64,000 nucleotides of DNA from Rubritalea profundi (GTDB lineage: Bacteria; Verrucomicrobiota; Verrucomicrobiia; Verrucomicrobiales; Akkermansiaceae), in assembly GCF_002954445.1 (NCBI RefSeq), contig NZ_MQWA01000001.1:3260401-3324400 (forward strand). The letters run 5' to 3'. Positions 1-64,000 of this stretch are shown here, in pieces. Each line of letters starts with the position of its first letter. Within the stretch, counting starts at the first letter, position 1. The notes beneath the pieces were generated by a model, which saw only the letters and a list, made by a program, of their open reading frames with translations, did not search any database and was not told where the DNA came from. Made by a program: the position numbers and the translations under genes.

Positions 1-70
1 ATTAACTGAGTTAGTCTGTCTAATAGACGTAAGGATAAAAGCATAGTGATGAACTCATGATGGGTTAAAC

Positions 71-134
71 CTTCTGGTACTTCTTAAAGTCTCAGCCTGT
101 TCGAAGATGTCTTGGTAGACTTCGTTGCGGTCGG
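71..134 (-). pseudogene. Fragment of hsdR 3' end
   Basis: This 64-base stretch is nearly identical to the last codons of the full-length hsdR (compare 2133-2196), differing at only a few positions. The encoded C-terminal residues match the end of HsdR (VYQEIFEQAENFKKYQ type). No upstream hsdR sequence accompanies it. It is therefore a relic of a second hsdR copy about 2 kb beyond the end of the intact one. It lies between two copies of a GTCTGTCTAATAGA repeat, which hints at recombination between short repeats. Confidence 0.75.
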
Positions 135-250
135 TTTTAACTCAGTTAGTCTGTCTAATAGATCTAATAGTTTGTCTGTCTAATAGATCCATGCGAATTT
201 CTTGAGTCGCAAGACTGGAATGATCGGTCCCAAGGTTCAGGAATTCTTAA

Positions 251-355
251 TGGGAGTAGCGCGACCGTCTCGGTCGCTCCAGAAAAATCCCAGCATAGCT
301 GCTGACTCACAGCACTCAGACCTCACAAGAGAACATCCACCTACCATTCAGACTC
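251..355. repeat. REP-containing repeat, copy 1
   Basis: It begins with TGGGAGTAGC followed by the hairpin GCGACCG-TCT-CGGTCGC and ends its palindromic part with TCCCAG. The following 60 or so bases (CTCACAGCACTCAGACCTCAC and on) are similar to those after copy 2 at 571-675. The GGAG/GTAG box next to a hairpin is the layout known for REP sequences recognised by RAYT transposases, and it matches the borders of the elements inside hsdR, hsdM and hsdS. Confidence 0.6.
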
Positions 356-570
356 ATATAGACTGTCACATGGTGTCATTACGATGCTGATGAGGAGCTT
401 TTATCTCAGATGTTCTGTATCTAATTCTGCCGCGTTGTATCTATCTAAATAATGGTTCTAGAATGGCTATTGATTAACATTCTGATAGTTAGGCGTGAGG
501 ATTTGTGCCGCTAGATGACCTGCGCAAGTGGGGGAGTACACAATATTTGCGCAATGCGACAGTCTCTCCA

Positions 571-675
571 CGTAACGCGACCGTCTCGATCGCTCAAAAT
601 TCTCCCAGCCAAGCCACTGCCTCACAGCGCTAAGACCTCACCAGTGAACTATTGTCTGCCATTCATGCCTATCAC
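571..675. repeat. REP-containing repeat, copy 2
   Basis: Diverged second copy of the repeat at 251-355. It has the same GCGACCGTCTCG hairpin core, here with one changed base in the distal arm, and ends its palindromic part with CTCCCAG. The downstream stretch (CTCACAGCGCTAAGACCTCAC) aligns with copy 1. No coding role is visible. Confidence 0.55.
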
Positions 676-830
676 TCCAGACAATTCTGAGTGCTATAAT
701 AGACCCAAGTACAGTTTTTAAGATCTCTTATGGATAATAGTTTTTTCCATGGTTGAGTTTATATTGTCTGACCAATAGATTCATATGACCAATAGATTCC
801 AATATGCAAGGGCCGTGCCTCTCCCTAGCC

Positions 831-1940
831 TCACTTGCCATTCAACTCGCTGGTGCGGTCCTTGACGGAGAAACCGCTCTCCATCTTGATGATCTTCGGA
901 GCCTTCAGTCCTGCGACAGCCTTACGGACGTCGACCGACTCCACCCCTTGGGTCTGGTAGGTCTTGTAGTAGTAGACCTTGTTGGCCGTGTCACCGACTG
1001 AGGTCCAGAGAGTGTAGTCAGTGAGGTCCTTGTGGGCGGGATTGCGTATGGCTCCTTTCGGAATGTCAAACACATTCAAGATGTGGAAGGCCTGGAAGAC
1101 GCCATCCTTTGCTGTCTTTGAGGGCAGAGCGGTATTGGCGAAGGCCACGGCGCGCACGAACCGGGTCGGCGAGGAGAGATCTCCGGGAAGGCCTACCATT
1201 CCAGTGCCTTCACCGAACGGAGTCAGCTTCAGGGATCCGACCTCAATCGTTTCCTTGTTGAAGGGGGTCAGACCGACGTAGTTGCGCAAATTTGTCAGGT
1301 GCCAGTCGTAAGTCGGCGTGTTGGTCACTGCGTTGACCGTGTTTTTGTGTACCGTGAGGCCCTCGGCGGTATACTCAATGACCACCGAGGCTCCGGTGGC
1401 GTCGCTAACCGCGTAATGGAAGGGGGCGAAGCCATCGATTTCCTTCACGTAAGACCCGACGACCTCAATTTTCTTCAATCCGGCCACCACTTCCTCGACC
1501 GTAGCAAACTGCCCGAGCATCCAGTTACCTAGTTCCTCACTCGACACGGCTTTGCCTCGGTTTGCGTCGGAAGCCTCACCGAAGACGGCGTGCCCCGCAA
1601 AGTAGAAAGCTCCGTAATAGAGCCCTGCCTCGTTGAGACCATCGAACACAATCGGCATGTCCAGCCCGTTGGCGCCAAGAAATCCATACTTCGCCTCGTA
1701 GGTGAAACCCTCGTGTTCGGGGTCGAGACCCAAGGTGGTCATCTTAGTTCCAGGCGGCACGACCAAAATGTTGGATTTGATGTCGAAGCCGAACTCCATC
1801 GTGCGCGCGGCAAGCACAACGCCATCCAGACATCTAAGGATGATCCCGGTGCAGGCTTGTGTTGGGCTGGTATTCGCTAGGAGGGCTACTAAAAGGCCAG
1901 CCAATGGTGGTGCTGGAAGGAAGGAAGATAATTTAACCAT
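831..1940 (-). CDS. Choloylglycine hydrolase-family (linear amide C-N hydrolase) secreted protein
   Basis: A protein of 369 residues when started at the ATG ending at 1940; the open frame continues upstream, but this start places a classic signal peptide first. A hydrophobic segment (residues 10-24) ends in TQA followed by Cys30, and in this N-terminal nucleophile family the cysteine exposed by processing is catalytic. Arg46 lies 16 residues after it, the same spacing as Cys2 to Arg18 of bile salt hydrolases. The family cleaves amide bonds of bile salts, penicillin V, acyl-homoserine lactones or N-acyl ethanolamines; the substrate here cannot be told. It is predicted to be exported. It is separated from hsdR by a hairpin-bearing gap and seems unrelated to the defence genes. 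Confidence 0.8.
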   Translation of the reverse strand: MVKLSSFLPAPPLAGLLVALLANTSPTQACTGIILRCLDGVVLAARTMEFGFDIKSNILVVPPGTKMTTLGLDPEHEGFTYEAKYGFLGANGLDMPIVFDGLNEAGLYYGAFYFAGHAVFGEASDANRGKAVSSEELGNWMLGQFATVEEVVAGLKKIEVVGSYVKEIDGFAPFHYAVSDATGASVVIEYTAEGLTVHKNTVNAVTNTPTYDWHLTNLRNYVGLTPFNKETIEVGSLKLTPFGEGTGMVGLPGDLSSPTRFVRAVAFANTALPSKTAKDGVFQAFHILNVFDIPKGAIRNPAHKDLTDYTLWTSVGDTANKVYYYKTYQTQGVESVDVRKAVAGLKAPKIIKMESGFSVKDRTSELNGK

Positions 1941-1996
1941 ATGCTCTTTTGAATACCTGAGTGATATGAATAGGGCAAGTTTTTTTCCAAATCTTC

Positions 1997-2022
1997 CTAC
2001 CGGCCACAATCTTGGCCGGTAG
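1997..2022. terminator. Hairpin between hsdR and the hydrolase
   Basis: Perfect inverted repeat CTACCGGCC / GGCCGGTAG with an 8-base loop, in the gap downstream of hsdR and upstream of the hydrolase. Read on the minus strand it is not followed by a T run, so it is a weak terminator candidate or another palindromic repeat. Confidence 0.35.
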
Positions 2023-2124
2023 ATGCGAAATCCCGTTGCCGGGCGGAGAGTCCCGCAGTTTCAGCATTCTCTTCTTGCTACAAAGATCCACATTTCAATA
2101 CTCGTTCTGCGACGCTGACATCTT

Positions 2125-5100
2125 TTAGGAACTCTGGTACTTCTTAAAGTTTTCTGCCTGTTCGAAGATCTCTTGGTAGACTTCGTTGCGGTCGACGGGG
2201 GGATAGCCGTTTTCGGCTAGGGCGATGATGAGGTTCACCTTGAGGGCGGCTTTGATGTCGGCTCGGTTGTTCCAGTCGGGGAACTTGGCTTGATCGTCTA
2301 CGATGGCTTTTACCTTTTTAGCTAGGTCGATGAGTTTGTCTTCTGGGTACTGGAACTTGTACTTGATCGCGAGGGCTTTGAGAATGTCGTAGAACGCCTT
2401 TTCTTCGAAGTCGATGCCGTCTGGCATGTCATCCTGATTGCACTCATTAGCAAGGTCTTGGAACATCTTGAGCATCTCTTCGGTGAGGTCGTCGATGCCA
2501 TCAGCGGTCCAGGCTTCGTTCTCTTTGCGCTCGTTGTACTTCTCGACCAGTTGGTTGAACTTCTGGGAGAAATCGACTCCCTTCATCTTGTTCACCTTCT
2601 TCAGCTCCGAGATCGCCTTCTTCAGCATCTGCTGCAGTAGCTTGGCCTTGGTGTTGGGGAGCTTAATGTTTGAGAGCTTGGTGAGGTAGTCTTCATCGAA
2701 TATGTCGATCTCGCTGGCTTGCTCGTCACCGAGCTTGAAGATCTCTTCGACTCCATCGCTCTTGATTGCTTCCTCTATCATCTCGCGCACCTTGCTGTTC
2801 ATCTGCGCCGTGTCTGGTGCGTCGCCTTTGGTGAGCTTGGCTATGATGGTGCGCACAGCGAGGTAGAAGTGGATCTTGTCGCGTTCGAGTTCAGTGATCT
2901 CCTCAGCGCCACAGCAGACATCGTAGGCGGCTTTGAGGCGCTTCATGATCTGCATGAATCGGTGTTCGATCTTGTCGGTGATCTGAGCGAACTCAGAGGC
3001 CTTGTTGAGGCACTCTAACTGCATCACCGAGTCACCCGTGAAATACGGGGAGCTGTCGAAGGTATGAAACAACTTCGCGAGTAGGTCCAGGTGGTTGCGC
3101 ACCTCGGTGATCGAGAGCTGCACGTCCTCGAAGTTAGTAGCATCGGTCTTGGAATACATCGCCAGCGCCTGGTTCATCGCCGACTTGATGCCGAAGTAAT
3201 CCACCACCAGCCCCTTGTCCTTACCTTCGAACTTCCGGTTCACCCGGGAGATCGTCTGGATCAGGTTGTGCTTCTGCAGTGGCTTGTCGATGTAGATGGT
3301 ATCGAGGAAGGGGACATCGAAGCCGGTCAGCCACATGTCCACCACGATGGCGACCTTGAAGTTACTCTTCGCATTTTTGAACTGACCGTCGAGCATCTTG
3401 CGGTGGTCGGAGTTACCCAGAATATCGTAGAACTCTTTAGGGTCATCCTTGCCACGGGTCATTACCATCTTGATCTGGGAGGGATGAAGCTCCAGCTTCG
3501 TCCTTTCGCCTGCAGAGTGTCCCGTATAAAGCCTCGCAGTAGATTTTAAATCAAACCCCGCGGTTGAAGGGTTCTCTAAAATATACTTCACCGTATTATC
3601 AAAATGCTCCTCATTGCGAATAAACCTATCCCAATACTCATTTTGCCAGAATGATTTTTGTGCGGCAGGAATTCCGAGTTTCAATCTACGATTGTGCTGT
3701 AGTGCCCACTTGCCAGTGAAGGATTTCCAAGACTGCACGATTTTTGATATTTCATCCTTAGCATGGATCAACACATGCACATGGTTAGGCATGATACTCC
3801 ATGCGAGGAGGTCATATTTTTCACCTTTGTGATGTAGCAGGGCATCCATCATGCACTCTGCCATCTCAGGATTTGAGAGAGCACAGCAACCTGCTCCTTG
3901 ATCTAGGTAGTATTGTTGTCTTTTGCGAAGTTCGAGTGGCCTTTTGTCTTCAGGGAAAGCTAGCAAATCGGATTTTATCTTATCGAGAACCTCTTTAGGC
4001 ATGCTGTCACCTAGCCGGAAAGTGATGGATTGTATCAGTCCGTCTTTGTCTCGGTGGGGGAGGTTGCGCGTGTGCCATTCTTTTGATTCGCCGAATGATT
4101 TGGTTAGGGCTTCTGGGAGGGATGGAGCTCCAGCTCCGTCCATGAATTCGCGCATAGTAACGCAGCTGGAGCTACGTTCTCCCAGAAGCTGGATGATTTC
4201 TTTATAAAAGTGGTAGGCTATCTCGCGGCTGGAGCTGACAAACATCGCTTTGCCAATGACCGTTGAGCCCTCCGCCACACGCGTCTCGTAGTGGTCGACG
4301 AAGTCCTTCGCCAGCGCTTCGAGGCGGTCCTTGTCGCCAAGGATGCTCTTCATGCTCGCCATTGCCTTCTTGCTTTGCTCGACAGCATAGTCGCTAGAGC
4401 CGTTCTCTTCGCATTGCTGGTAGTAGGCTTCTATCTCCTTGAGCTTGGAGTTGTCGGCCAGCACCTTGGCGGCGCGGCCTTCGTAGACGATCCGCACCGT
4501 GATCTCGTCTTTGACGGATTCAGCCATGGTGTAGGAATCGACTACCTGACCAAATACTTCCAGAGTAGCGTCGATCGGGGTGCCGGTGAAGCCAACGTAG
4601 GTGGCGTTCGGCAATGAATTGTGCAGGTGCCAGGCAAAGCCGTAGGTCTTCTTCACCTCCGTCTCGGTGACAGTGAGCTTTTGGTCGAGATTGACCTGGC
4701 TGCGGTGGGCTTCGTCTGAAATACAGATCACGTTGTTGCGCTCGGTGAGCAGCTCGGCATCTTCGTTGAACTTGTGAATGGTAGTGAGCAGTACACCGCC
4801 ACTCTGGCGGCCTTTGAGCTTCTTTCTGAGATCATCACGGCTGGCCACGCTGCTGATGTCCGCATCGCCGATGTAGCCCTTACCATTGGTGAATTGATCC
4901 GACAGCTGGGTGTCGAGGTCGGTGCGGTCGGTGATCAGCACAATCGTCGGTGAGGCCAGCTCGATGCTTCTCATTAGCAGACGGCAAAGGAACAGCATGG
5001 TGTAGCTCTTACCACAGCCGGTTGCACCGAAATACGTGCCACCCTTACCATCTGGGATGGACGTAGCTCCTGCTGCGTCCTTATTCGAATTATTCAACGG

Positions 5101-6126
5101 AGCTGGAGCTCCATTGCTCCCAGGAGTCTTTCTATGCAATAGGATGTTTACGAACAGCTTCCTCGCCGCGTAGTATTGCGGGTAGCGGCAGACGATCTTT
5201 ACCTCTGCCTTCGTGGTGTCTGGAAAGTAGATGAAATTACGAATCACATCCAGCAAGCGGCGTCTATCGAATAGCCCATCGATCAAGGTGTGCAGCGAGT
5301 CGATCCCGTCTTTCTCGATCTGCTCATCGCCAGTGACCTTGCGCCACGGGTAGAAGAAATCATACTTGGAGAAGATCGATCCCATCTTCGAGTTCACCCC
5401 ATCGGAGATCACGCAGAAGGCATGGTACTTCATCAGCTCGGGGATGTCTCTGGCGTAGCGGGTGGCGAGTTGAACGTAGGCGTCGTGGATCGTCGCCTCC
5501 TCGCGGATCGCGCTCTTGAACTCAAACACCACCAGTGGAATGCCATTGATGTAGAGGATGCCATCGGGGATGCGCTTCTCTTCACCGACAATCTCTAGCT
5601 GGTTGACTAGTTTGAAGATGTTCTGGGAGAACGTAGCTCCAGCTGCGTTATAAATAGCCTCATCTTCAGCAACGATACAAGAAACCTCGCCGGGTTTCGG
5701 TGGGTTGTGGGCTGAGAGCTCAGAGTAATCGAGCAGCTGGATGTAGAGATCCTTCTTGGTGTGGTCCTCACGCTTCAGTTGGAATCCATCACAAACCAGC
5801 TTCATGATCGCCTTGTTACTGCCGTAGAGGTCAGCCGCAGGATAACTTTCTAACTGTGAGATGATGGCGTTGACTTCACCTTCGCTGATACCTTCAGAGG
5901 CGTATTGTTTCGAGAGGTATTTACGCAGGTCGTCCTTGATGAGTACTCCTGGGAGTGACGTAGCTCCAGCTGCGTCCTTATGCGAATCGTTCAACGGAGC
6001 AGGAGCTCCATTGCTCCCAGAGCGCGTGAGCGTGTCGCCCGTCACATGCGGGAAACCTTGTTCGCCAAGCAGCGCAATGATCGCTTGTTCGAGTTTCGCT
6101 TCGGTGAATTTTGAATGCTGAGTCAT
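2125..6126 (-). CDS. hsdR: Type I restriction endonuclease subunit R with in-frame REP peptides and an inserted RAYT domain
   Basis: The restriction and DNA-translocation subunit of a type I R-M system, 1333 residues. About 1030 is usual for this family, and the excess matches four inserted segments. An N-terminal PD-(D/E)xK nuclease is visible (Asp188, Glu202, Lys204 in PDG...FEFK). The SF2 motor carries Walker A GATGCGKS (Lys373) and DEAH (471-474), and resumes after the insert with IVVDMWLTGFDVP and QTISRVNR. REP-encoded peptides occupy residues 36-59, about 160-168 and about 335-359. Residues 648-884 are a complete RAYT transposase domain between the REIAYHFYKEIIQ and KMVMTRGKDDPKEF segments. 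All inserts keep the frame. Whether the subunit is active with 237 extra residues in its motor is unknown. The gene lies 15 bases after fic. Confidence 0.9.
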   Translation of the reverse strand: MTQHSKFTEAKLEQAIIALLGEQGFPHVTGDTLTRSGSNGAPAPLNDSHKDAAGATSLPGVLIKDDLRKYLSKQYASEGISEGEVNAIISQLESYPAADLYGSNKAIMKLVCDGFQLKREDHTKKDLYIQLLDYSELSAHNPPKPGEVSCIVAEDEAIYNAAGATFSQNIFKLVNQLEIVGEEKRIPDGILYINGIPLVVFEFKSAIREEATIHDAYVQLATRYARDIPELMKYHAFCVISDGVNSKMGSIFSKYDFFYPWRKVTGDEQIEKDGIDSLHTLIDGLFDRRRLLDVIRNFIYFPDTTKAEVKIVCRYPQYYAARKLFVNILLHRKTPGSNGAPAPLNNSNKDAAGATSIPDGKGGTYFGATGCGKSYTMLFLCRLLMRSIELASPTIVLITDRTDLDTQLSDQFTNGKGYIGDADISSVASRDDLRKKLKGRQSGGVLLTTIHKFNEDAELLTERNNVICISDEAHRSQVNLDQKLTVTETEVKKTYGFAWHLHNSLPNATYVGFTGTPIDATLEVFGQVVDSYTMAESVKDEITVRIVYEGRAAKVLADNSKLKEIEAYYQQCEENGSSDYAVEQSKKAMASMKSILGDKDRLEALAKDFVDHYETRVAEGSTVIGKAMFVSSSREIAYHFYKEIIQLLGERSSSCVTMREFMDGAGAPSLPEALTKSFGESKEWHTRNLPHRDKDGLIQSITFRLGDSMPKEVLDKIKSDLLAFPEDKRPLELRKRQQYYLDQGAGCCALSNPEMAECMMDALLHHKGEKYDLLAWSIMPNHVHVLIHAKDEISKIVQSWKSFTGKWALQHNRRLKLGIPAAQKSFWQNEYWDRFIRNEEHFDNTVKYILENPSTAGFDLKSTARLYTGHSAGERTKLELHPSQIKMVMTRGKDDPKEFYDILGNSDHRKMLDGQFKNAKSNFKVAIVVDMWLTGFDVPFLDTIYIDKPLQKHNLIQTISRVNRKFEGKDKGLVVDYFGIKSAMNQALAMYSKTDATNFEDVQLSITEVRNHLDLLAKLFHTFDSSPYFTGDSVMQLECLNKASEFAQITDKIEHRFMQIMKRLKAAYDVCCGAEEITELERDKIHFYLAVRTIIAKLTKGDAPDTAQMNSKVREMIEEAIKSDGVEEIFKLGDEQASEIDIFDEDYLTKLSNIKLPNTKAKLLQQMLKKAISELKKVNKMKGVDFSQKFNQLVEKYNERKENEAWTADGIDDLTEEMLKMFQDLANECNQDDMPDGIDFEEKAFYDILKALAIKYKFQYPEDKLIDLAKKVKAIVDDQAKFPDWNNRADIKAALKVNLIIALAENGYPPVDRNEVYQEIFEQAENFKKYQSS
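3475..4185 (-). mobile_element. REP-RAYT-REP element inserted in frame in hsdR
   Basis: 711 bp bounded by CTGGGAG (3475-3481) and CTCCCAG (4179-4185), exactly 237 codons. A paired REP lies at 4113-4185 and a single REP at 3475-3503. The middle encodes a RAYT (REP-associated tyrosine transposase, IS200/IS605-like Y1 superfamily). The HUH motif is His782-Val783-His784 within MPNHVHVLIH, and the probable catalytic tyrosine is Tyr848 in YILENP, followed by a typical NPSTAG ending. The transposase has no stop of its own at its end and its reading frame is that of hsdR, so it is translated as part of HsdR. RAYTs are normally single-copy genes flanked by the REPs they mobilise. I know of none nested in frame in a host enzyme. 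Confidence 0.88.
5052..5123 (-). repeat. REP pair in hsdR before Walker A
   Basis: 72 bp, two inverted hairpins (GGACGTAGC / GCTGCGTCC type and GGAGCTGGAGCTCC type) with the CTCCCAG border. It is translated in frame as about residues 335-359 (GSNGAPAPLNNSNKDAAGATS), inserted between the HRKTP and DGKGGTYFGATGCGKS segments where relatives have only a short loop. The length is a multiple of three. Confidence 0.85.
5623..5649 (-). repeat. Single REP in hsdR near the nuclease domain
   Basis: A solo 27-bp REP (CTGGGAGAACGTAGCTCCAG and on) translated as NAAGATFSQ near residues 160-168, just before the IFKLVNQ segment that precedes the nuclease motif. It has one hairpin only, without the partner seen in the 72-bp copies. 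Confidence 0.75.
5949..6020 (-). repeat. REP pair in hsdR N-terminus
   Basis: 72 bp flanked by CTGGGAG and CTCCCAG, translated as residues 36-59 between GDTLTR and VLIKDDLRKYL. It is identical base for base to the copy in the truncated hsdR (7823-7894) and at the same codon position, so it was present before the 5' part of hsdR was duplicated. Confidence 0.88.
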
Positions 6127-6141
6127 ATGATAACTGAAGGG

Positions 6142-7242
6142 TTACTGAGTAGGGACATCTGATTCATTAAGAAGTAGCGCCAAAAAGTTTTTGTGAATGA
6201 ATAGTTTTTCTCTGCCTACTTTCTCTTCTTCAAGTATGCCTAGTTCGATAAGAGAATGAAGGTAAGTCGAGGCTGCTTGCCGCTTAGCCACACCCGCATC
6301 GACAAGGTCCTGAATGCGGCAGTAGGGTTGACTAAAGAGCACATCGAGAAGTTCTGCCGAATAGATTTTCGAGGCATTCTCTTTCAGCCATGCTTTGGTG
6401 CTTCGTTTAAGATTACGGATTTCACTGATCTTATGGTTTGTCCACAGAGCTGCATCTTCGACAGTTTCTAGGATGTAGAGAATCCAGCTTTGCCAATCGC
6501 CTGCGCTGGTGACACGATTTAGGTTTTTATAATATTCAGCCTTTCGTTTGATGATACTACGGCTGTGATAGAGGATGGGTGTATCGAGTAAGCCTGCTGA
6601 AATGAGATAAAGTAGATTGATGATTCTTCCCGTTCTACCATTGCCATCGGTGAACGGGTGAATGGCTTCAAATTGATAATGTGAGACGGCCATGACTACC
6701 AATGGGTCGAGATCGCTGTCAGTGTCATGAATAAATCTCTCCCAGTTTGCCAACTTCTCGCGGAGTAGATCTTCGCCAACTGGTGGTGTGTAGATAGTCT
6801 CCCCAGTAAGGTCGTTTCGCAGCGTTGTGCCAGGCACTTGACGAATCTTCATTTCACAGTGCTTGATTTCACTGCAGATTTGTTCGGCGGTGTTGGTGCA
6901 GAGAGGTGTCGTCTCTAGGCTGCGATATCCTGCGTAGAGCGCGTGACGATAGTTCATCGCCTCTTTGGTCGCTGGGTCAAAGGTGGTGCCGGTCAGCGAA
7001 CTCTTGAATAGGCTGTCCGTGGTGGTGACGATGTTCTCAATCTCAGAACTAGCCTTGGCTTCCAGCAGGGGGAGAATGTTGATTAGTAGTGATCGATTCG
7101 GTAAAAAACCTGCAGCTTGATTGAGGTTTGCCAGTGCGGTTCTTGACTTAATACACTGTTTCAGCACGCGCACAGTTTCTAGCTCCTTTGCGGGAGGTAG
7201 AGGGGGGAGATCGTTGTAAGCTTGTGCGGGGTTCCAGGTCAT
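6142..7242 (-). CDS. fic: Fic-family protein adenylyltransferase with C-terminal winged helix
   Basis: 366 residues. Fic enzymes move AMP from ATP to target proteins. The full motif HPFTDGNGRTGR is at residues 195-206 with catalytic His195. An N-terminal inhibitory motif of the (S/T)xxxE(G/N) type is present as Ser65...Glu69-Asn70, which places it with self-inhibited class II Fic proteins such as SoFic. The C-terminus (about 285-355) looks like a winged helix-turn-helix, suggesting DNA binding and possibly autoregulation. It sits just upstream of hsdR and may be transcribed with it. Clustered TGTCGA motifs lie upstream. Fic genes embedded in type I R-M operons are common; their role there is not settled. 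Confidence 0.9.
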   Translation of the reverse strand: MTWNPAQAYNDLPPLPPAKELETVRVLKQCIKSRTALANLNQAAGFLPNRSLLINILPLLEAKASSEIENIVTTTDSLFKSSLTGTTFDPATKEAMNYRHALYAGYRSLETTPLCTNTAEQICSEIKHCEMKIRQVPGTTLRNDLTGETIYTPPVGEDLLREKLANWERFIHDTDSDLDPLVVMAVSHYQFEAIHPFTDGNGRTGRIINLLYLISAGLLDTPILYHSRSIIKRKAEYYKNLNRVTSAGDWQSWILYILETVEDAALWTNHKISEIRNLKRSTKAWLKENASKIYSAELLDVLFSQPYCRIQDLVDAGVAKRQAASTYLHSLIELGILEEEKVGREKLFIHKNFLALLLNESDVPTQ

Positions 7243-7260
7243 GATGATGAAAGTTGATTT

Positions 7261-7343
7261 TATCGACAGATTTAATCAATAGGTCGATGGCGTAAGCATG
7301 TCAATGAGACGTGTCGATATTTTTGTGTAATGTCGACACATCT
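7261..7343. promoter_or_regulatory. Clustered TGTCGA inverted repeats upstream of fic
   Basis: The gap upstream of fic contains several related hexamers: ATCGACAG (7262), GGTCGATG (7282), GTGTCGATA (7311) and TGTCGACACA (7331). The last two form an imperfect inverted repeat, AGACGTGTCGATA against TGTCGACACATCT. This looks like an operator, possibly for the winged helix of the adjacent Fic protein. That link is inference. Confidence 0.4.
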
Positions 7344-7548
7344 CATGAATATGTCTCTAAAAAGCGTTTTTGGCGACAAATCGAGCATCATTGCATTTGC
7401 CTCTTCCAATGTCTAAAAAATCAATCTTGGAAAATGACCACCCCCTATGGTTGCCATATATTCGCGCAGGTGTTTTGTTTTCAATGGATTGCATGACTAT
7501 TTGTTAGCGTATTTTTTCACAAGTTGCAGGGTCTTTTTGTGAAGAGTT

Positions 7549-7620
7549 CTGGGAGGATGGAGCTCCAGCTCCGTTCTTGTTCTGATCGTTAATAACACAG
7601 CTGGAGCTACGTTCTCCCAG
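7549..7620 (-). repeat. REP pair at the hsdR truncation point
   Basis: 72 bp from CTGGGAG to CTCCCAG with two inverted hairpins. It marks the precise point where the truncated hsdR loses similarity to the full copy. Translated in a different frame from the other REPs (WENVAPA). It probably served as a recombination or insertion site. Confidence 0.8.
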
Positions 7621-7822
7621 AGGTCCTTCTTGGTGTGGTCTTCGCGCTTCAGTTGGAATCCATCGCACACCAGCTTCATGATCGCCTTGTTGCTGCCGTA
7701 TAGGTCAGCCGCAGGATAACTTTCTAACTGTGAGATTATAGCGGTGATTTCACCCTCGGTGATGCCGTCAGCTGCGTATTGTTTCGAGAGGTATTTACGA
7801 AGGTCTTCCTTGATAAGAACTC

Positions 7823-7894
7823 CTGGGAGTGACGTAGCTCCAGCTGCGTCCTTATGCGAATCGTTCAACGGAGCAGGAGCTCCATTGCTCCCAG
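7823..7894 (-). repeat. REP pair in truncated hsdR
   Basis: 72 bp, identical to the REP in the N-terminus of full-length hsdR (5949-6020) and at the equivalent codon position. It is shared by descent through duplication of the hsdR 5' end. Confidence 0.88.
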
Positions 7895-7984
7895 AGCGCG
7901 TGAGCGTGCCGCCCGTTACATGCGGGAAACCTTGCTCGCCGAGTAGGGAGATGATCGCTTGTTCGAGTATCGCTTCGGTGAATT

Positions 7985-8965
7985 TCATGAGTATAGACCT
8001 ATGTTTTCTGCACAATGTTTTCTAACGATGTCTAACCACTTTGAATACCAATGCCAATATTTTCCTGCAACCATTGTGCCATACCCTTTACTAGAATTTT
8101 TAGCATCGTGAGCCTGCCACAGTTGAGTGTGATGGTGCATCTTGAAAGCTGAATATCCATCTTGCTTGATGAGCTCTACTATTTGCTTAGGTAGATACTT
8201 AGTACGTTCAGTTTCTTTAATGACTGCATATTCTTTGTTAATAGAGTCAGCGAGAGGCGAGTCACTCTTAACAAACTCGATGACGCGGTCCGCTTGTCCT
8301 TTCGAGTTGGCAGTCTTCGGGACGAATAGGATACGATAAGCGTATTGCGGATTTGAAAATTCAGCATCCGTCAGCCTTTCATCAAAGTCCTTGATATAGG
8401 ATTGGATATTGGCTGGTAATTCTGGGTGTTCCGCAAGCATGTCTTTTTGATCCATTGAAATAGTGGAAAATTGTAGACTGAATGAGAGGTGTTTTTCGAT
8501 CCCGTGACTGTCGCCAAATAGTTTTTTTATGTATTCGTTATAGTTTAAACAGCACGCTTGGAATCGAGCGCTTAATAGGTCGTCAATACGACTGGTCATC
8601 TGGTGCTCAATTTCATGGCGTAGACCAATCAAGAACCGCAGGTTGTTGGCAGCGTTCTTATCGATAGGGCATTGATCTTCGTTCAAGCAGCGTTCTAGTT
8701 CCCAATATTTATGAGCACCATGTTTGGTTTTATCGAAGCGACGGCGACTGCCAGCCATGCTGAAATAGCGATATTCGATTCCTTGTCCGCGATAGTGTGC
8801 ATGGAGCATATAGGTCCATGCAATGTTCATTAGCACTACGTAGGACTCAGCTTTGAAGGTAATATTCGGGTTGTTGAATATTTGGACAGCTGCAAGAGCA
8901 CCTTCCCTGGATTTGTGGAGAAGCTCATTTTTGACCGAACCGATTCTTCTGTTACGTGGGGCCAT
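7985..8965 (-). CDS. DUF3644 domain protein, probable HEPN-type defence accessory
   Basis: 326 residues. The start (MAPRNRRIGSVKNELL) and the segment ALAAVQIFNNPNITFKAESYVVLMNIAWTYMLHAHY-type helices (residues about 20-60) match my memory of DUF3644 proteins, which occur in defence islands. A further helical part carries the RHEIEHQMTSRIDD motif near residue 125, reminiscent of the R...H of HEPN ribonucleases. The ATG overlaps the end of the Abi_C gene, and the stop overlaps the truncated hsdR start by ATGA, so translation is probably coupled. The function is not proven; a toxin or RNase that guards the R-M system is a plausible inference. Confidence 0.7.
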   Translation of the reverse strand: MAPRNRRIGSVKNELLHKSREGALAAVQIFNNPNITFKAESYVVLMNIAWTYMLHAHYRGQGIEYRYFSMAGSRRRFDKTKHGAHKYWELERCLNEDQCPIDKNAANNLRFLIGLRHEIEHQMTSRIDDLLSARFQACCLNYNEYIKKLFGDSHGIEKHLSFSLQFSTISMDQKDMLAEHPELPANIQSYIKDFDERLTDAEFSNPQYAYRILFVPKTANSKGQADRVIEFVKSDSPLADSINKEYAVIKETERTKYLPKQIVELIKQDGYSAFKMHHHTQLWQAHDAKNSSKGYGTMVAGKYWHWYSKWLDIVRKHCAENIGLYS

Positions 8966-9767
8966 TTAGCTGTTTTCTAGATTGGTGAGTTTCGAAGAGG
9001 AAAGTGACGAGAGTCGCTGCTGAGCCTATGGCTAGTTTTGCGTGGCGTGGTTGGAGGCCTTTTGCTGTGTGTGATTTGCCGTGGCCTGTGCCGTAGAGAT
9101 TTCGTAGCTCGGCAATGTTGTTACCGATCTGTCCTAGGTTCTGGAGAATGCGTGTGACAGCCTTCTTGCCGCGTGAAGCGTCGTCTACGGCATCTGGTAC
9201 AAGGTGGAGTTCTTTTAGCGTCTGCTTTGTCAATGAAGAGATGTCGATGCTATCGCTGATTTCTTTACCTAGTTCATTGAGGATCGACTTACAGCAGGTT
9301 TCGATCAGCTCTTTAGCTGTCCCTATTGCCAGGGAAGGGTCGGATTCGATGGAGCTTTCCATTCGCTCGATTTGTTTAGTGATGTAGTTAGAGTCGAATG
9401 GTGCTGAAGCTTTTCGTAGAGGGTGTAGTAAGCTGGCTCCTTCGTTCTCTTGAAGCCTTTCTGCAATAGCGCAGCACTCATTATAAAGCGCTTCTGAGGG
9501 TAGATTATCCTCGTCTAATGCTGACATTTCAACCAGTTCTTGGAGTACTTTGCCAACAGTATGGTCATCCTCTTGCGTCCAGAAACTGCGGAGCTTATTT
9601 GCTTTCGAGGAGCCAAACCTACAGTACTTTTCGGAGTGTATATCAACACCGACCAAACCAGCAAAGAAGGCGTCGAAGGTGGGGTCTGAGAACTCTAATA
9701 TATAGCCAGACTTCATGTTTAGCAGGCTTTCAAACTTAGCTTGTTCGCTTGGTCGAAACTTACTCAT
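8952..9767 (-). CDS. Abortive-infection C-terminal (Abi_C) domain protein
   Basis: 271 residues. Residues about 145-265 match the Abi_C type. They hold a helical run with SLAIGTAKELIETCCKSIL, then RILQNLGQIGNNIAELRN, then the motif RNLYGTGHGK, where Arg and His are spaced as in HEPN nucleases. The N-terminal half (about 1-140) is unrecognised. The ATG overlaps the hsdS stop by ATGA and its end overlaps the DUF3644 gene. Proteins with this C-terminus are linked to phage abortive infection. Its position between hsdS and the hsdR remnant suggests an accessory toxin of the R-M locus. Confidence 0.75.
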   Translation of the reverse strand: MSKFRPSEQAKFESLLNMKSGYILEFSDPTFDAFFAGLVGVDIHSEKYCRFGSSKANKLRSFWTQEDDHTVGKVLQELVEMSALDEDNLPSEALYNECCAIAERLQENEGASLLHPLRKASAPFDSNYITKQIERMESSIESDPSLAIGTAKELIETCCKSILNELGKEISDSIDISSLTKQTLKELHLVPDAVDDASRGKKAVTRILQNLGQIGNNIAELRNLYGTGHGKSHTAKGLQPRHAKLAIGSAATLVTFLFETHQSRKQLNGPT

Positions 9768-11208
9768 GAAAGGGCTTCTGTGGTGAGGTGTTCGGCTTCG
9801 GGGAGGCGGAGTTCGCCGGAGATGAGTTTAGGGAGGAGGGTGTCACGGTGTTTGGTTAGGCTTCGGATTTGCTTGCGGTTGTTGTTGATTTTGTTTCGAA
9901 GCGGAATAGTCACTTTATCGAATTCAGCGATGAGTCTTGGTGGAGGTAATTGGACTGGAATGGACTTTATATTATATAGTGGAACTTAGGCTGTGTTGAT
10001 CCGACCGTTCTTCGTTGAACTTCGCCCTTCACTTCCGAACTAATCAGAAAACTGAACAGGTAGTTTTGGCTGATTTTTGACGTATCGATGCTTGTTATTT
10101 TGGCACAGTTCTCAGTCAAGCTTGCTAAGTGCAATTCCTCAGTGATTTGGCAACATAGACCAATTGTCCCGACGATTGAAATTACGACGTCATCTTTCTC
10201 TACGATGTATCTCGAAATTGACGAGAATACTTCGTCCGGCACATATAACAGATTTTTAATATCTATTTCAGTTCCTGTGATGTCTTTAGTTCTAAGATAC
10301 GGATGGTTTGTGGTCTCGTCAGTCAAAGTGCTTCCCTTTGGGAGACGTTTCCCTCCTTTGACTGTTGCAAGGTCAGCCAGTTCAACAACTACCCAGCCTT
10401 CGGGGATCAAGCCTAGGTCTTCGGAGTGGGTGAAGGTGGCGGGGAAGAGGTGGGAATGGGGATCTGGGAGGGATGGAGCTCCTGCTCCGTCCTTTGAAGT
10501 AGTAACGCAGCTGGAGCTACGTTCTCCCAGGGCTTTGCGGCGGGTTTCGGCGCGTTGTTGGAGGGGGGCGGGGATGGGGTTGCCGGCTCGGAGGGCGTTG
10601 TCGATGACGGGGTCGAAGTCGACGAACCAGCTCTTGAAGAGAGCCTGTGCCATCGCTTCGAGCGTGGCATTCATCTTACGGTTCAGCTCGATCTTGTCAT
10701 CGAGTGAGCCAAGGATGTGGGCAATGCGTTTCTGCTCGGCGAGGGGGGGATGTTGAAGTCTACCTTACCTAATTCCTTGCCACTAACAAAAGGCATAGTG
10801 GAGGATGAATTTAGACCTTTGATTCTGGCTTTGTTTGTTGGCTCGTTAAGTAAGTAAGCTAGGAATGATGAGGAGATATGATTTCTGGGCTGTAATCGAA
10901 GGACATTCCAGGCAATAGTAAATTCTTCGTTTGTAGTTACAACAGCCGCATTGCCGAAGCTACTACCAATGTTTAGTGTATAAAATATCTCCTTGTTTGG
11001 GTTTACATGCATCTTTGATCCTAGAATACGTTTCGGTATCAACAAAAGTAACCTTATCGTAATCGATAACCCCAGCCGTTATATTATTAGCTCTAACAAC
11101 AGTGGTGCCACTCTCTGAATATGTCACTTTTTCAGTTGTAGTATTTACGCCCTGATTACGCTTCGTGATGAGATCATCTAGATTCTGATTTTGCCACTCA
11201 CTTTCCAT
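9764..11208 (-). pseudogene. hsdS: Type I R-M specificity subunit, broken by three slippage-type frameshifts
   Basis: It would specify DNA target recognition. Starting at ATG 11208 (MESEWQNQNLDD), the first target-recognition domain runs to ILYTK, where one extra A (10972-10974) shifts the frame. The central conserved region is broken at a run of seven C (minus strand; 10743-10749), where eight would give IPPLAEQKRIAHILGSLDD. The second domain runs to STQPKFHY, where one extra TA in TATATA (9973-9978) shifts into the conserved C-terminus (RDTLLPKLISGELRLPEAE). An in-frame REP sits in the linker between domains. Each break is in a short repeat, so phase variation, true decay or sequencing error are all possible. 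The end overlaps Abi_C by ATGA. Confidence 0.85.
10464..10530 (-). repeat. REP pair in hsdS linker
   Basis: 67 bp from CTGGGAG to CTCCCAG with two hairpins (GGATGGAGCTCC and GAGCTACGTT types). It is read as GERSSSCVTTSKDGAGAPSLPD after RAETRRKAL, in the spacer before the second target-recognition domain. It is the same family as the inserts in hsdR and hsdM. Confidence 0.85.
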
Positions 11209-11398
11209 AACCCAGTCCCTCCAAGTTTTTACGGATCGCTATATCAAGCTTGCTAGCCTGCTCCATCTGCTGATAGAGCGTCTGGCTCATCTCAGTCATT
11301 TTGGTCTCGAAAGGAATACCGACGCCTGTGGCCAGCCTGTGTGTTGCACGCAGACAGGCGAATGCTGAATTGTGAATGATGAATGTTGAATTATTCAT
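11198..11398 (-). pseudogene. Duplicated C-terminal tail of HsdM
   Basis: 66 codons. The last 43 residues (GIPFETKMTEMSQTLYQQ and on, ending NLEGLGYGK) are a diverged copy of the HsdM C-terminus (GIPFETKMAELSSTLFSQ, ending NLKSLGYEE). The first 20 or so residues (FIIHNSAF) come from a low-complexity ATTCA-rich repeat. It directly overlaps the hsdS start, as hsdM normally does. The rhuM gene has therefore been wedged between hsdM and hsdS with a second copy of the hsdM 3' end. Confidence 0.75.
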
Positions 11399-12446
11399 GA
11401 TCGCCTCCTTGTTGATGTTTGGAGATGTTTTCTTCTAGGTTGAGAAACTGGTCGAAATCGCTAGAGAAAAGTCGGTCTTGGGTGATACGGTATTTTTCGA
11501 ATTCGGTTTCTGCGTGGGTTTTAGCTAACTCGGCAGTGACCTTGCCGGAGTCGTTGAGGATTTCTCTGTCCCAGAGTGTGAGGAATCCGCTGAGGCGTTT
11601 TTCCCAGTCTTCCATGGTCATGGGGATTTTGCGCATTGCCTGCAATTCTGCCATGTCGAGGTAGGCTGAGACGATGCGCTGGAGCTGCTCTAGCTCATTG
11701 TCAGATAGGTAGTTTTTAGCGATAGAGACATCGTATTTATGGATTTTCCCGCTGGGTGCTCCGTCCCAGTTGGTGAGTCCCATTTTTTCCTTTTGATGGT
11801 CTGCACGGTCGACGATGACCTCGGCGGCAGTGTTGCCATGGATTGCGTAGTGGAGTTTATTCTGCACGGCGGCGAAGAAGCGCTGGGTAGCGGTGGCTGA
11901 GGAGTCGTAATCCAAAGCAGTGGCGTAGATGTCGGTAATCTTTTGGTAGAACTTACGCTCTGAGAGTCGGATCTCGCGGACTTTGGCGAGCTGGCGTTCG
12001 AAGAACTCATCGGTGAGATTCCCTCCCTTTTTGAGTCTCTCAGCGTCCATGACCCAGCCTTGGATGGTGTAGTCTTTGACAATGTGGTTCGCCCACTTAC
12101 GGAATTGGACGGCACGTTCGTTTTCGACCTTGAAGCCAACGGCGATGATTGCTTGTAGGTTGTAGTGATTGGTCTGGTAGTTTTTTCCGTCGGCGGCAGT
12201 TATTAAGTATTTCTTAATAGCTGAATCTGGCAGGATCTCTTGGTCGGCAAGAAGGCGTTTTAAGTGTTGATTGATGGCGGGGACAGAGACTCCGTAGAGC
12301 TCGGCCATTAGTTTTTGAGTCAGCCAGATATTCTCGTCTTCATAACGCATTTCCACAGACTGTTCAGAGTCACCAGTAGCTGCGATGAACGTGAGATACT
12401 CAGCTGTTGAGCTTTTTGAAGGTTGAGAGTTTGAATTATTCTTCAT
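11391..12446 (-). CDS. rhuM: RhuM family protein
   Basis: 351 residues with the RhuM-type layout. An N-terminal DNA-binding-like part has IWLTQKLMAELYGVSVPAIN and HLKRLLADQEILPDS, then YNLQAIIAVGFKVENERAVQ and FRKWANHIVKDYTIQGW. A C-terminal part contains RFFAAVQNKLHYAIHGNTAAE. RhuM was first named from a Salmonella pathogenicity island and is often found between hsdM and hsdS; its biochemical role is unknown to me. The ATG overlaps the hsdM stop by 11 bases, and its stop overlaps the hsdM-tail remnant. It appears intact and contains no REP insert. Confidence 0.88.
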   Translation of the reverse strand: MKNNSNSQPSKSSTAEYLTFIAATGDSEQSVEMRYEDENIWLTQKLMAELYGVSVPAINQHLKRLLADQEILPDSAIKKYLITAADGKNYQTNHYNLQAIIAVGFKVENERAVQFRKWANHIVKDYTIQGWVMDAERLKKGGNLTDEFFERQLAKVREIRLSERKFYQKITDIYATALDYDSSATATQRFFAAVQNKLHYAIHGNTAAEVIVDRADHQKEKMGLTNWDGAPSGKIHKYDVSIAKNYLSDNELEQLQRIVSAYLDMAELQAMRKIPMTMEDWEKRLSGFLTLWDREILNDSGKVTAELAKTHAETEFEKYRITQDRLFSSDFDQFLNLEENISKHQQGGDHE

Positions 12447-14109
12447 AGCCGAGGGATTTGAGATTTTCGCGGATTGTTTCGTCTAACGCAGTCGCTTCTT
12501 TCATTTGAGAAAAGAGCGTGGAGCTTAGCTCAGCCATCTTGGTTTCGAAGGGGATTCCGTCGTCTTCGAGTGGGGCAGCACCGACGTATCTACCTGGCGT
12601 GAGAACGTAATCGTGTTTCTGGATTTCCTCTAGCTGAACGGATTTACAATAGCCTGCCTCATCCTGGTAGGCTGAGGAGTTTTCAGTGTTCAGTTGGCAG
12701 TGTTCAGACTCGGATGGTGCGGACCTCCATGAATGATAGGTCTCTGCGATTTTCTGGATGTCGTCGCTGGTGAGTTCTTTTTGGGTGCGGGAGATCATGG
12801 AACCGATCTTGCGGGCGTCGATGAAGAGGGTTTCACCGCGTCTATCGCGGTGGGAGAACGTAGCTCCTGCTGCGTTGGTTTCATTTCCCTTTGCAGTGCT
12901 CAATGGAGCTGGAGCTCCATTGCTCCCAGACTTATTCTTCGCTAGAATCCAGATGCAGACGGGGATCTGGGTGGTGAAGAAGAGTTGGCCGGGGAGGGCG
13001 ATCATGCAGTCGACCAGGTCGTTCTCGATCATCTTCTGGCGGATCGCTCCTTCGCCTTTGGTGTTGGTCGACATGGCACCATTGGCGAGGACGAAGCCAG
13101 CGGTGCCGGTCACTGAGAGCTTGCTGACCATGTGGAGGATCCATGCGTAGTTGGCATTGCCGGTAGGTGGGGTGTCGTAGCCCGCCCAGCGTGGGTCATT
13201 GGTGAGTTCGTTCTCGCCGCGCCAGTCCTTGAGGTTGAACGGTGGGTTGGCCATGATGAAGTCGGCCTTGAGGTCCTTGTGCTGGTCCTTGAAAAAGGTG
13301 TCGCCATTGATGGCTCCGAGGTTGCTGGTGATGCCACGGACGGCGAGGTTCATCTTCGCCAGCTTGTAGGTGGTGGAGGTGTATTCCTGGCCGTAGACCG
13401 AGATGTCCTGGGTGTTGCCGTGGTGGCTCTGGACGAACTTGAGCGACTGGACGAACATGCCGCCCGATCCGCAACAGGGATCGTAGATCTTGCCCTTGTA
13501 CGGTTCGATCATTTCGGCGATGAGATTTACCACGCACTTCGGCGTGTAGAACTCGCCACCGAGCTTGCCCTCAGAGGCGGCGAACTTGCCGAGGAAGTAT
13601 TCGTAGACCCGTCCCACGACGTCCTCTTCCTTGTCGGCGACGGTGTCGATATTGCTGACAGCATCGAGCAGGGCGGAGAGCTTGGAGGCATCCAGCTGGA
13701 GGCGGGAGAAGTAGTTGTCTGGCAGCGCACCCTTGAGCGAGGCGTTACTGTTCTCGACCTGCTTGAGCGCGGTGTCGATCTTGAGCGCGATGTCGTCCTG
13801 CTTGGCGTGGGTCTGGATGTAGCTCCAGCGCGAGCTCTCTGGCAGGTAGAAGACGTTCTGCATGGTGTAGAACTCGACCATGTCGATGTAGTCCTGCTGG
13901 CCAGTGGCGATCAACTCAGCACGACGTTCCTCGAACTTGTCCGAAACGAACTTGAGGAAGATCAGCGACAGCACAACGTGCTTGTACTCCGATGACTCGA
14001 CTGAGCCTCGGAGCTTGTTAGCGGTGTCCCACAGCGATTCCTCAAAGGATTTCGCAGGAGCAGTAGATTTCTTAGCCGCTTTACGTGCGGTCTTTTTGAC
14101 GGGTGGCAT
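12436..14109 (-). CDS. hsdM: Type I R-M DNA methyltransferase subunit M
   Basis: 557 residues. It transfers methyl from S-adenosylmethionine to adenine in the target set by HsdS. Motif I is DPCCGSGGMF and the catalytic motif IV is NPPF at residues 288-291. A Lys-rich N-terminus and the helical SLWDTANKLRGS domain begin the protein. A REP peptide is inserted near residues 394-420 between WILAKNK and RDRRGETLFIDA, a loop region in relatives. A second insert of about 15 residues (SEHCQLNTENSS) near residue 468 comes from a TTCAGTGTTCAG-type repeat. Catalytic motifs are undisturbed, so it may still work if HsdS is supplied. It is the first gene of the R-M operon. Confidence 0.92.
   Translation of the reverse strand: MPPVKKTARKAAKKSTAPAKSFEESLWDTANKLRGSVESSEYKHVVLSLIFLKFVSDKFEERRAELIATGQQDYIDMVEFYTMQNVFYLPESSRWSYIQTHAKQDDIALKIDTALKQVENSNASLKGALPDNYFSRLQLDASKLSALLDAVSNIDTVADKEEDVVGRVYEYFLGKFAASEGKLGGEFYTPKCVVNLIAEMIEPYKGKIYDPCCGSGGMFVQSLKFVQSHHGNTQDISVYGQEYTSTTYKLAKMNLAVRGITSNLGAINGDTFFKDQHKDLKADFIMANPPFNLKDWRGENELTNDPRWAGYDTPPTGNANYAWILHMVSKLSVTGTAGFVLANGAMSTNTKGEGAIRQKMIENDLVDCMIALPGQLFFTTQIPVCIWILAKNKSGSNGAPAPLSTAKGNETNAAGATFSHRDRRGETLFIDARKIGSMISRTQKELTSDDIQKIAETYHSWRSAPSESEHCQLNTENSSAYQDEAGYCKSVQLEEIQKHDYVLTPGRYVGAAPLEDDGIPFETKMAELSSTLFSQMKEATALDETIRENLKSLGYEE
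12672..12712 (-). repeat. TTCAGTGTTCAG-type low-complexity insert in hsdM
   Basis: A short run of repeated TTCAG/TGTTCAG units, translated in frame as SEHCQLNTENSSA-like residues in HsdM, in a loop where relatives are shorter. Related ATTCA-rich runs occur at 11360-11398 and 14175-14200. Similar peptides (HNSAF, TEHCQLNTENSS) are familiar as translations of intergenic filler repeats in some bacteria. Confidence 0.5.
12851..12929 (-). repeat. REP pair in hsdM
   Basis: 79 bp ending in CTCCCAG with the same two hairpin types as the hsdR copies. Read as SGSNGAPAPLS...NAAGATFS within HsdM. It is in frame and located in a loop outside the catalytic motifs. Confidence 0.85.
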
Positions 14110-14186
14110 GGTGATTTAAGGAAAAAGGGTAGAGGATAAAGGGGAAAGGGGAGTCGCCTGCGGCGGAGACTGAGAGTGTTCAGAGT

Positions 14187-14762
14187 TCAGTTTTCAGAGG
14201 TTTGTTGTTTCTTGGTACGCCTGTGGTTCTCAATCTGCTCGAAGATGCTGATGGCATTTATAGGGCTGGAATGTGTGAGTGTATGCTGGAACTCTTCATA
14301 GAAGGGTTTTAGGTTGTCGTTCTGCTGCTTGAGATCGGCAATGAAGGACTGGCAAGCATCATCTGAATCTAGCTTGAGCTGGCCGATGGTATGATGGATC
14401 AGTGTGTTTCTCGCGAGAACGACACTCTTGAGTTTCTCAATGTGTTCTTCCAGATCTAGCTTGGAGGTGAACACTATGCGACACTCGCTGGGGAGGTAGG
14501 GGTCTTTACTTATATCATCAGGCTCAGGGATTTCTTTGGACGGGCCGTACAGAGTGTCAGCTAGTCGATTGACCAATGCTCCGAGTGTCTGGCCTGATGT
14601 GCTGCTCTGTAGCTTCTCAAAGTTTCTAAGGAACTCATCACCAGACCCGTACACATTCGTCTGAGCTATCAGAGCCTTGAGAACGGCTTCGAACTTCTGG
14701 TAATTGTAGACGGTGCGACCTAGCTCTCGGAGAGCTTGATCTTGAAGTGAGAGTGACGGCAT
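14187..14762 (-). CDS. HEPN-like helical protein of unknown function
   Basis: 191 residues from the ATG at 14762 (MPSLSLQDQ); an upstream ATG at 14789 would add nine residues. The predicted sequence is mostly helical. It begins with LRELGRTVYNYQKFEAVLKALIA, and about residue 130 carries ARNTLIHHTIGQL, which fits the R-x4-H pattern of HEPN domains. I do not recognise a named family. It is read in the same direction as hsdM and lies about 80 bases upstream, so it could be the first accessory gene of the defence operon, possibly an RNase or toxin. This role is inference. Confidence 0.55.
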   Translation of the reverse strand: MPSLSLQDQALRELGRTVYNYQKFEAVLKALIAQTNVYGSGDEFLRNFEKLQSSTSGQTLGALVNRLADTLYGPSKEIPEPDDISKDPYLPSECRIVFTSKLDLEEHIEKLKSVVLARNTLIHHTIGQLKLDSDDACQSFIADLKQQNDNLKPFYEEFQHTLTHSSPINAISIFEQIENHRRTKKQQTSEN

Positions 14763-15366
14763 GGGAGAAGCGATGCAGGGTAGTAGCAAGTTCTAGCAGG
14801 TGTGTGAAGGGGGAAGTTCTTGTGGGGTGGGGGAAGTACGCATGTAGAGTGCGTGTGATTTGAAGAGGGTTTGGAATGGATTACTTGTTAGTGTGTTAGG
14901 TTTCCTGTGTGTTGCGTGTTCGGTTTCAATTTTTCTTCTAGTGTTGAGGAATGATCTTGGCCTTCAGCCAGGTGGTTATGCTTTTACTAGAACCTAGGGT
15001 GACGCTGCGCTCTACCCTAGGCTGGTATGAGGAGTCACCTTCAGTGACGAGGGCGGGTGTGATTAAGCAAAGGGAGAGCGTGCGTCGCGGGCATGAGCCA
15101 CGCATTAGGTTCACTCGTGCGTTGGTGCGAGGTTTGGATAATGTAAAGTCAGCAGACTTTGTGACTGGACTTTAGGTATTCCGCCCCCCGACAGGCATTC
15201 CAAGCGGGGGAACCTCGACTACACCGCAAGAAAAAATCTGTCTAATCTGCGGTCAAAAAACGCAAATCCCGAGGGCGCTGAGAGAGTTTTCAAGGGAGTT
15301 CCCAAATTATGATTGCATGGGTGGGGTTCGCAGGTAGTTTGCGCGTCCGCATTTATGGATAGAGCA
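14763..15366. other. Gap between defence island and rapA
   Basis: No supported gene. The open frame at 14951-15175 has no recognisable content and covers hairpins. Palindromes present are CCTAGGGT / ACCCTAGG (14993-15021) and GTCAC / GTGAC (15034-15048), followed by a G-rich stretch and a CTGTCTAATCTGCGG run near 15238 that faintly resembles the left-end repeats. It is probably a REP-type cluster marking the island boundary and includes the promoter for rapA. Confidence 0.45.
14993..15048. repeat. Palindromic repeat cluster
   Basis: Two hairpins in tandem: an 8-bp stem CCTAGGGT / ACCCTAGG with a 13-base loop, then GTCAC-CTTCA-GTGAC. This resembles small REP-like elements. Its family could not be matched to the hsd REPs by eye. 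Confidence 0.45.
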
Positions 15367-18081
15367 ATGATTGTACCGGGGCAGAGATGGGTGAGTGATT
15401 CCGAACCAGAAATGGGATTGGGAATGATTCTCAAGGTGGAATTCGCGACGGTTGAAATTTTATTTCCCGTAGCTGAAGAGACGCGTTGTTACGCGCTGGA
15501 GTCGGCTCCATTGCGCCGAGTTATTTTTAAGAAAGGTGAGGTCATTGTGACTCACGAGGAGGTGGAGTATGTGGTTAACTCGATAAAGGAATCTGATGGT
15601 CTAGTGACTTACCTGACGGATGATGCTGAGATCCCAGAGGCAATGCTTTCCGACAACACGGGGTTCAATAAACCTCAGGATCGTTTGTTCGGTGCGCAGG
15701 TGGATGAGAACTCGGTTTTCCGGCTGAGAGCCGAGGCGCTGTATCGGCAGAATCAAATCCGTAAGTCATCCTTACGTGGATACATCGGCGGTCGTACTGA
15801 CCTGCTGCCGCACCAGCTTTCCATCGTCAATGAAGTGGCGAAGCGGCTGACTCCAAGGGTTTTGTTAGCCGATGAAGTGGGTCTAGGTAAGACGATTGAG
15901 GCGTGTATGATCATGCACCGATTGCACCTCACTGGACGTGCGGATCGGGTGCTGATCCTGTTGCCTGAGCCTTTGATCAATCAATGGTTCATCGAGCTTT
16001 TGCGCCGCTTCAATATGCTATACAGCATCTTTGATGAAGAACGCTGTGCTTCGATTCAAGAGAATGACCCAGAGGCAAATCCATTTTTGGATAGCCAACT
16101 AGTGATCGCGAGCGTGGATTTCCTCGCTCACAATGAAGAGCGTGCTGAGCAAGCACGTGAAGCTGGCTGGGACCTTCTCATTGTCGATGAGGCGCACCAC
16201 CTGGAGTGGAATGCTGAAGAAATGAGCTGGGAGTACGCGCTGGTCGAATCTTTTGCGTGGATCGTGGATAGTTTACTTTTGCTGACGGCGACTCCTCAGC
16301 AGCTTGGTGTGGTCGGGCACTTTGCGCGCTTGCGCTTGCTGGACCCTGAGCGTTTTTGTGACCTCAAGACCTTTATCGAAGAATCGGATCACTATGGTGA
16401 TGTGGCTGCTTTGGTGGCGCAGGTTGAAGCTGATGAAAAATTAGAGATCGGAGCATTTTCTGACTATTCTGAGCGAGTACAGTCGTACGCAAATGAGTGG
16501 ATTGGTGGAGATAGTTCGGCCAAGGCAAGCTTGGTTGAGAGCTTGGTGGATGGATTCGGCACTGGCCGTGTGATGTTCCGTAATACCCGGCAAAACCTGC
16601 CAGGCTTCCCAGAGCGAAAGGCAAATTTGGTGGGGATCGAGGGTGAAGAAGTTCATGACAAGCTTGATTGGTTAGTGAAGCTCCTTGGTGAAATAGGTAA
16701 GGCGAAGGTCCTGCTTATTTGTCAATCTAAGGAATTGGTAGGAGAGCTTTCTGCTGAGCTTTTGGATAAAGTGAAGATCAATATCGCGCATTTTCATGAA
16801 GATTTAAGCCTGCTTCAGCGCGACAGAAATGCAGCCTATTTTGCGGATCCAGCCGGTGCCCAATTATTGCTGTGTTCCGAGATCGGTAGTGAGGGACGCA
16901 ATTTCCAGTTTGCGCATCACTTGGTGTTGCTTGACTTACCAGAAGACCCAGAGCTTCTGGAGCAGCGGATTGGTCGCTTGGATCGGATCGGTCAGACTGA
17001 AACGATTCAGATCCACGTGCCTTACCTTGTAGAAAATGGCGAAGAAGTTTGGGCTAAATGGTACCACGAAGGGCTCGGGGCTTTTGAGAGTAACGTCCAT
17101 GGCGTCACTGAGATTTTCCAGCAACTAGAAGAAGAGATCACAGGACTAGCTGAGTGCTATGATGCGGATGCTTTGACTGAGTTGATCGAATCCACCACAA
17201 AGCTCAAAGCTGAAGTGGGCGAAAAACTTTCTGAGGGCTACGACCGATTGTTGGAGCTGAACTCGCATCGACCAGAAGAAGCGAATAAGGTGATTAAAGA
17301 GATCAAGAAGGCGGATAAGGACGAGTATTTTGAGGACTTCCTGCTGCGCATGCTAGACCAGTTCGGTGTCGAAGTGGAAGAGCTGGACGGGAGAAGCTAC
17401 CTTCTCAAGCCCGGCAAGATCACGACAGATGCATTCCCTAACATTCCTGAAGGTGGAATGACCGTGACCTTTGATAGAAAAGTGGCACTGAGCCGCGAGG
17501 ATATGGACTTCCTTACCATGGATCATCCGATTACCACGGCCTGTTTTGATCTCATGTTAGGATCTGAGATTGGAAATTCATCGTTTGGCGTATGGGAAAC
17601 TCCGGGCGAGAAAATGATTCTGCTAGAAAGCTACTTTATTGTGGAGTCGTTGGCTCCGAGCTACCTCCATGTTGATCGTTTCCTGCCGAATACTCCCATT
17701 CGAGTAGCATGCGACCATAATGGTAAGGATTTATCGAATGATAAAGCGCTAGCTCAGGCTAAACTCCGTAAAGGGGGAGTGCGCAAATTGCTGGATAAGC
17801 CCGTGGTGAAGACGACGCTACTACCGAAGATGCTAGAGCAACTGGAAGAGCTGGCGAAAGCGGAAATGAAGACTGTGGTGAGTAAGGCGAAGCGTGAAAT
17901 GCGCAAGCAACTCAAAGCTGAAATCAACCGGCTGAAGGATTTAGCCAAAGAGAATTCTCATATCAGTGAGCATGAAATTGCGGCGCTAGAAGAGCACCGC
18001 GATGGTCTGGAAGATTCCATAATGACTGCGCGACTACGGCCAGATGCAGTGCGGATGATCTGGAAAGAAACCGCGATGTAG
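15367..18081 (+). CDS. rapA: RapA-like RNA polymerase-associated SWI2/SNF2 ATPase
   Basis: 904 residues from ATG 15367 (MIVPGQRWVSDSEPEMGLG), the start that aligns with E. coli RapA (GQRWISDTESELGLG); ATG 15355 is an alternative. RapA binds RNA polymerase and helps recycle it after termination. It has two N-terminal Tudor-like domains, KPQDRLFGAQ, Walker A DEVGLGKT (169-176), DEAHH (274-278), LLTATPQQLG, RVMFRNTR, LLCSEIGSEGRNFQFA and QRIGRLDRIGQ. The C-terminal half retains FLPNTPIRV and the terminal helical region. The length is close to E. coli RapA (968). RapA is best known from Gammaproteobacteria, so lateral transfer or an under-noticed wider spread is possible. It stands alone between the defence island and a REP hairpin. 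Confidence 0.9.
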   Translation: MIVPGQRWVSDSEPEMGLGMILKVEFATVEILFPVAEETRCYALESAPLRRVIFKKGEVIVTHEEVEYVVNSIKESDGLVTYLTDDAEIPEAMLSDNTGFNKPQDRLFGAQVDENSVFRLRAEALYRQNQIRKSSLRGYIGGRTDLLPHQLSIVNEVAKRLTPRVLLADEVGLGKTIEACMIMHRLHLTGRADRVLILLPEPLINQWFIELLRRFNMLYSIFDEERCASIQENDPEANPFLDSQLVIASVDFLAHNEERAEQAREAGWDLLIVDEAHHLEWNAEEMSWEYALVESFAWIVDSLLLLTATPQQLGVVGHFARLRLLDPERFCDLKTFIEESDHYGDVAALVAQVEADEKLEIGAFSDYSERVQSYANEWIGGDSSAKASLVESLVDGFGTGRVMFRNTRQNLPGFPERKANLVGIEGEEVHDKLDWLVKLLGEIGKAKVLLICQSKELVGELSAELLDKVKINIAHFHEDLSLLQRDRNAAYFADPAGAQLLLCSEIGSEGRNFQFAHHLVLLDLPEDPELLEQRIGRLDRIGQTETIQIHVPYLVENGEEVWAKWYHEGLGAFESNVHGVTEIFQQLEEEITGLAECYDADALTELIESTTKLKAEVGEKLSEGYDRLLELNSHRPEEANKVIKEIKKADKDEYFEDFLLRMLDQFGVEVEELDGRSYLLKPGKITTDAFPNIPEGGMTVTFDRKVALSREDMDFLTMDHPITTACFDLMLGSEIGNSSFGVWETPGEKMILLESYFIVESLAPSYLHVDRFLPNTPIRVACDHNGKDLSNDKALAQAKLRKGGVRKLLDKPVVKTTLLPKMLEQLEELAKAEMKTVVSKAKREMRKQLKAEINRLKDLAKENSHISEHEIAALEEHRDGLEDSIMTARLRPDAVRMIWKETAM

Positions 18082-18084
18082 CAT

Positions 18085-18127
18085 GCTGGGAGCGCCAAGC
18101 CCCAGCTTGGCCATTGCGAGCTTGGGC
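18085..18127. repeat. REP-like hairpin after rapA
   Basis: CTGGGAG border followed by a perfect hairpin GCCAAGC-CCCA-GCTTGGC, then a second partial arm (GAGCTTGGGCCC). The CTGGGAG box is shared with the REPs inside the hsd genes, though the hairpin differs. It lies just after the rapA stop and could also help end transcription, but no T run follows. Confidence 0.5.
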
Positions 18128-18236
18128 CCGTTGGTTATTGATCACTACCTAGGAGAGTAGTGAAAATTTGTGGTAGTCAGCTTTTTAGTGAAAGCATAGC
18201 TTGCTCGAAATTTCATCAATGAAAGGCAAGTGAACT

Positions 18237-18579
18237 ATGAATGATCTAGAGTGGAATGACTTCCAAAAAGTAGAGTTGAGAGTGGGGGCAATTATTGAAG
18301 CGGAAGATTTTCCTGAGGCTCGAAACCCAGCGTTCATTCTGAAAGTGGATTTTGGTGAGGTGATTGGAGTTAAAAAAATCGAGCGCTCAAATCATAGATC
18401 TTTACACTAAGGAAAATTTGCTTGGTCGTCGGGTGATGGCTGTTACGAATTTTCCGCCCAAACAAATTGGTCCAAGTATAATGTCCGAATGCCTAGTGAC
18501 AGGCTTTCACAGAGAGGATGGTGCTGTTGTTTTGGCCGTGCCGGATAGTGATGTGGCTAATGGGACACGGTTGTCGTAG
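18237..18579 (+). pseudogene. csaA: CsaA-type tRNA-binding-domain protein split by a poly-A frameshift
   Basis: The two halves together make a standard protein of about 113 residues. MNDLEWNDFQKVELRVG through FGEVIGVKK is in the first frame, and [20 protein letters not shown] through [18 protein letters not shown] and the C-terminus in the next. They are separated at a run of seven A (18372-18378); six would restore one frame. CsaA-like proteins are small dimeric EMAP-fold chaperone or RNA-binding proteins. All conserved motifs are intact, so either the loss is recent, or slippage at the A run rescues expression, or the base is a sequencing error. Confidence 0.85.
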
Positions 18580-18605
18580 CTGGCAAACCAACGGAGAACA
18601 ATAGA

Positions 18606-19232
18606 ATGATTGAGTGGTGGACATTTGTGTTGATCATGGCCTTGGGGCAGTTTTCTCCTGGGCCTGACATGGTGTTGTTGACGCGTACGGCTTTGTCTCG
18701 TGGGCGTGCTGCCGGCTGGGCTGTTGCGGGTGGTGTGGCTACAGGCTTGATGTTGCATTCGACCCTGGCTGTGGCTGGATTAGCAGCCTTGTTTCATCGA
18801 AACGCGACTGTGACTGTGGCTTTAAGCATTCTGGCGGCAGGCTATTTACTTTGGCTGGGGTGGCAGTTGCTGCGATCGGCGCGAAGTGGGACTGATTTGC
18901 ATCTGAGTAGAGGGAGAGCTGAGGTTCAGCCGTTGAGTCTATTTCGGTGTTGGCGTCGTGGATTCCTCTGTAATGTGCTCAACCCAAAGGTGGCTGTGTT
19001 CCTCGCAGGGGTGGTGACGCCATTCCTAGGAATGCCTCACGGAGCCGATTGGCCGTGGTTGTTGTGGGTGACGATTTGGCTGGAAGGTTTTTTATTATGG
19101 GGGATTTGGGCCACAGTTCTGCAGTTGGGTGGTGTGCGAAGTAGGTATGTGCGAGTGGCGCACTGGATTGATGGTTGTTTCGGAATAGTCCTCTGGGGGA
19201 TGGCTGGATTATTGCTCTATTCGCTTATATGA
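18606..19232 (+). CDS. LysE/RhtB family amino-acid exporter
   Basis: 208 residues with about six hydrophobic segments. The N-terminal signature is LGQFSPGPDMVLLTRTALSRG, typical of the LysE/RhtB group that exports amino acids such as lysine, threonine or homoserine lactone. The conserved LWLGWQLLR and FLCNVLNPKVAVFLAG segments follow. A good Shine-Dalgarno (GGAG) lies about 8 bases before the ATG. It is an inner-membrane protein; the substrate cannot be read from sequence. Confidence 0.9.
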   Translation: MIEWWTFVLIMALGQFSPGPDMVLLTRTALSRGRAAGWAVAGGVATGLMLHSTLAVAGLAALFHRNATVTVALSILAAGYLLWLGWQLLRSARSGTDLHLSRGRAEVQPLSLFRCWRRGFLCNVLNPKVAVFLAGVVTPFLGMPHGADWPWLLWVTIWLEGFLLWGIWATVLQLGGVRSRYVRVAHWIDGCFGIVLWGMAGLLLYSLI

Positions 19233-19313
19233 CGGAATGGTGAAAACGTATACAGAATAACTAACTGGTTGCGTTTTTCGTGAATTCCTCCAGTTTAGTG
19301 AAACTTTCGGCAG

Positions 19314-20522
19314 ATGAGTGACTCAAAGATAAAATTGGTAGGTGTGACAGTGGCTTTGCTGCTGCACCTTCTTGTGGCTTTGGCTCTGACGCATGAGACA
19401 ATCACTCAATTTCTTTTTCCAAAGCGCGTCGCTAAAGAGTTGGTTGAGCCAGAAGCTCCTGAGCCCGTGGTGAGCTTCCGTTTTATGGCGAAGTCTGTGC
19501 CACAGAAGCAACCTGTACTAGCGCCGAAACCCGAACCAAAACCTGAGCCGCCAAAAATGGTGGAGAAGCAACGTTACAATCGGACGACCGATGAGCAGCC
19601 TCAGGGAAAGCCTAAGAATGCTCAATTCTACGGTAACAGTGATACTGTGACTCAGAGTAATGCGAGTGTGGATCCGAATGCCGCCAATCAACCATCGGTA
19701 GACGGTAAACGCCCGCGTGACTTTCCTAGTACAGCGTCGAATTTTCAAGATGGCAGTTTAGAGCATGAGGCAGTGGGTCAACCAAAGAAGCCATCAGAGA
19801 GTGTTCCCAGGGAGATTCCGTCTCCGCCGACTGAGACGGTTGTCACTGAGCAATTGCCAGATCCAGTCAAGCGGCCTGACGTAGCTCAGCAAATGGATGC
19901 AGGTAAACCACTTTCCGGCTCTAGCGTGCCGCTGGCCGACTATTTAGAAGCAATCAATAAGCTGCCATCCGAGATTAGGACGAGCGAACCGATCGCAGAT
20001 CTTCCTGAGAATAATAAGGGTAAAGCGGACACGGATAGCGAAAAAGAGGAACGACCAAAAGAAACGGCAAAGGCTGAACAAAAGCCAAAGATGAAGGTGA
20101 CAAAAATCCCATCGAGCCCAGTCAATCGGAGTAGCGATCCGGGCTTTAGGCCTAATACCGAGGCGAGTCAGATGGTGGGCTCCATTTCCCGAAGTGGCAG
20201 AGTTTCCTCGCTGGATACTGAGGCGACCCCACTGGGAAAGTACAAAAAGTCTGTGCATAATTCTATCGCCAAAGAATGGTATCGCAGAATTGGGCAGAAC
20301 CCAGACCTCATCAAACCCGGGGCTCTTCAGGTGCGCTGGTACGTTTACGATACAGGAAAGGTCCGCGGGATCAATATTCTGCGCGAACTACAAGGATCAG
20401 AAATCCAAAAAGGTATCACCATTCAATCGATCTCGACGGCAAAAATCCCTCAAATGCCAGTTTCCTTGAGACAGGATCTCAACGGCGATCCCGTTGAAAT
20501 CACGATCACATTTCAATTCTAA
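19314..20522 (+). CDS. TonB-like energy transducer
   Basis: 402 residues. A single N-terminal membrane helix (about 8-25, VTVALLLHLLVALAL) is followed by a long Pro/Lys/Glu-rich linker (KPEPKPEPPKMVEK) that could span the periplasm. The C-terminal 90 residues (from KYKKSVHNSIAKEWYRRI to PVEITITFQF) fit a TonB C-terminal fold. It is followed after 17 bases by exbB and then exbD, so the three form a proton-driven complex that energises outer-membrane transport or a related envelope process. TolA-like function is an alternative, given the long linker. Confidence 0.78.
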   Translation: MSDSKIKLVGVTVALLLHLLVALALTHETITQFLFPKRVAKELVEPEAPEPVVSFRFMAKSVPQKQPVLAPKPEPKPEPPKMVEKQRYNRTTDEQPQGKPKNAQFYGNSDTVTQSNASVDPNAANQPSVDGKRPRDFPSTASNFQDGSLEHEAVGQPKKPSESVPREIPSPPTETVVTEQLPDPVKRPDVAQQMDAGKPLSGSSVPLADYLEAINKLPSEIRTSEPIADLPENNKGKADTDSEKEERPKETAKAEQKPKMKVTKIPSSPVNRSSDPGFRPNTEASQMVGSISRSGRVSSLDTEATPLGKYKKSVHNSIAKEWYRRIGQNPDLIKPGALQVRWYVYDTGKVRGINILRELQGSEIQKGITIQSISTAKIPQMPVSLRQDLNGDPVEITITFQF

Positions 20523-20539
20523 TAATCACCATCCAACCT

Positions 20540-21211
20540 ATGCACACACTCCTTGCAGCAGCAGAGAAAGCGTCAGCGCTTTCCAAAATATCCGGTTTCT
20601 ACGACAAAGGCGGCATCATCATGTATGTGCTCACGTTCTGTTCTATTTTGACCCTCGCAGTGGTTATCTTTAAGGCTCTAGACTTGGGCAAAAAGCGTGT
20701 GATTCCAGAAGGATTAAAGAAGGATGTCGATGCGGCTGCGAACCTGGGTGACGACGAAGCATTCAGCCGTGTCGCTCAGCAATCCAACGATGGAAATTCC
20801 GTGCTGGCTCGCTTGACTCAAGTAGTTGTTCAGCGACGCGAACTCTCAGGTCCTAAAATCCGTGATGCAGTACAGGCGAAAGCGCATGAGGAGATCGTAA
20901 AGCTCCAAGGTGGAATCGGTGTGCTAGATGTGGTAATCGTAGTGGCTCCTATGCTAGGACTTCTAGGTACAGCGAGTGGTATCACGACCGTGTTTGATGG
21001 TATGAGTTCACTGGGGGATATCAAAATGAGCATCATGGCTGCTGGTGTGGCCGAAGCGCTTTCGACCACTATTGCAGGTCTTGCCGTTGCGGTGCCTGCT
21101 GTGATTGGACATAGCTATTTCAATCGAAAAATAGAAACCTACGCATCGCAGCTTGAGGTAGTCGTCGGAAATCTTGTGAGCACAGTCTCAGATGAAAAGG
21201 ACGTCGCTTAA
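20540..21211 (+). CDS. exbB: MotA/TolQ/ExbB proton channel family protein
   Basis: 223 residues. It has three membrane segments: one near 27-45 (GIIMYVLTFCSILTLAVVIF), and two in the C-terminal conserved block with VVIVAPMLGLLGTASGITTVF and AEALSTTIAGLAVAVPAVIG. It forms the stator channel with ExbD that uses proton flow to drive TonB or TolA. It lies between the TonB-like gene and exbD in a tight operon. TolQ is the alternative name. Confidence 0.88.
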   Translation: MHTLLAAAEKASALSKISGFYDKGGIIMYVLTFCSILTLAVVIFKALDLGKKRVIPEGLKKDVDAAANLGDDEAFSRVAQQSNDGNSVLARLTQVVVQRRELSGPKIRDAVQAKAHEEIVKLQGGIGVLDVVIVVAPMLGLLGTASGITTVFDGMSSLGDIKMSIMAAGVAEALSTTIAGLAVAVPAVIGHSYFNRKIETYASQLEVVVGNLVSTVSDEKDVA

Positions 21212-21228
21212 TATAACTCCCAGAATTC

Positions 21229-21651
21229 ATGCAGTTTTACCGCCCCAGAAAACCAATTCCTGCGATACCGATCGTTTCACTGATTGATATTTTGGTGATT
21301 CTTTTGATCTTTTTCATTGTAACGATGCAGCCGAAGCAGAAGCGCACAATCCTAGATATCTCGATGCCAGTGGTGGGGGATATGCCAACCAAGCAAGTGA
21401 TGGATGTGCGTACCGTTTTAGCTCTTTCTAAAGAAGGTGAAATCACTTTGGATAGCGTCAAGGTCCACCATGACCTTCTTGTTGATTATCTAATCGAGAT
21501 AAAAAGACAGAATCGAAAGCTTGAATTAGAGATGGATAAGCAGGTTAGGCTTGAACAAATGATTATGATATCCGAGGCATTGACCAAGGCTGGGTTCGAA
21601 GCTAACTTGCCGACCCGCGTACGCGACACTAAGCAAATCACAGATTCATGA
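21229..21651 (+). CDS. exbD: ExbD/TolR family protein
   Basis: 140 residues. One membrane helix near 16-33 (IVSLIDILVILLIFFIVT) carries the conserved Asp of the proton path, followed by a periplasmic domain. It pairs with the preceding ExbB. Its TGA overlaps the ATG of def by ATGA, so the two are translationally coupled. Confidence 0.88.
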   Translation: MQFYRPRKPIPAIPIVSLIDILVILLIFFIVTMQPKQKRTILDISMPVVGDMPTKQVMDVRTVLALSKEGEITLDSVKVHHDLLVDYLIEIKRQNRKLELEMDKQVRLEQMIMISEALTKAGFEANLPTRVRDTKQITDS

Positions 21652-22226
21652 TTTTAGATATTATGCAGTTTGGAGAACCCGTTCTCCGTAAGAAATGTAA
21701 GCCAGTTGAGAAAGTTGACGCTGAGCTTGAGTCCTTCGTTCAGCAAATGATCGAGACTATGATTGATGCCGAAGGAGTTGGGCTTGCTGCTCCACAGGTG
21801 GGGGCGGATATTCGTTTGGCAATCGTCGATACGGCTCACGATCCAGAGTGTGTCACCTTCTTTAAGGTCAATGGCGAAGATGCTAAGATGGAGGATTTCA
21901 TGCCACTCGTTTTCATCAATCCTCAGCTAGAGTTTTCAGGTCCACAGGAAACAGATATGGAGGGGTGTCTAAGCATCCAGGAAATTCGCGCTAAGGTGAA
22001 ACGCCGTGCCATTGTGAAAGCTACTTTACCCCAGTTAGATGGTTCAGTGCTTGTGATCGAAACCGACGGTCTTTGCTCCCGTGCCATCCAGCACGAGGTC
22101 GATCACCTCAATGGTATTTTATTCACAGACCGCATCAGTTCCTCCACTAAGTCGAGGCTCAAGAGAAAGCTCAAGAACCTCGCTGAGACAAAATGGGAAT
22201 ACCCGTCCCAGCAAGAAGATAAGTAG
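21648..22226 (+). CDS. def: Peptide deformylase
   Basis: 192 residues. It removes the N-formyl group from new polypeptides. All three metal-site motifs are present: EGVGLAAPQVG, EGCLSI (metal Cys) and QHEVDHLNG (HExxH-type). An insert-like stretch (KVNGEDAKMEDF) precedes the second motif. It is coupled to exbD by ATGA. Confidence 0.95.
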   Translation: MILDIMQFGEPVLRKKCKPVEKVDAELESFVQQMIETMIDAEGVGLAAPQVGADIRLAIVDTAHDPECVTFFKVNGEDAKMEDFMPLVFINPQLEFSGPQETDMEGCLSIQEIRAKVKRRAIVKATLPQLDGSVLVIETDGLCSRAIQHEVDHLNGILFTDRISSSTKSRLKRKLKNLAETKWEYPSQQEDK

Positions 22227-22327
22227 TCAGTTTTCTTAGGAATCCAAGTTGACTGAGTTTTCTCATTTCGATGAGATTGTTCATTCTCGTCTAGTCGAGA
22301 AGCTTGATTTACTAGGTCGATAGAAAA

Positions 22328-22352
22328 TTGCAGAGCATAAGTGTGCTCTGCA
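22328..22352 (+). terminator. Hairpin after def
   Basis: Perfect 9-bp stem TTGCAGAGC / GCTCTGCAA with a 7-base loop, about 100 bases past the def stop. It is followed by only a short T-rich stretch (GATTCTTC), so it is a modest terminator candidate for the exb-def operon. Confidence 0.5.
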
Positions 22353-22510
22353 AGATTCTTCAGAAACCTGAGTTTAAGTGACTTTCGGTCATATCTGATG
22401 GGAATTGTGTTATTTTATTAGAAAATTAGAAAATTAGAGTCGACGAGGCTCTTTGAATTTTTTTATGGTATAGGATTGCTATTTGTATGTCGTAGATCCA
22501 AGTTCTCTTC

Positions 22511-24322
22511 ATGCATCCTGATGTAGCACCACTCGTAGAAGCTGGGCGGATTTCTCAAGAAGTCGGCACACGATTATCACAACTTGCCCCCGGGCAATAT
22601 TGTCTCCATAAAAGCTGGGGAGCCGGCAAAGTCACTGATTGGGATATCCGCAGTGGCAAAGTCACGATTGATTTCGAGAAGAATGAAGATCAGACTATGG
22701 GGCTTCAATTAGCTATCGCCAAGACCGAAGTACTTGCCGCAGATCACTTCAGAGCTCAGAAATTAGAAGCGATGGAGGAACTCCGCGAGTTGTCTGTTAG
22801 TGATCCAGTAGAGCTCGTTCGTCGTACTCTCCAGAGTAATGGTGGCACAATGAAGATCGATCAACTCGAACGTGAACTGATTGGTTCCGTCGTTCCTGAA
22901 GAGAACTACAAAAAGTGGTGGGATGGAGCAAAGAAGCTACTTCGTGCCAGCCGTGCAGCAATCGTTCCAACAAAGCGCACTGAGCCATTAGTGCTCCGCG
23001 ATGAGAATGTATCACCAGCTGATTCATTGTTACAGGACTTCGACGCAGCTCGCGATTTTAAAGCGAAAGCCCGCGCTCTCGAAGCCATCATTAAAGATTT
23101 TAAGCATTTTAAGGGAAACACTGAAGCCCAAGAAGCAATCAACCAAAGCATCGATGATTCTGTGCGTAAGGGAATGAAGCTTCACCTTGGACAAGCGCTC
23201 GATCTATTGGTCGGTCGTGACGAGCTTATGGCTGTTTCTGATGTGATGGAACTCGACGCCTCTGCGTTGCGTGTTTCAGATGTCATTGCTAACGAAGGTG
23301 CCAGAATTGGTGCCGAGCTGGGATCACTTCCAGCGGCACGTCAGCGCATGGTTTTCGAAGCTTACCCAGCCGCATTTGGTGATTCCTGGGTGAAAGAGTT
23401 ACTCGCCATTTTTGATATCGTCGGACCACGTGGTCTTGCGGAGATTGCCAAGCTTCTCATCGAAGCTGATGAAGAGGCGGATCTCTATACTTTCCTACGT
23501 AGACATATCGGCGGTCGTATTCTTGGAGCAGATTCGCTTCTTTGGGTTTGCCGTGAGCGCAAGAAGTTCGCTGAGCCAGTGTTCGACGTAGAAGTCGGCA
23601 ACGCTATTCTTAGCCTACTTGAGCGCGATGTGATGGATGATGGACCACGCAAGAGCAGTCGTCTCCAATCCTACTTCATGGAAGACCGCACACTCATTCC
23701 AGACTTGCTAGAAAAATCAGATGTCAATGAAGCTCGCAGTTTTGCGCGTAAGTTACATCAATCACAAATCTTTGCTGAACTCGACCGCAAGTCTTTGATG
23801 GCTCGCGTGATCAAGGCCTGCCCTGCGACTCAGGAGCTTGTGAATAGTGACGGTGCAGAGAAGAAGGACGATGGTGTTATCTCATCATGGGATAGCATTA
23901 CTAAACGTAAGTCTGATCTCGAAGACCTTGTTACTAATCAAATCCCTCATAACCGAGAGGAAATCAAGGTCGCCCGTTCCTACGGAGATCTCCGTGAGAA
24001 TGCAGAATATCACATGGCCAAGGACTATCAGAAGGTGCTTATGCGTCGTCAGGCAGACATGGAAATATCACTCTCGAGCGTTCAAGGTACTGATTTCTCA
24101 AATGTCGATACAGCCATTGTCAAAATCGGCACAATCGTCCACTTCGAAGGCTCTGTAGTATACACAGTTCTTGGAGCATGGGATTCTGACACAGATAACA
24201 ATGTTATTTCCTACCTTTCTGAATTAGGTGACAGCATGCTCGGTCTTAAAGTTGGCGATTCAGTCAAGGTGCAGTCAGAAGAAATGACTATTGCCAAGAT
24301 CGAAGCTTACAATAAAGGCTAA
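22511..24322 (+). CDS. GreA/GreB transcript cleavage factor with long N-terminal extension
   Basis: 603 residues, against about 158 for ordinary GreA. Residues about 460-603 form the Gre module: a coiled coil whose tip holds SYGDLRENAEYHMAKDYQ, with the Asp and Glu that reach into the RNA polymerase channel, then a globular domain ending VKVQSEEMTIAKIEAY. The first 450 residues are mainly helical. They include GQYCLHKSWGAGKVTDWDI near the start, which resembles a small beta-rich polymerase-binding motif, but I do not recognise a named domain. It presumably rescues backtracked polymerase, with the extension adding contacts. Alone between def and eno. Confidence 0.82.
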   Translation: MHPDVAPLVEAGRISQEVGTRLSQLAPGQYCLHKSWGAGKVTDWDIRSGKVTIDFEKNEDQTMGLQLAIAKTEVLAADHFRAQKLEAMEELRELSVSDPVELVRRTLQSNGGTMKIDQLERELIGSVVPEENYKKWWDGAKKLLRASRAAIVPTKRTEPLVLRDENVSPADSLLQDFDAARDFKAKARALEAIIKDFKHFKGNTEAQEAINQSIDDSVRKGMKLHLGQALDLLVGRDELMAVSDVMELDASALRVSDVIANEGARIGAELGSLPAARQRMVFEAYPAAFGDSWVKELLAIFDIVGPRGLAEIAKLLIEADEEADLYTFLRRHIGGRILGADSLLWVCRERKKFAEPVFDVEVGNAILSLLERDVMDDGPRKSSRLQSYFMEDRTLIPDLLEKSDVNEARSFARKLHQSQIFAELDRKSLMARVIKACPATQELVNSDGAEKKDDGVISSWDSITKRKSDLEDLVTNQIPHNREEIKVARSYGDLRENAEYHMAKDYQKVLMRRQADMEISLSSVQGTDFSNVDTAIVKIGTIVHFEGSVVYTVLGAWDSDTDNNVISYLSELGDSMLGLKVGDSVKVQSEEMTIAKIEAYNKG

Positions 24323-24367
24323 CACCCATTTTTATAAGAGCAATGCATAGAGTGTGTTGCCTTTTGA

Positions 24368-25729
<1,362 letters not shown>

Positions 25730-25760
25730 TTATTTCTGTTAAGGAATTTAGATCCCTATT

Positions 25761-25798
25761 ATTCCTCATGGTCTGAAAGGATCATGAGGAATTTTTTG
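25761..25798 (+). terminator. Rho-independent terminator of eno
   Basis: Stem ATTCCTCATG / CATGAGGAAT followed immediately by a run of T, 31 bases after the enolase stop. Confidence 0.9.
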
Positions 25799-25894
25799 TA
25801 TCTAGGTAATGCGCAAACAATCAGCGCTCCAATTCCACAGAATGGCAAGAGTATCCTCAGTTAGAACCCGCAGCCGACGTCATGCGACAGTCGC

Positions 25895-26203
25895 ATGTGT
25901 GCGCGTACTCAAGTGTTGCGTAAGCTCAATGTTGTAAGCTTTTATGCGCTTGTTATTTTTGCTTGTTTCGGGGTAATTGCGACCTGCCTTCCTGAGTTTA
26001 GAAGCTTACAGGTGTCTGAAGGAGAGTTATCCAAGATTCAGGGCGATGAGTTAGCTATGAATGCTCGCGTCGACCAAAAGCTCCGGGAATACCGAGCATT
26101 AGAACAAGATCCGAACTTCTTAGAAATCTATGGACGCGATCGACTTGACCTCTACAAAAAAGGCGAGCGAGTTTTTCGATTTTCTCGCGCACAAAATTTG
26201 TAG
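25895..26203 (+). CDS. ftsB: FtsB/DivIC-like septum formation initiator
   Basis: 102 residues. A single N-terminal membrane helix (about 16-34, VSFYALVIFACFGVIATCL) is followed by a coiled coil and the short conserved end DPNFLEIYGRDRLDLYKKGERVF. This matches FtsB/DivIC cell-division proteins, which form a complex with FtsL and FtsQ. Lying next to eno is common for this gene. It is transcribed after the eno terminator, so it probably has its own promoter. Confidence 0.8.
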   Translation: MCARTQVLRKLNVVSFYALVIFACFGVIATCLPEFRSLQVSEGELSKIQGDELAMNARVDQKLREYRALEQDPNFLEIYGRDRLDLYKKGERVFRFSRAQNL

Positions 26204-26436
26204 CTCACAAGCTATACTATGAGCTAATAGATATCCGTGATTGAGTAGCAACAAAGTCCTGCGTAGGAAGTCTTTTCATCCCGCAGCGGGGCTTCTCAGT
26301 TCAACCGATTTCTACTCGGGAATCACAAAAATTGATACAAGAACGGCAGCGACGATAGTTACCTGAGATTCCTTAAAGAGTGTGCCATATGAGAGTTGGA
26401 AGAATTGATACCGATTGCCCGTCACCATCATTTACT

Positions 26437-28281
26437 TTATTCCTCTATCAAGTAGTCATGGCAATCCTCAGCTAGTTCTAGGGCGCAATCAATGAGTGCT
26501 AGGTGGCTGTACGCTTGAGGAAAGTTTCCCAGGTGGCGTTTGGTGTCGAAGTCTAGGTCTTCGCCGTAGAGTCCATTGGGGTTGGCATATCCTAACAAGG
26601 TGTGGAATCGTTCTTTTGCCTCTTTTCGTTTACCTGAGCGAGCAAGAGCTTTGACCATCCAAAATGAACACACAGTGAATGCGCTTGAGGGTTCACCAAA
26701 GTCATCGTGATTACGATAACGATACATTAGGCCGTCTCGGCAGAGTTCTTTATCACTTAGCTCAACGGTAGAGATGAAGCGTGTGTCCATAGGGGCGATG
26801 AAGCCATATTCGGCCATCAACAGGTTAGCCGAGTCGAGATCTTTACTGCCGTAGGTTTGGGTGAATGCTTTGATTTCATTATTCCAACCTTTCAAACAGA
26901 CATCGTGATGAATTTCCTCTCTCAATGTGCGGTGAGCGTCAGCCCAATATTGTTTTCCTAGCCGCTCGGCAATTTTGATCGCTCTATCAACGGCTACCCA
27001 GCAAAGGACTTTGGAGAAGACGAAGTGCCTTTCTTCACCACGAATCTCCCAAATGCCGCGGTCAGGTTGTTGCCAATATTCTTCGACAGTTTTGATGATG
27101 GAGCGGACTCGAGTCCATCGACGGTCGAGGGCTTCAGGGGCGGGGTGGCGTGCTGGAATATCGTGGTGCATCAGATCCTTGTAGATCAAATCCATTAGAA
27201 TACCGTAGATGTCATGCTGTTGTTGATGGTAGGCAGCATTACCTATCCTAACAGGAGATGACCCTTGGTAGCCACTAAGGTGCGTGAGAATTTCCTCTGT
27301 GAGTTTTTTCTCACCGCGTATACCATACATTATTTGGAGTGAGTCATCCTTGGTAGGAACAGTGTGCATCATCCAGTTGATGAAGCTTTCGGCCATGTTG
27401 TGGTGGCCGATACGGTGTAAAATATCCACGGTCATTGAACCATCTCGAATCCAACAAAACCTGTAGTCCCAGTTTCGGGCTTCACCGATCGTCTCGGGTA
27501 ATGATGTGGTAGCGGCAGCTAGAACTGCACCAGTCGGAGTGAACTGGAGCATTTTTAGTGTGATCGCACTGCGAATGATTTCTTTGGCATAGCTATCACA
27601 TCTGTGAGTACGGGAAGCCCAAAGCAGCCAGTACGCACGAGTCCACTGGAGTTTAAGCTCAATTTTTTCACGGTCCGGAGGAATGACCTTATCGTGGTAA
27701 CTGAGCAATAGATATCGCTGATCCGTGAGTAGTATACATTTCTTTTCTAGAATAGATTCAGAATCGAGGTCGGTATAAAGATAGCATGACTCGTAGACTG
27801 TGGAGCCGTCTTTGAGTTTACCTGTTGTTGTGCTCTTAAGTCGTCCCTCACCAAAGGTGAATGACTCAGTTGGGTACTTGGCGTAGTAGAGTTTTGGGGT
27901 GTAGTCGACAATGATAGACGGGGTGCCTGAGCATGGCTTGAGTATGCGAATGATATCGCTAGACACATCCCCCCTCGAGCGTGATTTTCCATCCCAGCTG
28001 CAGCGGGCCATAAAATCGATGACTTCAAAGGAACCATCCTTTCCTTCAAATGTAGTGACAAGTATCCCAGTGTTCTTTTCGTAAGCTTGACTGACCGGTT
28101 CTCCATTGACCATGCTGATGCCAAAGTGTCCACCCTTGTCGATATCAAGCATCGCAGCAAAGACTGTACCAGAATCAAAATCCGGCATGCAGGAAAATAC
28201 AATAGAGGCATCGAAATCAATAATTGCGCATGTCCGGCCATTTCCAATAATACCGTGGTTGTAGTTAGATTGATTGTCCAT
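26437..28281 (-). CDS. Glycoside hydrolase family 15 protein (glucoamylase/trehalase-like)
   Basis: 614 residues. An N-terminal beta-rich domain (MDNQSNYNHGIIGNGRTCAI) is followed by an (alpha/alpha)6 barrel with the family signature EARNWDYRFCWIRDGSMTV and SAFTVCSFWMVKALARSG near the end. GH15 enzymes cleave alpha-glucosides; many bacterial members without a starch-binding domain are trehalases. No signal peptide is visible, so it is probably cytoplasmic. It lies 37 bases after the OtsA-OtsB gene on the same strand, which favours a trehalose-related role. Confidence 0.88.
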   Translation of the reverse strand: MDNQSNYNHGIIGNGRTCAIIDFDASIVFSCMPDFDSGTVFAAMLDIDKGGHFGISMVNGEPVSQAYEKNTGILVTTFEGKDGSFEVIDFMARCSWDGKSRSRGDVSSDIIRILKPCSGTPSIIVDYTPKLYYAKYPTESFTFGEGRLKSTTTGKLKDGSTVYESCYLYTDLDSESILEKKCILLTDQRYLLLSYHDKVIPPDREKIELKLQWTRAYWLLWASRTHRCDSYAKEIIRSAITLKMLQFTPTGAVLAAATTSLPETIGEARNWDYRFCWIRDGSMTVDILHRIGHHNMAESFINWMMHTVPTKDDSLQIMYGIRGEKKLTEEILTHLSGYQGSSPVRIGNAAYHQQQHDIYGILMDLIYKDLMHHDIPARHPAPEALDRRWTRVRSIIKTVEEYWQQPDRGIWEIRGEERHFVFSKVLCWVAVDRAIKIAERLGKQYWADAHRTLREEIHHDVCLKGWNNEIKAFTQTYGSKDLDSANLLMAEYGFIAPMDTRFISTVELSDKELCRDGLMYRYRNHDDFGEPSSAFTVCSFWMVKALARSGKRKEAKERFHTLLGYANPNGLYGEDLDFDTKRHLGNFPQAYSHLALIDCALELAEDCHDYLIEE

Positions 28282-28318
28282 ATTGGATAAATGAGTTAGA
28301 GCTCAGTGGTAATTATTT

Positions 28319-30505
28319 TTAAGCGAGCGATTCTAGTAAATTTCGCAAGGCTCTGATTGAACTGCGCTGGTTGGCTCGGGTGTCACCCCCGCCAATTTTA
28401 ACTGTGTGGAAGCTCGTGCACGAGGGTATCTGCGCGGCAAACATGGATTCGTCAGTAACATCGTCTCCAGCAGCTAGGGCTATATCAGGTTGCCATTGGC
28501 TGAGCATTCTTTCTATAGCCACCCCCTTGTTCACGAGTTGGCTAGCGACCTCTATAATCTTCTGCCCGTGGTGGACTGAGACAGGAAGACTGGCGGTAGT
28601 GGACGTGAGTTCCGACAATAAACCCTTAGCTCGCCATGACCCAAATTCCGGATCCGCTTGGCGGTAATGCCAAACCACGGAGGAATGTTTTATTTCAATC
28701 TCGGATCCAGGTGTGAGTGTCATTGTAGCTTCTAACTGCGGTAGAATTAGCTCCTTCCAAGATGTGTCGACATGTGGATTGAGGAGCTCCCACTCGGGCA
28801 TCGACTGCATTTTCCAGTAGTATCCATGCTCTGCCACAAAGTGGAGGGGGAGGTCTCCGAGATGCTTTTGAAGGAATTCCTTGGTGCGTCCACTGACAAT
28901 CGTGAGATCGATGTTAGGATGCGTAGCTAAGTCTCCTAACAACTTCTTCAATGAGGCATCTGGAGTAGCGTACTCTGGGTGCGTAGTGAATTCTCTCAGG
29001 GTCCCATCGTAGTCGAGAAAGAGGGCGACTTTTTTGCCTTGATCGATGTGTTGTTGCAGTTCGTTGCGGAGAGGTTCGAGCTCAGCGTGAATCGTTCCTT
29101 TATGGTTACATGAGGTATTTTTTTGAAGGTCTGAGAGGTAGCGTTTTGCCCAAGCTCCAGCATCATTGAGTTTGAGTCTATTCTGCATGGCGTGTACTCG
29201 CTTCCACATGTCCACTTCGTCCATTTGCAGGGCTTCGTTGATTGCTTTCACTACTCCTGCGGTATCGTGTGGATTGACTAGCAGCGCGTGGGACATTTCA
29301 TTTGCAGCACCCGCAAATTCACTGAGAATGAGAACTCCCGGACGAGCCCGGTGAGATGCTCTTTTACAATCGATAAATTCTTTAGCCACTAGGTTCATGC
29401 CATCAACGATAGGGGTAACCATACAAATATCAGCGAGTGAGTAGAGCGCTGCGAGTTCATCCACTTGGAAACTGCGGTGGAGAAATTGTACTGGTGAGTG
29501 GCCGACATCTCCGTAGTCACCATTGATGGCTCCAACCTCGCATTGGACTTGAGCTGTGAGGGAATCGTATTCTTCCACACCGCGGCGTGAAGGGACTGCA
29601 ACTAAGACAAAGTGAACGAGCCCACGTTGCTCTGGGTGCTCATGGAGAAACTGCCGAATAGCTGTGAGCTTTTGAGGTAAACCTTTGGTGTAATCTAACC
29701 TTTCAACGCTTAGAATCAGCTTTCCAGCGCCGAGGTGCTTTGCGTGTTCACTGTGCATTTTGACGAAATTTTCGGATTTTGCGGCGGTTTGAAACCCATC
29801 ACTATTGTGGCCAATGGGGTAGACGCCTAACTGAATGTGCCGTTTTTTTTGCCAAAGTCCGTCCATGTCCGCCTCAACCCCTAAGATGCGAATGAGTGAG
29901 GAGATAAAGTGGCGTAGGTAGTTGTACGTGTGGAAGCCAATCAGATCGCAGCCTAACAAGCCTTTTAGTAGTTCATCTCGCTCGGGGAGAGCTCGGAATA
30001 TTTCGCTCGAAGGAAAGGGCGTATGCAGGAAAAATCCTATCTTAATATCAGGACGAATCTCTCGTAAGAGCTGCGGTAAGAGCATGAGATGGTAGTCGTG
30101 GATCCAGACATGGGCATTGGGCGAGGCTATCTCGGCTATCGTATCAGCAAACTGAGCATTCACAGAGCGGTAGCATTCTATCCACTCTGGCTTAAAGCGT
30201 GCCCGATCTTGCATGTAATGCAATAATGGCCAAAGCGTGGAGTTTGAGTATCCATCGTAGTAGCCGCTGATGTTTTCCTCTGAAAGTAAAACTGGTTCGA
30301 CTCCTAATTCACGTAGGCTGCTCTTGAGTTCGCTCTTGCTCCGTCCGATTTCTGAGCAAGAACCACCCCAGCCAACCCATGTGTATTTCCCATCTAGGCC
30401 GCTGCCTTCAATGGCCGATGCCAGCCCGCCTGTTGTGCGTTCGAATGAGCCATCGGTGAGAATTCGAATTGGTAACCTGTTAGATGCTAGGATGAGTGAA
30501 GCCAT
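28319..30505 (-). CDS. Trehalose-6-phosphate synthase/phosphatase fusion (OtsA-OtsB)
   Basis: 728 residues joining both steps of trehalose synthesis. Residues 1 to about 460 are a GT20 synthase with IWIHDYHLMLLPQLL, GFFLHTPFPSSEIFR and SVERLDYTKGLPQ. Residues about 490-728 are a HAD-type phosphatase with LFLDYDGTLREF, TIVSGRTKEFL and LAAGDDVTDESMF. The fusion is known in several bacteria and eukaryotes. The start (MASLILASNRLPIRI) gives the usual N-terminus. It probably forms an operon with the downstream GH15 gene, giving an osmolyte made and degraded by neighbouring genes. Confidence 0.94.
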   Translation of the reverse strand: MASLILASNRLPIRILTDGSFERTTGGLASAIEGSGLDGKYTWVGWGGSCSEIGRSKSELKSSLRELGVEPVLLSEENISGYYDGYSNSTLWPLLHYMQDRARFKPEWIECYRSVNAQFADTIAEIASPNAHVWIHDYHLMLLPQLLREIRPDIKIGFFLHTPFPSSEIFRALPERDELLKGLLGCDLIGFHTYNYLRHFISSLIRILGVEADMDGLWQKKRHIQLGVYPIGHNSDGFQTAAKSENFVKMHSEHAKHLGAGKLILSVERLDYTKGLPQKLTAIRQFLHEHPEQRGLVHFVLVAVPSRRGVEEYDSLTAQVQCEVGAINGDYGDVGHSPVQFLHRSFQVDELAALYSLADICMVTPIVDGMNLVAKEFIDCKRASHRARPGVLILSEFAGAANEMSHALLVNPHDTAGVVKAINEALQMDEVDMWKRVHAMQNRLKLNDAGAWAKRYLSDLQKNTSCNHKGTIHAELEPLRNELQQHIDQGKKVALFLDYDGTLREFTTHPEYATPDASLKKLLGDLATHPNIDLTIVSGRTKEFLQKHLGDLPLHFVAEHGYYWKMQSMPEWELLNPHVDTSWKELILPQLEATMTLTPGSEIEIKHSSVVWHYRQADPEFGSWRAKGLLSELTSTTASLPVSVHHGQKIIEVASQLVNKGVAIERMLSQWQPDIALAAGDDVTDESMFAAQIPSCTSFHTVKIGGGDTRANQRSSIRALRNLLESLA

Positions 30506-30626
30506 TGTTGAGGGTGGTGTTTCGATATGTGAGGGGTAGAAGACTTTATATGTTACAGGTTTAGAATTGATTGTCTAGGATTCTGTTAGCTTTAAGAGAA
30601 GGTGAATGTGTGAAGTTGGAGTATCT

Positions 30627-30719
30627 GATGTAGAGCATGATGTAGAGCATGAGGTAGAGCATGAGGTAGAGCATGAGGTAGAGCATGAGGTAGAGCATGA
30701 GGTAGAGCATGAGGTAGAG
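30627..30719 (+). repeat. 12-bp tandem repeat upstream of cysS
   Basis: Almost eight copies of GAGGTAGAGCAT (the first two read GATGTAGAGCAT), ending 69 bases before the likely cysS start. Twelve is a multiple of three and the repeat is open in the cysS frame from an ATG at 30606, where it would encode a VEHE repeat. The near identity of units suggests slippage-prone, variable copy number. Confidence 0.9.
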
Positions 30720-30788
30720 TTTACTGGATGTGGGAGAATGTCCGCAAAAGACTTTCCAATAGTCCTCTCAAAGGCTATGGCCTTATGC

Positions 30789-32198
30789 ATGCGCCTTTAC
30801 GATACGCTTGCACGAGAAACGAAGGAAATAACACCAATCAATGGCGAAACCTACGGGTTTTATTGCTGTGGCCCCACAGTCTACGGTCCTGCGCACATTG
30901 GAAATTTCCGAACCTTCGTGGTTCAAGACGTATTTCGAAGAGCCTTGGAACTCGGCGGCACACCGACCAAGCATGTTCGCAACCTTACCGATGTGGATGA
31001 TAAGACGATCCGTGATTCGCAAGCTGTAGGGCAGACACTCAAGCAGTTCACCAGCCATTGGACTGAAAAGTTCCACCTCGACTGCGAAGCTCTCAATTGT
31101 CTCCTGCCGGCCATTGAACCAAGCGCCGTAGATCACATTCCTCAGCAGGTTGTCATGATCGAGGAATTGATCGAGAAGGAGCACGCTTATGCCGCCGCTG
31201 ATGGCTCGGTTTATTTTCGAATTAGTTCGTACCCAGATTACGGCAAGCTTTCACACCTCGATGAGCGTGAGCTCGATCTAGGGAAGACGCAGAACCAACG
31301 CGCAAATGACTCAGACGAATACGAGAAAGATAGCGTTGCTGATTTTGTCCTCTGGAAGAGCCGCCGTGATGAAGATGGTGATAATTTCTGGCAGAGCCCA
31401 TGGGGGGAAGGTCGTCCGGGCTGGCACCTCGAGTGTTCGGCCATGATTCGTGAATATCTCGGTGAGAGTTTTGATCTCCACTCTGGTGGCGAGGATCTAG
31501 TCTTTCCCCACCATGAGAATGAAATTGCTCAGAGCAAGTGTTCCTGCGGTGGTGATTTTGCTGCGCATTGGTTCCACATCACTCACTTGTTAGTTGAGGG
31601 GAAAAAGATGTCGAAATCGCTTGGAAATTTCTTCCGGCTCGATGATCTTATAGAAAAGGGAGCAAAGCCAAATGAGCTACGCTTAGCTTTGATTGGTGGG
31701 CACTATAGAAAGCAACTCAACTTTACTCTCGATAGCTTGCACGCCGCCAGCGAGGCCCTAGATAAACTTCTCAAAGCCGAGCGCGCACTGGCTATGCTTG
31801 CTGGTGCTGATGTGGCTCCTAGTTACGAAGATCTCATTGGTCTTGAGGACAAAGGGCTATTTGAAAATGCTTGGATTGGTCTCAATGATGATCTCAATAC
31901 CCAACGGGCTATTGGCGCGGTGTTCGGCGCTTTACGTCGTTCTCAGAATGAACCAGAACCACAGACCCAATGGAAGGGTTTACACTTTATGCTTCAGGCT
32001 CTAGGTATCAAGTTGCCTGAAATTGTAGAAGAGGTGCAGGAGGATGTTCCTGCTGAGATGAAAGCTCTAGCAGCCCAACGCTGGGATGCCCGTAGCAATA
32101 AACAATGGGCAAAGTCAGATGAACTTCGCGACCAACTCAAGGATTTGGGATGGCTTGTCAAAGATGGTTCTGATGGCTATAGCTTAGAAAAGATTTAA
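30789..32198 (+). CDS. cysS: Cysteinyl-tRNA synthetase
   Basis: 469 residues from the ATG at 30789 (MRLYDTLARETKEITP), the start that fits the family. It charges tRNA-Cys. It has CCGPTVYGPAHIGNFRTF with the HIGN signature and zinc Cys, GWHLECSAM, GGEDLVFPHHENEIAQS and KMSKSLGNF. The open frame extends upstream to an ATG at 30606, preceded by an AGAAGG element, which would add 61 residues including a VEHE repeat. Whether that longer form is made is open. HemB follows after 12 bases. Confidence 0.93.
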   Translation: MRLYDTLARETKEITPINGETYGFYCCGPTVYGPAHIGNFRTFVVQDVFRRALELGGTPTKHVRNLTDVDDKTIRDSQAVGQTLKQFTSHWTEKFHLDCEALNCLLPAIEPSAVDHIPQQVVMIEELIEKEHAYAAADGSVYFRISSYPDYGKLSHLDERELDLGKTQNQRANDSDEYEKDSVADFVLWKSRRDEDGDNFWQSPWGEGRPGWHLECSAMIREYLGESFDLHSGGEDLVFPHHENEIAQSKCSCGGDFAAHWFHITHLLVEGKKMSKSLGNFFRLDDLIEKGAKPNELRLALIGGHYRKQLNFTLDSLHAASEALDKLLKAERALAMLAGADVAPSYEDLIGLEDKGLFENAWIGLNDDLNTQRAIGAVFGALRRSQNEPEPQTQWKGLHFMLQALGIKLPEIVEEVQEDVPAEMKALAAQRWDARSNKQWAKSDELRDQLKDLGWLVKDGSDGYSLEKI

Positions 32199-32210
32199 CC
32201 ACCACCGATT

Positions 32211-33200
32211 ATGCTCCAACGACCACGCCGTAACCGAAAGTCACCTGCAATCCGTAACCTCGTACGCGAGGTGTCACTGAGTGCCAAAGATCTTATCTAC
32301 CCACTTTTTGTTCATGAAGGTGCTAAAAATGTAGCGATTGCTTCGATGCCTAGCTGCACCCGCTGGTCGATCGAAGGATTGGTCAAAGAGGCTGGTGAGG
32401 CCCACGCGCTTGGTGTGCCTGCTGTGGTGATTTTTCCAGCGGTGCCTGAGGAGAAAAAGAACTCGACTGGCGACGAAAGCTACAATCCGGATGGTCTGAT
32501 CCCAAGAGCTCTCAAAGCTTTGAAGGCAGCTCACCCGACACTCTGTCTGATTACAGATGTCGCTCTAGATCCTTATAATTCTGACGGGCACGATGGAATT
32601 GTCCAAGTACGTCCCGATGGTGAGTTAGAGATTCTCAATGACGAGACTGTCGAGGTGCTTTGCAAGCAAGCGGTGAGTCATGCTGTGGCGGGAGCGGATA
32701 TCATTTCACCAAGTGACATGATGGATGGCCGTGTTGGAGCATTGCGGGCGGCGCTAGATACTGCCGGCTTCACTGATGTTTCTATTCTTTCCTACACTGC
32801 TAAATACGCATCAGCCTATTACGGACCATTCCGTGGCGCTCTTGATTCGTCCCCTAAGGCGGGCGATAAGAAGACCTACCAGATGGATTACGCCAATGTG
32901 CGCGAAGCAATTCGTGAAGTGATTCTCGATGAGGATGAAGGCGCTGACATGGTGATGGTGAAGCCTGCTGGAGCTTACCTCGATATCATCGTAAAATTAC
33001 GTGAAAACACCACTCTTCCCATTGCTGCCTACCAAGTGAGCGGGGAGTACCTCATGATCAAGTCTGCTGCCGATGCTGGGTGGTTAGATGAAAAAGCCGT
33101 TGTGTTAGAGAGCCTCACGGCGATCAAACGCGCAGGGGCAGATCTCATTCTTAGCTACTTTGCCAAGCAAGTAGCCCAGTGGGAACGAGACGATTGCTAG
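32211..33200 (+). CDS. hemB: Delta-aminolevulinic acid dehydratase (porphobilinogen synthase)
   Basis: 329 residues. It joins two 5-aminolevulinate molecules in haem and chlorin synthesis. Active-site lysines lie in SYTAKYASAYYGPFR and MVMVKPAGAYLD. The metal region reads DVALDPYNSDGHDGIV, with Asp in place of the zinc-binding Cys of E. coli HemB, so this is the magnesium-dependent type known from Pseudomonas and plants. It lies just after cysS, likely cotranscribed. Confidence 0.95.
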   Translation: MLQRPRRNRKSPAIRNLVREVSLSAKDLIYPLFVHEGAKNVAIASMPSCTRWSIEGLVKEAGEAHALGVPAVVIFPAVPEEKKNSTGDESYNPDGLIPRALKALKAAHPTLCLITDVALDPYNSDGHDGIVQVRPDGELEILNDETVEVLCKQAVSHAVAGADIISPSDMMDGRVGALRAALDTAGFTDVSILSYTAKYASAYYGPFRGALDSSPKAGDKKTYQMDYANVREAIREVILDEDEGADMVMVKPAGAYLDIIVKLRENTTLPIAAYQVSGEYLMIKSAADAGWLDEKAVVLESLTAIKRAGADLILSYFAKQVAQWERDDC

Positions 33201-33261
33201 GAAGTTGCTTTTGGGAGTGGGCCGTTTGAGCTTGTCGTTGAGAGGGGAGAATGGGGGGTGA

Positions 33262-33288
33262 TGCCGATGTGTTAAGCCACCATCGGCA
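33262..33288 (+). terminator. Hairpin after hemB
   Basis: 8-bp stem TGCCGATG / CATCGGCA with an 11-base loop, 62 bases after hemB. There is no T run, so it is a weak terminator candidate. It abuts the end of a MITE-like repeat starting at 33291. Confidence 0.45.
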
Positions 33289-33290
33289 GT

Positions 33291-33450
33291 CACACTACAC
33301 GACAATTTTTCATACAGAATTAGCAGAATCTCTCAAAATGGGTATCTGATGCATCAAAGCTCATCATACCAGAGTCAATAACCACTCTCTCCCTTGGAGT
33401 GCTGGGGCTTGATACAGCTCTGTGGCTGGGGCGGCTTGACGCTTGCGGCG
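33291..33450. mobile_element. Decayed relative of the 401-bp MITE-like element
   Basis: It starts with CACACTACACGAC, identical to the left terminus of the element at 38075, and contains a similar internal segment (CTTGGAGTGCTGGGGCTTGA against CTTGGGGTGCTGAGGCTTGA). No matching right terminus was found, so it is truncated; the end given is approximate. Confidence 0.5.
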
Positions 33451-33788
33451 GCAGGACCAGCCGGAGTATGGCTACTCCCCTAACTCCAATGCCACTTATA
33501 CCATGCGGTGTTTCAAATGAGACAATAGCCAGAGTGAATCCTTGGGAAATCGAGGCGTGATGAGGGAATGATGCAGGCATCATGACTGAAGAAAAACGCT
33601 GATTTCCCAAGGATACGCCTGGCCTTTTTACAAAACGCGAAGCGCAAATCACTCAACACTCTAAAACATTCTATTGTCTCTTTTGGAACGCCAAGTGGTA
33701 TTAGTTAAGGCGATTTACCACGTTCTCCAACGGAGAAATTCATACAAGCCTTAGGCCTATCACCGCAAGGTATGTGCTGATCGATCAG

Positions 33789-33929
33789 ATGACCCAATTT
33801 ACTCAAAATACAAGTGACTACGTAGGAATTGGCGAAATACGCTTCACCGGATCAGCCGTCCCAGAGCCCACCACCACCGCCCTTCTCGGACTCGGTGGAC
33901 TCGCCCTGATCCTCCGTCGTCATAGGTAA
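33789..33929 (+). pseudogene. PEP-CTERM C-terminal remnant
   Basis: A 46-codon frame ending in the sorting tail VPEPTTTALLGLGGLALILRRHR: a PEP motif, a hydrophobic helix, then a basic end. Such tails direct exported proteins to exosortase. No signal peptide or secreted domain is attached, so this is the last exon-like piece of a lost surface protein. A strong terminator follows. It shows that this lineage has, or had, an exosortase. Confidence 0.8.
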
Positions 33930-33967
33930 ACACGGCGCGGATAAGACAAACATCCTTTAGTTGGTTG

Positions 33968-34008
33968 TGCCGGGGCGTTCTGTTCATCAGATCGCTCCGG
34001 CCTTTTTT
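33968..34008 (+). terminator. Rho-independent terminator
   Basis: Stem GCCGGGGCG / CGCTCCGGC with a loop of about 18 bases followed by TTTTTT, placed just after the PEP-CTERM remnant. Confidence 0.85.
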
Positions 34009-34097
34009 GCACGTTCTTTCGGGCAGCCTGCACCATTCGAAAAATCGCGTTTATTAATTGAATTCAAGAACTGACACCTTAGTTTGTTGTCCTCTAA

Positions 34098-34961
34098 GTG
34101 TATCCTATGAAACCCTCGTCACTCTCTAGCTTTCGCCAAGTTTGCTCTTGCTTGTTTGCGTTCCTTTTTCTCAATTGTGAGGCTTTTGCCGATAAGACGC
34201 ATTGCTTTGGAGAAATGAAAAACCTGCAGATTTACTTGCTGATTGGTCAGTCCGACATGGCTGGACGCGCGGAAATCCCAAAGGCCGCGGGCCGTATTCT
34301 CGAACGTTGTTACTTACTCAATGATAAGAACGAGTGGGAGCCTGCGAAGGTGCCTCTGAACCGCCATTCAGGCATAGGTCAGGGAGTAGACCTTCAGAAG
34401 CTCGGGCCTGGTTACAGCTTCGCCATGAAAATGCTGGAGCAAAACAAGGACCTCTCCATCGGACTCATCGTCAACGCAGGTGGCGGATCTGACATTGCGC
34501 CATAGATCGCCAAAAAGCCAAAGTCGTATTGGAATACCCGAAAACGCACTAAGCTCACCCTTGCCCAAGGCAGCTTGAAAGGTGTCCTATGGCAACAGGA
34601 TAATGGAGTCAGCCAAACTCCCGAGACTCACCTTGAAACCCTCACGAACTTCGTCGTCAAGCTGCGCAGCGACTTTGCCGATACCTCCCTCCCTTTTGTC
34701 ACCGGCCAGCTCCATGACAGCCCAAAGATCAATGCGGAGATTGTGAAACTCCCGCAGACCATCCACGGCACAGCTTATGCCAGCTCGCAGGGGCTCACCA
34801 CGGCGGACTGCACACATTTCGACAGCCGAAGCCAGCTGCTACTCGGCGAGCGTTATGCCGAGCAGATGATTCAGCTTCAGCAAAAACGATATGCCGCAAG
34901 CCCGCTGTGGCCCCGTCCGACATCAAGTTCATCGATACCCACGTCCATGCCATGGTTTTGA
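34098..34961 (+). pseudogene. Sialate O-acetylesterase-type (SASA) protein with internal TAG
   Basis: It starts with a signal peptide (MKPSSLSSFRQVCSCLFAFLF...). The SGNH-esterase nucleophile region is LLIGQSDMAGR, and a late THFD gives the catalytic Asp-His. A TAG at 34503-34505 after GGGSDIAP is in the same frame as the continuation (IAKKPKSYWNTRKR...), so the gene is broken by one nonsense codon. The 3' end runs into an amidohydrolase remnant. The family removes acetyl groups from carbohydrates, fitting the neighbouring sulfatases. Confidence 0.75.
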
Positions 34962-35712
34962 AAGAGGGAGGCTTGGACGACGTGGCAAAGTGGATGGACG
35001 ATAGAAATGTAGATCGCTGTATCGTCAGCCCCCCAATCACAAAGGATCGCGGGCATGGACCGAGGGGGAACGTAAGGTCAGACAAGCGAATTACGCCAAG
35101 TACAAAGGCAAAATCGATCGGATGTGCATCATCGATCCGGGCGAGGTTGAAACCGTGGAATAGGCGGTCAATATCCTCAAACGCGAGAAGCAGGAGGGTG
35201 CCATCCCCTTCGGCGAGCACTACGGCAAGGGTCTCATGTTTGACGACCCCAAGAACCTCCTACTCTACGAGGCCTGCGAAAAAGTCGGCCTGCCGGTGAT
35301 GTTCCACATCGACCAGAACAAGAACATGGTTGAGCCCGGCTTGAAGCGGGTCGACCGCGTGCTGAAGAAGTATCCGAAGTGCAAGGTCATCGCGCACGCC
35401 TACTGGTGGCGGCAACTCGGCAATGGAAGCTGCGACCGCCAGCTCCAGCAAAACCCGAATCTTTATGCCGACACCTCCGGCCATGTCGTCATCAACGTGC
35501 TTAATCGTGATCGGAAATACGCGCGCGAATTCATCATACGAAATGCCGACAGACTCCTCTTCGGAACCGATGAGGGTTGGTGGTCATTCAAAGACAGCAA
35601 CAAGCAGATGAAACTGCACTACACCTTCTTCGAAGAACTTAACTTACCCGATGACGTCCGCTACAAAATCTACCGAGGAAACGCAGAAAAACTCTTCGGC
35701 TGGAAACAATAA
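34907..35712 (+). pseudogene. Amidohydrolase-2-type protein, frameshifted and interrupted
   Basis: A metal-dependent TIM-barrel hydrolase without its own leader. IKFIDTHVHAM begins the barrel (metal His pair); LPVMFHIDQN, CKVIAHAYWW, NLYADTSG and DRLLFGTDEG give later strands. A frameshift near 35030-35050 and an in-frame TAG at 35161-35163 break it. The C-terminal 158 residues remain open. It overlaps the end of the esterase remnant in another frame, suggesting a deletion that joined the two genes. Proteins of this type are common beside sulfatases and DUF1080 genes in Planctomycetes and Verrucomicrobia. Confidence 0.75.
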
Positions 35713-35892
35713 GCCAAGAATTGATTGCTTTTCCACCTAGAAGAGGTGTCCAACCTCTTTAACAACATGGAATGTAGAGTTAGAAAAGTTCTTCTATGTT
35801 ACCCTCATTGGTTTCAATGACTTCTCAAGCTGCCCCCTTTGCCAGTTACTGCATCTCTCTCACCCCTTATCTTCCACACCTCCTCACCGACC

Positions 35893-36712
35893 ATGAAACT
35901 CATCCATCTAAGCCTAGTACTCGCTCTATCCCTCAGCAATGCCTTCGTGGCACAAGCTCAGCCCTCTAAAAAAGGAATTTGCCTGGCCAAAAAAATCCGA
36001 CAGTTCGCGGAAATTGAAAGAGGAGATTAGCTCGATGCAGGTTGGTTGGCACTACAATTGGACCGGCCTCTGGAAGGAAACAGAAATCAAGAATGCCCTC
36101 TTTGTTCCCATGGTCTGGGGCAAGGCCAAGTGGTCGACGGATCCCATCAAGAAACTCAAAGTCTCCAAGTCAAAAATGGCCACCAGCCCCTTGCTCGGCT
36201 TCAATGAACCCGACGGCAAGAAACAAGCGAACATGAGCGTCGAAGAGGCCCTTGCGCTCTGGCCGATACTGGAGAAAACAAACCGCCGTCTCGGCAGCCC
36301 CGCTACCGTCAACCCGAAGAATGAGTGGATGCAATCATTCATGAAGCAGGCTAAGGCAAAGAATCTCCGGGTGGATTTCATCTGTGTCCATTGGGACGGC
36401 GGCAGGAATGCCGACAATTTCATCGAACACCTCAAGAGCATTCACACACTCTATGGGAAGCCGATCTGGATTACCGAATTCGCCATCGCAGATTGGTCCG
36501 CCAAAAGCATCAAGGATAACAAACACAGCCCGGAGGACGTATTGAGCTTCATGAAAGAACTCCTGCCCAAGCTCGAACAACTCGACTTCGTCGAACGTTA
36601 CGCTTGGTTCAGCAGCGCACCTGATCATGCCAACCTCGGCCCCTCCGCCTTGTTCGACAAAGAGGGCAAGGCCACAAAACTCGGAGAATTCTACGCCGGC
36701 CACCAGAACTGA
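35893..36712 (+). pseudogene. GH128-like glycosyl hydrolase (Glyco_hydro_cc) with poly-A frameshift
   Basis: It has a signal peptide (MKLIHLSLVLALSLSNAFVAQA) and KKGICLAKK in one frame, and the rest (SSMQVGWHYNWTGLW, LLGFNEPDG, DFICVHWDGG, PIWITEFAIADW) in the next. The shift is at seven A (35989-35995); six would join the halves. The Glu residues in FNEPD and ITEFA are the expected catalytic pair of this clan. The substrate would be a beta-1,3-glucan by family analogy. Apart from the one base, the gene looks whole. Confidence 0.8.
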
Positions 36713-36941
36713 GCCCCCGTCTTACTAGAGAGGTGCCATCAAGTAATAGATCCCATTATTCGTGTGAATTAGCTCTGCGCCAGCCCGATTTTTGAATTAT
36801 CGACGGGTGATTTCTGATAAATTCCACGCTATGGTCGTGCTTAGATGTCAATCTGGTTGTAATGTGTGATTCTAGTATGATGTAATACCCGTCCATGCCA
36901 ATCCATCCGAACACCTCACCCAAAAAGAAAACCCCTAGCAG

Positions 36942-37693
36942 TTGGTGAAAACGATTAATTCTTGGATGAAAAGTCATACCCTACTCATCTCTCTTGGGTT
37001 AGGATTCTTGATACTTACGGTGCTGGGATTCTTTTTCCAGTGGCAAGAAATACCGACCACTCGGCAAGGGCTGGGGACGTTACAGACAAAGAATGTTTTC
37101 CAAACCACTTGCGCTACCTGTCATGGTGAAAAAGGTGAGGGGATTCAGGAGCTGATGACGCCATCGATCGCCTCGCTGCCACGATGGTATCTCGAAGAAC
37201 AAATTCAAAAATTTAGGAACGGCCAGCGAGGCAATCATCCGAAGGATCTTAATGGCCAGAAAATGCGCGCTGCCATTTCGGCTCTCTCGGCAGATGAGAT
37301 TAACGAGGCGCTCGATTATATCAAAATCTTGCCTGTACTCAGCCATGCCTCGACTCTACTGGGTGATGCAGAGAGAGGGTATCAACTTTATTACGATAAC
37401 TGCATGGCCTGCCACCGATTTAACGGCCATGGTGAAGTTGCTTCTTCCGAAGCGCATCACTCAATGGTCTGCAAGACTGGTATCTGCTTGAGCAGCTCGA
37501 GAAATTTGAAAAAGGTATCCGTGGCTATCATCCCGATGATGATAGCGGCGCTAAGATGAGAGAAGCCGTCAGTTACGTCAGTACTAATCAGGACAAAATC
37601 GACATCCTAGCTCTACTTTCCAATTTAGCGAAAAAGTATCCCGTCGTCAAAAGCTCCAAAAACCTAAAAGCGAAACATCCAACAACCAAATAA
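36942..37693 (+). pseudogene. Diheme cytochrome c, frameshifted in the second domain
   Basis: A membrane anchor (about residues 10-28) precedes two class I haem domains with CATCH and CMACH motifs, each followed by a similar WYLEEQIQKFRNGQRGNHP pattern. The frame is lost near 37465-37475; the second copy of the pattern (WYLLEQLEKFEKGIRGYHP) then runs in another frame to a TAA at 37691. It would carry electrons in the periplasm. Two-haem cytochromes of this type occur with oxidases, but no partner is nearby. Confidence 0.75.
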
Positions 37694-38074
37694 CCCTCTC
37701 CATCAAGCCCTTCTTTCTCTTATCTATTTTCTCTTGTGTCTTAGTTCTTCATTCGTAGATCAGTCTAACATTATCACGGTAATGTGCGATGACATGGGCT
37801 GGGGAGACGTCGGCTTCAATGGCGGGAAAAGGATTAAGACTCCCCACCTCGATACCATGGCTAAGCAGTCGCTTGTGTTTGATCGATTCTATTCCGCCAG
37901 CGCCGTTTGTTCACCCACGCGGGGGAGTGTGGTGACGGGGAGAATTCCGTATCGCTACGGAATTGTTACCGGGAATAAGGGCCACATGAAGCCGGAGGAA
38001 TTCATTATTTATGAAGCACTCAAGACTCAAGGTTGTCGCACTGGTCATTTTAGAAAATGGCATCTAGGCACACT

Positions 38075-38475
38075 CACACTACACGACAAAAATTTAATAC
38101 CATTTCGACAGTTAGATTGGTGGAATGGTACTGGAGATCGTTGATTGTAGCAAGGCGGGAGGAGGAAACGTAGCGGGCTACCTGACCGACGACTAACGCA
38201 GCTAGAATCAACGATCTCCTGCACCCTCACACTTTTCAGCTCAGCTGACTGACTCAAATACCGAATAACACCCATTCCTTCAAGATAACTGTCGAGATGG
38301 TATAAGCACTGGATTCTACAATCAATGTGATCGCTCAGTGTGACAAAACCTTGGGGTGCTGAGGCTTGACGCAGCTCTGGTGAGGCTGTGGCTTGACACA
38401 TGGGGTAGGAGGTTTTTTTGGCTTTCCGTGTTCCGACCGATAGGATGAAGCCTGTTGCTGATTGTGTGTAGTGTG
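38075..38475. mobile_element. 401-bp MITE-like element with 9-bp target duplication
   Basis: Terminal inverted repeats CACACTACAC / GTGTAGTGTG bound the element. The flanks are AGGCACACT on the left and AAGCACACT on the right, a 9-bp duplication with one mismatch. Excision restores the sulfatase frame exactly. It has no transposase gene, and contains a nested 87-bp palindrome at 38133-38219. A decayed relative starts at 33291. Confidence 0.82.
38133..38219. repeat. Nested 87-bp palindromic element
   Basis: Near-perfect 19-bp inverted ends, GGAGATCGTTGATTGTAGC against GCTAGAATCAACGATCTCC, with an inner hairpin GTAGC-GG-GCTAC. It lies inside the 401-bp element and looks like an independent small palindromic repeat. 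Confidence 0.7.
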
Positions 38476-39188
38476 AAGCACACTGACGAAAACCGTCAAG
38501 GAATCGAATCGTGGTGGTCCTAAGGGAGTTAAGGACTACATGCCACCGTGGGACAATGGAGTTGATGTCGTTTTTGCCACCGAGGCAAAAGTTCCTACTG
38601 ATGATCCGATGGAAAAACCTAATGGAAAAACCGAGGGAGACCTCAGTAAAGCTGACAAAAAAAAGCTGGTGGCCGATCTCTAAGGTCGCAAAAAGTGCCC
38701 CTTCATCACGGAAAGCGCAAAAAATAAAAAGCCCTTCATCGCCGTGATTTGGCTGCACGCACCCCACCTTCCGGTCGTGGCTGGTAAAGCCCACAACATC
38801 CAGCTGCCGATGGATGGCACGACCACCACCATGACCGTATTCAGGGAAAAAGGAATTGGGCAAAAACTCACCACTGGCGAAGCTCTGATGCAAACCAAAG
38901 CGAGTCTTGCTGGTAAGGCGAAAAAATCCGCGAATTTTCACATGTGTCTCGCTGAGATTAATCAGTTAGTCGATTCTAAGCCTGGCGGTGCATCCAGGGA
39001 AGTAGGCTAAGTTTTCAACTTGTCGGCAACCTAAGCACGCTCAACTAATGTCATTGCGTATGCGTGCCGGGGTCCGTGACAATTCCCCACTCCAAAAATC
39101 GGCCGATATACCTCAGCGTGTTTTTACTATTTATTGCAGCAAGCTGGATAACTGGCTGCTCGGGGTGCCGACAACTTGCAAAGTCGTC

Positions 39189-39800
39189 CTACTTGATCTC
39201 CAGCAAGGCGAGGTCTTTGAATTCGACATGCATGTCTTCACCCCCATGAAGTTGGAGGGCGATGCGGCCTTCCTTCTGGCATTGGGTGTCGGCTAGCAGC
39301 TCAGTGACCGTGAGGCCATTGAGTGACACAGTGATGTCATCTCCGATGGCGCTGACGGTGATTTGATTCCAGTCGCCATGTTTAACGATCTCGGCGATCC
39401 GTTGGGGATCGGGGTTTTTAACCCAGGAACGACCTGATGTTTCGTAGAGACCTCCAACTTTCGGCGACTTGTCGACTTCTGCCTGGAAGCATTTGATCGC
39501 GACTTGGGTGTTGGTTTTTAGGGCTCGAAAGTAAAGTCCGGAGTCGCCTGAGGTGACTTTAAACTTCGCGCGGAGAATGATGTTATTGTATGTCTTATCG
39601 GACACTAACAAACCGTGGCGTTTTTCCTCTTTTTTAGACGTTCCTGTGATGACTCCATTGACGATCTCCCACTTGCCACCCGGCATGGTGTGCCATCCGG
39701 TGAGATCTTTGCCATTGAAGAGCGGAGTCCAGCTGGATGGATCAGCAAGAAGGCTGAGAGGGAGGAGTATAGTGATGAGTATGAGGAGTCGCATGGTCAT
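39189..39800 (-). CDS. DUF1080 (3-keto-disaccharide hydrolase-type) secreted protein
   Basis: 203 residues, intact. After a signal peptide (LILITILLPLSLLA) it has the DUF1080 opening TPLFNGKDLTGWH, then WEIVNGVITGTS, NIILRAKFKVTSGDSGLYFR and a closing GRIALQLHGGEDMHVEFKDL. This is a jelly-roll fold resembling laminin G/concanavalin domains; some members cleave 3-keto-glycosides. It is one of only two unbroken genes in this degraded region. It follows a sulfatase tail fragment on the same strand. Confidence 0.85.
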   Translation of the reverse strand: MTMRLLILITILLPLSLLADPSSWTPLFNGKDLTGWHTMPGGKWEIVNGVITGTSKKEEKRHGLLVSDKTYNNIILRAKFKVTSGDSGLYFRALKTNTQVAIKCFQAEVDKSPKVGGLYETSGRSWVKNPDPQRIAEIVKHGDWNQITVSAIGDDITVSLNGLTVTELLADTQCQKEGRIALQLHGGEDMHVEFKDLALLEIK

Positions 39801-39810
39801 ATTCTTTAAT

Positions 39811-39950
39811 TTAGGGGGCTGAGTTTGGATACTGTTTAATGAACTTGAGGTTGAAATCTGGCACGTGGGTGTCGTTTTTCTGTTGGATCTATGGAGAGTA
39901 CGGCCAGTTTGAGTGCTTTTTTCTAGATGTCGACGAATTCCGGATTATTG
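39811..39950 (-). pseudogene. C-terminal fragment of a sulfatase
   Basis: On the minus strand the frames around NNPEFVDI and IQQKNDTHVPDFNLKF match the C-terminal end of sulfatase copy D (HPEVVKTMV and STQKNNTPVPDFKP). A TAG and a frameshift separate the pieces. No N-terminal part is present upstream. It is a relic of a sixth sulfatase that stood next to the DUF1080 gene. Confidence 0.5.
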
Positions 39951-40146
39951 CTAGTGGTTTGCTTTTTGGGTGGCGTGCTTAAGGGTGCAATTGAGAGGGG
40001 AGGAAGGGGAGAGCTCATCTTCATCGTGCTTTTTCATCAAAGTATCTGGACGGGTTAGGTATGAAATGCGATGACGTCTCTGATAAGAGTACAAAATATC
40101 AGGTGTGGAATGGGGTTCCAGTGGAAGAAAATCATGGCAGTGACCT

Positions 40147-41808
40147 GTGGCTTTTTTCTCCTCAGTAATTTTCTCTTTTGGTGGCAGCTCTGTGAACGAT
40201 CAGGCACCTAGGCCTAATATCATCGTGATCATGTCCGACGATATGGGCTACTCCGATATAGGTTGCTATGGAGGTGAAATCGACACTCCGAATCTTGACT
40301 CGCTTGCCAAAAGTGGTCTTCGCTATACCCAGTTTTATAATACCGGCAGATGCTGTCCCACTCGTGCGTCCCTTCTCACGGGTCTCTACGCGCATCAGGC
40401 TGGAATCGGCCAGATGACCAACGATGCAGGTCGACCGGGTTACAAGGGAGATCTCGGTCGCGATGTGATGACGATGGCTGAAGTTCTCAAGACGGCTGGT
40501 TACAGCACCTACATGGCGGGCAAGTGGCATGTGACTAAGTAACTCAAGCCTGACGGTGACAAGTCGAACTGGCCAATGCAGAGAGGTTTCGACAAATTTT
40601 ATGGCACAATCATCGGTGCCGGCAGCCTGTTCGACCCATGGACGCTGACCCGAGGCAACAAGGCGATCATTCCTGACAACGATGAAGAATACAAGCCCGA
40701 GCAGTACTACTATACGGATGCCATTAGCGATCATGCGGTGCGTTTTGTGCGGGAGCATGTGAAGAAGCCAAAGGAGGAACCCTTCTTTATGTATGTTTCC
40801 TACACGGCGGCTCATTGGCCGATGCATGCGCTGGAAAAGGACATCGCTAAATATAAAGGTAAATATGATGCGGGTTATGAAGTGATCCGCAAAGCTCGTT
40901 ACGAGAAGATGAAGAAGCTGGGTGTGATCAAGGACTGGAAGTTGAGCCCGGCTCCTCAGGAGTGGAAAGATTTCCCGGAAAAGGATCGAGCTTGGGAGCT
41001 GAGGTGTATGGAGGTTTACGCCGCAATGGTCGATAGTATGGATCAGGGCATTGGGAGGTTGGTCAAATCATTGGAAAAAACCGGTCAGCTGGAAAATACC
41101 TTGATTCTGTTTTTGCAGGACAATGGCGGCTGTGCTGAAGGCCGGGGTCGCAAACAGCTGGCGAATCCTGCTACTGGCGTGAAGCCGATGGGTAAAGATG
41201 AATTGCAGACTCTGATGGTACCTGAACGCAGTCGTGCTGGGCATCCGGTTCTTACTGGTCCGGGGGTTATGCCGGGGCCGTCTGAAACCTATATTGCCTA
41301 TGGACGAAACTGGGCGAATGTCTCAAACACACCATTCCGCTTATATAAATCACAAAATCATGAGGGAGGCATTGCCACGCCTCTTATCGCGCATTGGCCA
41401 AAAGGTATTAGCGCACACAAGGAGCTGAGATATGAGAGTAATCACCTAATCGACATTATGGCGACTTGTGTAGATCTCTCTGGAGCAACTTACCCGAAGG
41501 AATATAAAGGGAAGATGATTCAGCCGATGGAGGGGCGCAGTCTCGCGCCAAGTTTCGCCAAGGATCGCAGTGAGGATCGCGTGCTGATGTGGGAACACTT
41601 TGGCAATGCCGCTATCCGGAAAGGGAAGTGGAAACTAGTCAGACTGGGTCGGAAGGATTGGGAACTCTACGATATCGAGAAAGACCGTAGTGAGCTCAAT
41701 AATCTAGCCAAGGAGCAAACCGAGAAAGCCAAAGAGCTTGGGGCGCTGTGGGAAAAGCATGCTCATAGGACGCGTATTCTCCCAAGGCCTACAAAAAGAA
41801 AGCGATAG
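40147..41808 (+). pseudogene. Arylsulfatase (copy B) with a single internal TAA
   Basis: About 553 codons, read from a GTG at 40147 whose choice is unsure because the signal peptide region is poorly kept. It has NIIVIMSDDMGYSDIGCYGGE and the formylglycine motif in CCPTRASLLTG. MAGKWHVTK is followed by TAA at 40540-40542 in frame with LKPDGDKSNWPMQRGFDKF and the rest, including PFFMYVSYTAAHWPMHA, FLQDNGGCAEG and HEGGIATPLIAHWP. Everything else is intact, so one substitution inactivates it, unless an internal start or readthrough makes a partial product. Typical S1 arylsulfatase. Confidence 0.85.
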
Positions 41809-41969
41809 AGTAGATTAGCCACTTCGCAGCTAATCCAGCGCATCGACGCACGCTTGGGTTTAAGTTTGCAGATGCGGGTAGAGATCGCTTCGTCTTCGAT
41901 GAAGTTGGTGGAATGATGGCTCGCGTGCTTGTTTGAAAATTGAAAATTGAAAATAACTACTAACAACCC

Positions 41970-43518
41970 ATGAAAACAACCACCAGAACATGGCTGCATG
42001 CGCTGGTACTCGGCGTGCTATTGCTGCGCGTGAATGCATCTGAGAAACCGAACATCCTTTTTATTCTAGTCGATGACATGGGGTGGTCGGATATCGGCTG
42101 TTACGGCGGTGAAATCGAAACACCTCACATCGATTCCTTGTCCAAGCAGGGTGTCCGGTTCACTCAGTTCTATAACACGGCGAAGTGTATGTCATCACGC
42201 GGGTGCCTCCTAACTGGCCTCTATGCCCAGCAATGTGGGATGTCGAGACGTCCAGATAAATTGATCAATGCGGTGACCCTCGCGAGGTGCTGCGCACTGC
42301 CGGATACCGGACCTGGGCGGCGGGCAAACACCACGGCACGGAAAACTTATACGATCGTGGATTCGATCACTACTACGGACTACGCGACGGCTGTTGTAAC
42401 CTCTGGAACCCCGGGGTGAAACGATTGGGCGAACCGGAGCCGGGGAGCCGGGGAGCAGGAGCAGAGTGCGCTACTGGTGCGACGACGCCAATATCTACCA
42501 CCCGTTCACCCCAGAGGATAAAAAGTTCTACTTCACCGACGCCATCACCAACAAAGCACTCGGATGGCTCGATGAGGAGCCGGCTGAAGATAAACCATTT
42601 TACCTCTACCTCGCCTTCACAGCCCCGCACTACCCGCTCCACGCGTGGCCGGAGGATATTGCCAAGTATAAAGGCAAGTACGACAGCGGTTATGAATCGA
42701 TCCGCAAAGCTCGCTACCAACGGATGGTCAAGATGGGCCTGATCGACCCAGCAAAGTCACCGATGCAGAGGTGGAAAGGACGAGCCTGGAGTGAACTAAC
42801 AGGCATTGAACTCTAAAAGGAAAAACGCCGCATGGAGATCTACGCAGCGATGCTCGACCGGGTCGACCAGAACATCGGAAAGGTGCTGGCGAAACTCAAG
42901 CAGCACGGGCAGCTCGAAAACACCTTGATCATGTTCGCCTCCGACAACGATGCCTGTGCCGAGGGTGCTGGAGCAAAGAACAGATCTACCAAGCTCGAGG
43001 ACTTTGGCACGGTGGCAAGCTTTGAAACTGTTGGAAAAAACTGGGCGACGGTGCAGAACACGCCACTGCGCAATTGGAAAAACTACAGCCACGAGGGAGG
43101 TATCCGCTCGCCGCTGATCGTCAGTTGGCTTGGGAAAATCAACAACCCAGGTGGTTATTACCACGGGGCAGGGCACCTGATCGATATCATGCCGACCCTG
43201 GTTGGACTCACCGCGGCGAACTATCCCGAAACCTATGAGGGTAAACCGATCACCCCAATGCAGGGCATCAACCTACTACCCTCGCTCTAAGCAAAACCGC
43301 TGATGCGCAAAAAAACCATTTACTGGCAGTGGTCGGCAGGCGGCGCCATCCGTGTCGGAAAAATGAAGGCGGTCTTCTGGGGCAAAAATCCCCAGTGGGA
43401 GCTCTACGATATTTCCAAAGACAATAACGAGAGCAACAATCTCGCGCAATCCAAGCCCGAGATGCTCGAGTCGATGAAGAAAAATTGGCAAGACTGGCGC
43501 GCCTCAACAACCCCGTAA
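41970..43518 (+). pseudogene. Sulfatase (copy C), multiple breaks
   Basis: A signal peptide and NILFILVDDMGWSDIGCYGGE open the gene. The active-site motif reads CMSSR, with Ser in place of the Pro expected in CxPxR, a sign of relaxed constraint. A one-base deletion near 42281 and a second shift near 42465 move the frame. TAA codons at 42814-42816 and 43288-43290 cut the last frame. Recognisable parts include LRTAGYRTWAAGKHHGTENL, YLYLAFTAPHYPLHAWPED, RMEIYAAMLDRVDQNIGK and YSHEGGIRSPLIVSW. It is a close relative of copy B in tandem. Confidence 0.85.
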
Positions 43519-43626
43519 CGATAGGAACCACTCCTCCTTTCGCCCGTCTCAACGTCCCCACCCGAAAAGTAAATCCCTAGCAATTGGACTTGCTCCGAAA
43601 ACAACTCCCACTATCTTAAAGAAGTT

Positions 43627-44493
43627 ATGAAACTCATTACTTTTTGCTCACTGATCTCACTCTGTTGCCTGGCTTTCGCCCAAGCAGAACCCAAACACCG
43701 GCTCCTCTTTTTTTCGAAGTCGAGTGGTTTTGAGCATCCGGTGATCTCATGGAAAAAGGGTAAGCCAAGCCATGCCGAAAAAGTGCTGACCGTGATGGGT
43801 AAGAAACAAAACTGGGAGTTCGTGTTCTCCAAAGATGGATCCAATTTTTCCAAAGAATACCTTGCTGGGTTTGACTCCTTAATTTTCTATACTACCGGTG
43901 ACCTCACCATCGCAGGCAAAGACAAGCAGCCACCGATGAGCAAAGATGGCGAACAAGCCCTGTTCGATTACATCCGAGACGGTGGCGGCTTCATAGGCCT
44001 CCATTGCGCGACCGATACTTTCAAAACTAAAGGCGTCGGCAAATACGCCAACGATCACGAAAAGTGCGGCGACTTCACCTGCATGGTTGGTGGTGAGTTC
44101 CTCGGCCACGGCAAACAACAAAAAGCGACCAGCCGTGTGATCAACCCGAAGTTCCCCGGTTTCGAAAAGATCGGAAAGTCCTTCACTATCACTGAAGAAT
44201 GGTACGCATTGAAGCACCTGCAACTAGATATGCATGTGCTCACCGTGCTTGAGACCAAGGGTATGCAGGGTAAGGACTACATCCGTCCTGACTACCCAGT
44301 CAGCTGGGCACGCAACGAAGGCAAAGGTCGCGTCTACTACAATGCCATGGGCCACCGCGAAGATGTCTGGAGCAGCGAGCTATTCCAAAATATGATCATC
44401 GGTGCTGTCCATTGGACAAGTGGTGATGTCGACGTTGAAATCCCAGCCAACCTCAAAGAGGTCGCGCCTAAATCGATGATCAATCAGCATTAA
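43627..44493 (+). CDS. ThuA-like domain secreted protein
   Basis: 288 residues, intact. A signal peptide (LITFCSLISLCCLAFAQA) is followed by a ThuA-type class I glutamine-amidotransferase-like fold: LLFFSKSSGFEHPV, LIFYTTGDLTIAGKDKQPPM, YIRDGGGFIGLHCATDTF and GKGRVYYNAMGHREDVWSS. The family is linked to trehalose and other sugar use, and is frequent next to DUF1080 and sulfatase genes. The exact reaction is not known. Confidence 0.88.
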   Translation: MKLITFCSLISLCCLAFAQAEPKHRLLFFSKSSGFEHPVISWKKGKPSHAEKVLTVMGKKQNWEFVFSKDGSNFSKEYLAGFDSLIFYTTGDLTIAGKDKQPPMSKDGEQALFDYIRDGGGFIGLHCATDTFKTKGVGKYANDHEKCGDFTCMVGGEFLGHGKQQKATSRVINPKFPGFEKIGKSFTITEEWYALKHLQLDMHVLTVLETKGMQGKDYIRPDYPVSWARNEGKGRVYYNAMGHREDVWSSELFQNMIIGAVHWTSGDVDVEIPANLKEVAPKSMINQH

Positions 44494-44806
44494 ATCATCC
44501 GCATCAGAGACAACGGCGGGAAAGGTCGAACCCAAGCTCTCAAAAATAGGTTATTCCGCTAAAATAACTGGGAGAATGGTATTAGTCTCGAATGTAGTCC
44601 TCCGACTACCAATCACCGTTAGCTATTGATTATAATGCCTATCATAAAAAATGCTGAACACTATCACCACCAATAGAAAATAGGGTAATCATGATTACCC
44701 CCAAATCAGTGGGATAGAATGGCCTATGAAACAGCCCATCACAGAATGAGCCAGTAAGACATCAAGATCATGAAGTCTCAGAAAAAAGAAGATGTCTTAA
44801 CTCGGA
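44494..44806. other. Intergenic gap between ThuA-like gene and sulfatase D
   Basis: Convergent genes flank this stretch. I see no gene, clear hairpin terminator or tandem repeat. A GAATGGTATTAG near 44575 recalls AAGTGGTATTAG near 33691, possibly MITE debris. Confidence 0.4.
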
Positions 44807-46376
44807 CTACCTCTTCAAAACTGGAAATTGATCCGTTAGAATTGGCTTAAAATCAGGCACAGGTGTGTTATTTTTCTGCGTTGATCCAGCTGTCGTCCGC
44901 CCTTCTTTAATCGCTATGCTGAGAGCCATCACCATCGTTTTCACCACTTCCGGGTGTTTGTCCTGAAGGTTGGTCTTTTCAGCGGGATCATGCTCTAAAT
45001 CATAAAGCTGAATAGGGGGCAGGTTTTTGGATGCTTTACCCGGTCGGGGCGCTGACCATCCCCCTGATCCAGGGCATAGGCACAGCTTCCATTTTCCTTG
45101 GCGGATAGCGAAGGAGCCATTGATCGAATGGTGAATGGTAAAGGGCCGCGCTTTTTGATCTTTCCTGCTAAGCGTGGGGAGAAACGAAAATGAATCTTCA
45201 GCTGCCGATGCTGGGACGGTATCCAGTTTACCAATGACGTCTGCCGATGTTGCAAAAAAAAATCGGTCATGCAAATCGTTCTGTCTGATAAACTTCCCGC
45301 CTTAACAATTCCAGGCCAGCGCACAATAAAGGGAACGTTATGGCCTCCTTCAAAGATATCGGCTTTATGCCCGCGCAACTCACCGTTAGGTTTGTGCCCC
45401 TGTTTGATGAGATCTTTGATCTTAGCCGCAGGAGAACAACCATTATCCGTCGTAAAGATGACTAAGGTGTCATTGCCTATGTTATTCTTATCAAGAGCGG
45501 CAAGTACCTCCCCCACAACCCAATCCGTCTCCATGAGAAAATCCCCGTATTTCCCAATTGGCGACTTCCCTTGCCAATCTTTAGAAGGCACTGTTGGCGT
45601 ATGCGGACTAGTGAGAGGCAAGTAGAGAAAAAAGGGGCGCTCGGGATCTTTCACTTACTCATTGATATAAGCCACTGATTCGCGGGCAAAATCCTTAAGG
45701 CACTCTGACGCTTCAAAGTCAGAAGCCCCAGCGCCAGCAAGGTTTAAAGCCTTTACATGCGTAGGGACTGTTACTGCCTTGTCGTTACGAAGATAAACAT
45801 AGGGTGCCATGTCGAGCGATCCAGCAATAAAAAATGACTGGTTAAATCCTAGGGCGGTAGGACCACCTTTGACTTTTTGGGTGTAATCAAGATTCCATCC
45901 TGAACCCGCTTTTTTATGTTTTCCTATTTCTTCTGGCACCCGAGCTTGATCCAGATAATTCCATCCAAGCCCCATATGCCATTTTCCCACGACTGTGGTA
46001 TATGGTAGCCATTTTTTTTGAGAAACGAAGGCACTGTCACACGATCAGGCGTAATCATAGGTCCACGTTCATCAGGTGACCAAATTACGGCACTTTTAAG
46101 CCATGACCTCCAATTGTAACGCCCCGTCATAATGCCATAACGCGTAGGTGAACAGACCGAGGAGGAAGTATGCGCATCGGTAAAGCGCATGCCTTCTTTG
46201 GCTAAGCGATCCAGGTTCGGCGTCGCCGCTTTACCCGTGGTGTGAGAGACATCCCCCACCCCCATGTCATCGGCGAGAATAAAAATAATGTTAGGCTTGG
46301 GTGTGGCTTGCGCAGCGATCGAAAAGGTCAAACAAGCGAGACCAGTTAACAGAGTGATCGATGGTTTTTGTGTCAT
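44807..46376 (-). pseudogene. Sulfatase (copy D), three breaks
   Basis: The signal peptide and NIIFILADDMGVGDVSHTTG lead to the intact formylglycine motif CSPTR in SVCSPTRYGIMTGRY. The first frame is lost near 45990, where an extra TA in CATATACC hides GKWHMGLGWNYLD. A TAA at 45655-45657 follows AYINE. A T-run indel near 45255-45263 shifts the frame before the C-terminal domain (INGSFAIRQGKWKLCLCPGSG, PIQLYDLEHDPAEKTNL). The rest is well conserved, so decay is recent. Arylsulfatase A-like. Confidence 0.85.
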
Positions 46377-46450
46377 AGCCTAATGGTTAGGTTTTATATT
46401 ATTTACTAGGTGTCGTTTCTTTAATCCACCCCTTGAGTTCCATCTGAAAC

Positions 46451-47479
46451 CTAGGGGTTGAGTTGGACCCGAAAGTCGTCGAAATAGACATTGCCTCCAG
46501 ACCGGCCGCTGCGGTCGAGGCTGATTTGATTGAATTCGCCGGTGTCCTCCTGGTCGAGCTCAATGGAAGTTTCAAACGGTTTGTTGTTTGGTGAACTCAC
46601 AACGGCTTTGAGCTGCACCTTACTGTTTTTCATGTGCTGAGCCGTCACTTTGATGCAGTGAAGCTTATTTGGCGCTGGAGTGTAGCCCATATTGATGTTT
46701 TCAGTGAATTTCATGTGAGTGCCGATTTGTTCAAATCGGAAGCCTCCTCCTCGATACCCCGGGTGGATTAAGGTTTTGATCTTACCGATCGTGATTCCCA
46801 GATGATAGGTGCCCGCTCTTTCGCCGGTGCTTCCCACTAGGCAGCTGACGCTGATTTGCTTGGGCAGTTCCTTGGCGGCTGGCCAGGTGTTGGCATGGAG
46901 GATCATTCGCTGATCCGCATCACCCTGCCGATTACCCGGAATGACCAATTGGCCATTCTCAATGAAGGGTTTCACATCCTTGGCGCCTTCATACACTAAC
47001 TGGCGGTAGCCTTTGGTGCAGTCGGCAGATTTCGTTCCGAACCATTCGTAAAATTATCCTCCTGTGCTTTTGTCTTTTGGCGACTTGAGAAGTGATTTTG
47101 CGGCGTTGATAACCATCAGGTCTTGTTGGTTGGCAACATTGGATTCTAGATGCTTCTGAATTTCACTTGCCCGCATTCTGATCTCAGGGTCTTCGGCCGG
47201 TTCTTTTGATTTAAGAAATCCCAGGATGGAGTTGCCTTTGGATTTGAAATACTCGTATGCGTGCCCCCTCTCTTGGTAACTCGCCGATCCAAGTTGTTGA
47301 TAAGCTTCATTCAACTTTGTTTCATCAGTAACGGCCTCCGAAGCGGTTTTTTCCAACGAAGCGTGGGTGGTGGGGATTCCCTGCGAGTGGAGTAAGTCGA
47401 CTCGCCAATCGGGTGCGCAATGCGCCAGAGGCGACAGTGTAATACCGATCAAAACGAAATTGAGAGCGCTACGAAACAA
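46451..47479 (-). pseudogene. Two-part secreted protein of unknown function, split by TAA
   Basis: The N-terminal part (141 residues) has a signal peptide and a helical region with ASYQERGHAYEYFKSKG and EIRMRASEIQKHLES, resembling short HEAT-like repeats. After a TAA at 47054-47056 the same frame continues FYEWFGTKSADCTKGYRQL and then a beta-rich region ending SGGNVYFDDFRVQLNP, typical of laminin-G/concanavalin-type domains. I do not recognise a named family. One nonsense codon separates two halves that otherwise read as one gene. Confidence 0.65.
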
Positions 47480-47689
47480 CTCAACATTGTAAACTTAGTT
47501 GTGTGTGAAATAAAGGGTGAAATAATATCACCGTGGATGAGCCTCAACAACATGTCCGAAAATTGTGGCACGAACGATCAAGCCGAATGGGCATCGATGT
47601 AGGATAGTCAATTGACTATAAGATGGTCATTGACCCTTTTGGTTTACTAAATCATTTATTTTGCATGATCTGAGCTCTTATCACCAGTA

Positions 47690-48483
47690 TTTTTCTGGCA
47701 ATCACCGTCGGCAACACCTCAGCCAAAGGCAAACCTAACATCCTATTCATAGCAATCGATGATTTGAGGCCCGAGCTAGGCGTCTATGGAGCCACACACA
47801 TCAAGTAGCCAAACATCGATAAACTAGGCCGAGCAGAGTGTATTATTCTCCAAAGCATACACATCCGTGCCGACTTGCAGGGCATCACGCGCCAGCCTCT
47901 TCACCAGCGTTCGACCCAAATCACCGCCCAAGCCATTGAGGAACTGCAAGTACTCGCAAAAACCGCCGATGATCCATATTTCCTCGCGGTAAAATTTATT
48001 AAACCTCATCTCCCATTCACGGCCCCCAAAAAATACTGGGACCTCTACCCTAAGGAGTCGGTGAAGTTACCTGGCAACTGCTTGATCTCAAAAAATGCAT
48101 CTAAAGAGGCCAACTATGGTTGGGGTGAACTGCGGAATTATTCAGACATTCCTAAAAAAGGGCCGATCACAGACGACAAAGTACGCCGTTTGATCTGCTG
48201 CGATTACGCCTGTGTTGGTTACACCGACGCTAAAGTAGGTAAGGTTCTCAACGAACTCGATAGACTAGGCCTTAAAGAAAACACCATCATTGTCCTATGG
48301 GGCGATCACGGCTGAAATCTAGGCGACCACACCTACTGGTGCAAGTACACCATGTATGAATCATCGCGGCACATCCCTCTGATCGTCCATGCTCGAGGTT
48401 ACCCAACCTGAAACCAAACGAACACCATCACAGAAACGATTGATATCTTCCCGACCTTCTGTGATCTAACTAACTCTCCGATT
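47690..48483 (+). pseudogene. Iduronate-2-sulfatase-like protein (copy E), heavily degraded
   Basis: It keeps [39 protein letters not shown] and VLWGDHG.NLGDH, typical of the iduronate-sulfatase group. TAG (47806-47808), a frameshift region, and TGA at 48313-48315 and 48409-48411 break it; the first TGA replaces the usual Trp. The active-site region is visible in another frame as VPTCRASRASLFTS, a CxAxR form. The 3' end is cut by the element starting at 48484. Confidence 0.8.
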
Positions 48484-48801
48484 CCAATGGCACTTAAATA
48501 AGGCACGTAATCGTGAAATTGAGTGTTAGGGAAACCGGGGTAGAAATGTATTGAAATATGTGAACAAAACAAACTTTCTACCCAGCCTTCCTACGACATT
48601 TTTTGGTTCAAGGAAGCGTTCCTTGCAAGAGCAAATATCAAAAGAAAGAGAACTGCTTAAGGCTTAAGGCCTCAGTGCTCTCGCTTTGCTTTTCAATTCT
48701 CTTTTACCTGCAGCTTTCCTTCAGGAGATCTCTGCCAACAAACCATACGTCTTTCGCTTAAAGGGGGCATTTCGCAGAGCCGCTTAATTAAGTGCCATTG
48801 G
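48484..48801. mobile_element. 318-bp MITE-like element
   Basis: Terminal inverted repeats CCAATGGCACTTAA and TTAAGTGCCATTGG, extending to 18 matches of 19. There is no coding region of its own. It lies where the sulfatase E similarity stops, and no sulfatase sequence resumes beyond it. A CCAATGCCACTTA near 33486 is a possible relative. The target duplication is not clear. Confidence 0.7.
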
Positions 48802-48828
48802 GGCCAGTTTAATATTCGATCTAAATTT

Positions 48829-49391
48829 CTACCATTCCTCATCTGTCACTGTCTCAGCATAGCTGCCACCGCAATGGTACCATGCGATGTCTTTGTGCAA
48901 TAATGCAATTGCAATTTCGGCTGCGGCAGGGTGTTTTCCTGTGTCTCTCCACTTCTCTAAGTTCTTAAGGTATTTAGGATACCACTTTTGCGGGTCTACT
49001 TGGTTGATGTCGGAGTAGTCGCTAAAGATGGCATAGAAGTTTTCTCTTACAGTGGTAGCGTCCGAGTAGGTTTCTTTAAAACGATCTACAAAGTCATCGA
49101 ACTTTGAGAATTTAGCACGACTAACATCGTGAAGAATCGGACTATAGTCGTTCTCTTTAGAGTCGTCATCAGATTTAAGATAGAGAGTCCAACCTTTATA
49201 GACTTGCCAAAAACTCGTTTGCTTGAAGAGCGAGTTGGAGAATTGGTGTTTTTATCGCAAGCATTCAGGAATAGGACAAGTAGTGGTAAAACTAGTTTTG
49301 TGGACAGTTGGGAGAATCGGTAAGTTCTACTTACGGATTTCCTAACAGTTGATGATGACTGAAACAACAGCAAAGACAAAAAAGCCCGCAC
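48829..49391 (-). pseudogene. DUF4034-like lipoprotein with a frameshift
   Basis: The N-terminus has a lipoprotein-type signal ending LVLFLNACDKN. The frame then shifts near 49215-49225, where one more T would rejoin it with FWQVYKGWTLYLKSDDDS and the rest. The C-terminal part (KWRDTGKHPAAAEIAIALLH, then CGGSYAETVTDEEW) resembles DUF4034 proteins of Verrucomicrobia (RGSGYADTVTEEGW type). The end is likely short by a few residues compared with the family. Function unknown. Confidence 0.6.
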
Positions 49392-49412
49392 CGAATGAAC
49401 GGAGCGGGGTTT
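49378..49412 (-). terminator. Rho-independent terminator of sdhA
   Basis: On the minus strand CCCCGCTCCG, a short loop and CGGTGCGGG are followed by CTTTTTTG, about 80 bases past the sdhA stop. A strong stem and T run mark the end of the sdhC-sdhA unit. Confidence 0.8.
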
Positions 49413-49494
49413 GAAATTTTCGTAGAAGCGTGCTTCTAGCCTCTTTGAGCTTTTTAAAGCTTTCTATAAAGCGGCGGGACGCCACTTCTACGTT

Positions 49495-51465
49495 CTATTG
49501 GTAAGAACGGACGGACTGCTTGATGAACTCGAAGTTGAGCTCTTCTTTGTGAAGCTCAGGGAGGTTGCCGAAGCCCTTGTATTCCCAGGCCGCAACGTAG
49601 GAGAACTCGTCGTCGTGTCGGAGTGCTTCACCTGCTTGAGTGACGCCTGCGATAACTTCTGGAGATTCAGCAGTGAATTGGTGCTCGCCACGGAAGTGAC
49701 CACCACAGGATTCTTCACGGTTGAGAGCATCACAACAAGTAAGCTCAGCAAACTCGAAGTAGTCAGCGAGACGTGCAGCCTTTTCAAGCTCACGGTTGAC
49801 TTCATTAGTGCCACCCGGGATCCGGACACTTGCGTAGAATTCGTCACGGATTTCAGGGATGCGCTTGAGCGCTGTCTCAAGGCCTTTTTTCGTGCGCTCC
49901 ATGCCGCAGTAGTCCCACATGATTTGGCCAAGCTCACGGTGGAATGAATCCACTGTACGGTCGCCCTTGATGTTCATGAGTTTATCGAGGCGATTGGTAA
50001 CTTCCTTTTGTGCTTCTGCGAACTCTGGTGCGTCAGTAGTGACTGCGCCAGGCTTCTGAGTGGCGAGGTAGTTAGCGATAGTTGTTGGAAGTACGAAGTA
50101 GCCGTCAGCTAGACCCTGCATCAGAGCGGATGCTCCGAGGCGGTTGGCTCCGTGATCTGAGAAGTTAGCCTCACCAAGAACGTGGAGTCCTTTGATGTTA
50201 GACATGAGGTTGTAATCCACCCATAGGCCGCCCATTGTGTAGTGAACAGCAGGGAAAATCTGCATAGGTTGCTTGTATGGGTTCTGACCAGAGATCTTTT
50301 CATACATCTGGAATAGATTGCCGTAACGAGCACGAACAAGATCTTCACCGAGGCGTGCTATCGCATCCTTGAAGTCGAGGTAAACACCAAGACCTGTAGG
50401 AGCAACTCCTAAGCCGTCGTCACATACTTCTTTCGCGGCCCGCGATGCGATGTCTCGTGGACATAAGTTACCAAAGGATGGGTACTTACGCTCGAGGTAG
50501 TAATCACGATCTTCTTCAGCGATGTCACTCGCTTGCTTCTTTCCTTCACGCAGCGCTTTAGCGACTTCTTTAGATTTAGGAACCCAGATTCGTCCGTCGT
50601 TACGCAGTGACTCGGACATGAGAGTGAGTTTGGACTGGTAGTCGCCACTTACTGGGATGCATGTTGGGTGAATCTGTGTGTAACACGGGTTTGCGAAGTA
50701 AGCGCCCTTCTTGTGTGCCTTGAAGGCAGCCATGACGTTACACCCCATTGCGTTGGTTGAGAGGAAGAAGACGTTGCCGTAACCGCCAGTAGCGAGACAA
50801 ACTGCGTCCGCTGCGTGAGTGGTGACTTCGCCAGTGACCATGTCACGTACAACGATGCCCTTGGCGTGGCCGTCAACCATGACGAGATCCATCATTTCAG
50901 TACGTGAGAATACTTCCACACCACCTTTAGCGACTTCTTTCTGGAGAGCTTGGTAGCAACCAATGAGGAGCTGCTGGCCAGTCTGACCACGAGCATAGAA
51001 TGTGCGGGAAACCTGCGCGCCACCGAATGAACGATTGTCGAGAAGGCCACCGTATTCACGTGCGAAAGGAACACCTTGAGCAGTCGCTTGGTCGATGATG
51101 TTATCAGAAACTTCAGCGAGACGATAAACGTTAGCTTCACGTGCACGGAAGTCACCACCTTTGAGAGTATCGTAGAACAGACGGTACACTGAGTCGCCGT
51201 CGTTCTGGTAGTTCTTAGCTGCGTTGATACCACCCTGTGCGGCAATTGAGTGCGCACGACGTGGTGAATCTTGGTAGCAGAAGGATTTTACTTTATAACC
51301 GAGCTCAGAAAGAGTCGCAGCTGCTGCACCACCGGCAAGACCAGTACCCACCACAATGACGGTGAATTTACGCTTGTTAGCTGGGTTGATAAGCTTGGAG
51401 TCCATCTTGTGCTTGGACCACTTTTGCTCAAGCGGACCTGCAGGAATTTTTGCGTCTAATGACAT
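49495..51465 (-). CDS. sdhA: Succinate dehydrogenase flavoprotein subunit
   Basis: 656 residues. It oxidises succinate to fumarate in the citric acid cycle and respiratory complex II. The N-terminal FAD-binding site is [20 protein letters not shown], with the flavin-linking His in [16 protein letters not shown], and later [20 protein letters not shown]. The length and style fit the Bacteroidetes/Verrucomicrobia type (about 640 residues) rather than the E. coli type. It is preceded by sdhC and followed by a terminator; sdhB, normally next, is not in the window. Confidence 0.95.
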
Positions 51466-51501
51466 AATCTTAAATTTGTAAAGGTTGAGGTGCGTTGAGT
51501 A

Positions 51502-52185
51502 CTAGTAAATCCAGCCTGCGAGAACTGCAACTGGGATTGAAACGAAGCCAACCCAGATAAAGAGAGTGTAGGCTTTTGCTATGCAATCGATCATACCAGC
51601 ATTCTTCTTGGTGCGGAGACCGAGAGTCTGGAAGATTGCGGAGAAACCGTGGCTGAGGTGGTTACAAAGAAGCGAAATTGCTATGATGTAGAAAGCGCTA
51701 ACAGGGATGCTCTTGAATCCTTCGATGACCATTAAGTACGCGTCACCATTATTACCTAATTCAGCAAGCTTTGAATCAATACGTACTGTGTAGTGGAGGA
51801 TGTGGAAAATGACGAATGCAAGAATAGTGAGGCCGGACCAGATCATGATGCGGGACGCTTTAGATGCCTTGACTGTGGTGTCGCACTCATAGCGCTTCTC
51901 TTTAGATGCACGGTTCGCAATAGTAAGTTGGATAGTCGCAACTACATGTAGAACGAGTGATGTGAGAAGCACAATACGTGCGATCCAAACACCTGCACCG
52001 TGAAGCATGTGGTGAAGGAATTTAGCGTACTCGTTGAAGGCCTCAGCGCCTACGTAGATGAGAAGGTTACCGCCAAGGTGGCCTGCAAGGAAGCCGACAA
52101 GAATGAGACCTGTGACGGCCACTACGAATTTTTTGCCGATGGAGGAACTCCAAAAGTGGCATAAGGAACAGGATGATGCGCTCAT
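51502..52185 (-). CDS. sdhC: Succinate dehydrogenase cytochrome b subunit
   Basis: 227 residues from ATG 52185 (MSASSCSLCHFWSSSIGKK); an upstream Met at 52239 would add 18 unlike residues. It has five hydrophobic segments with haem-ligand His candidates in GHLGGN, KFLHHMLHGAG, FHILHYTVR and HLSHGFSA. This is the single-subunit diheme membrane anchor of the B. subtilis/Bacteroidetes type that passes electrons to quinone and holds SdhA-SdhB to the membrane. Transcribed with sdhA, 36 bases before it. Confidence 0.9.
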   Translation of the reverse strand: MSASSCSLCHFWSSSIGKKFVVAVTGLILVGFLAGHLGGNLLIYVGAEAFNEYAKFLHHMLHGAGVWIARIVLLTSLVLHVVATIQLTIANRASKEKRYECDTTVKASKASRIMIWSGLTILAFVIFHILHYTVRIDSKLAELGNNGDAYLMVIEGFKSIPVSAFYIIAISLLCNHLSHGFSAIFQTLGLRTKKNAGMIDCIAKAYTLFIWVGFVSIPVAVLAGWIY

Positions 52186-52376
52186 TTTATTAGTGTCTGT
52201 GTGAGAGAACTTGACGCGTAGTAGTCGAAAATTGCACATATTTCAAGTAGTGCTTACGAAAAAAGGCACAATTATTGATGAGTCTTGCTCACAAAGGATT
52301 CAATTATGCTTCATGATTGTCTAATAAGAGTGCTTTTTTATGGAAGATTGGACCGGCTGTGTTAGGTTTATGACTT

Positions 52377-52790
52377 ATGAAAACTAAATTGAAGTCTGTC
52401 GCTGATGAGTTACGTGATGACCTTGCTCTCTGTCCTGATCTTAGGGCTCAGCAGCTTATTGATCTGGATGAGTCTCTCTCTGACAGTATCATGAAGTTTG
52501 AAGAAAAAATGACTGTTGATCAAGGGGACGAATGGAATGCTCTGAAGGAAAAAATCGATAATTTACGTGAGTACGCTCAGGTCGCTAAAATGCGTTTACT
52601 TTTCGGAGATGATGAACTGACTGCCAAGTTGGATGCGATGCATCAATCCATCGGAACTGAGAGCAATGAGAGCAATGAGATCAAAGCTGCCATCGATGTT
52701 CAGCGCGATGCTCATAGAAATAAAGGAATTACAGACATCTTAAAGGCCCTGTTGATGTGGAAGGATTCTCCAGAGGATCTTATGAAATAG
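52377..52790 (+). CDS. Hypothetical helical protein
   Basis: 137 residues. It is strongly charged and predicted helical (SLSDSIMKFEEKM, WNALKEKIDNLREYAQVAK), with a short NESNESNE run near residue 100. No signal peptide, membrane segment or known motif. It stands between sdhC and the kinase genes and reads with the kinases. The coding potential looks real because of its length and lack of opposing gene. Confidence 0.6.
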   Translation: MKTKLKSVADELRDDLALCPDLRAQQLIDLDESLSDSIMKFEEKMTVDQGDEWNALKEKIDNLREYAQVAKMRLLFGDDELTAKLDAMHQSIGTESNESNEIKAAIDVQRDAHRNKGITDILKALLMWKDSPEDLMK

Positions 52791-52926
52791 AATAGTCCTG
52801 ATGCCTTCAGAGTGAATGGAGTACAGAGTCTCAGTCGACTGGGTGAGAATTTATAGACTTCTGTTGGTCTTGAATGCCTGTTTGCATAGATGCCCACTCC
52901 GATAGTAGTTTAAAGAATAGATTAGG

Positions 52927-54588
52927 ATGAAGACGGGGCAACGATATAGGCTAAAGAGCACACTGGGCACAGGAGGATTTGGATCCGTTTACAAAGCATA
53001 CGATTCAAAGCTCAACCGAGATGTTGCACTCAAGCGACTCAATAAAGGAGCGAGCCAGGAGTCCGTTCGAGCGAAATTGATGGATGAGGCTAGAGTGCTT
53101 GCCACGCTTCAGCACCCGAACATCGTTGCCATTTACGATGTGAGTAGCCACAAGGAATTTGATGAAATTGTGATGGAGTTGATCGTAGGCGTCACCCTTC
53201 GCACCTTTGTCAAAAGGCATTTGCTCCAGCCTAATGATTTCAAACATATAGCAGCTCAGATACTGCACGGCCTAGCAGCATCGCACAAGGCCGGGGTTCT
53301 CCACTGCGATATTAAGCCTGAAAACGTCATGTTGTGTCTCAGCCCTGAGGATCAATATGACCTAAAAATCTTTGATTTCGGTATCTCAGAGTCCATGGAC
53401 AATGCTGATCCTAGTGATAATCTCACTTTAGTAGGATCTGTCAATGTGATGGCGCCCGAACTTTTTGACCGCAAGAAACCAACCGAACAAAGTGACATCT
53501 ATGCTTTAGGTTGTCTGTTCTATTACTTACTTACCGGGGCTTACCCATTTGTCGGTGCTGGTTCTTTGCAAGTGATGGCGGCACATTTGAAAGGGAAATT
53601 TAGGCCGATTTCAGAGATTCGGGCGGACTTAGATATAGAATTTTGCGACTGGATTGAGAGTTTCCTTAAGGTGGATCCAGCTCAGCGTGTTGATAGTTGC
53701 ACGGCTGCTTTGGAGCAACTTTTGAAGTTTGAATTCAGCGAGAAACTAGGAGTGTTCACTCTTCCTACCGACTTGGAATTTGAGTCGGTAAATAGTCGTG
53801 TTGTCAGGACGCTCACTCGCCGTTCGCTCGCTCTCGAAAGTGAAAGTGACTCGCAGCGAGGCTCGCGTTTTCTCACCAATACTATCACTAATAGCCTTGG
53901 TATATCTAAGAGTGCGAAACAAGTTTTAGAGGAGTCAGGTGAGGATCTAGAAGATCCATTTTCACCCAGAGCTAAATTGCTACCAGAGAAAGCAGAATGG
54001 TATTTCACCAAGGGTGATGCGGCGAAGGGGCCAGTTTCTCTAGATCAACTCTACCGTTTAGTTGAAGACGATAAAATCGAGGCTGGTAGTATGGTCTGGC
54101 ACCCACATTATGGAGAATGGGTGCATGCATTTAGTGTCGCTGAACTTAAGCCATTCTTCCCTGAGAATGCAGGCGATGAGGCTTCTACGGAAGATGAAGG
54201 AATTCTGCCGAGCGCACCTGAAGCATGGTTTGGGCTCGATCTCGTGATCGCATTGATTGGCGCAATAGCGGTGGGTGCTTGGATTTATTTTAGCCCAAGT
54301 ATGATAATGGAGGCTCTTGCAGTCTATGGTATCATTCTCTTTTTGACTGGCCTGGTCTACGCTCGCGTGCATCAGTTTAAAGCGAGTATTGGTTGGTTTG
54401 TTTTATGCTTAGTATTGCCATTCATTGGCGACATTATTTACGCATTTAAGAAGAAATCTCATCGTGTGACCATTTGTGTCAGCATGCTATTGATAGGAGC
54501 TGTTACATCTTCTGTGATCGGTGCTATCGACTTTTTCGGTGAGGGTAGTCAATTTAGTTTGGCTAGGTTCGGTCTCGATAAACAATAA
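52927..54588 (+). CDS. Ser/Thr protein kinase with GYF_2 domain and membrane tail (copy 1)
   Basis: 553 residues. The N-terminal kinase domain (about 7-260) has the Gly loop LGTGGFGSVYKAYD, Lys in VALKRL, the catalytic loop HCDIKPENV (HCD instead of the usual HRD), DFG in IFDFGIS and APE in VMAPELF. A GYF_2 domain starts at Trp358 (WYFTKGDAAKGPVSLDQLYR), a small module expected to bind proline-rich peptides. Four hydrophobic segments end the protein, so it is probably anchored in the inner membrane with the kinase in the cytoplasm. It is a tandem paralogue of the next gene. The substrate is unknown. Confidence 0.88.
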   Translation: MKTGQRYRLKSTLGTGGFGSVYKAYDSKLNRDVALKRLNKGASQESVRAKLMDEARVLATLQHPNIVAIYDVSSHKEFDEIVMELIVGVTLRTFVKRHLLQPNDFKHIAAQILHGLAASHKAGVLHCDIKPENVMLCLSPEDQYDLKIFDFGISESMDNADPSDNLTLVGSVNVMAPELFDRKKPTEQSDIYALGCLFYYLLTGAYPFVGAGSLQVMAAHLKGKFRPISEIRADLDIEFCDWIESFLKVDPAQRVDSCTAALEQLLKFEFSEKLGVFTLPTDLEFESVNSRVVRTLTRRSLALESESDSQRGSRFLTNTITNSLGISKSAKQVLEESGEDLEDPFSPRAKLLPEKAEWYFTKGDAAKGPVSLDQLYRLVEDDKIEAGSMVWHPHYGEWVHAFSVAELKPFFPENAGDEASTEDEGILPSAPEAWFGLDLVIALIGAIAVGAWIYFSPSMIMEALAVYGIILFLTGLVYARVHQFKASIGWFVLCLVLPFIGDIIYAFKKKSHRVTICVSMLLIGAVTSSVIGAIDFFGEGSQFSLARFGLDKQ

Positions 54589-54752
54589 GACATTTTCTAG
54601 TTGCTTATATCTGTTAGGTTTGGTCTCTGAGGTTTGTATTTTAAACGATCTTTTAAGTTTTTGTGGTGATTTGAAGTTTGACATAATGTAGGGTATCCTC
54701 CAATTATTCTGCTGATTTCCCCTCCATTCCCCCGCACTGGTAGAATACCAAG

Positions 54753-56690
54753 ATGGCAACACGTATAAGCATGGAGGAGAGATATACAATATTAGAAGCT
54801 TTAGGTTCTGGTGGCTTTGGGTCCGTTTATAAGGCCCATGATACAATGCTGCACCGTGAAGTCGCGCTCAAGCGACTCGATAAATCATTAGGCGAGGATG
54901 AACTGCGGGAACAACTTCTAAGGGAGGCTCGTGTGCTTGCTGCGATGCAGCATCCAAATATTGTATCGATTTATGACATCAGCTCGAAGACTGATTGCGA
55001 TGATATCGTGATGGAGCTTCTACAGGGGGTTTCATTAGACAAATTAGTGAAGCGGCATTTGCTCCAGATGAGTGACTTTAAAAATGTTGCTGGTCAGATA
55101 TTGCAGGCATTAGCATCAGCCCATGCGGCAGGGGTGCTGCATTGTGACATTAAGCCTGAGAATATCATGCTTTGTCTCGCCTCTGAGGACCATTACGAAG
55201 CCAAAATTTATGATTTTGGGATGTCGCCGCCACCCGGGGAGAAAGGAACGACGACCAAGCTGCTGGGCTCGATCTACGTGATGGCCCCAGAGTTGTTTGA
55301 TGGTGGTCAACCTACCCCCCAGACTGATCTGTATGCTTTAGGCTGTGTGCTCTATTATTTGCTAGTTGGGGTATATCCATTTCAAGGGGACTCTTCAGTC
55401 CAGGTGATGGCTTCACATATCACAGGAAATTATGTTTCAGTAGCGCAGTATCGCCCAGATATTAGTCCAGCTCTGTGTTTCTGGTTAGATTCATTACTAG
55501 GTAAAGACTTATCTGAACGGGTTGAGAGCTGTAAGAAGGCATTGTCGGAGCTTGTGGCGATTGAGTTGTCACAACAGGAGGAAGTAGAGATGACCTTACC
55601 CACGACATTGATATTGGAAGGAATGAACAGCCGTCTTATACGCAATATCTCTGTGGAGTCACTCGCTGTCGGCAAAGATCTAGATCTCCCAAAAAAAGCA
55701 TCAATATTCTTAAGTAATAGTTTTTCGCATTCCTCCCCAGTTGGCGAGAGGCCTGCTGTACCAAATACAGGAACAAAGAATACCAAATCAGCCATAGATA
55801 AAGGTGAGGATCAGATACTGCCTGAAGATGCTGAGTGGTACTTTACGATCGGTGACAAGATCAAGGGGCCAGTCAGTCTAGATCAGCTTAATAAACTTTG
55901 TCATCAAGAGAAGGTGACTGAAGCGACTTTGGTATGGCATGCCTTACTCGGTGATTGGGTCACCGCAGCAAGTTGTGCTGAAACCAAAGCTGCATTTCTG
56001 ACAAATAAGCAGCAAGCTCAAGAAGAAATTGCCAAGTTGGAAGCTGCGAAACTCGAAGATGAATCAGAAAAGGAAGAAGTAGAGCAGACTTTAAAGAAGG
56101 AGGCTATTGCTTGGTTGGGCCCTGAGGTGTGGGTAATTTTTGCTGCGATGATTCTCACAATTATCCTCAGTGTTATTTACTCAGATATTCGCCATTATAT
56201 TGTCGGCCTCTATCTGTTTGTAGTCCTGGCAGTCGGATTGTCCGCAGCCAGAGTCTATCAAATGCGGCAAGGTGCAAAATGGTTCAGTGTTATCCCGGTG
56301 GTTGGTGACCTCTATCATGCTGTCACCCGACCAAACACACGTATTACACTCTGTACTATAATGGTTATAGCTGGCTGTACGGGCATGGTTATTATGGGCT
56401 ATGGCGAGGCTAAGGCTTTAGAGTTTCGTCATTCCATGGCTCAAGCTAATAGCGATGGGCTCAGTTACGCTTATCTTAATACACAAAAACAGGCTGAGAA
56501 GCTTGTTGAAGCTGAAGCACCTATTCCAGTATTAGTTGTCGAGACGACTCCAGTTGTAGAAAAATTAGCGGAGCCTGAGGAAGCAGTAATTGATGTAAAA
56601 AAGAAGTCTCAGATCCGAGAGTTCTCGGCTGAGACTGGTACTGGTCTCAGAGCGTTTTCAGGCAAAGTGAAAACCCTCAAAGATCTGTGA
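54753..56690 (+). CDS. Ser/Thr protein kinase with GYF_2 domain and membrane tail (copy 2)
   Basis: 645 residues. The same architecture as copy 1: LGSGGFGSVYKAHD, VALKRL, HCDIKPENIML, DFG and VMAPELF, then a GYF_2 domain (WYFTIGDKIKGPVSLDQLNK). It differs in a Glu/Lys-rich coiled coil (EEIAKLEAAKLEDESEKEEV) before the membrane segments and an extra soluble C-terminal tail. The two genes arose by tandem duplication. The HCD loop is shared by both. Its stop is 14 bases from the convergent nuoN stop. Confidence 0.88.
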   Translation: MATRISMEERYTILEALGSGGFGSVYKAHDTMLHREVALKRLDKSLGEDELREQLLREARVLAAMQHPNIVSIYDISSKTDCDDIVMELLQGVSLDKLVKRHLLQMSDFKNVAGQILQALASAHAAGVLHCDIKPENIMLCLASEDHYEAKIYDFGMSPPPGEKGTTTKLLGSIYVMAPELFDGGQPTPQTDLYALGCVLYYLLVGVYPFQGDSSVQVMASHITGNYVSVAQYRPDISPALCFWLDSLLGKDLSERVESCKKALSELVAIELSQQEEVEMTLPTTLILEGMNSRLIRNISVESLAVGKDLDLPKKASIFLSNSFSHSSPVGERPAVPNTGTKNTKSAIDKGEDQILPEDAEWYFTIGDKIKGPVSLDQLNKLCHQEKVTEATLVWHALLGDWVTAASCAETKAAFLTNKQQAQEEIAKLEAAKLEDESEKEEVEQTLKKEAIAWLGPEVWVIFAAMILTIILSVIYSDIRHYIVGLYLFVVLAVGLSAARVYQMRQGAKWFSVIPVVGDLYHAVTRPNTRITLCTIMVIAGCTGMVIMGYGEAKALEFRHSMAQANSDGLSYAYLNTQKQAEKLVEAEAPIPVLVVETTPVVEKLAEPEEAVIDVKKKSQIREFSAETGTGLRAFSGKVKTLKDL

Positions 56691-56704
56691 TCCACTAGGC
56701 TGGG

Positions 56705-58132
56705 TTAGCCTATCAGGTTGAAGATTGGTAGTGGGAATACTCCAAATACCAAGAGCGCAATGGTGAGCACGATCACTGACACTTTAGTAATCAGTGGGAG
56801 CTGGATGGCTGATTGGTTTTCGTTAGTGTTCCAGTAGATTGCACGGATGATTTTGAAGTAGTAGTAAAAACCTGCTGCAGCACCGATGAAGGCGATGACG
56901 ATGACAAGCCAGCTTACTTTATCGAGGTTACTAAGAGCCGCTTCGAAGATTTTAAATTTACCGACGAATCCAGCAGTGAGTGGGACACCGGCCATGGAAG
57001 CCATGATGATGGTTAGTGCTCCAGCAAGTAGAGGATTGCGTTTTGCAAGTCCATTGAGGGCGCTGATTTCTTCGGAGTCTTCTTCACTGCGGATGAGCGC
57101 GAGTACGAAGAAGGCTGCAAATGTCATGACCAGGTACGTAGCAAGGTAGAAGAGGACTGAATCAAACGCGCTAGTCGCTAAACCTAAGAGCAAGAAGCCC
57201 GCGTGGGCGATGGAGGAATAGGCGAGGAGTCGCTTGAAGTTTGTCTGCGATAGTGCTGCGAGGTTACCGAAAAGTAAGGTTGCCGCAGCCATCACTACGA
57301 GAATAGTGACGACTGATCCTTGAGTCGCAGGGGAGGCGAGGAATGGTCGCAAGATGGTGATCGCTACACCAAAGCCAGCGGCTTTTGAGGCGACAGAAAG
57401 GAATGCTGTGATCGGAGTCGGAGCACCTTGGTAAACATCTGGAATCCAGAGTTGCATCGGCGCAGCACCGACCTTGAAACCTAGTGAGATGATGATCAGC
57501 GCGAGACCGAAGAGGAGAGCAGATGAGGATTCGAGATCGACGAATTTGGCGATTTCAGTAGTTCCCGTTGCTCCATAAACCCAAGCAATACCATAAACTA
57601 GGAAGCCTGTGGAGAGCGCGCCGAGGATGAGGTATTTAACACCTGCTTCGAGTGAGCCGACATTGCGTCGCATGAAGGCAACCATCACGTAGAAGGTGAT
57701 GGTGACTAGCTCGAGAGCTACGAAAATGGATACGAGGTCAGTTGCAGATGCCATCCACATCAGGCCGGCACAGGCAAAGATTGGCAGGCAATAGAATTCG
57801 CCAGCATTGGTGTCGGACCCATCTGGGCTGGTGAACTTGTTGATGATCTTTTGGAAGTCAAAGCTCATGAGTAAGACCAATATGGTGCTAATAAGAGCAA
57901 ATCCCTTGAAGAAAAGAGCGTAGCTGTCGTTGTTGACAAAACGAGCCATCCATTGGGGAGTTTCGCTGGCACATGAACTGCATGAGGTGCCGATCAGAGC
58001 TAAGAGAACGACTGTGAGTCCTGCTGCACCAGCTATCGCAAGTGTGGCTTTCTTTTTAGGAGCCGCGAAGGCTTCCCAAAGTAAGAGTACGAGACCAAGT
58101 CCCGCGACGATGAATTCTAGGTAGTATTGCAT
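56705..58132 (-). CDS. nuoN: NADH-quinone oxidoreductase subunit N
   Basis: 475 residues, about 14 membrane segments. An antiporter-like proton-pumping subunit of complex I. It has LELVTITFYVMVAFMRR, FKVGAAPMQLWIPDVYQGAP and KRLLAYSSIAHAGFLLLGL, with the conserved Glu and Lys residues of the proton channels. It is last in the nuoH-N series, 22 bases after nuoM. Confidence 0.93.
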   Translation of the reverse strand: MQYYLEFIVAGLGLVLLLWEAFAAPKKKATLAIAGAAGLTVVLLALIGTSCSSCASETPQWMARFVNNDSYALFFKGFALISTILVLLMSFDFQKIINKFTSPDGSDTNAGEFYCLPIFACAGLMWMASATDLVSIFVALELVTITFYVMVAFMRRNVGSLEAGVKYLILGALSTGFLVYGIAWVYGATGTTEIAKFVDLESSSALLFGLALIIISLGFKVGAAPMQLWIPDVYQGAPTPITAFLSVASKAAGFGVAITILRPFLASPATQGSVVTILVVMAAATLLFGNLAALSQTNFKRLLAYSSIAHAGFLLLGLATSAFDSVLFYLATYLVMTFAAFFVLALIRSEEDSEEISALNGLAKRNPLLAGALTIIMASMAGVPLTAGFVGKFKIFEAALSNLDKVSWLVIVIAFIGAAAGFYYYFKIIRAIYWNTNENQSAIQLPLITKVSVIVLTIALLVFGVFPLPIFNLIG

Positions 58133-58154
58133 GAAAGTGGTGTGGTTTTAAAAA

Positions 58155-59600
58155 CTACTTGAGAAGGTTGAGCAGGACATTTGGGTAGAGGCCGACAGCG
58201 AGTAGCACGAGGCTGAGTAGGATGGCTGGGGCTTTTTCTAGGAGACTGAGGTCGGTGACGTTTTCACACTTTGCTTCGAGCGGTCCTTGGAAGGTGTTAC
58301 GGAAAGCGCGGAGCATGTAGACGGCGCTCATCACGACTCCCCAGATAGCTATGATGGTAGCTATCTGGACGGGGCCGAGTTCCTGGTCGCTGGTCCATCC
58401 TTCAAATCCAGAGAGGAAGACCATGATTTCACCGGCGAAGTTAGCGAGGCCAGGAAGACCGATGGAGGCCATCGCTACAAGACCGAAGAGGAAACAGAGT
58501 TTCGGAGCGGTCTTAGCAAGACCACCGAGCTTGTTCATCTCGAGCGTGCCAGTCTTCGCTTCGATTCTATCCGCAAGTGAGAAGGAAAGGGCGATAGAGA
58601 TACCGTGAGCAAACATCAGAAGAACTGCAGCAGAGGCTGCGAGAGTGAGTCCGCCGTCGGCTGTGAAAATATTTCCGCCAGAGGCAATCGCAGCCGCAAT
58701 TGCGAGGAAGATGTAACCCATGTGCATTACTGAGGAATTACCAAGCATACTCGCGAGGTTCTTCTGGTTGATAGTCACGAAACCAACCCAGATAATGTTA
58801 CAAAGGAGTAGTACAAGAAGAAGGTTGAGCCAGTGTTGCATTCCTTCTGGAGCAACGGCGAGACCGACACGGAGTAAACCGTAGAGGCCAAACTTTTTTA
58901 GCACACCGGCGTGGAGCATGGCGATTGGAGCTGGAGCCGAGGCGTAGGCTGGGGCTGCCCATGAATGGAAGGGGAAGAGTGAGACCAGTGTGCCAAAGCC
59001 GATGATCAAGAGAAGGGCGATAGCATTTTGGTGGTTCTCAACAGCTGCGAGGTGTTCAAACGAGAAACTTTCTAGTTGAGTGCCAGCAAGTATGATTCCA
59101 GCGAGAAGAACGATGGATCCAAAGGCTAGGTAAACCGTGGTTTTCCAAGCGACAGCTTTACGCTCGTTACCGCCACGGCCAAGGATGCCGATCATCAAGA
59201 AGGTCGGGATGAGTGCGAGCTCGTGGAATGCGTAGAAGAAGAACAGGTCAGTGGAGATGAATGCTCCAATTGCTCCTGCTGCGATAAGCAAGATGCTAGA
59301 GTACCAAAGTTTCTCTCTGCCTTCTGGGCATGAGCCACTGAGTGCAGCAGCGAGTGTGACTATGACTGAGAGCACGAGCATCACTGCGCTCATGCCATCG
59401 AGGCCGAGGCTGAAGTGAATGGCTGGTGATTCAAGAACAAGCCAGCTGATAGTGCCTGCACAGTCGGGGCAACATGCGGCAAACAATCCGAGGATAAGAT
59501 TGAGAGCTGCAGCACCGAGAGTGGTGAGTCGTGCGGGCGCTCCTGCGAGTATCGCAATCGACGCGGCAAGCGGGATGATGAGAAGTAATGCTAAAAGCAT
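58155..59600 (-). CDS. nuoM: NADH-quinone oxidoreductase subunit M
   Basis: 481 residues, antiporter-like membrane subunit of complex I. It has FFFYAFHELALIPTFLMIGILG with the channel Glu, LFPFHSWAAPAYASAPAPIA, and LASMLGNSSVMHMGYIFLAI. The PFHSW core is typical of NuoM, with an Ala-rich replacement around the usual LPDAH-like motif. Between nuoL and nuoN. Confidence 0.92.
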   Translation of the reverse strand: MLLALLLIIPLAASIAILAGAPARLTTLGAAALNLILGLFAACCPDCAGTISWLVLESPAIHFSLGLDGMSAVMLVLSVIVTLAAALSGSCPEGREKLWYSSILLIAAGAIGAFISTDLFFFYAFHELALIPTFLMIGILGRGGNERKAVAWKTTVYLAFGSIVLLAGIILAGTQLESFSFEHLAAVENHQNAIALLLIIGFGTLVSLFPFHSWAAPAYASAPAPIAMLHAGVLKKFGLYGLLRVGLAVAPEGMQHWLNLLLVLLLCNIIWVGFVTINQKNLASMLGNSSVMHMGYIFLAIAAAIASGGNIFTADGGLTLAASAAVLLMFAHGISIALSFSLADRIEAKTGTLEMNKLGGLAKTAPKLCFLFGLVAMASIGLPGLANFAGEIMVFLSGFEGWTSDQELGPVQIATIIAIWGVVMSAVYMLRAFRNTFQGPLEAKCENVTDLSLLEKAPAILLSLVLLAVGLYPNVLLNLLK

Positions 59601-59628
59601 GGTGATAGAATGGTGAAGTTAGAAGGAA

Positions 59629-61428
59629 TTAGAGAAAAACTGTGAGGTAGATGACGAGGATGATTCCTGCGCCAAAGAGGAACGCGTAGTTTTGTAGGCT
59701 ACCAGTCTGCATTTTGGCACGGAAGATGTTGCCAGTTCCCTGAGCGAGTCGAGTGAGTCCGCCTACGACTAGGCCATTGATAACAAATTCATCGAGGAAG
59801 TGAACGACTGCTGCGACGAGGTCTTGGAAAACCTTGATGAGCTTGGCGTAGAATTCATCGAAGTAGAACTTGTTGCGGAAGACCTTCATCACCGCATTGC
59901 CAGCAAGTGGGTCAGATTCCTTTTCTTTATAGAGAACGATCGCTCCGGCTAGTCCGAGGATGAATGCGCCAATTGAGCAACCGGTCACAAGGTTCATTTC
60001 AATACCAATGTGCGGGTGGAAGCCATCGACTGCTGGAATAAGTGACCCAAGAAATGGTGAGAAAAGGGCCATCACCGCCAGTAGAATAAGTGGGACACCC
60101 ATGATGAGTGGTACTTCTTTCGCGTGCTCAGCGTGCTTGTTTTTAGCCTTACCTAGGAAGGCAATGAAGATGAGGCGGAACATGTAGAACGTAGTCAAAG
60201 CTGCAACGACGACAGCGATACCGAAGAGGAAGTGGCTTTTATCATGGGCAGCATGGAGGATGCCTTCCTTCGAGAAGAAACCAGAAGTTCCTGGGACGGC
60301 GGTGAGGCAGAGGGTACCGATGATGAATGTCCAGCCAGTGACTGGCATCTTCTTCAGCAGGCCACCCATTTTCCAGATGTTTTGCTCGTGGTGGCAAGCG
60401 TAGATGACTGCACCAGAACCGAGGAAGAGAAGAGCCTTGAACCAAGCGTGAGTGTAGAGGTGGAACATGCCAGCATTCGGGTCAACTAGTCCAACAGCCA
60501 TGACCATGTAGCCAAGTTGAGAAAGAGTGGAGTAGGCTAGGATCTTCTTGATGTCGTCCTGCTGAGTTGCCATCAGTGCGGCAAATAATGAAGTGATGCC
60601 ACCTATCCAAGCGATCGTCATTGCGGAACACTCTGGGATCACGTCGATACCGACGGAATAGAAGAAGCGTGCCATCATGTAGACACCCGCTGCCACCATT
60701 GTCGCGGCATGGATCAGGGCGGACACTGGAGTTGGTCCTTCCATCGCATCAGGAAGCCAGACGTGGAGTGGAAGCTGGGCGGATTTACCAATAGCTCCAC
60801 AGAATACCAAGAGCACTGCCGCTGCTAGAAATGGAGTTCCTGCTGTGAGTGACATTTCGTCGAATACCACAGAGCCCGAGATGCCCCAGATCATGAGGAT
60901 ACCAATGAGGAAACCAAAGTCACCAACACGGTTGGAGAGGAAGGCTTTCTTTGCCGCATCTGCTGCGCTGTCCTTCTGATACCAATGGCCAATGAGTAAG
61001 TAGGAGGAAAGTCCCACAAGCTCCCAGAAGATGAACATCATGATGAAGTTGCTGGCGAGGACGATGCCAGTCATGGAGAACATGAAGAGCGACAGGTTTC
61101 CGAAGTAGCGCGCTTTAGCTTCGTCGTCTTTCATATAGCCCAGCGAGAACACGTGGACTAACAGGCCAATGCCCGAGACGACAATCATCATTCCTGTAGA
61201 AAGTTGGTCGAGCTTGAGACCGATATCGATCTTGAAGTCGCCTACTTGAATCCAGTTGAACAGAGTGGTGGAGTTTTCGCTACCAAGCAGCATCAAGGAT
61301 AGACCTAGAGTTGCGGCTGTAACGAGTGTTCCTACAAGAGCTGCAATGGATGCCCTTTTCTGCTGGAGAAAAAAGTGGATCACTACGGCTGAGACCAGCG
61401 GAAGTATGAGTAAGAGTGATGGGTGCAT
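59629..61428 (-). CDS. nuoL: NADH-quinone oxidoreductase subunit L
   Basis: 599 residues, the largest antiporter-like subunit, with the long lateral helix at its C-terminus. It has FIFWELVGLSSYLLIGHWY, LPLHVWLPDAMEGPTPVSALIHAATMV-type motif (split here only for brevity), KKILAYSTLSQLGYMVMAVG and LYTHAWFKALLFLGSG. The length is a little shorter than E. coli NuoL (613). Confidence 0.95.
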   Translation of the reverse strand: MHPSLLLILPLVSAVVIHFFLQQKRASIAALVGTLVTAATLGLSLMLLGSENSTTLFNWIQVGDFKIDIGLKLDQLSTGMMIVVSGIGLLVHVFSLGYMKDDEAKARYFGNLSLFMFSMTGIVLASNFIMMFIFWELVGLSSYLLIGHWYQKDSAADAAKKAFLSNRVGDFGFLIGILMIWGISGSVVFDEMSLTAGTPFLAAAVLLVFCGAIGKSAQLPLHVWLPDAMEGPTPVSALIHAATMVAAGVYMMARFFYSVGIDVIPECSAMTIAWIGGITSLFAALMATQQDDIKKILAYSTLSQLGYMVMAVGLVDPNAGMFHLYTHAWFKALLFLGSGAVIYACHHEQNIWKMGGLLKKMPVTGWTFIIGTLCLTAVPGTSGFFSKEGILHAAHDKSHFLFGIAVVVAALTTFYMFRLIFIAFLGKAKNKHAEHAKEVPLIMGVPLILLAVMALFSPFLGSLIPAVDGFHPHIGIEMNLVTGCSIGAFILGLAGAIVLYKEKESDPLAGNAVMKVFRNKFYFDEFYAKLIKVFQDLVAAVVHFLDEFVINGLVVGGLTRLAQGTGNIFRAKMQTGSLQNYAFLFGAGIILVIYLTVFL

Positions 61429-61447
61429 ACGAGAAACTACTTTGAAA

Positions 61448-61771
61448 TTATCCCTGAAGTGAGGTGAGATCCTTTGTGTTGACTGTTTGGCGTGCTCTGT
61501 AGAGAGCGACGATGATGGCGAGACCCACAGCGACTTCGGCTGCGGCTACGGTGATGACAAAGAAGACAAACATTTGGCCGTCGTAGTCAGGTAGACCTTT
61601 AACTTCGTTGGCGCGTGAGAATGCGACGAGTGTCAGCGATGCGGCAGCGAGCATCAGCTCGAGACACATAAAGATGACGATGATATTGCGGCGAATGATC
61701 ACACCAGCGAGACCTATAGAAAATAGGATGCCAGAAATGAAGAGGTATTCGGTGAGTGATGCGGTGGGCAT
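61448..61771 (-). CDS. nuoK: NADH-quinone oxidoreductase subunit K
   Basis: 107 residues with three membrane helices. It has IVIFMCLELMLAAASLTLV and FFVITVAAAEVAVGLAIIVA, which hold the two conserved Glu residues of the membrane path. It lies 19 bases upstream of nuoL. Confidence 0.94.
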   Translation of the reverse strand: MPTASLTEYLFISGILFSIGLAGVIIRRNIIVIFMCLELMLAAASLTLVAFSRANEVKGLPDYDGQMFVFFVITVAAAEVAVGLAIIVALYRARQTVNTKDLTSLQG

Positions 61772-61831
61772 AAAATCGTTAGCGGTTATTGGTTATCCGT
61801 TATTAGGAAAAGTGCGGTTCAGGCGAACCGA

Positions 61832-62413
61832 TTACGCTTTTGGGATGAGCTTCTTGGAGAGTGAGACGCAGCCGACCGTGGCAACGAGTAGGAGAATACC
61901 AATGACCTGAAGCGGGAAGTTGTATTCCGTGAAGAGTTTCTGACCGATCAGGTTCACATCAGGAAGTGATCCTTGTTTCAGCTCTTTGCGAATCTGGCTA
62001 TCAGCAGGAATGTCGTTAGGTAGCTGTGCCTCAGCAGCGATGAGTGAGTCCTTGGTAATCGGTTTGAAGTCACCGAGGTCGCTTGTCTGGAAGACTGCAA
62101 CGAGTTGAAGCACGAGCAAGAGTGGGATGATTATACCCGCTAGGAGAGTTGGGGTCTTAGTCTCACGATCTTCTTCTTTTTTTAGATCAAGAAGCATGAT
62201 GATAAACAGGAAGAGCACCATCACCGCGCCTGTGTAGACGAGGATTTGGAGGATCCCGACGAAGTAAGCATTGAGTCCGACGAAGAGTGCCGCGAGCCCG
62301 ATGAATGAAACAATCATCGAAAAAGCGCTAGCGACTGGGTTCCTCATTGCAACAATGCCGATGCCGCCAGCGAGCATGATAACGGCGAAGAGGTAAAAGA
62401 GTGGAGTAGGCAT
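61832..62413 (-). CDS. nuoJ: NADH-quinone oxidoreductase subunit J
   Basis: 193 residues with five membrane helices. It has NPVASAFSMIVSFIGLAALF and QILVYTGAVMVLFLFIIML, typical of NuoJ. A loop with TSDLGDFKPITKDSLIAAEA and PDVNLIGQKLFTEYNFPLQV precedes the last helix. Sixty bases separate it from nuoK. Confidence 0.93.
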   Translation of the reverse strand: MPTPLFYLFAVIMLAGGIGIVAMRNPVASAFSMIVSFIGLAALFVGLNAYFVGILQILVYTGAVMVLFLFIIMLLDLKKEEDRETKTPTLLAGIIIPLLLVLQLVAVFQTSDLGDFKPITKDSLIAAEAQLPNDIPADSQIRKELKQGSLPDVNLIGQKLFTEYNFPLQVIGILLLVATVGCVSLSKKLIPKA

Positions 62414-62445
62414 GATTAATTAAGAGTTAAAAATTAGGAATGCAG

Positions 62446-63015
62446 TTACTTAAGCTCATTCCATTTGTTGACGAGGCCGACGCGCTTGCCGCCGATTTCG
62501 TAAAGTTTGGCTTTGTTGTGTACCATGTCTTCTCGGGATGTGCCTGTGATAAGGTATTCTTTGCGGAGGTAGATTGCCTGCTCAGGGCAGACTTCTTCAC
62601 ACATGCCGCAATAGATGCAGCGAGTCATGTCGATATCAAATTCCTTCGGACGCTTCTCAACTTTTGCCCACTCATCATCAGCAGGGATCTCAGCGGGAAT
62701 GATTTTGATGGCTTTAGGTGGACAGATAAATTCACAAAGCTGGCAGGAAACACAGCGCTCGCGATCTTGCTCGTCGGTGACGAGGGCTGGTGCACCGCGA
62801 TAGTACTCAGGGAGGAAGTCGTCCCACCTTTGTTCAGGGAACTGCATCGTGATGCCGAGACCTGAGGAATTGAGCCCGGTAGCACCGCGTGATTTGCCAG
62901 TCACAGATTTGACCGCGTGCTTGAGAGTTACCATTGCTCCCTTGGCGAGAGCAATGAGGTAGAGCTTTTCACCAGTGTTAAGTTCTGGACGTTTGAGTTT
63001 TTTGACTTCAGCCAT
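62446..63015 (-). CDS. nuoI: NADH-quinone oxidoreductase subunit I
   Basis: 189 residues. A ferredoxin-like subunit with two [4Fe-4S] sites, CVSCQLCEFICP and CIYCGMCEEVCP, that pass electrons toward the quinone. Typical flanking segments are RGAPALVTDEQDRERC and FDIDMTR. Between nuoH and nuoJ. Confidence 0.95.
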   Translation of the reverse strand: MAEVKKLKRPELNTGEKLYLIALAKGAMVTLKHAVKSVTGKSRGATGLNSSGLGITMQFPEQRWDDFLPEYYRGAPALVTDEQDRERCVSCQLCEFICPPKAIKIIPAEIPADDEWAKVEKRPKEFDIDMTRCIYCGMCEEVCPEQAIYLRKEYLITGTSREDMVHNKAKLYEIGGKRVGLVNKWNELK

Positions 63016-63057
63016 TGTGGTGGTTGTTAATCGTTGAAAGTTATTTTTGAAAGGGAG

Positions 63058-64000
63058 TTAGAGGCTCTGGGGAGCCTTCTTTTTGTCGAGTGACTTAGCA
63101 ATGACGAACATTGCTATGGAGAAGGCGATCACGCCTATGATGAGAACTATAAGAGCGCCTATTTCGCCACGTTCGACCATGTTAGGTGCTGCCATGATGA
63201 CTGCTGCTACGAGGATATTGATGAGTGCGAGTTCGAAGAAAACAACCCAACCGAGCTTCATCAGCTGATCGTAACGGAAACGTGGAACGGTCCAGCGAAC
63301 GAGAATGAAGAACAGGATGAAGGCTATCACCTTAGTAAGGAATGCACCAAGGTGAATGAGTCCAGCATAGGCGACCCAGTTGTCCGTGTCGTCTTTGAGA
63401 AGAGCATCAAGACCGAAGCCAAGTGACCAACCACCGAAGAAGAGTGTGACGATGAGCGCTGAGCCCACAATCATTGCTGCATATTCGCCTAGGAAGAAGA
63501 GTGCGAACTTCATGGAGGAATACTCAGTATGGTAACCACCAACGAGCTCAGTTTCACACTCTGGAAGGTCGAAGGGCATGCGGTTTGTCTCAGCAAAAAT
63601 AGAGACTGTAAAGATGAAGAATGAGAGGAAAATAGGCAGCAACAGGAGGATGCCTAGTGGACCGCCGAATTCATAGAAACCGAAGTCGAAGCCATTCTCG
63701 CCGCCGAAGGTGATCGGGCAGAGTAGCCAGCCGTGTTGGGCTTGCCATTCAACGATATTAGTGAGGTTGAGTTGACCAAAGATCATCAGCACTGGAATCA
63801 CGGAAAGGCCAAGAGCGATTTCGTAGGAAATCATCTGCGCACAAGATCGCACACCGCCGAAGAAGGAGTACTTATTGTTCGATGCCCATCCAGCAAAGGT
63901 GATGCCGTAGACGGAGAGCGATGCGATAGCGAAGATGAAAAGTGGACCGACTGAGACGTCGGCGATAACGAGCTTTTCACCAAATAGTTCTGAGCCAAAT
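63058..64000 (-). CDS. nuoH: NADH-quinone oxidoreductase subunit H, 5' end beyond window
   Basis: At least 314 codons are visible; the frame is open to the right edge, so the N-terminus is missing. It forms the quinone-site membrane subunit. It has GWASNNKYSFFGGVRSCAQM, ISYEIALGLSVIPVLM, ETNRMPFDLPECETELVGGY and the closing FRYDQLMKLGWVVFFELALI. An internal Met near 63852 is not the start. First gene of the nuo series visible here. Confidence 0.94.
   Translation of the reverse strand, partial: FGSELFGEKLVIADVSVGPLFIFAIASLSVYGITFAGWASNNKYSFFGGVRSCAQMISYEIALGLSVIPVLMIFGQLNLTNIVEWQAQHGWLLCPITFGGENGFDFGFYEFGGPLGILLLLPIFLSFFIFTVSIFAETNRMPFDLPECETELVGGYHTEYSSMKFALFFLGEYAAMIVGSALIVTLFFGGWSLGFGLDALLKDDTDNWVAYAGLIHLGAFLTKVIAFILFFILVRWTVPRFRYDQLMKLGWVVFFELALINILVAAVIMAAPNMVERGEIGALIVLIIGVIAFSIAMFVIAKSLDKKKAPQSL

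Follow-up and report, generated by a model that had tools for sequence, protein, structure and literature searches.

The window analysed here, a stretch of 64,000 nucleotides from Rubritalea profundi (contig NZ_MQWA01000001.1, positions 3,260,401 to 3,324,400), contains an hsdR gene whose reading frame holds a RAYT transposase (Table 1), which raises the question of how such an element can reside within a restriction subunit. From sequence comparisons, we consider it probable that the insert is a complete REPtron (REP ends and a RAYT, a Y1-type HUH transposase of single-stranded DNA) carried as an in-frame passenger domain, and that REPtrons are kept, unspliced, in loops that tolerate them and pass from allele to allele at fixed sites. 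The frame is continuous across the insert, the transposase is intact and under selection, the REP ends are retained, and such insertions recur at fixed sites.

Table 1. Features of the hsd locus, in window coordinates.
Feature	Position	Strand	Remarks
hsdR (type I restriction subunit, host of the element)	2125-6126	minus	1333 codons, without stop
In-frame REPtron in hsdR (REPIN-RAYT-REP)	3475-4185	minus	codons 648-884; about 31 host residues replaced
RAYT core in hsdR (LPH...YILENP...)	3553-4062	minus	170 codons
HVH (HUH) metal-binding motif	3775-3783	minus	codons 782-784; invariant in an alignment of 68 sequences
Catalytic tyrosine of YILENP	3583-3585	minus	codon 848
Left end of the REPtron, a REPIN	4113-4185	minus	two inverted REPs (CTGGGAG...CTCCCAG)
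Right end of the REPtron, a single REP	3475-3503	minus	inverted relative to the left outer REP
In-frame REPIN in hsdR	5949-6020	minus	residues about 36-60; site empty in aligned relatives
Single in-frame REP in hsdR (YNAAGATFSQ)	5623-5650	minus	outer limits approximate
In-frame REPIN in hsdR	5053-5123	minus	directly ahead of the Walker A stretch DGKGGTYFGATGCGKS
Partial duplicate of the hsdR N-terminus	7497-8015	minus	90% identity; contains the first REPIN, with another REPIN close to the end
In-frame REPIN in HsdS-like ORF (9967-10674)	10464-10530	minus	
In-frame REPIN in HsdM-like ORF (12436-14109)	12850-12929	minus	

The host gene is a type I hsdR, as indicated by a match to the TIGR00348 profile (430 bits) and by its nuclease and SF2 motor domains. 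Pfam places HSDR_N (residues 7-252) and SWI2_SNF2 (358-571) ahead of a Y1_Tnp domain (769-850), and T1R_D3-like (897-977) and T1RH-like_C (993-1329) behind it, all in one open frame. This confirms the original prediction that a RAYT lies in frame inside HsdR, with host motor motifs continuing on either side.

The insert matched PF01797 (Y1_Tnp) with an E value of 4e-10 and NCBIfam REP_Tyr_transpos with an E value of 3e-19. The latter score, 69.3 bits, lies under the curated equivalog cut-off of 80 bits, which is a database threshold and not a biological feature; with the same profile a copy embedded in LeuRS reached 86.6 bits, which passes 80, and the standalone RAYT L002 reached 75.9 bits. 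By sequence the insert also matches PDB entry 4er8, the E. coli TnpA-REP (E 8e-4). The same structure is the best Foldseek match of an AlphaFold model of the insert (core pLDDT >90), followed by the IS200/IS605 TnpA proteins of IS608 and ISDra2. A model of HsdR residues 330-1060 with the insert in place, built from 6 sequences only, had a pLDDT of 37. Given its Y1_Tnp fold, HUH motif and one catalytic tyrosine, we identify the insert as a RAYT. Its motifs, read by eye, are NHVH, FWQ and YILENP, so that both motifs earlier described as intact-looking are indeed present. The published pattern for RAYT subclass 2.4, which is RAYT group 4 (Quentin et al. 2018, PMC6006769), is NH[IFV]H, WQ and YIxNNP, with NNP where the insert has ENP.

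We identified the empty site by alignment with relatives that lack the insert. The uninterrupted homologues (L153 and L155-L158) read ...IIxL-RPEWAEVRVAAEGVELSDQQKKQIKPMER-IKMVMTRGKDD..., and HsdR of the window reads ...IIQL-[LGERSSS...KLELHPSQ]-IKMVMTRGKDD.... Because the relatives carry about 31 residues at this site, the alignment indicates an insertion plus replacement of host residues and not a clean insertion. The 711-bp REP-RAYT-REP element originally predicted at codons 648-884 therefore stands as to the element, its frame and its coordinates (4185-3475), but host residues were replaced and the left end is a REPIN. Five other genomes share these junctions, one from the Verrucomicrobiales (L072) and four from Bacteroidota (L073-L076), two phyla in all, and none of them has a break in the frame at either junction. 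One of these orthologues comes from an isolate, Aquiflexum sp. TKW24L, and identical junctions in five further genomes make an assembly artefact very unlikely. The hsdR of L072 is split into two frames. Several genomes lack the insert, close relatives included, and the nearest host relative of the window copy, L153 (86% host identity over the tree columns), has an empty site. No HsdR was found in the viral contigs searched. Elsewhere (L034/L005, G050:C39:130016-130606), a longer ORF that has a RAYT as its C-terminus directly adjoins an hsdR without insert, and a fragment of an hsdR N-terminus lies farther on.

A single REP at the left end is kept in L072-L075, with its stem altered in Bacteroidota. 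Compared by eye as DNA palindromes, the ends of the window copy and of L072 are nearly identical, and in L074 and L075 the stem is different yet self-complementary (CTCGAAGCTCCAGCTTCGAG). Palindromes kept with a changed but self-complementary stem fit retention of the REP ends as a DNA substrate, and not solely as peptide.

REPs are also found across the remainder of the hsd locus. The core GGGAGN{4,8}AGCTCC has 15 matches in the window, against 0.23 expected, and 20 in the genome as a whole (4.17 Mb), 15 of which lie within 9.5 kb of hsd genes (window 3477-12927). The 5 matches outside the locus do not exceed those of a reversed-pattern control (9). The window REPs sit in hsdR, its partial duplicate, hsdS and hsdM, and are in frame in the three intact genes; REP cores in L072-L076 likewise lie within open hsd frames. 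This confinement would be expected either from local hopping by the HsdR-borne RAYT or from acquisition of an operon that already carried the REPs. The surroundings have the look of a defence island, with a Fic-domain gene (6142-7242) between hsdR and its duplicate (7497-8015), and adjoining DUF3644 and Abi_C genes (window 6142-9767).

RAYTs embedded in this manner are found in other host genes. The genome itself has four RAYTs, two of them standalone, one in HsdR and one in frame in MetH. In a first look at 58 relatives, the less biased sample, 35 of about 105 RAYT matches (counted by eye) lay in frames of more than 500 aa. Of the 194 distinct RAYT domains in a collected set, 113 lay in ORFs 430 aa or more in length; this set was deliberately enriched for long frames and is not a population estimate, and the 113 include a few terminal fusions or read-through frames that are not true internal inserts. 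The host clusters are LeuRS (28), MetH (26, at three sites), HsdR (10, at two sites), DUF1156 methylases (9, at two sites and in several phyla), CarB (8), adenosine-deaminase-like proteins (4), IspG (4), glycosyltransferase (3), NUDIX (3), Eco57I-type methylase (2), a TPR protein (2) and AlaRS (2), with single cases in RecG, ClpB and others. Pfam backed the host identities that were tested, and NCBIfam backed LeuRS and MetH. The potential restriction-transposase fusion of the original prediction is too narrow, since RAYTs are also embedded in LeuRS, MetH, CarB, AlaRS, IspG, ClpB and others. Similar long RAYT frames were found in further families and classes of a phylum-wide sample. A scan of named genomes detected them in Chloroflexi, Acidobacteria, Chlorobi, Bacteroidota and others; the proteobacterial matches were nearly all standalone.

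In LeuRS the insert interrupts the editing domain, with QVV on one side and (V/I)NSGFLDGL on the other; in MetH it interrupts the activation domain and is flanked by ALSDYVAP and D(Y/F)(I/V)GGFVVG. Both loops vary in length and sequence among uninterrupted genes. In four genomes (G021, G033, G035 and G057) the sole LeuRS match found is the insert-bearing one. Two further MetH sites and a second IspG site (L051 in G004, L255 in G241 and L253 in G088) imply that the same host genes were entered more than once. The DUF1156 methylases have RAYTs at site A (L101, L103, L118 and L134) and at site B (L108, L114, L115, L137 and L138), in organisms of several phyla and with REP-like peptide repeats at the borders. 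The LeuRS gene of the R. profundi genome (G000:C1:2384961-2387572) appears split into frames of 664 and 272 aa, perhaps through a sequencing frameshift or a real lesion.

The embedded transposases appear to be maintained. Both histidines and the tyrosine are intact in 107 of 107 scorable embedded RAYTs, as in 67 of 67 scorable standalone ones. The dN/dS of close embedded pairs is mostly 0.03-0.18, near that of the flanking host. The RAYT domain embedded in HsdR is under purifying selection.

In a tree of 177 RAYTs the host label changes 31 times, compared with 100.7 times when labels are shuffled, and the RAYTs of the six HsdRs group in a single clade (support 99). This clustering by host gene suggests that inserts remain with one host gene and site for long times. 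In a tree of HsdR built without the insert, monophyly of the genes that carry it is rejected (AU test, p=1e-7) and at least 3 changes are required, so that the histories of host and insert, as reconstructed, differ. The correlation (rho) between RAYT and host identity is 0.86 for the HsdR set, 0.85 for CarB, 0.34 for MetH, where coupling is weak, and -0.06 for LeuRS, where the two are decoupled; the coupled divergence in CarB and HsdR fits plain co-inheritance. For the MetH pair L262/L265, the RAYT dS is 0.08 compared with 0.70 for the host, and a near-identical tract spans the insert and short flanks. In the HsdR pair L212/L219 the hosts are 92-98% identical and the insert between is replaced. 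Both patterns are as expected if alleles had exchanged the insert at a fixed site, whether through homing or through ordinary recombination. No co-conversion tract is visible at the old HsdR transfers, and thus we infer the route of spread there. Alternatively, these old events may reflect repeated loss of the insert through recombination with empty alleles.

The features of the HsdR insert could also reflect a domesticated functional fusion, in which the RAYT was recruited for a new activity of HsdR and other hosts, such as REP-guided nicking by the restriction complex. Recruitment would agree with the long persistence of the insert in more than one phylum, its intact active site, strong purifying selection, the correlated divergence of RAYT and HsdR and a REP family present only in the hsd locus. 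However, the same RAYT type resides in functionally unrelated enzymes, the close homologue L153 manages without the insert, and the insert is swapped between alleles. We consider domestication unlikely; such a restriction function is possible for HsdR but would leave the other hosts unexplained. The original prediction also raised internal initiation, by which a separate RAYT protein would be made from its own start within hsdR and the fusion would be incidental. The genome does have standalone RAYTs, and two in-frame ATGs lie 27 and 31 codons ahead of the RAYT domain in the window copy, but no Shine-Dalgarno sequence was recognised at either, neither is conserved in the five orthologues, and in L076 the 45 codons leading up to the domain include no start codon, ATG or other. 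Further, an ATG precedes the domain in only 24 of 105 embedded RAYTs, as opposed to 47 of 64 standalone ones (p=1e-10), and internal initiation leaves the in-frame state of both junctions unexplained. It is therefore highly unlikely, and the other option raised, that HsdR carries an extra transposase domain, is better supported by frames open at both junctions in all orthologues and by purifying selection.

The lifestyle of the embedded RAYTs, in essential genes, at fixed sites and with patchy spread, resembles that of inteins, and the insert might be removed after transcription or translation by intein-like splicing, a self-splicing RNA or translational bypassing. We judge this very improbable, as both junctions are crossed without a break in the reading frame, a property that neither RNA removal nor bypassing would demand. 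Pfam scans of HsdR and the tested hosts detected no intein/Hint domain, and an Rfam search of window 1900-8200 returned no intron or other family; we thus rejected the identities of intein and mobile intron. That the insert is a decaying pseudogene or an assembly artefact is scarcely credible. Most of the insert-bearing genomes are metagenome assemblies and the L072 hsdR is in two frames, but there are six independent HsdR loci, the Aquiflexum isolate among them, and about a hundred embedded cases without stops and with dN/dS far below 1. For the embedded RAYTs as a whole class, decay or artefact is refuted.

We therefore favor a passenger domain, for which splicing is unneeded. The RAYT would be translated within the host polypeptide, where its placement in a permissive loop would make it tolerated, and its expression would be drawn from a gene that the cell keeps. 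The insert may spread by exchange between alleles of the host gene, through recombination or a homing-like replacement. The RAYT would also cut REP single strands, and small REPINs would thereby move into other loops of neighbouring genes.

Inteins with homing endonucleases occupy fixed sites in conserved host genes, are translated with the host, have a patchy distribution and are exchanged between alleles. The embedded RAYTs share the conserved genes, the fixed sites, the patchiness, the exchange between alleles and presumably the translation with the host, but no splicing domain was found in them; the passenger apparently stays in the mature protein, and its nuclease is a single-strand HUH enzyme. 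The Y1 HUH fold is common to the HsdR insert and to IS200/IS605 TnpA (IS608, ISDra2). However, the insert best matches the REP-associated branch (4er8, REP_Tyr_transpos) and its ends are REPs, and no TnpB was found beside it. It resembles RAYT/TnpA-REP subclass 2.4 in its HUH motif and single tyrosine (NHVH, WQ, YIxNP), inverted REP ends and REPs able to sit in frame. RAYTs of subclass 2.4 have in-frame REPs inside their own genes (PMC6006769) and are described there as separate genes, whereas here a whole REPtron lies in frame within another gene. The intragenic GTAG REPs of Opitutus terrae and the Rickettsia palindromic elements are likewise palindromic elements in frame in protein genes, including DNA repair genes and those for tRNA synthetases (Di Nocera et al. 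2013, PMC3733652). Those elements are non-autonomous and encode about 20-80 residues (PMC3733652), whereas the HsdR insert also encodes a transposase.

In-frame REPs and standalone RAYTs are thus already known. The open-access literature yielded no case of a complete RAYT lodged in frame within a host gene; such RAYTs apparently are undescribed, and this is consistent with the earlier suspicion that no example had been described. The 2018 survey of Quentin et al. dropped ‘unexpectedly long’ members as fusions or annotation errors (PMC6006769), and embedded RAYTs may explain such annotations.

In the usual view, transposases disrupt genes or occupy the space between them. One family recurs here, with active sites intact, as an additional domain within enzymes. 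These hosts are hard for a cell to do without, as when the enzyme is its only leucyl-tRNA synthetase. Should the fusion be translated, it would offer an answer to the persistence of low-copy RAYTs, natural cases of housekeeping enzymes that tolerate the insertion of a large domain, and a non-splicing counterpart of inteins. A wider proposal, which we hold tentatively and with some doubt, is that autonomous HUH transposases form a distinct class of mobile elements, which would settle in frame and without splicing at fixed sites, in tolerant loops of essential and defence genes, home between alleles, and place an active transposase on the surface of an essential enzyme.

The L072 frame that encodes HsdR residues 6-477 contains a further in-frame insert of about 150 residues, at about frame residues 287-444 (PHPQPLSQGEKG...STSGRGAGGEG). 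This insert, which may resemble a DUF559-type endonuclease, is possibly a second kind of in-frame passenger.
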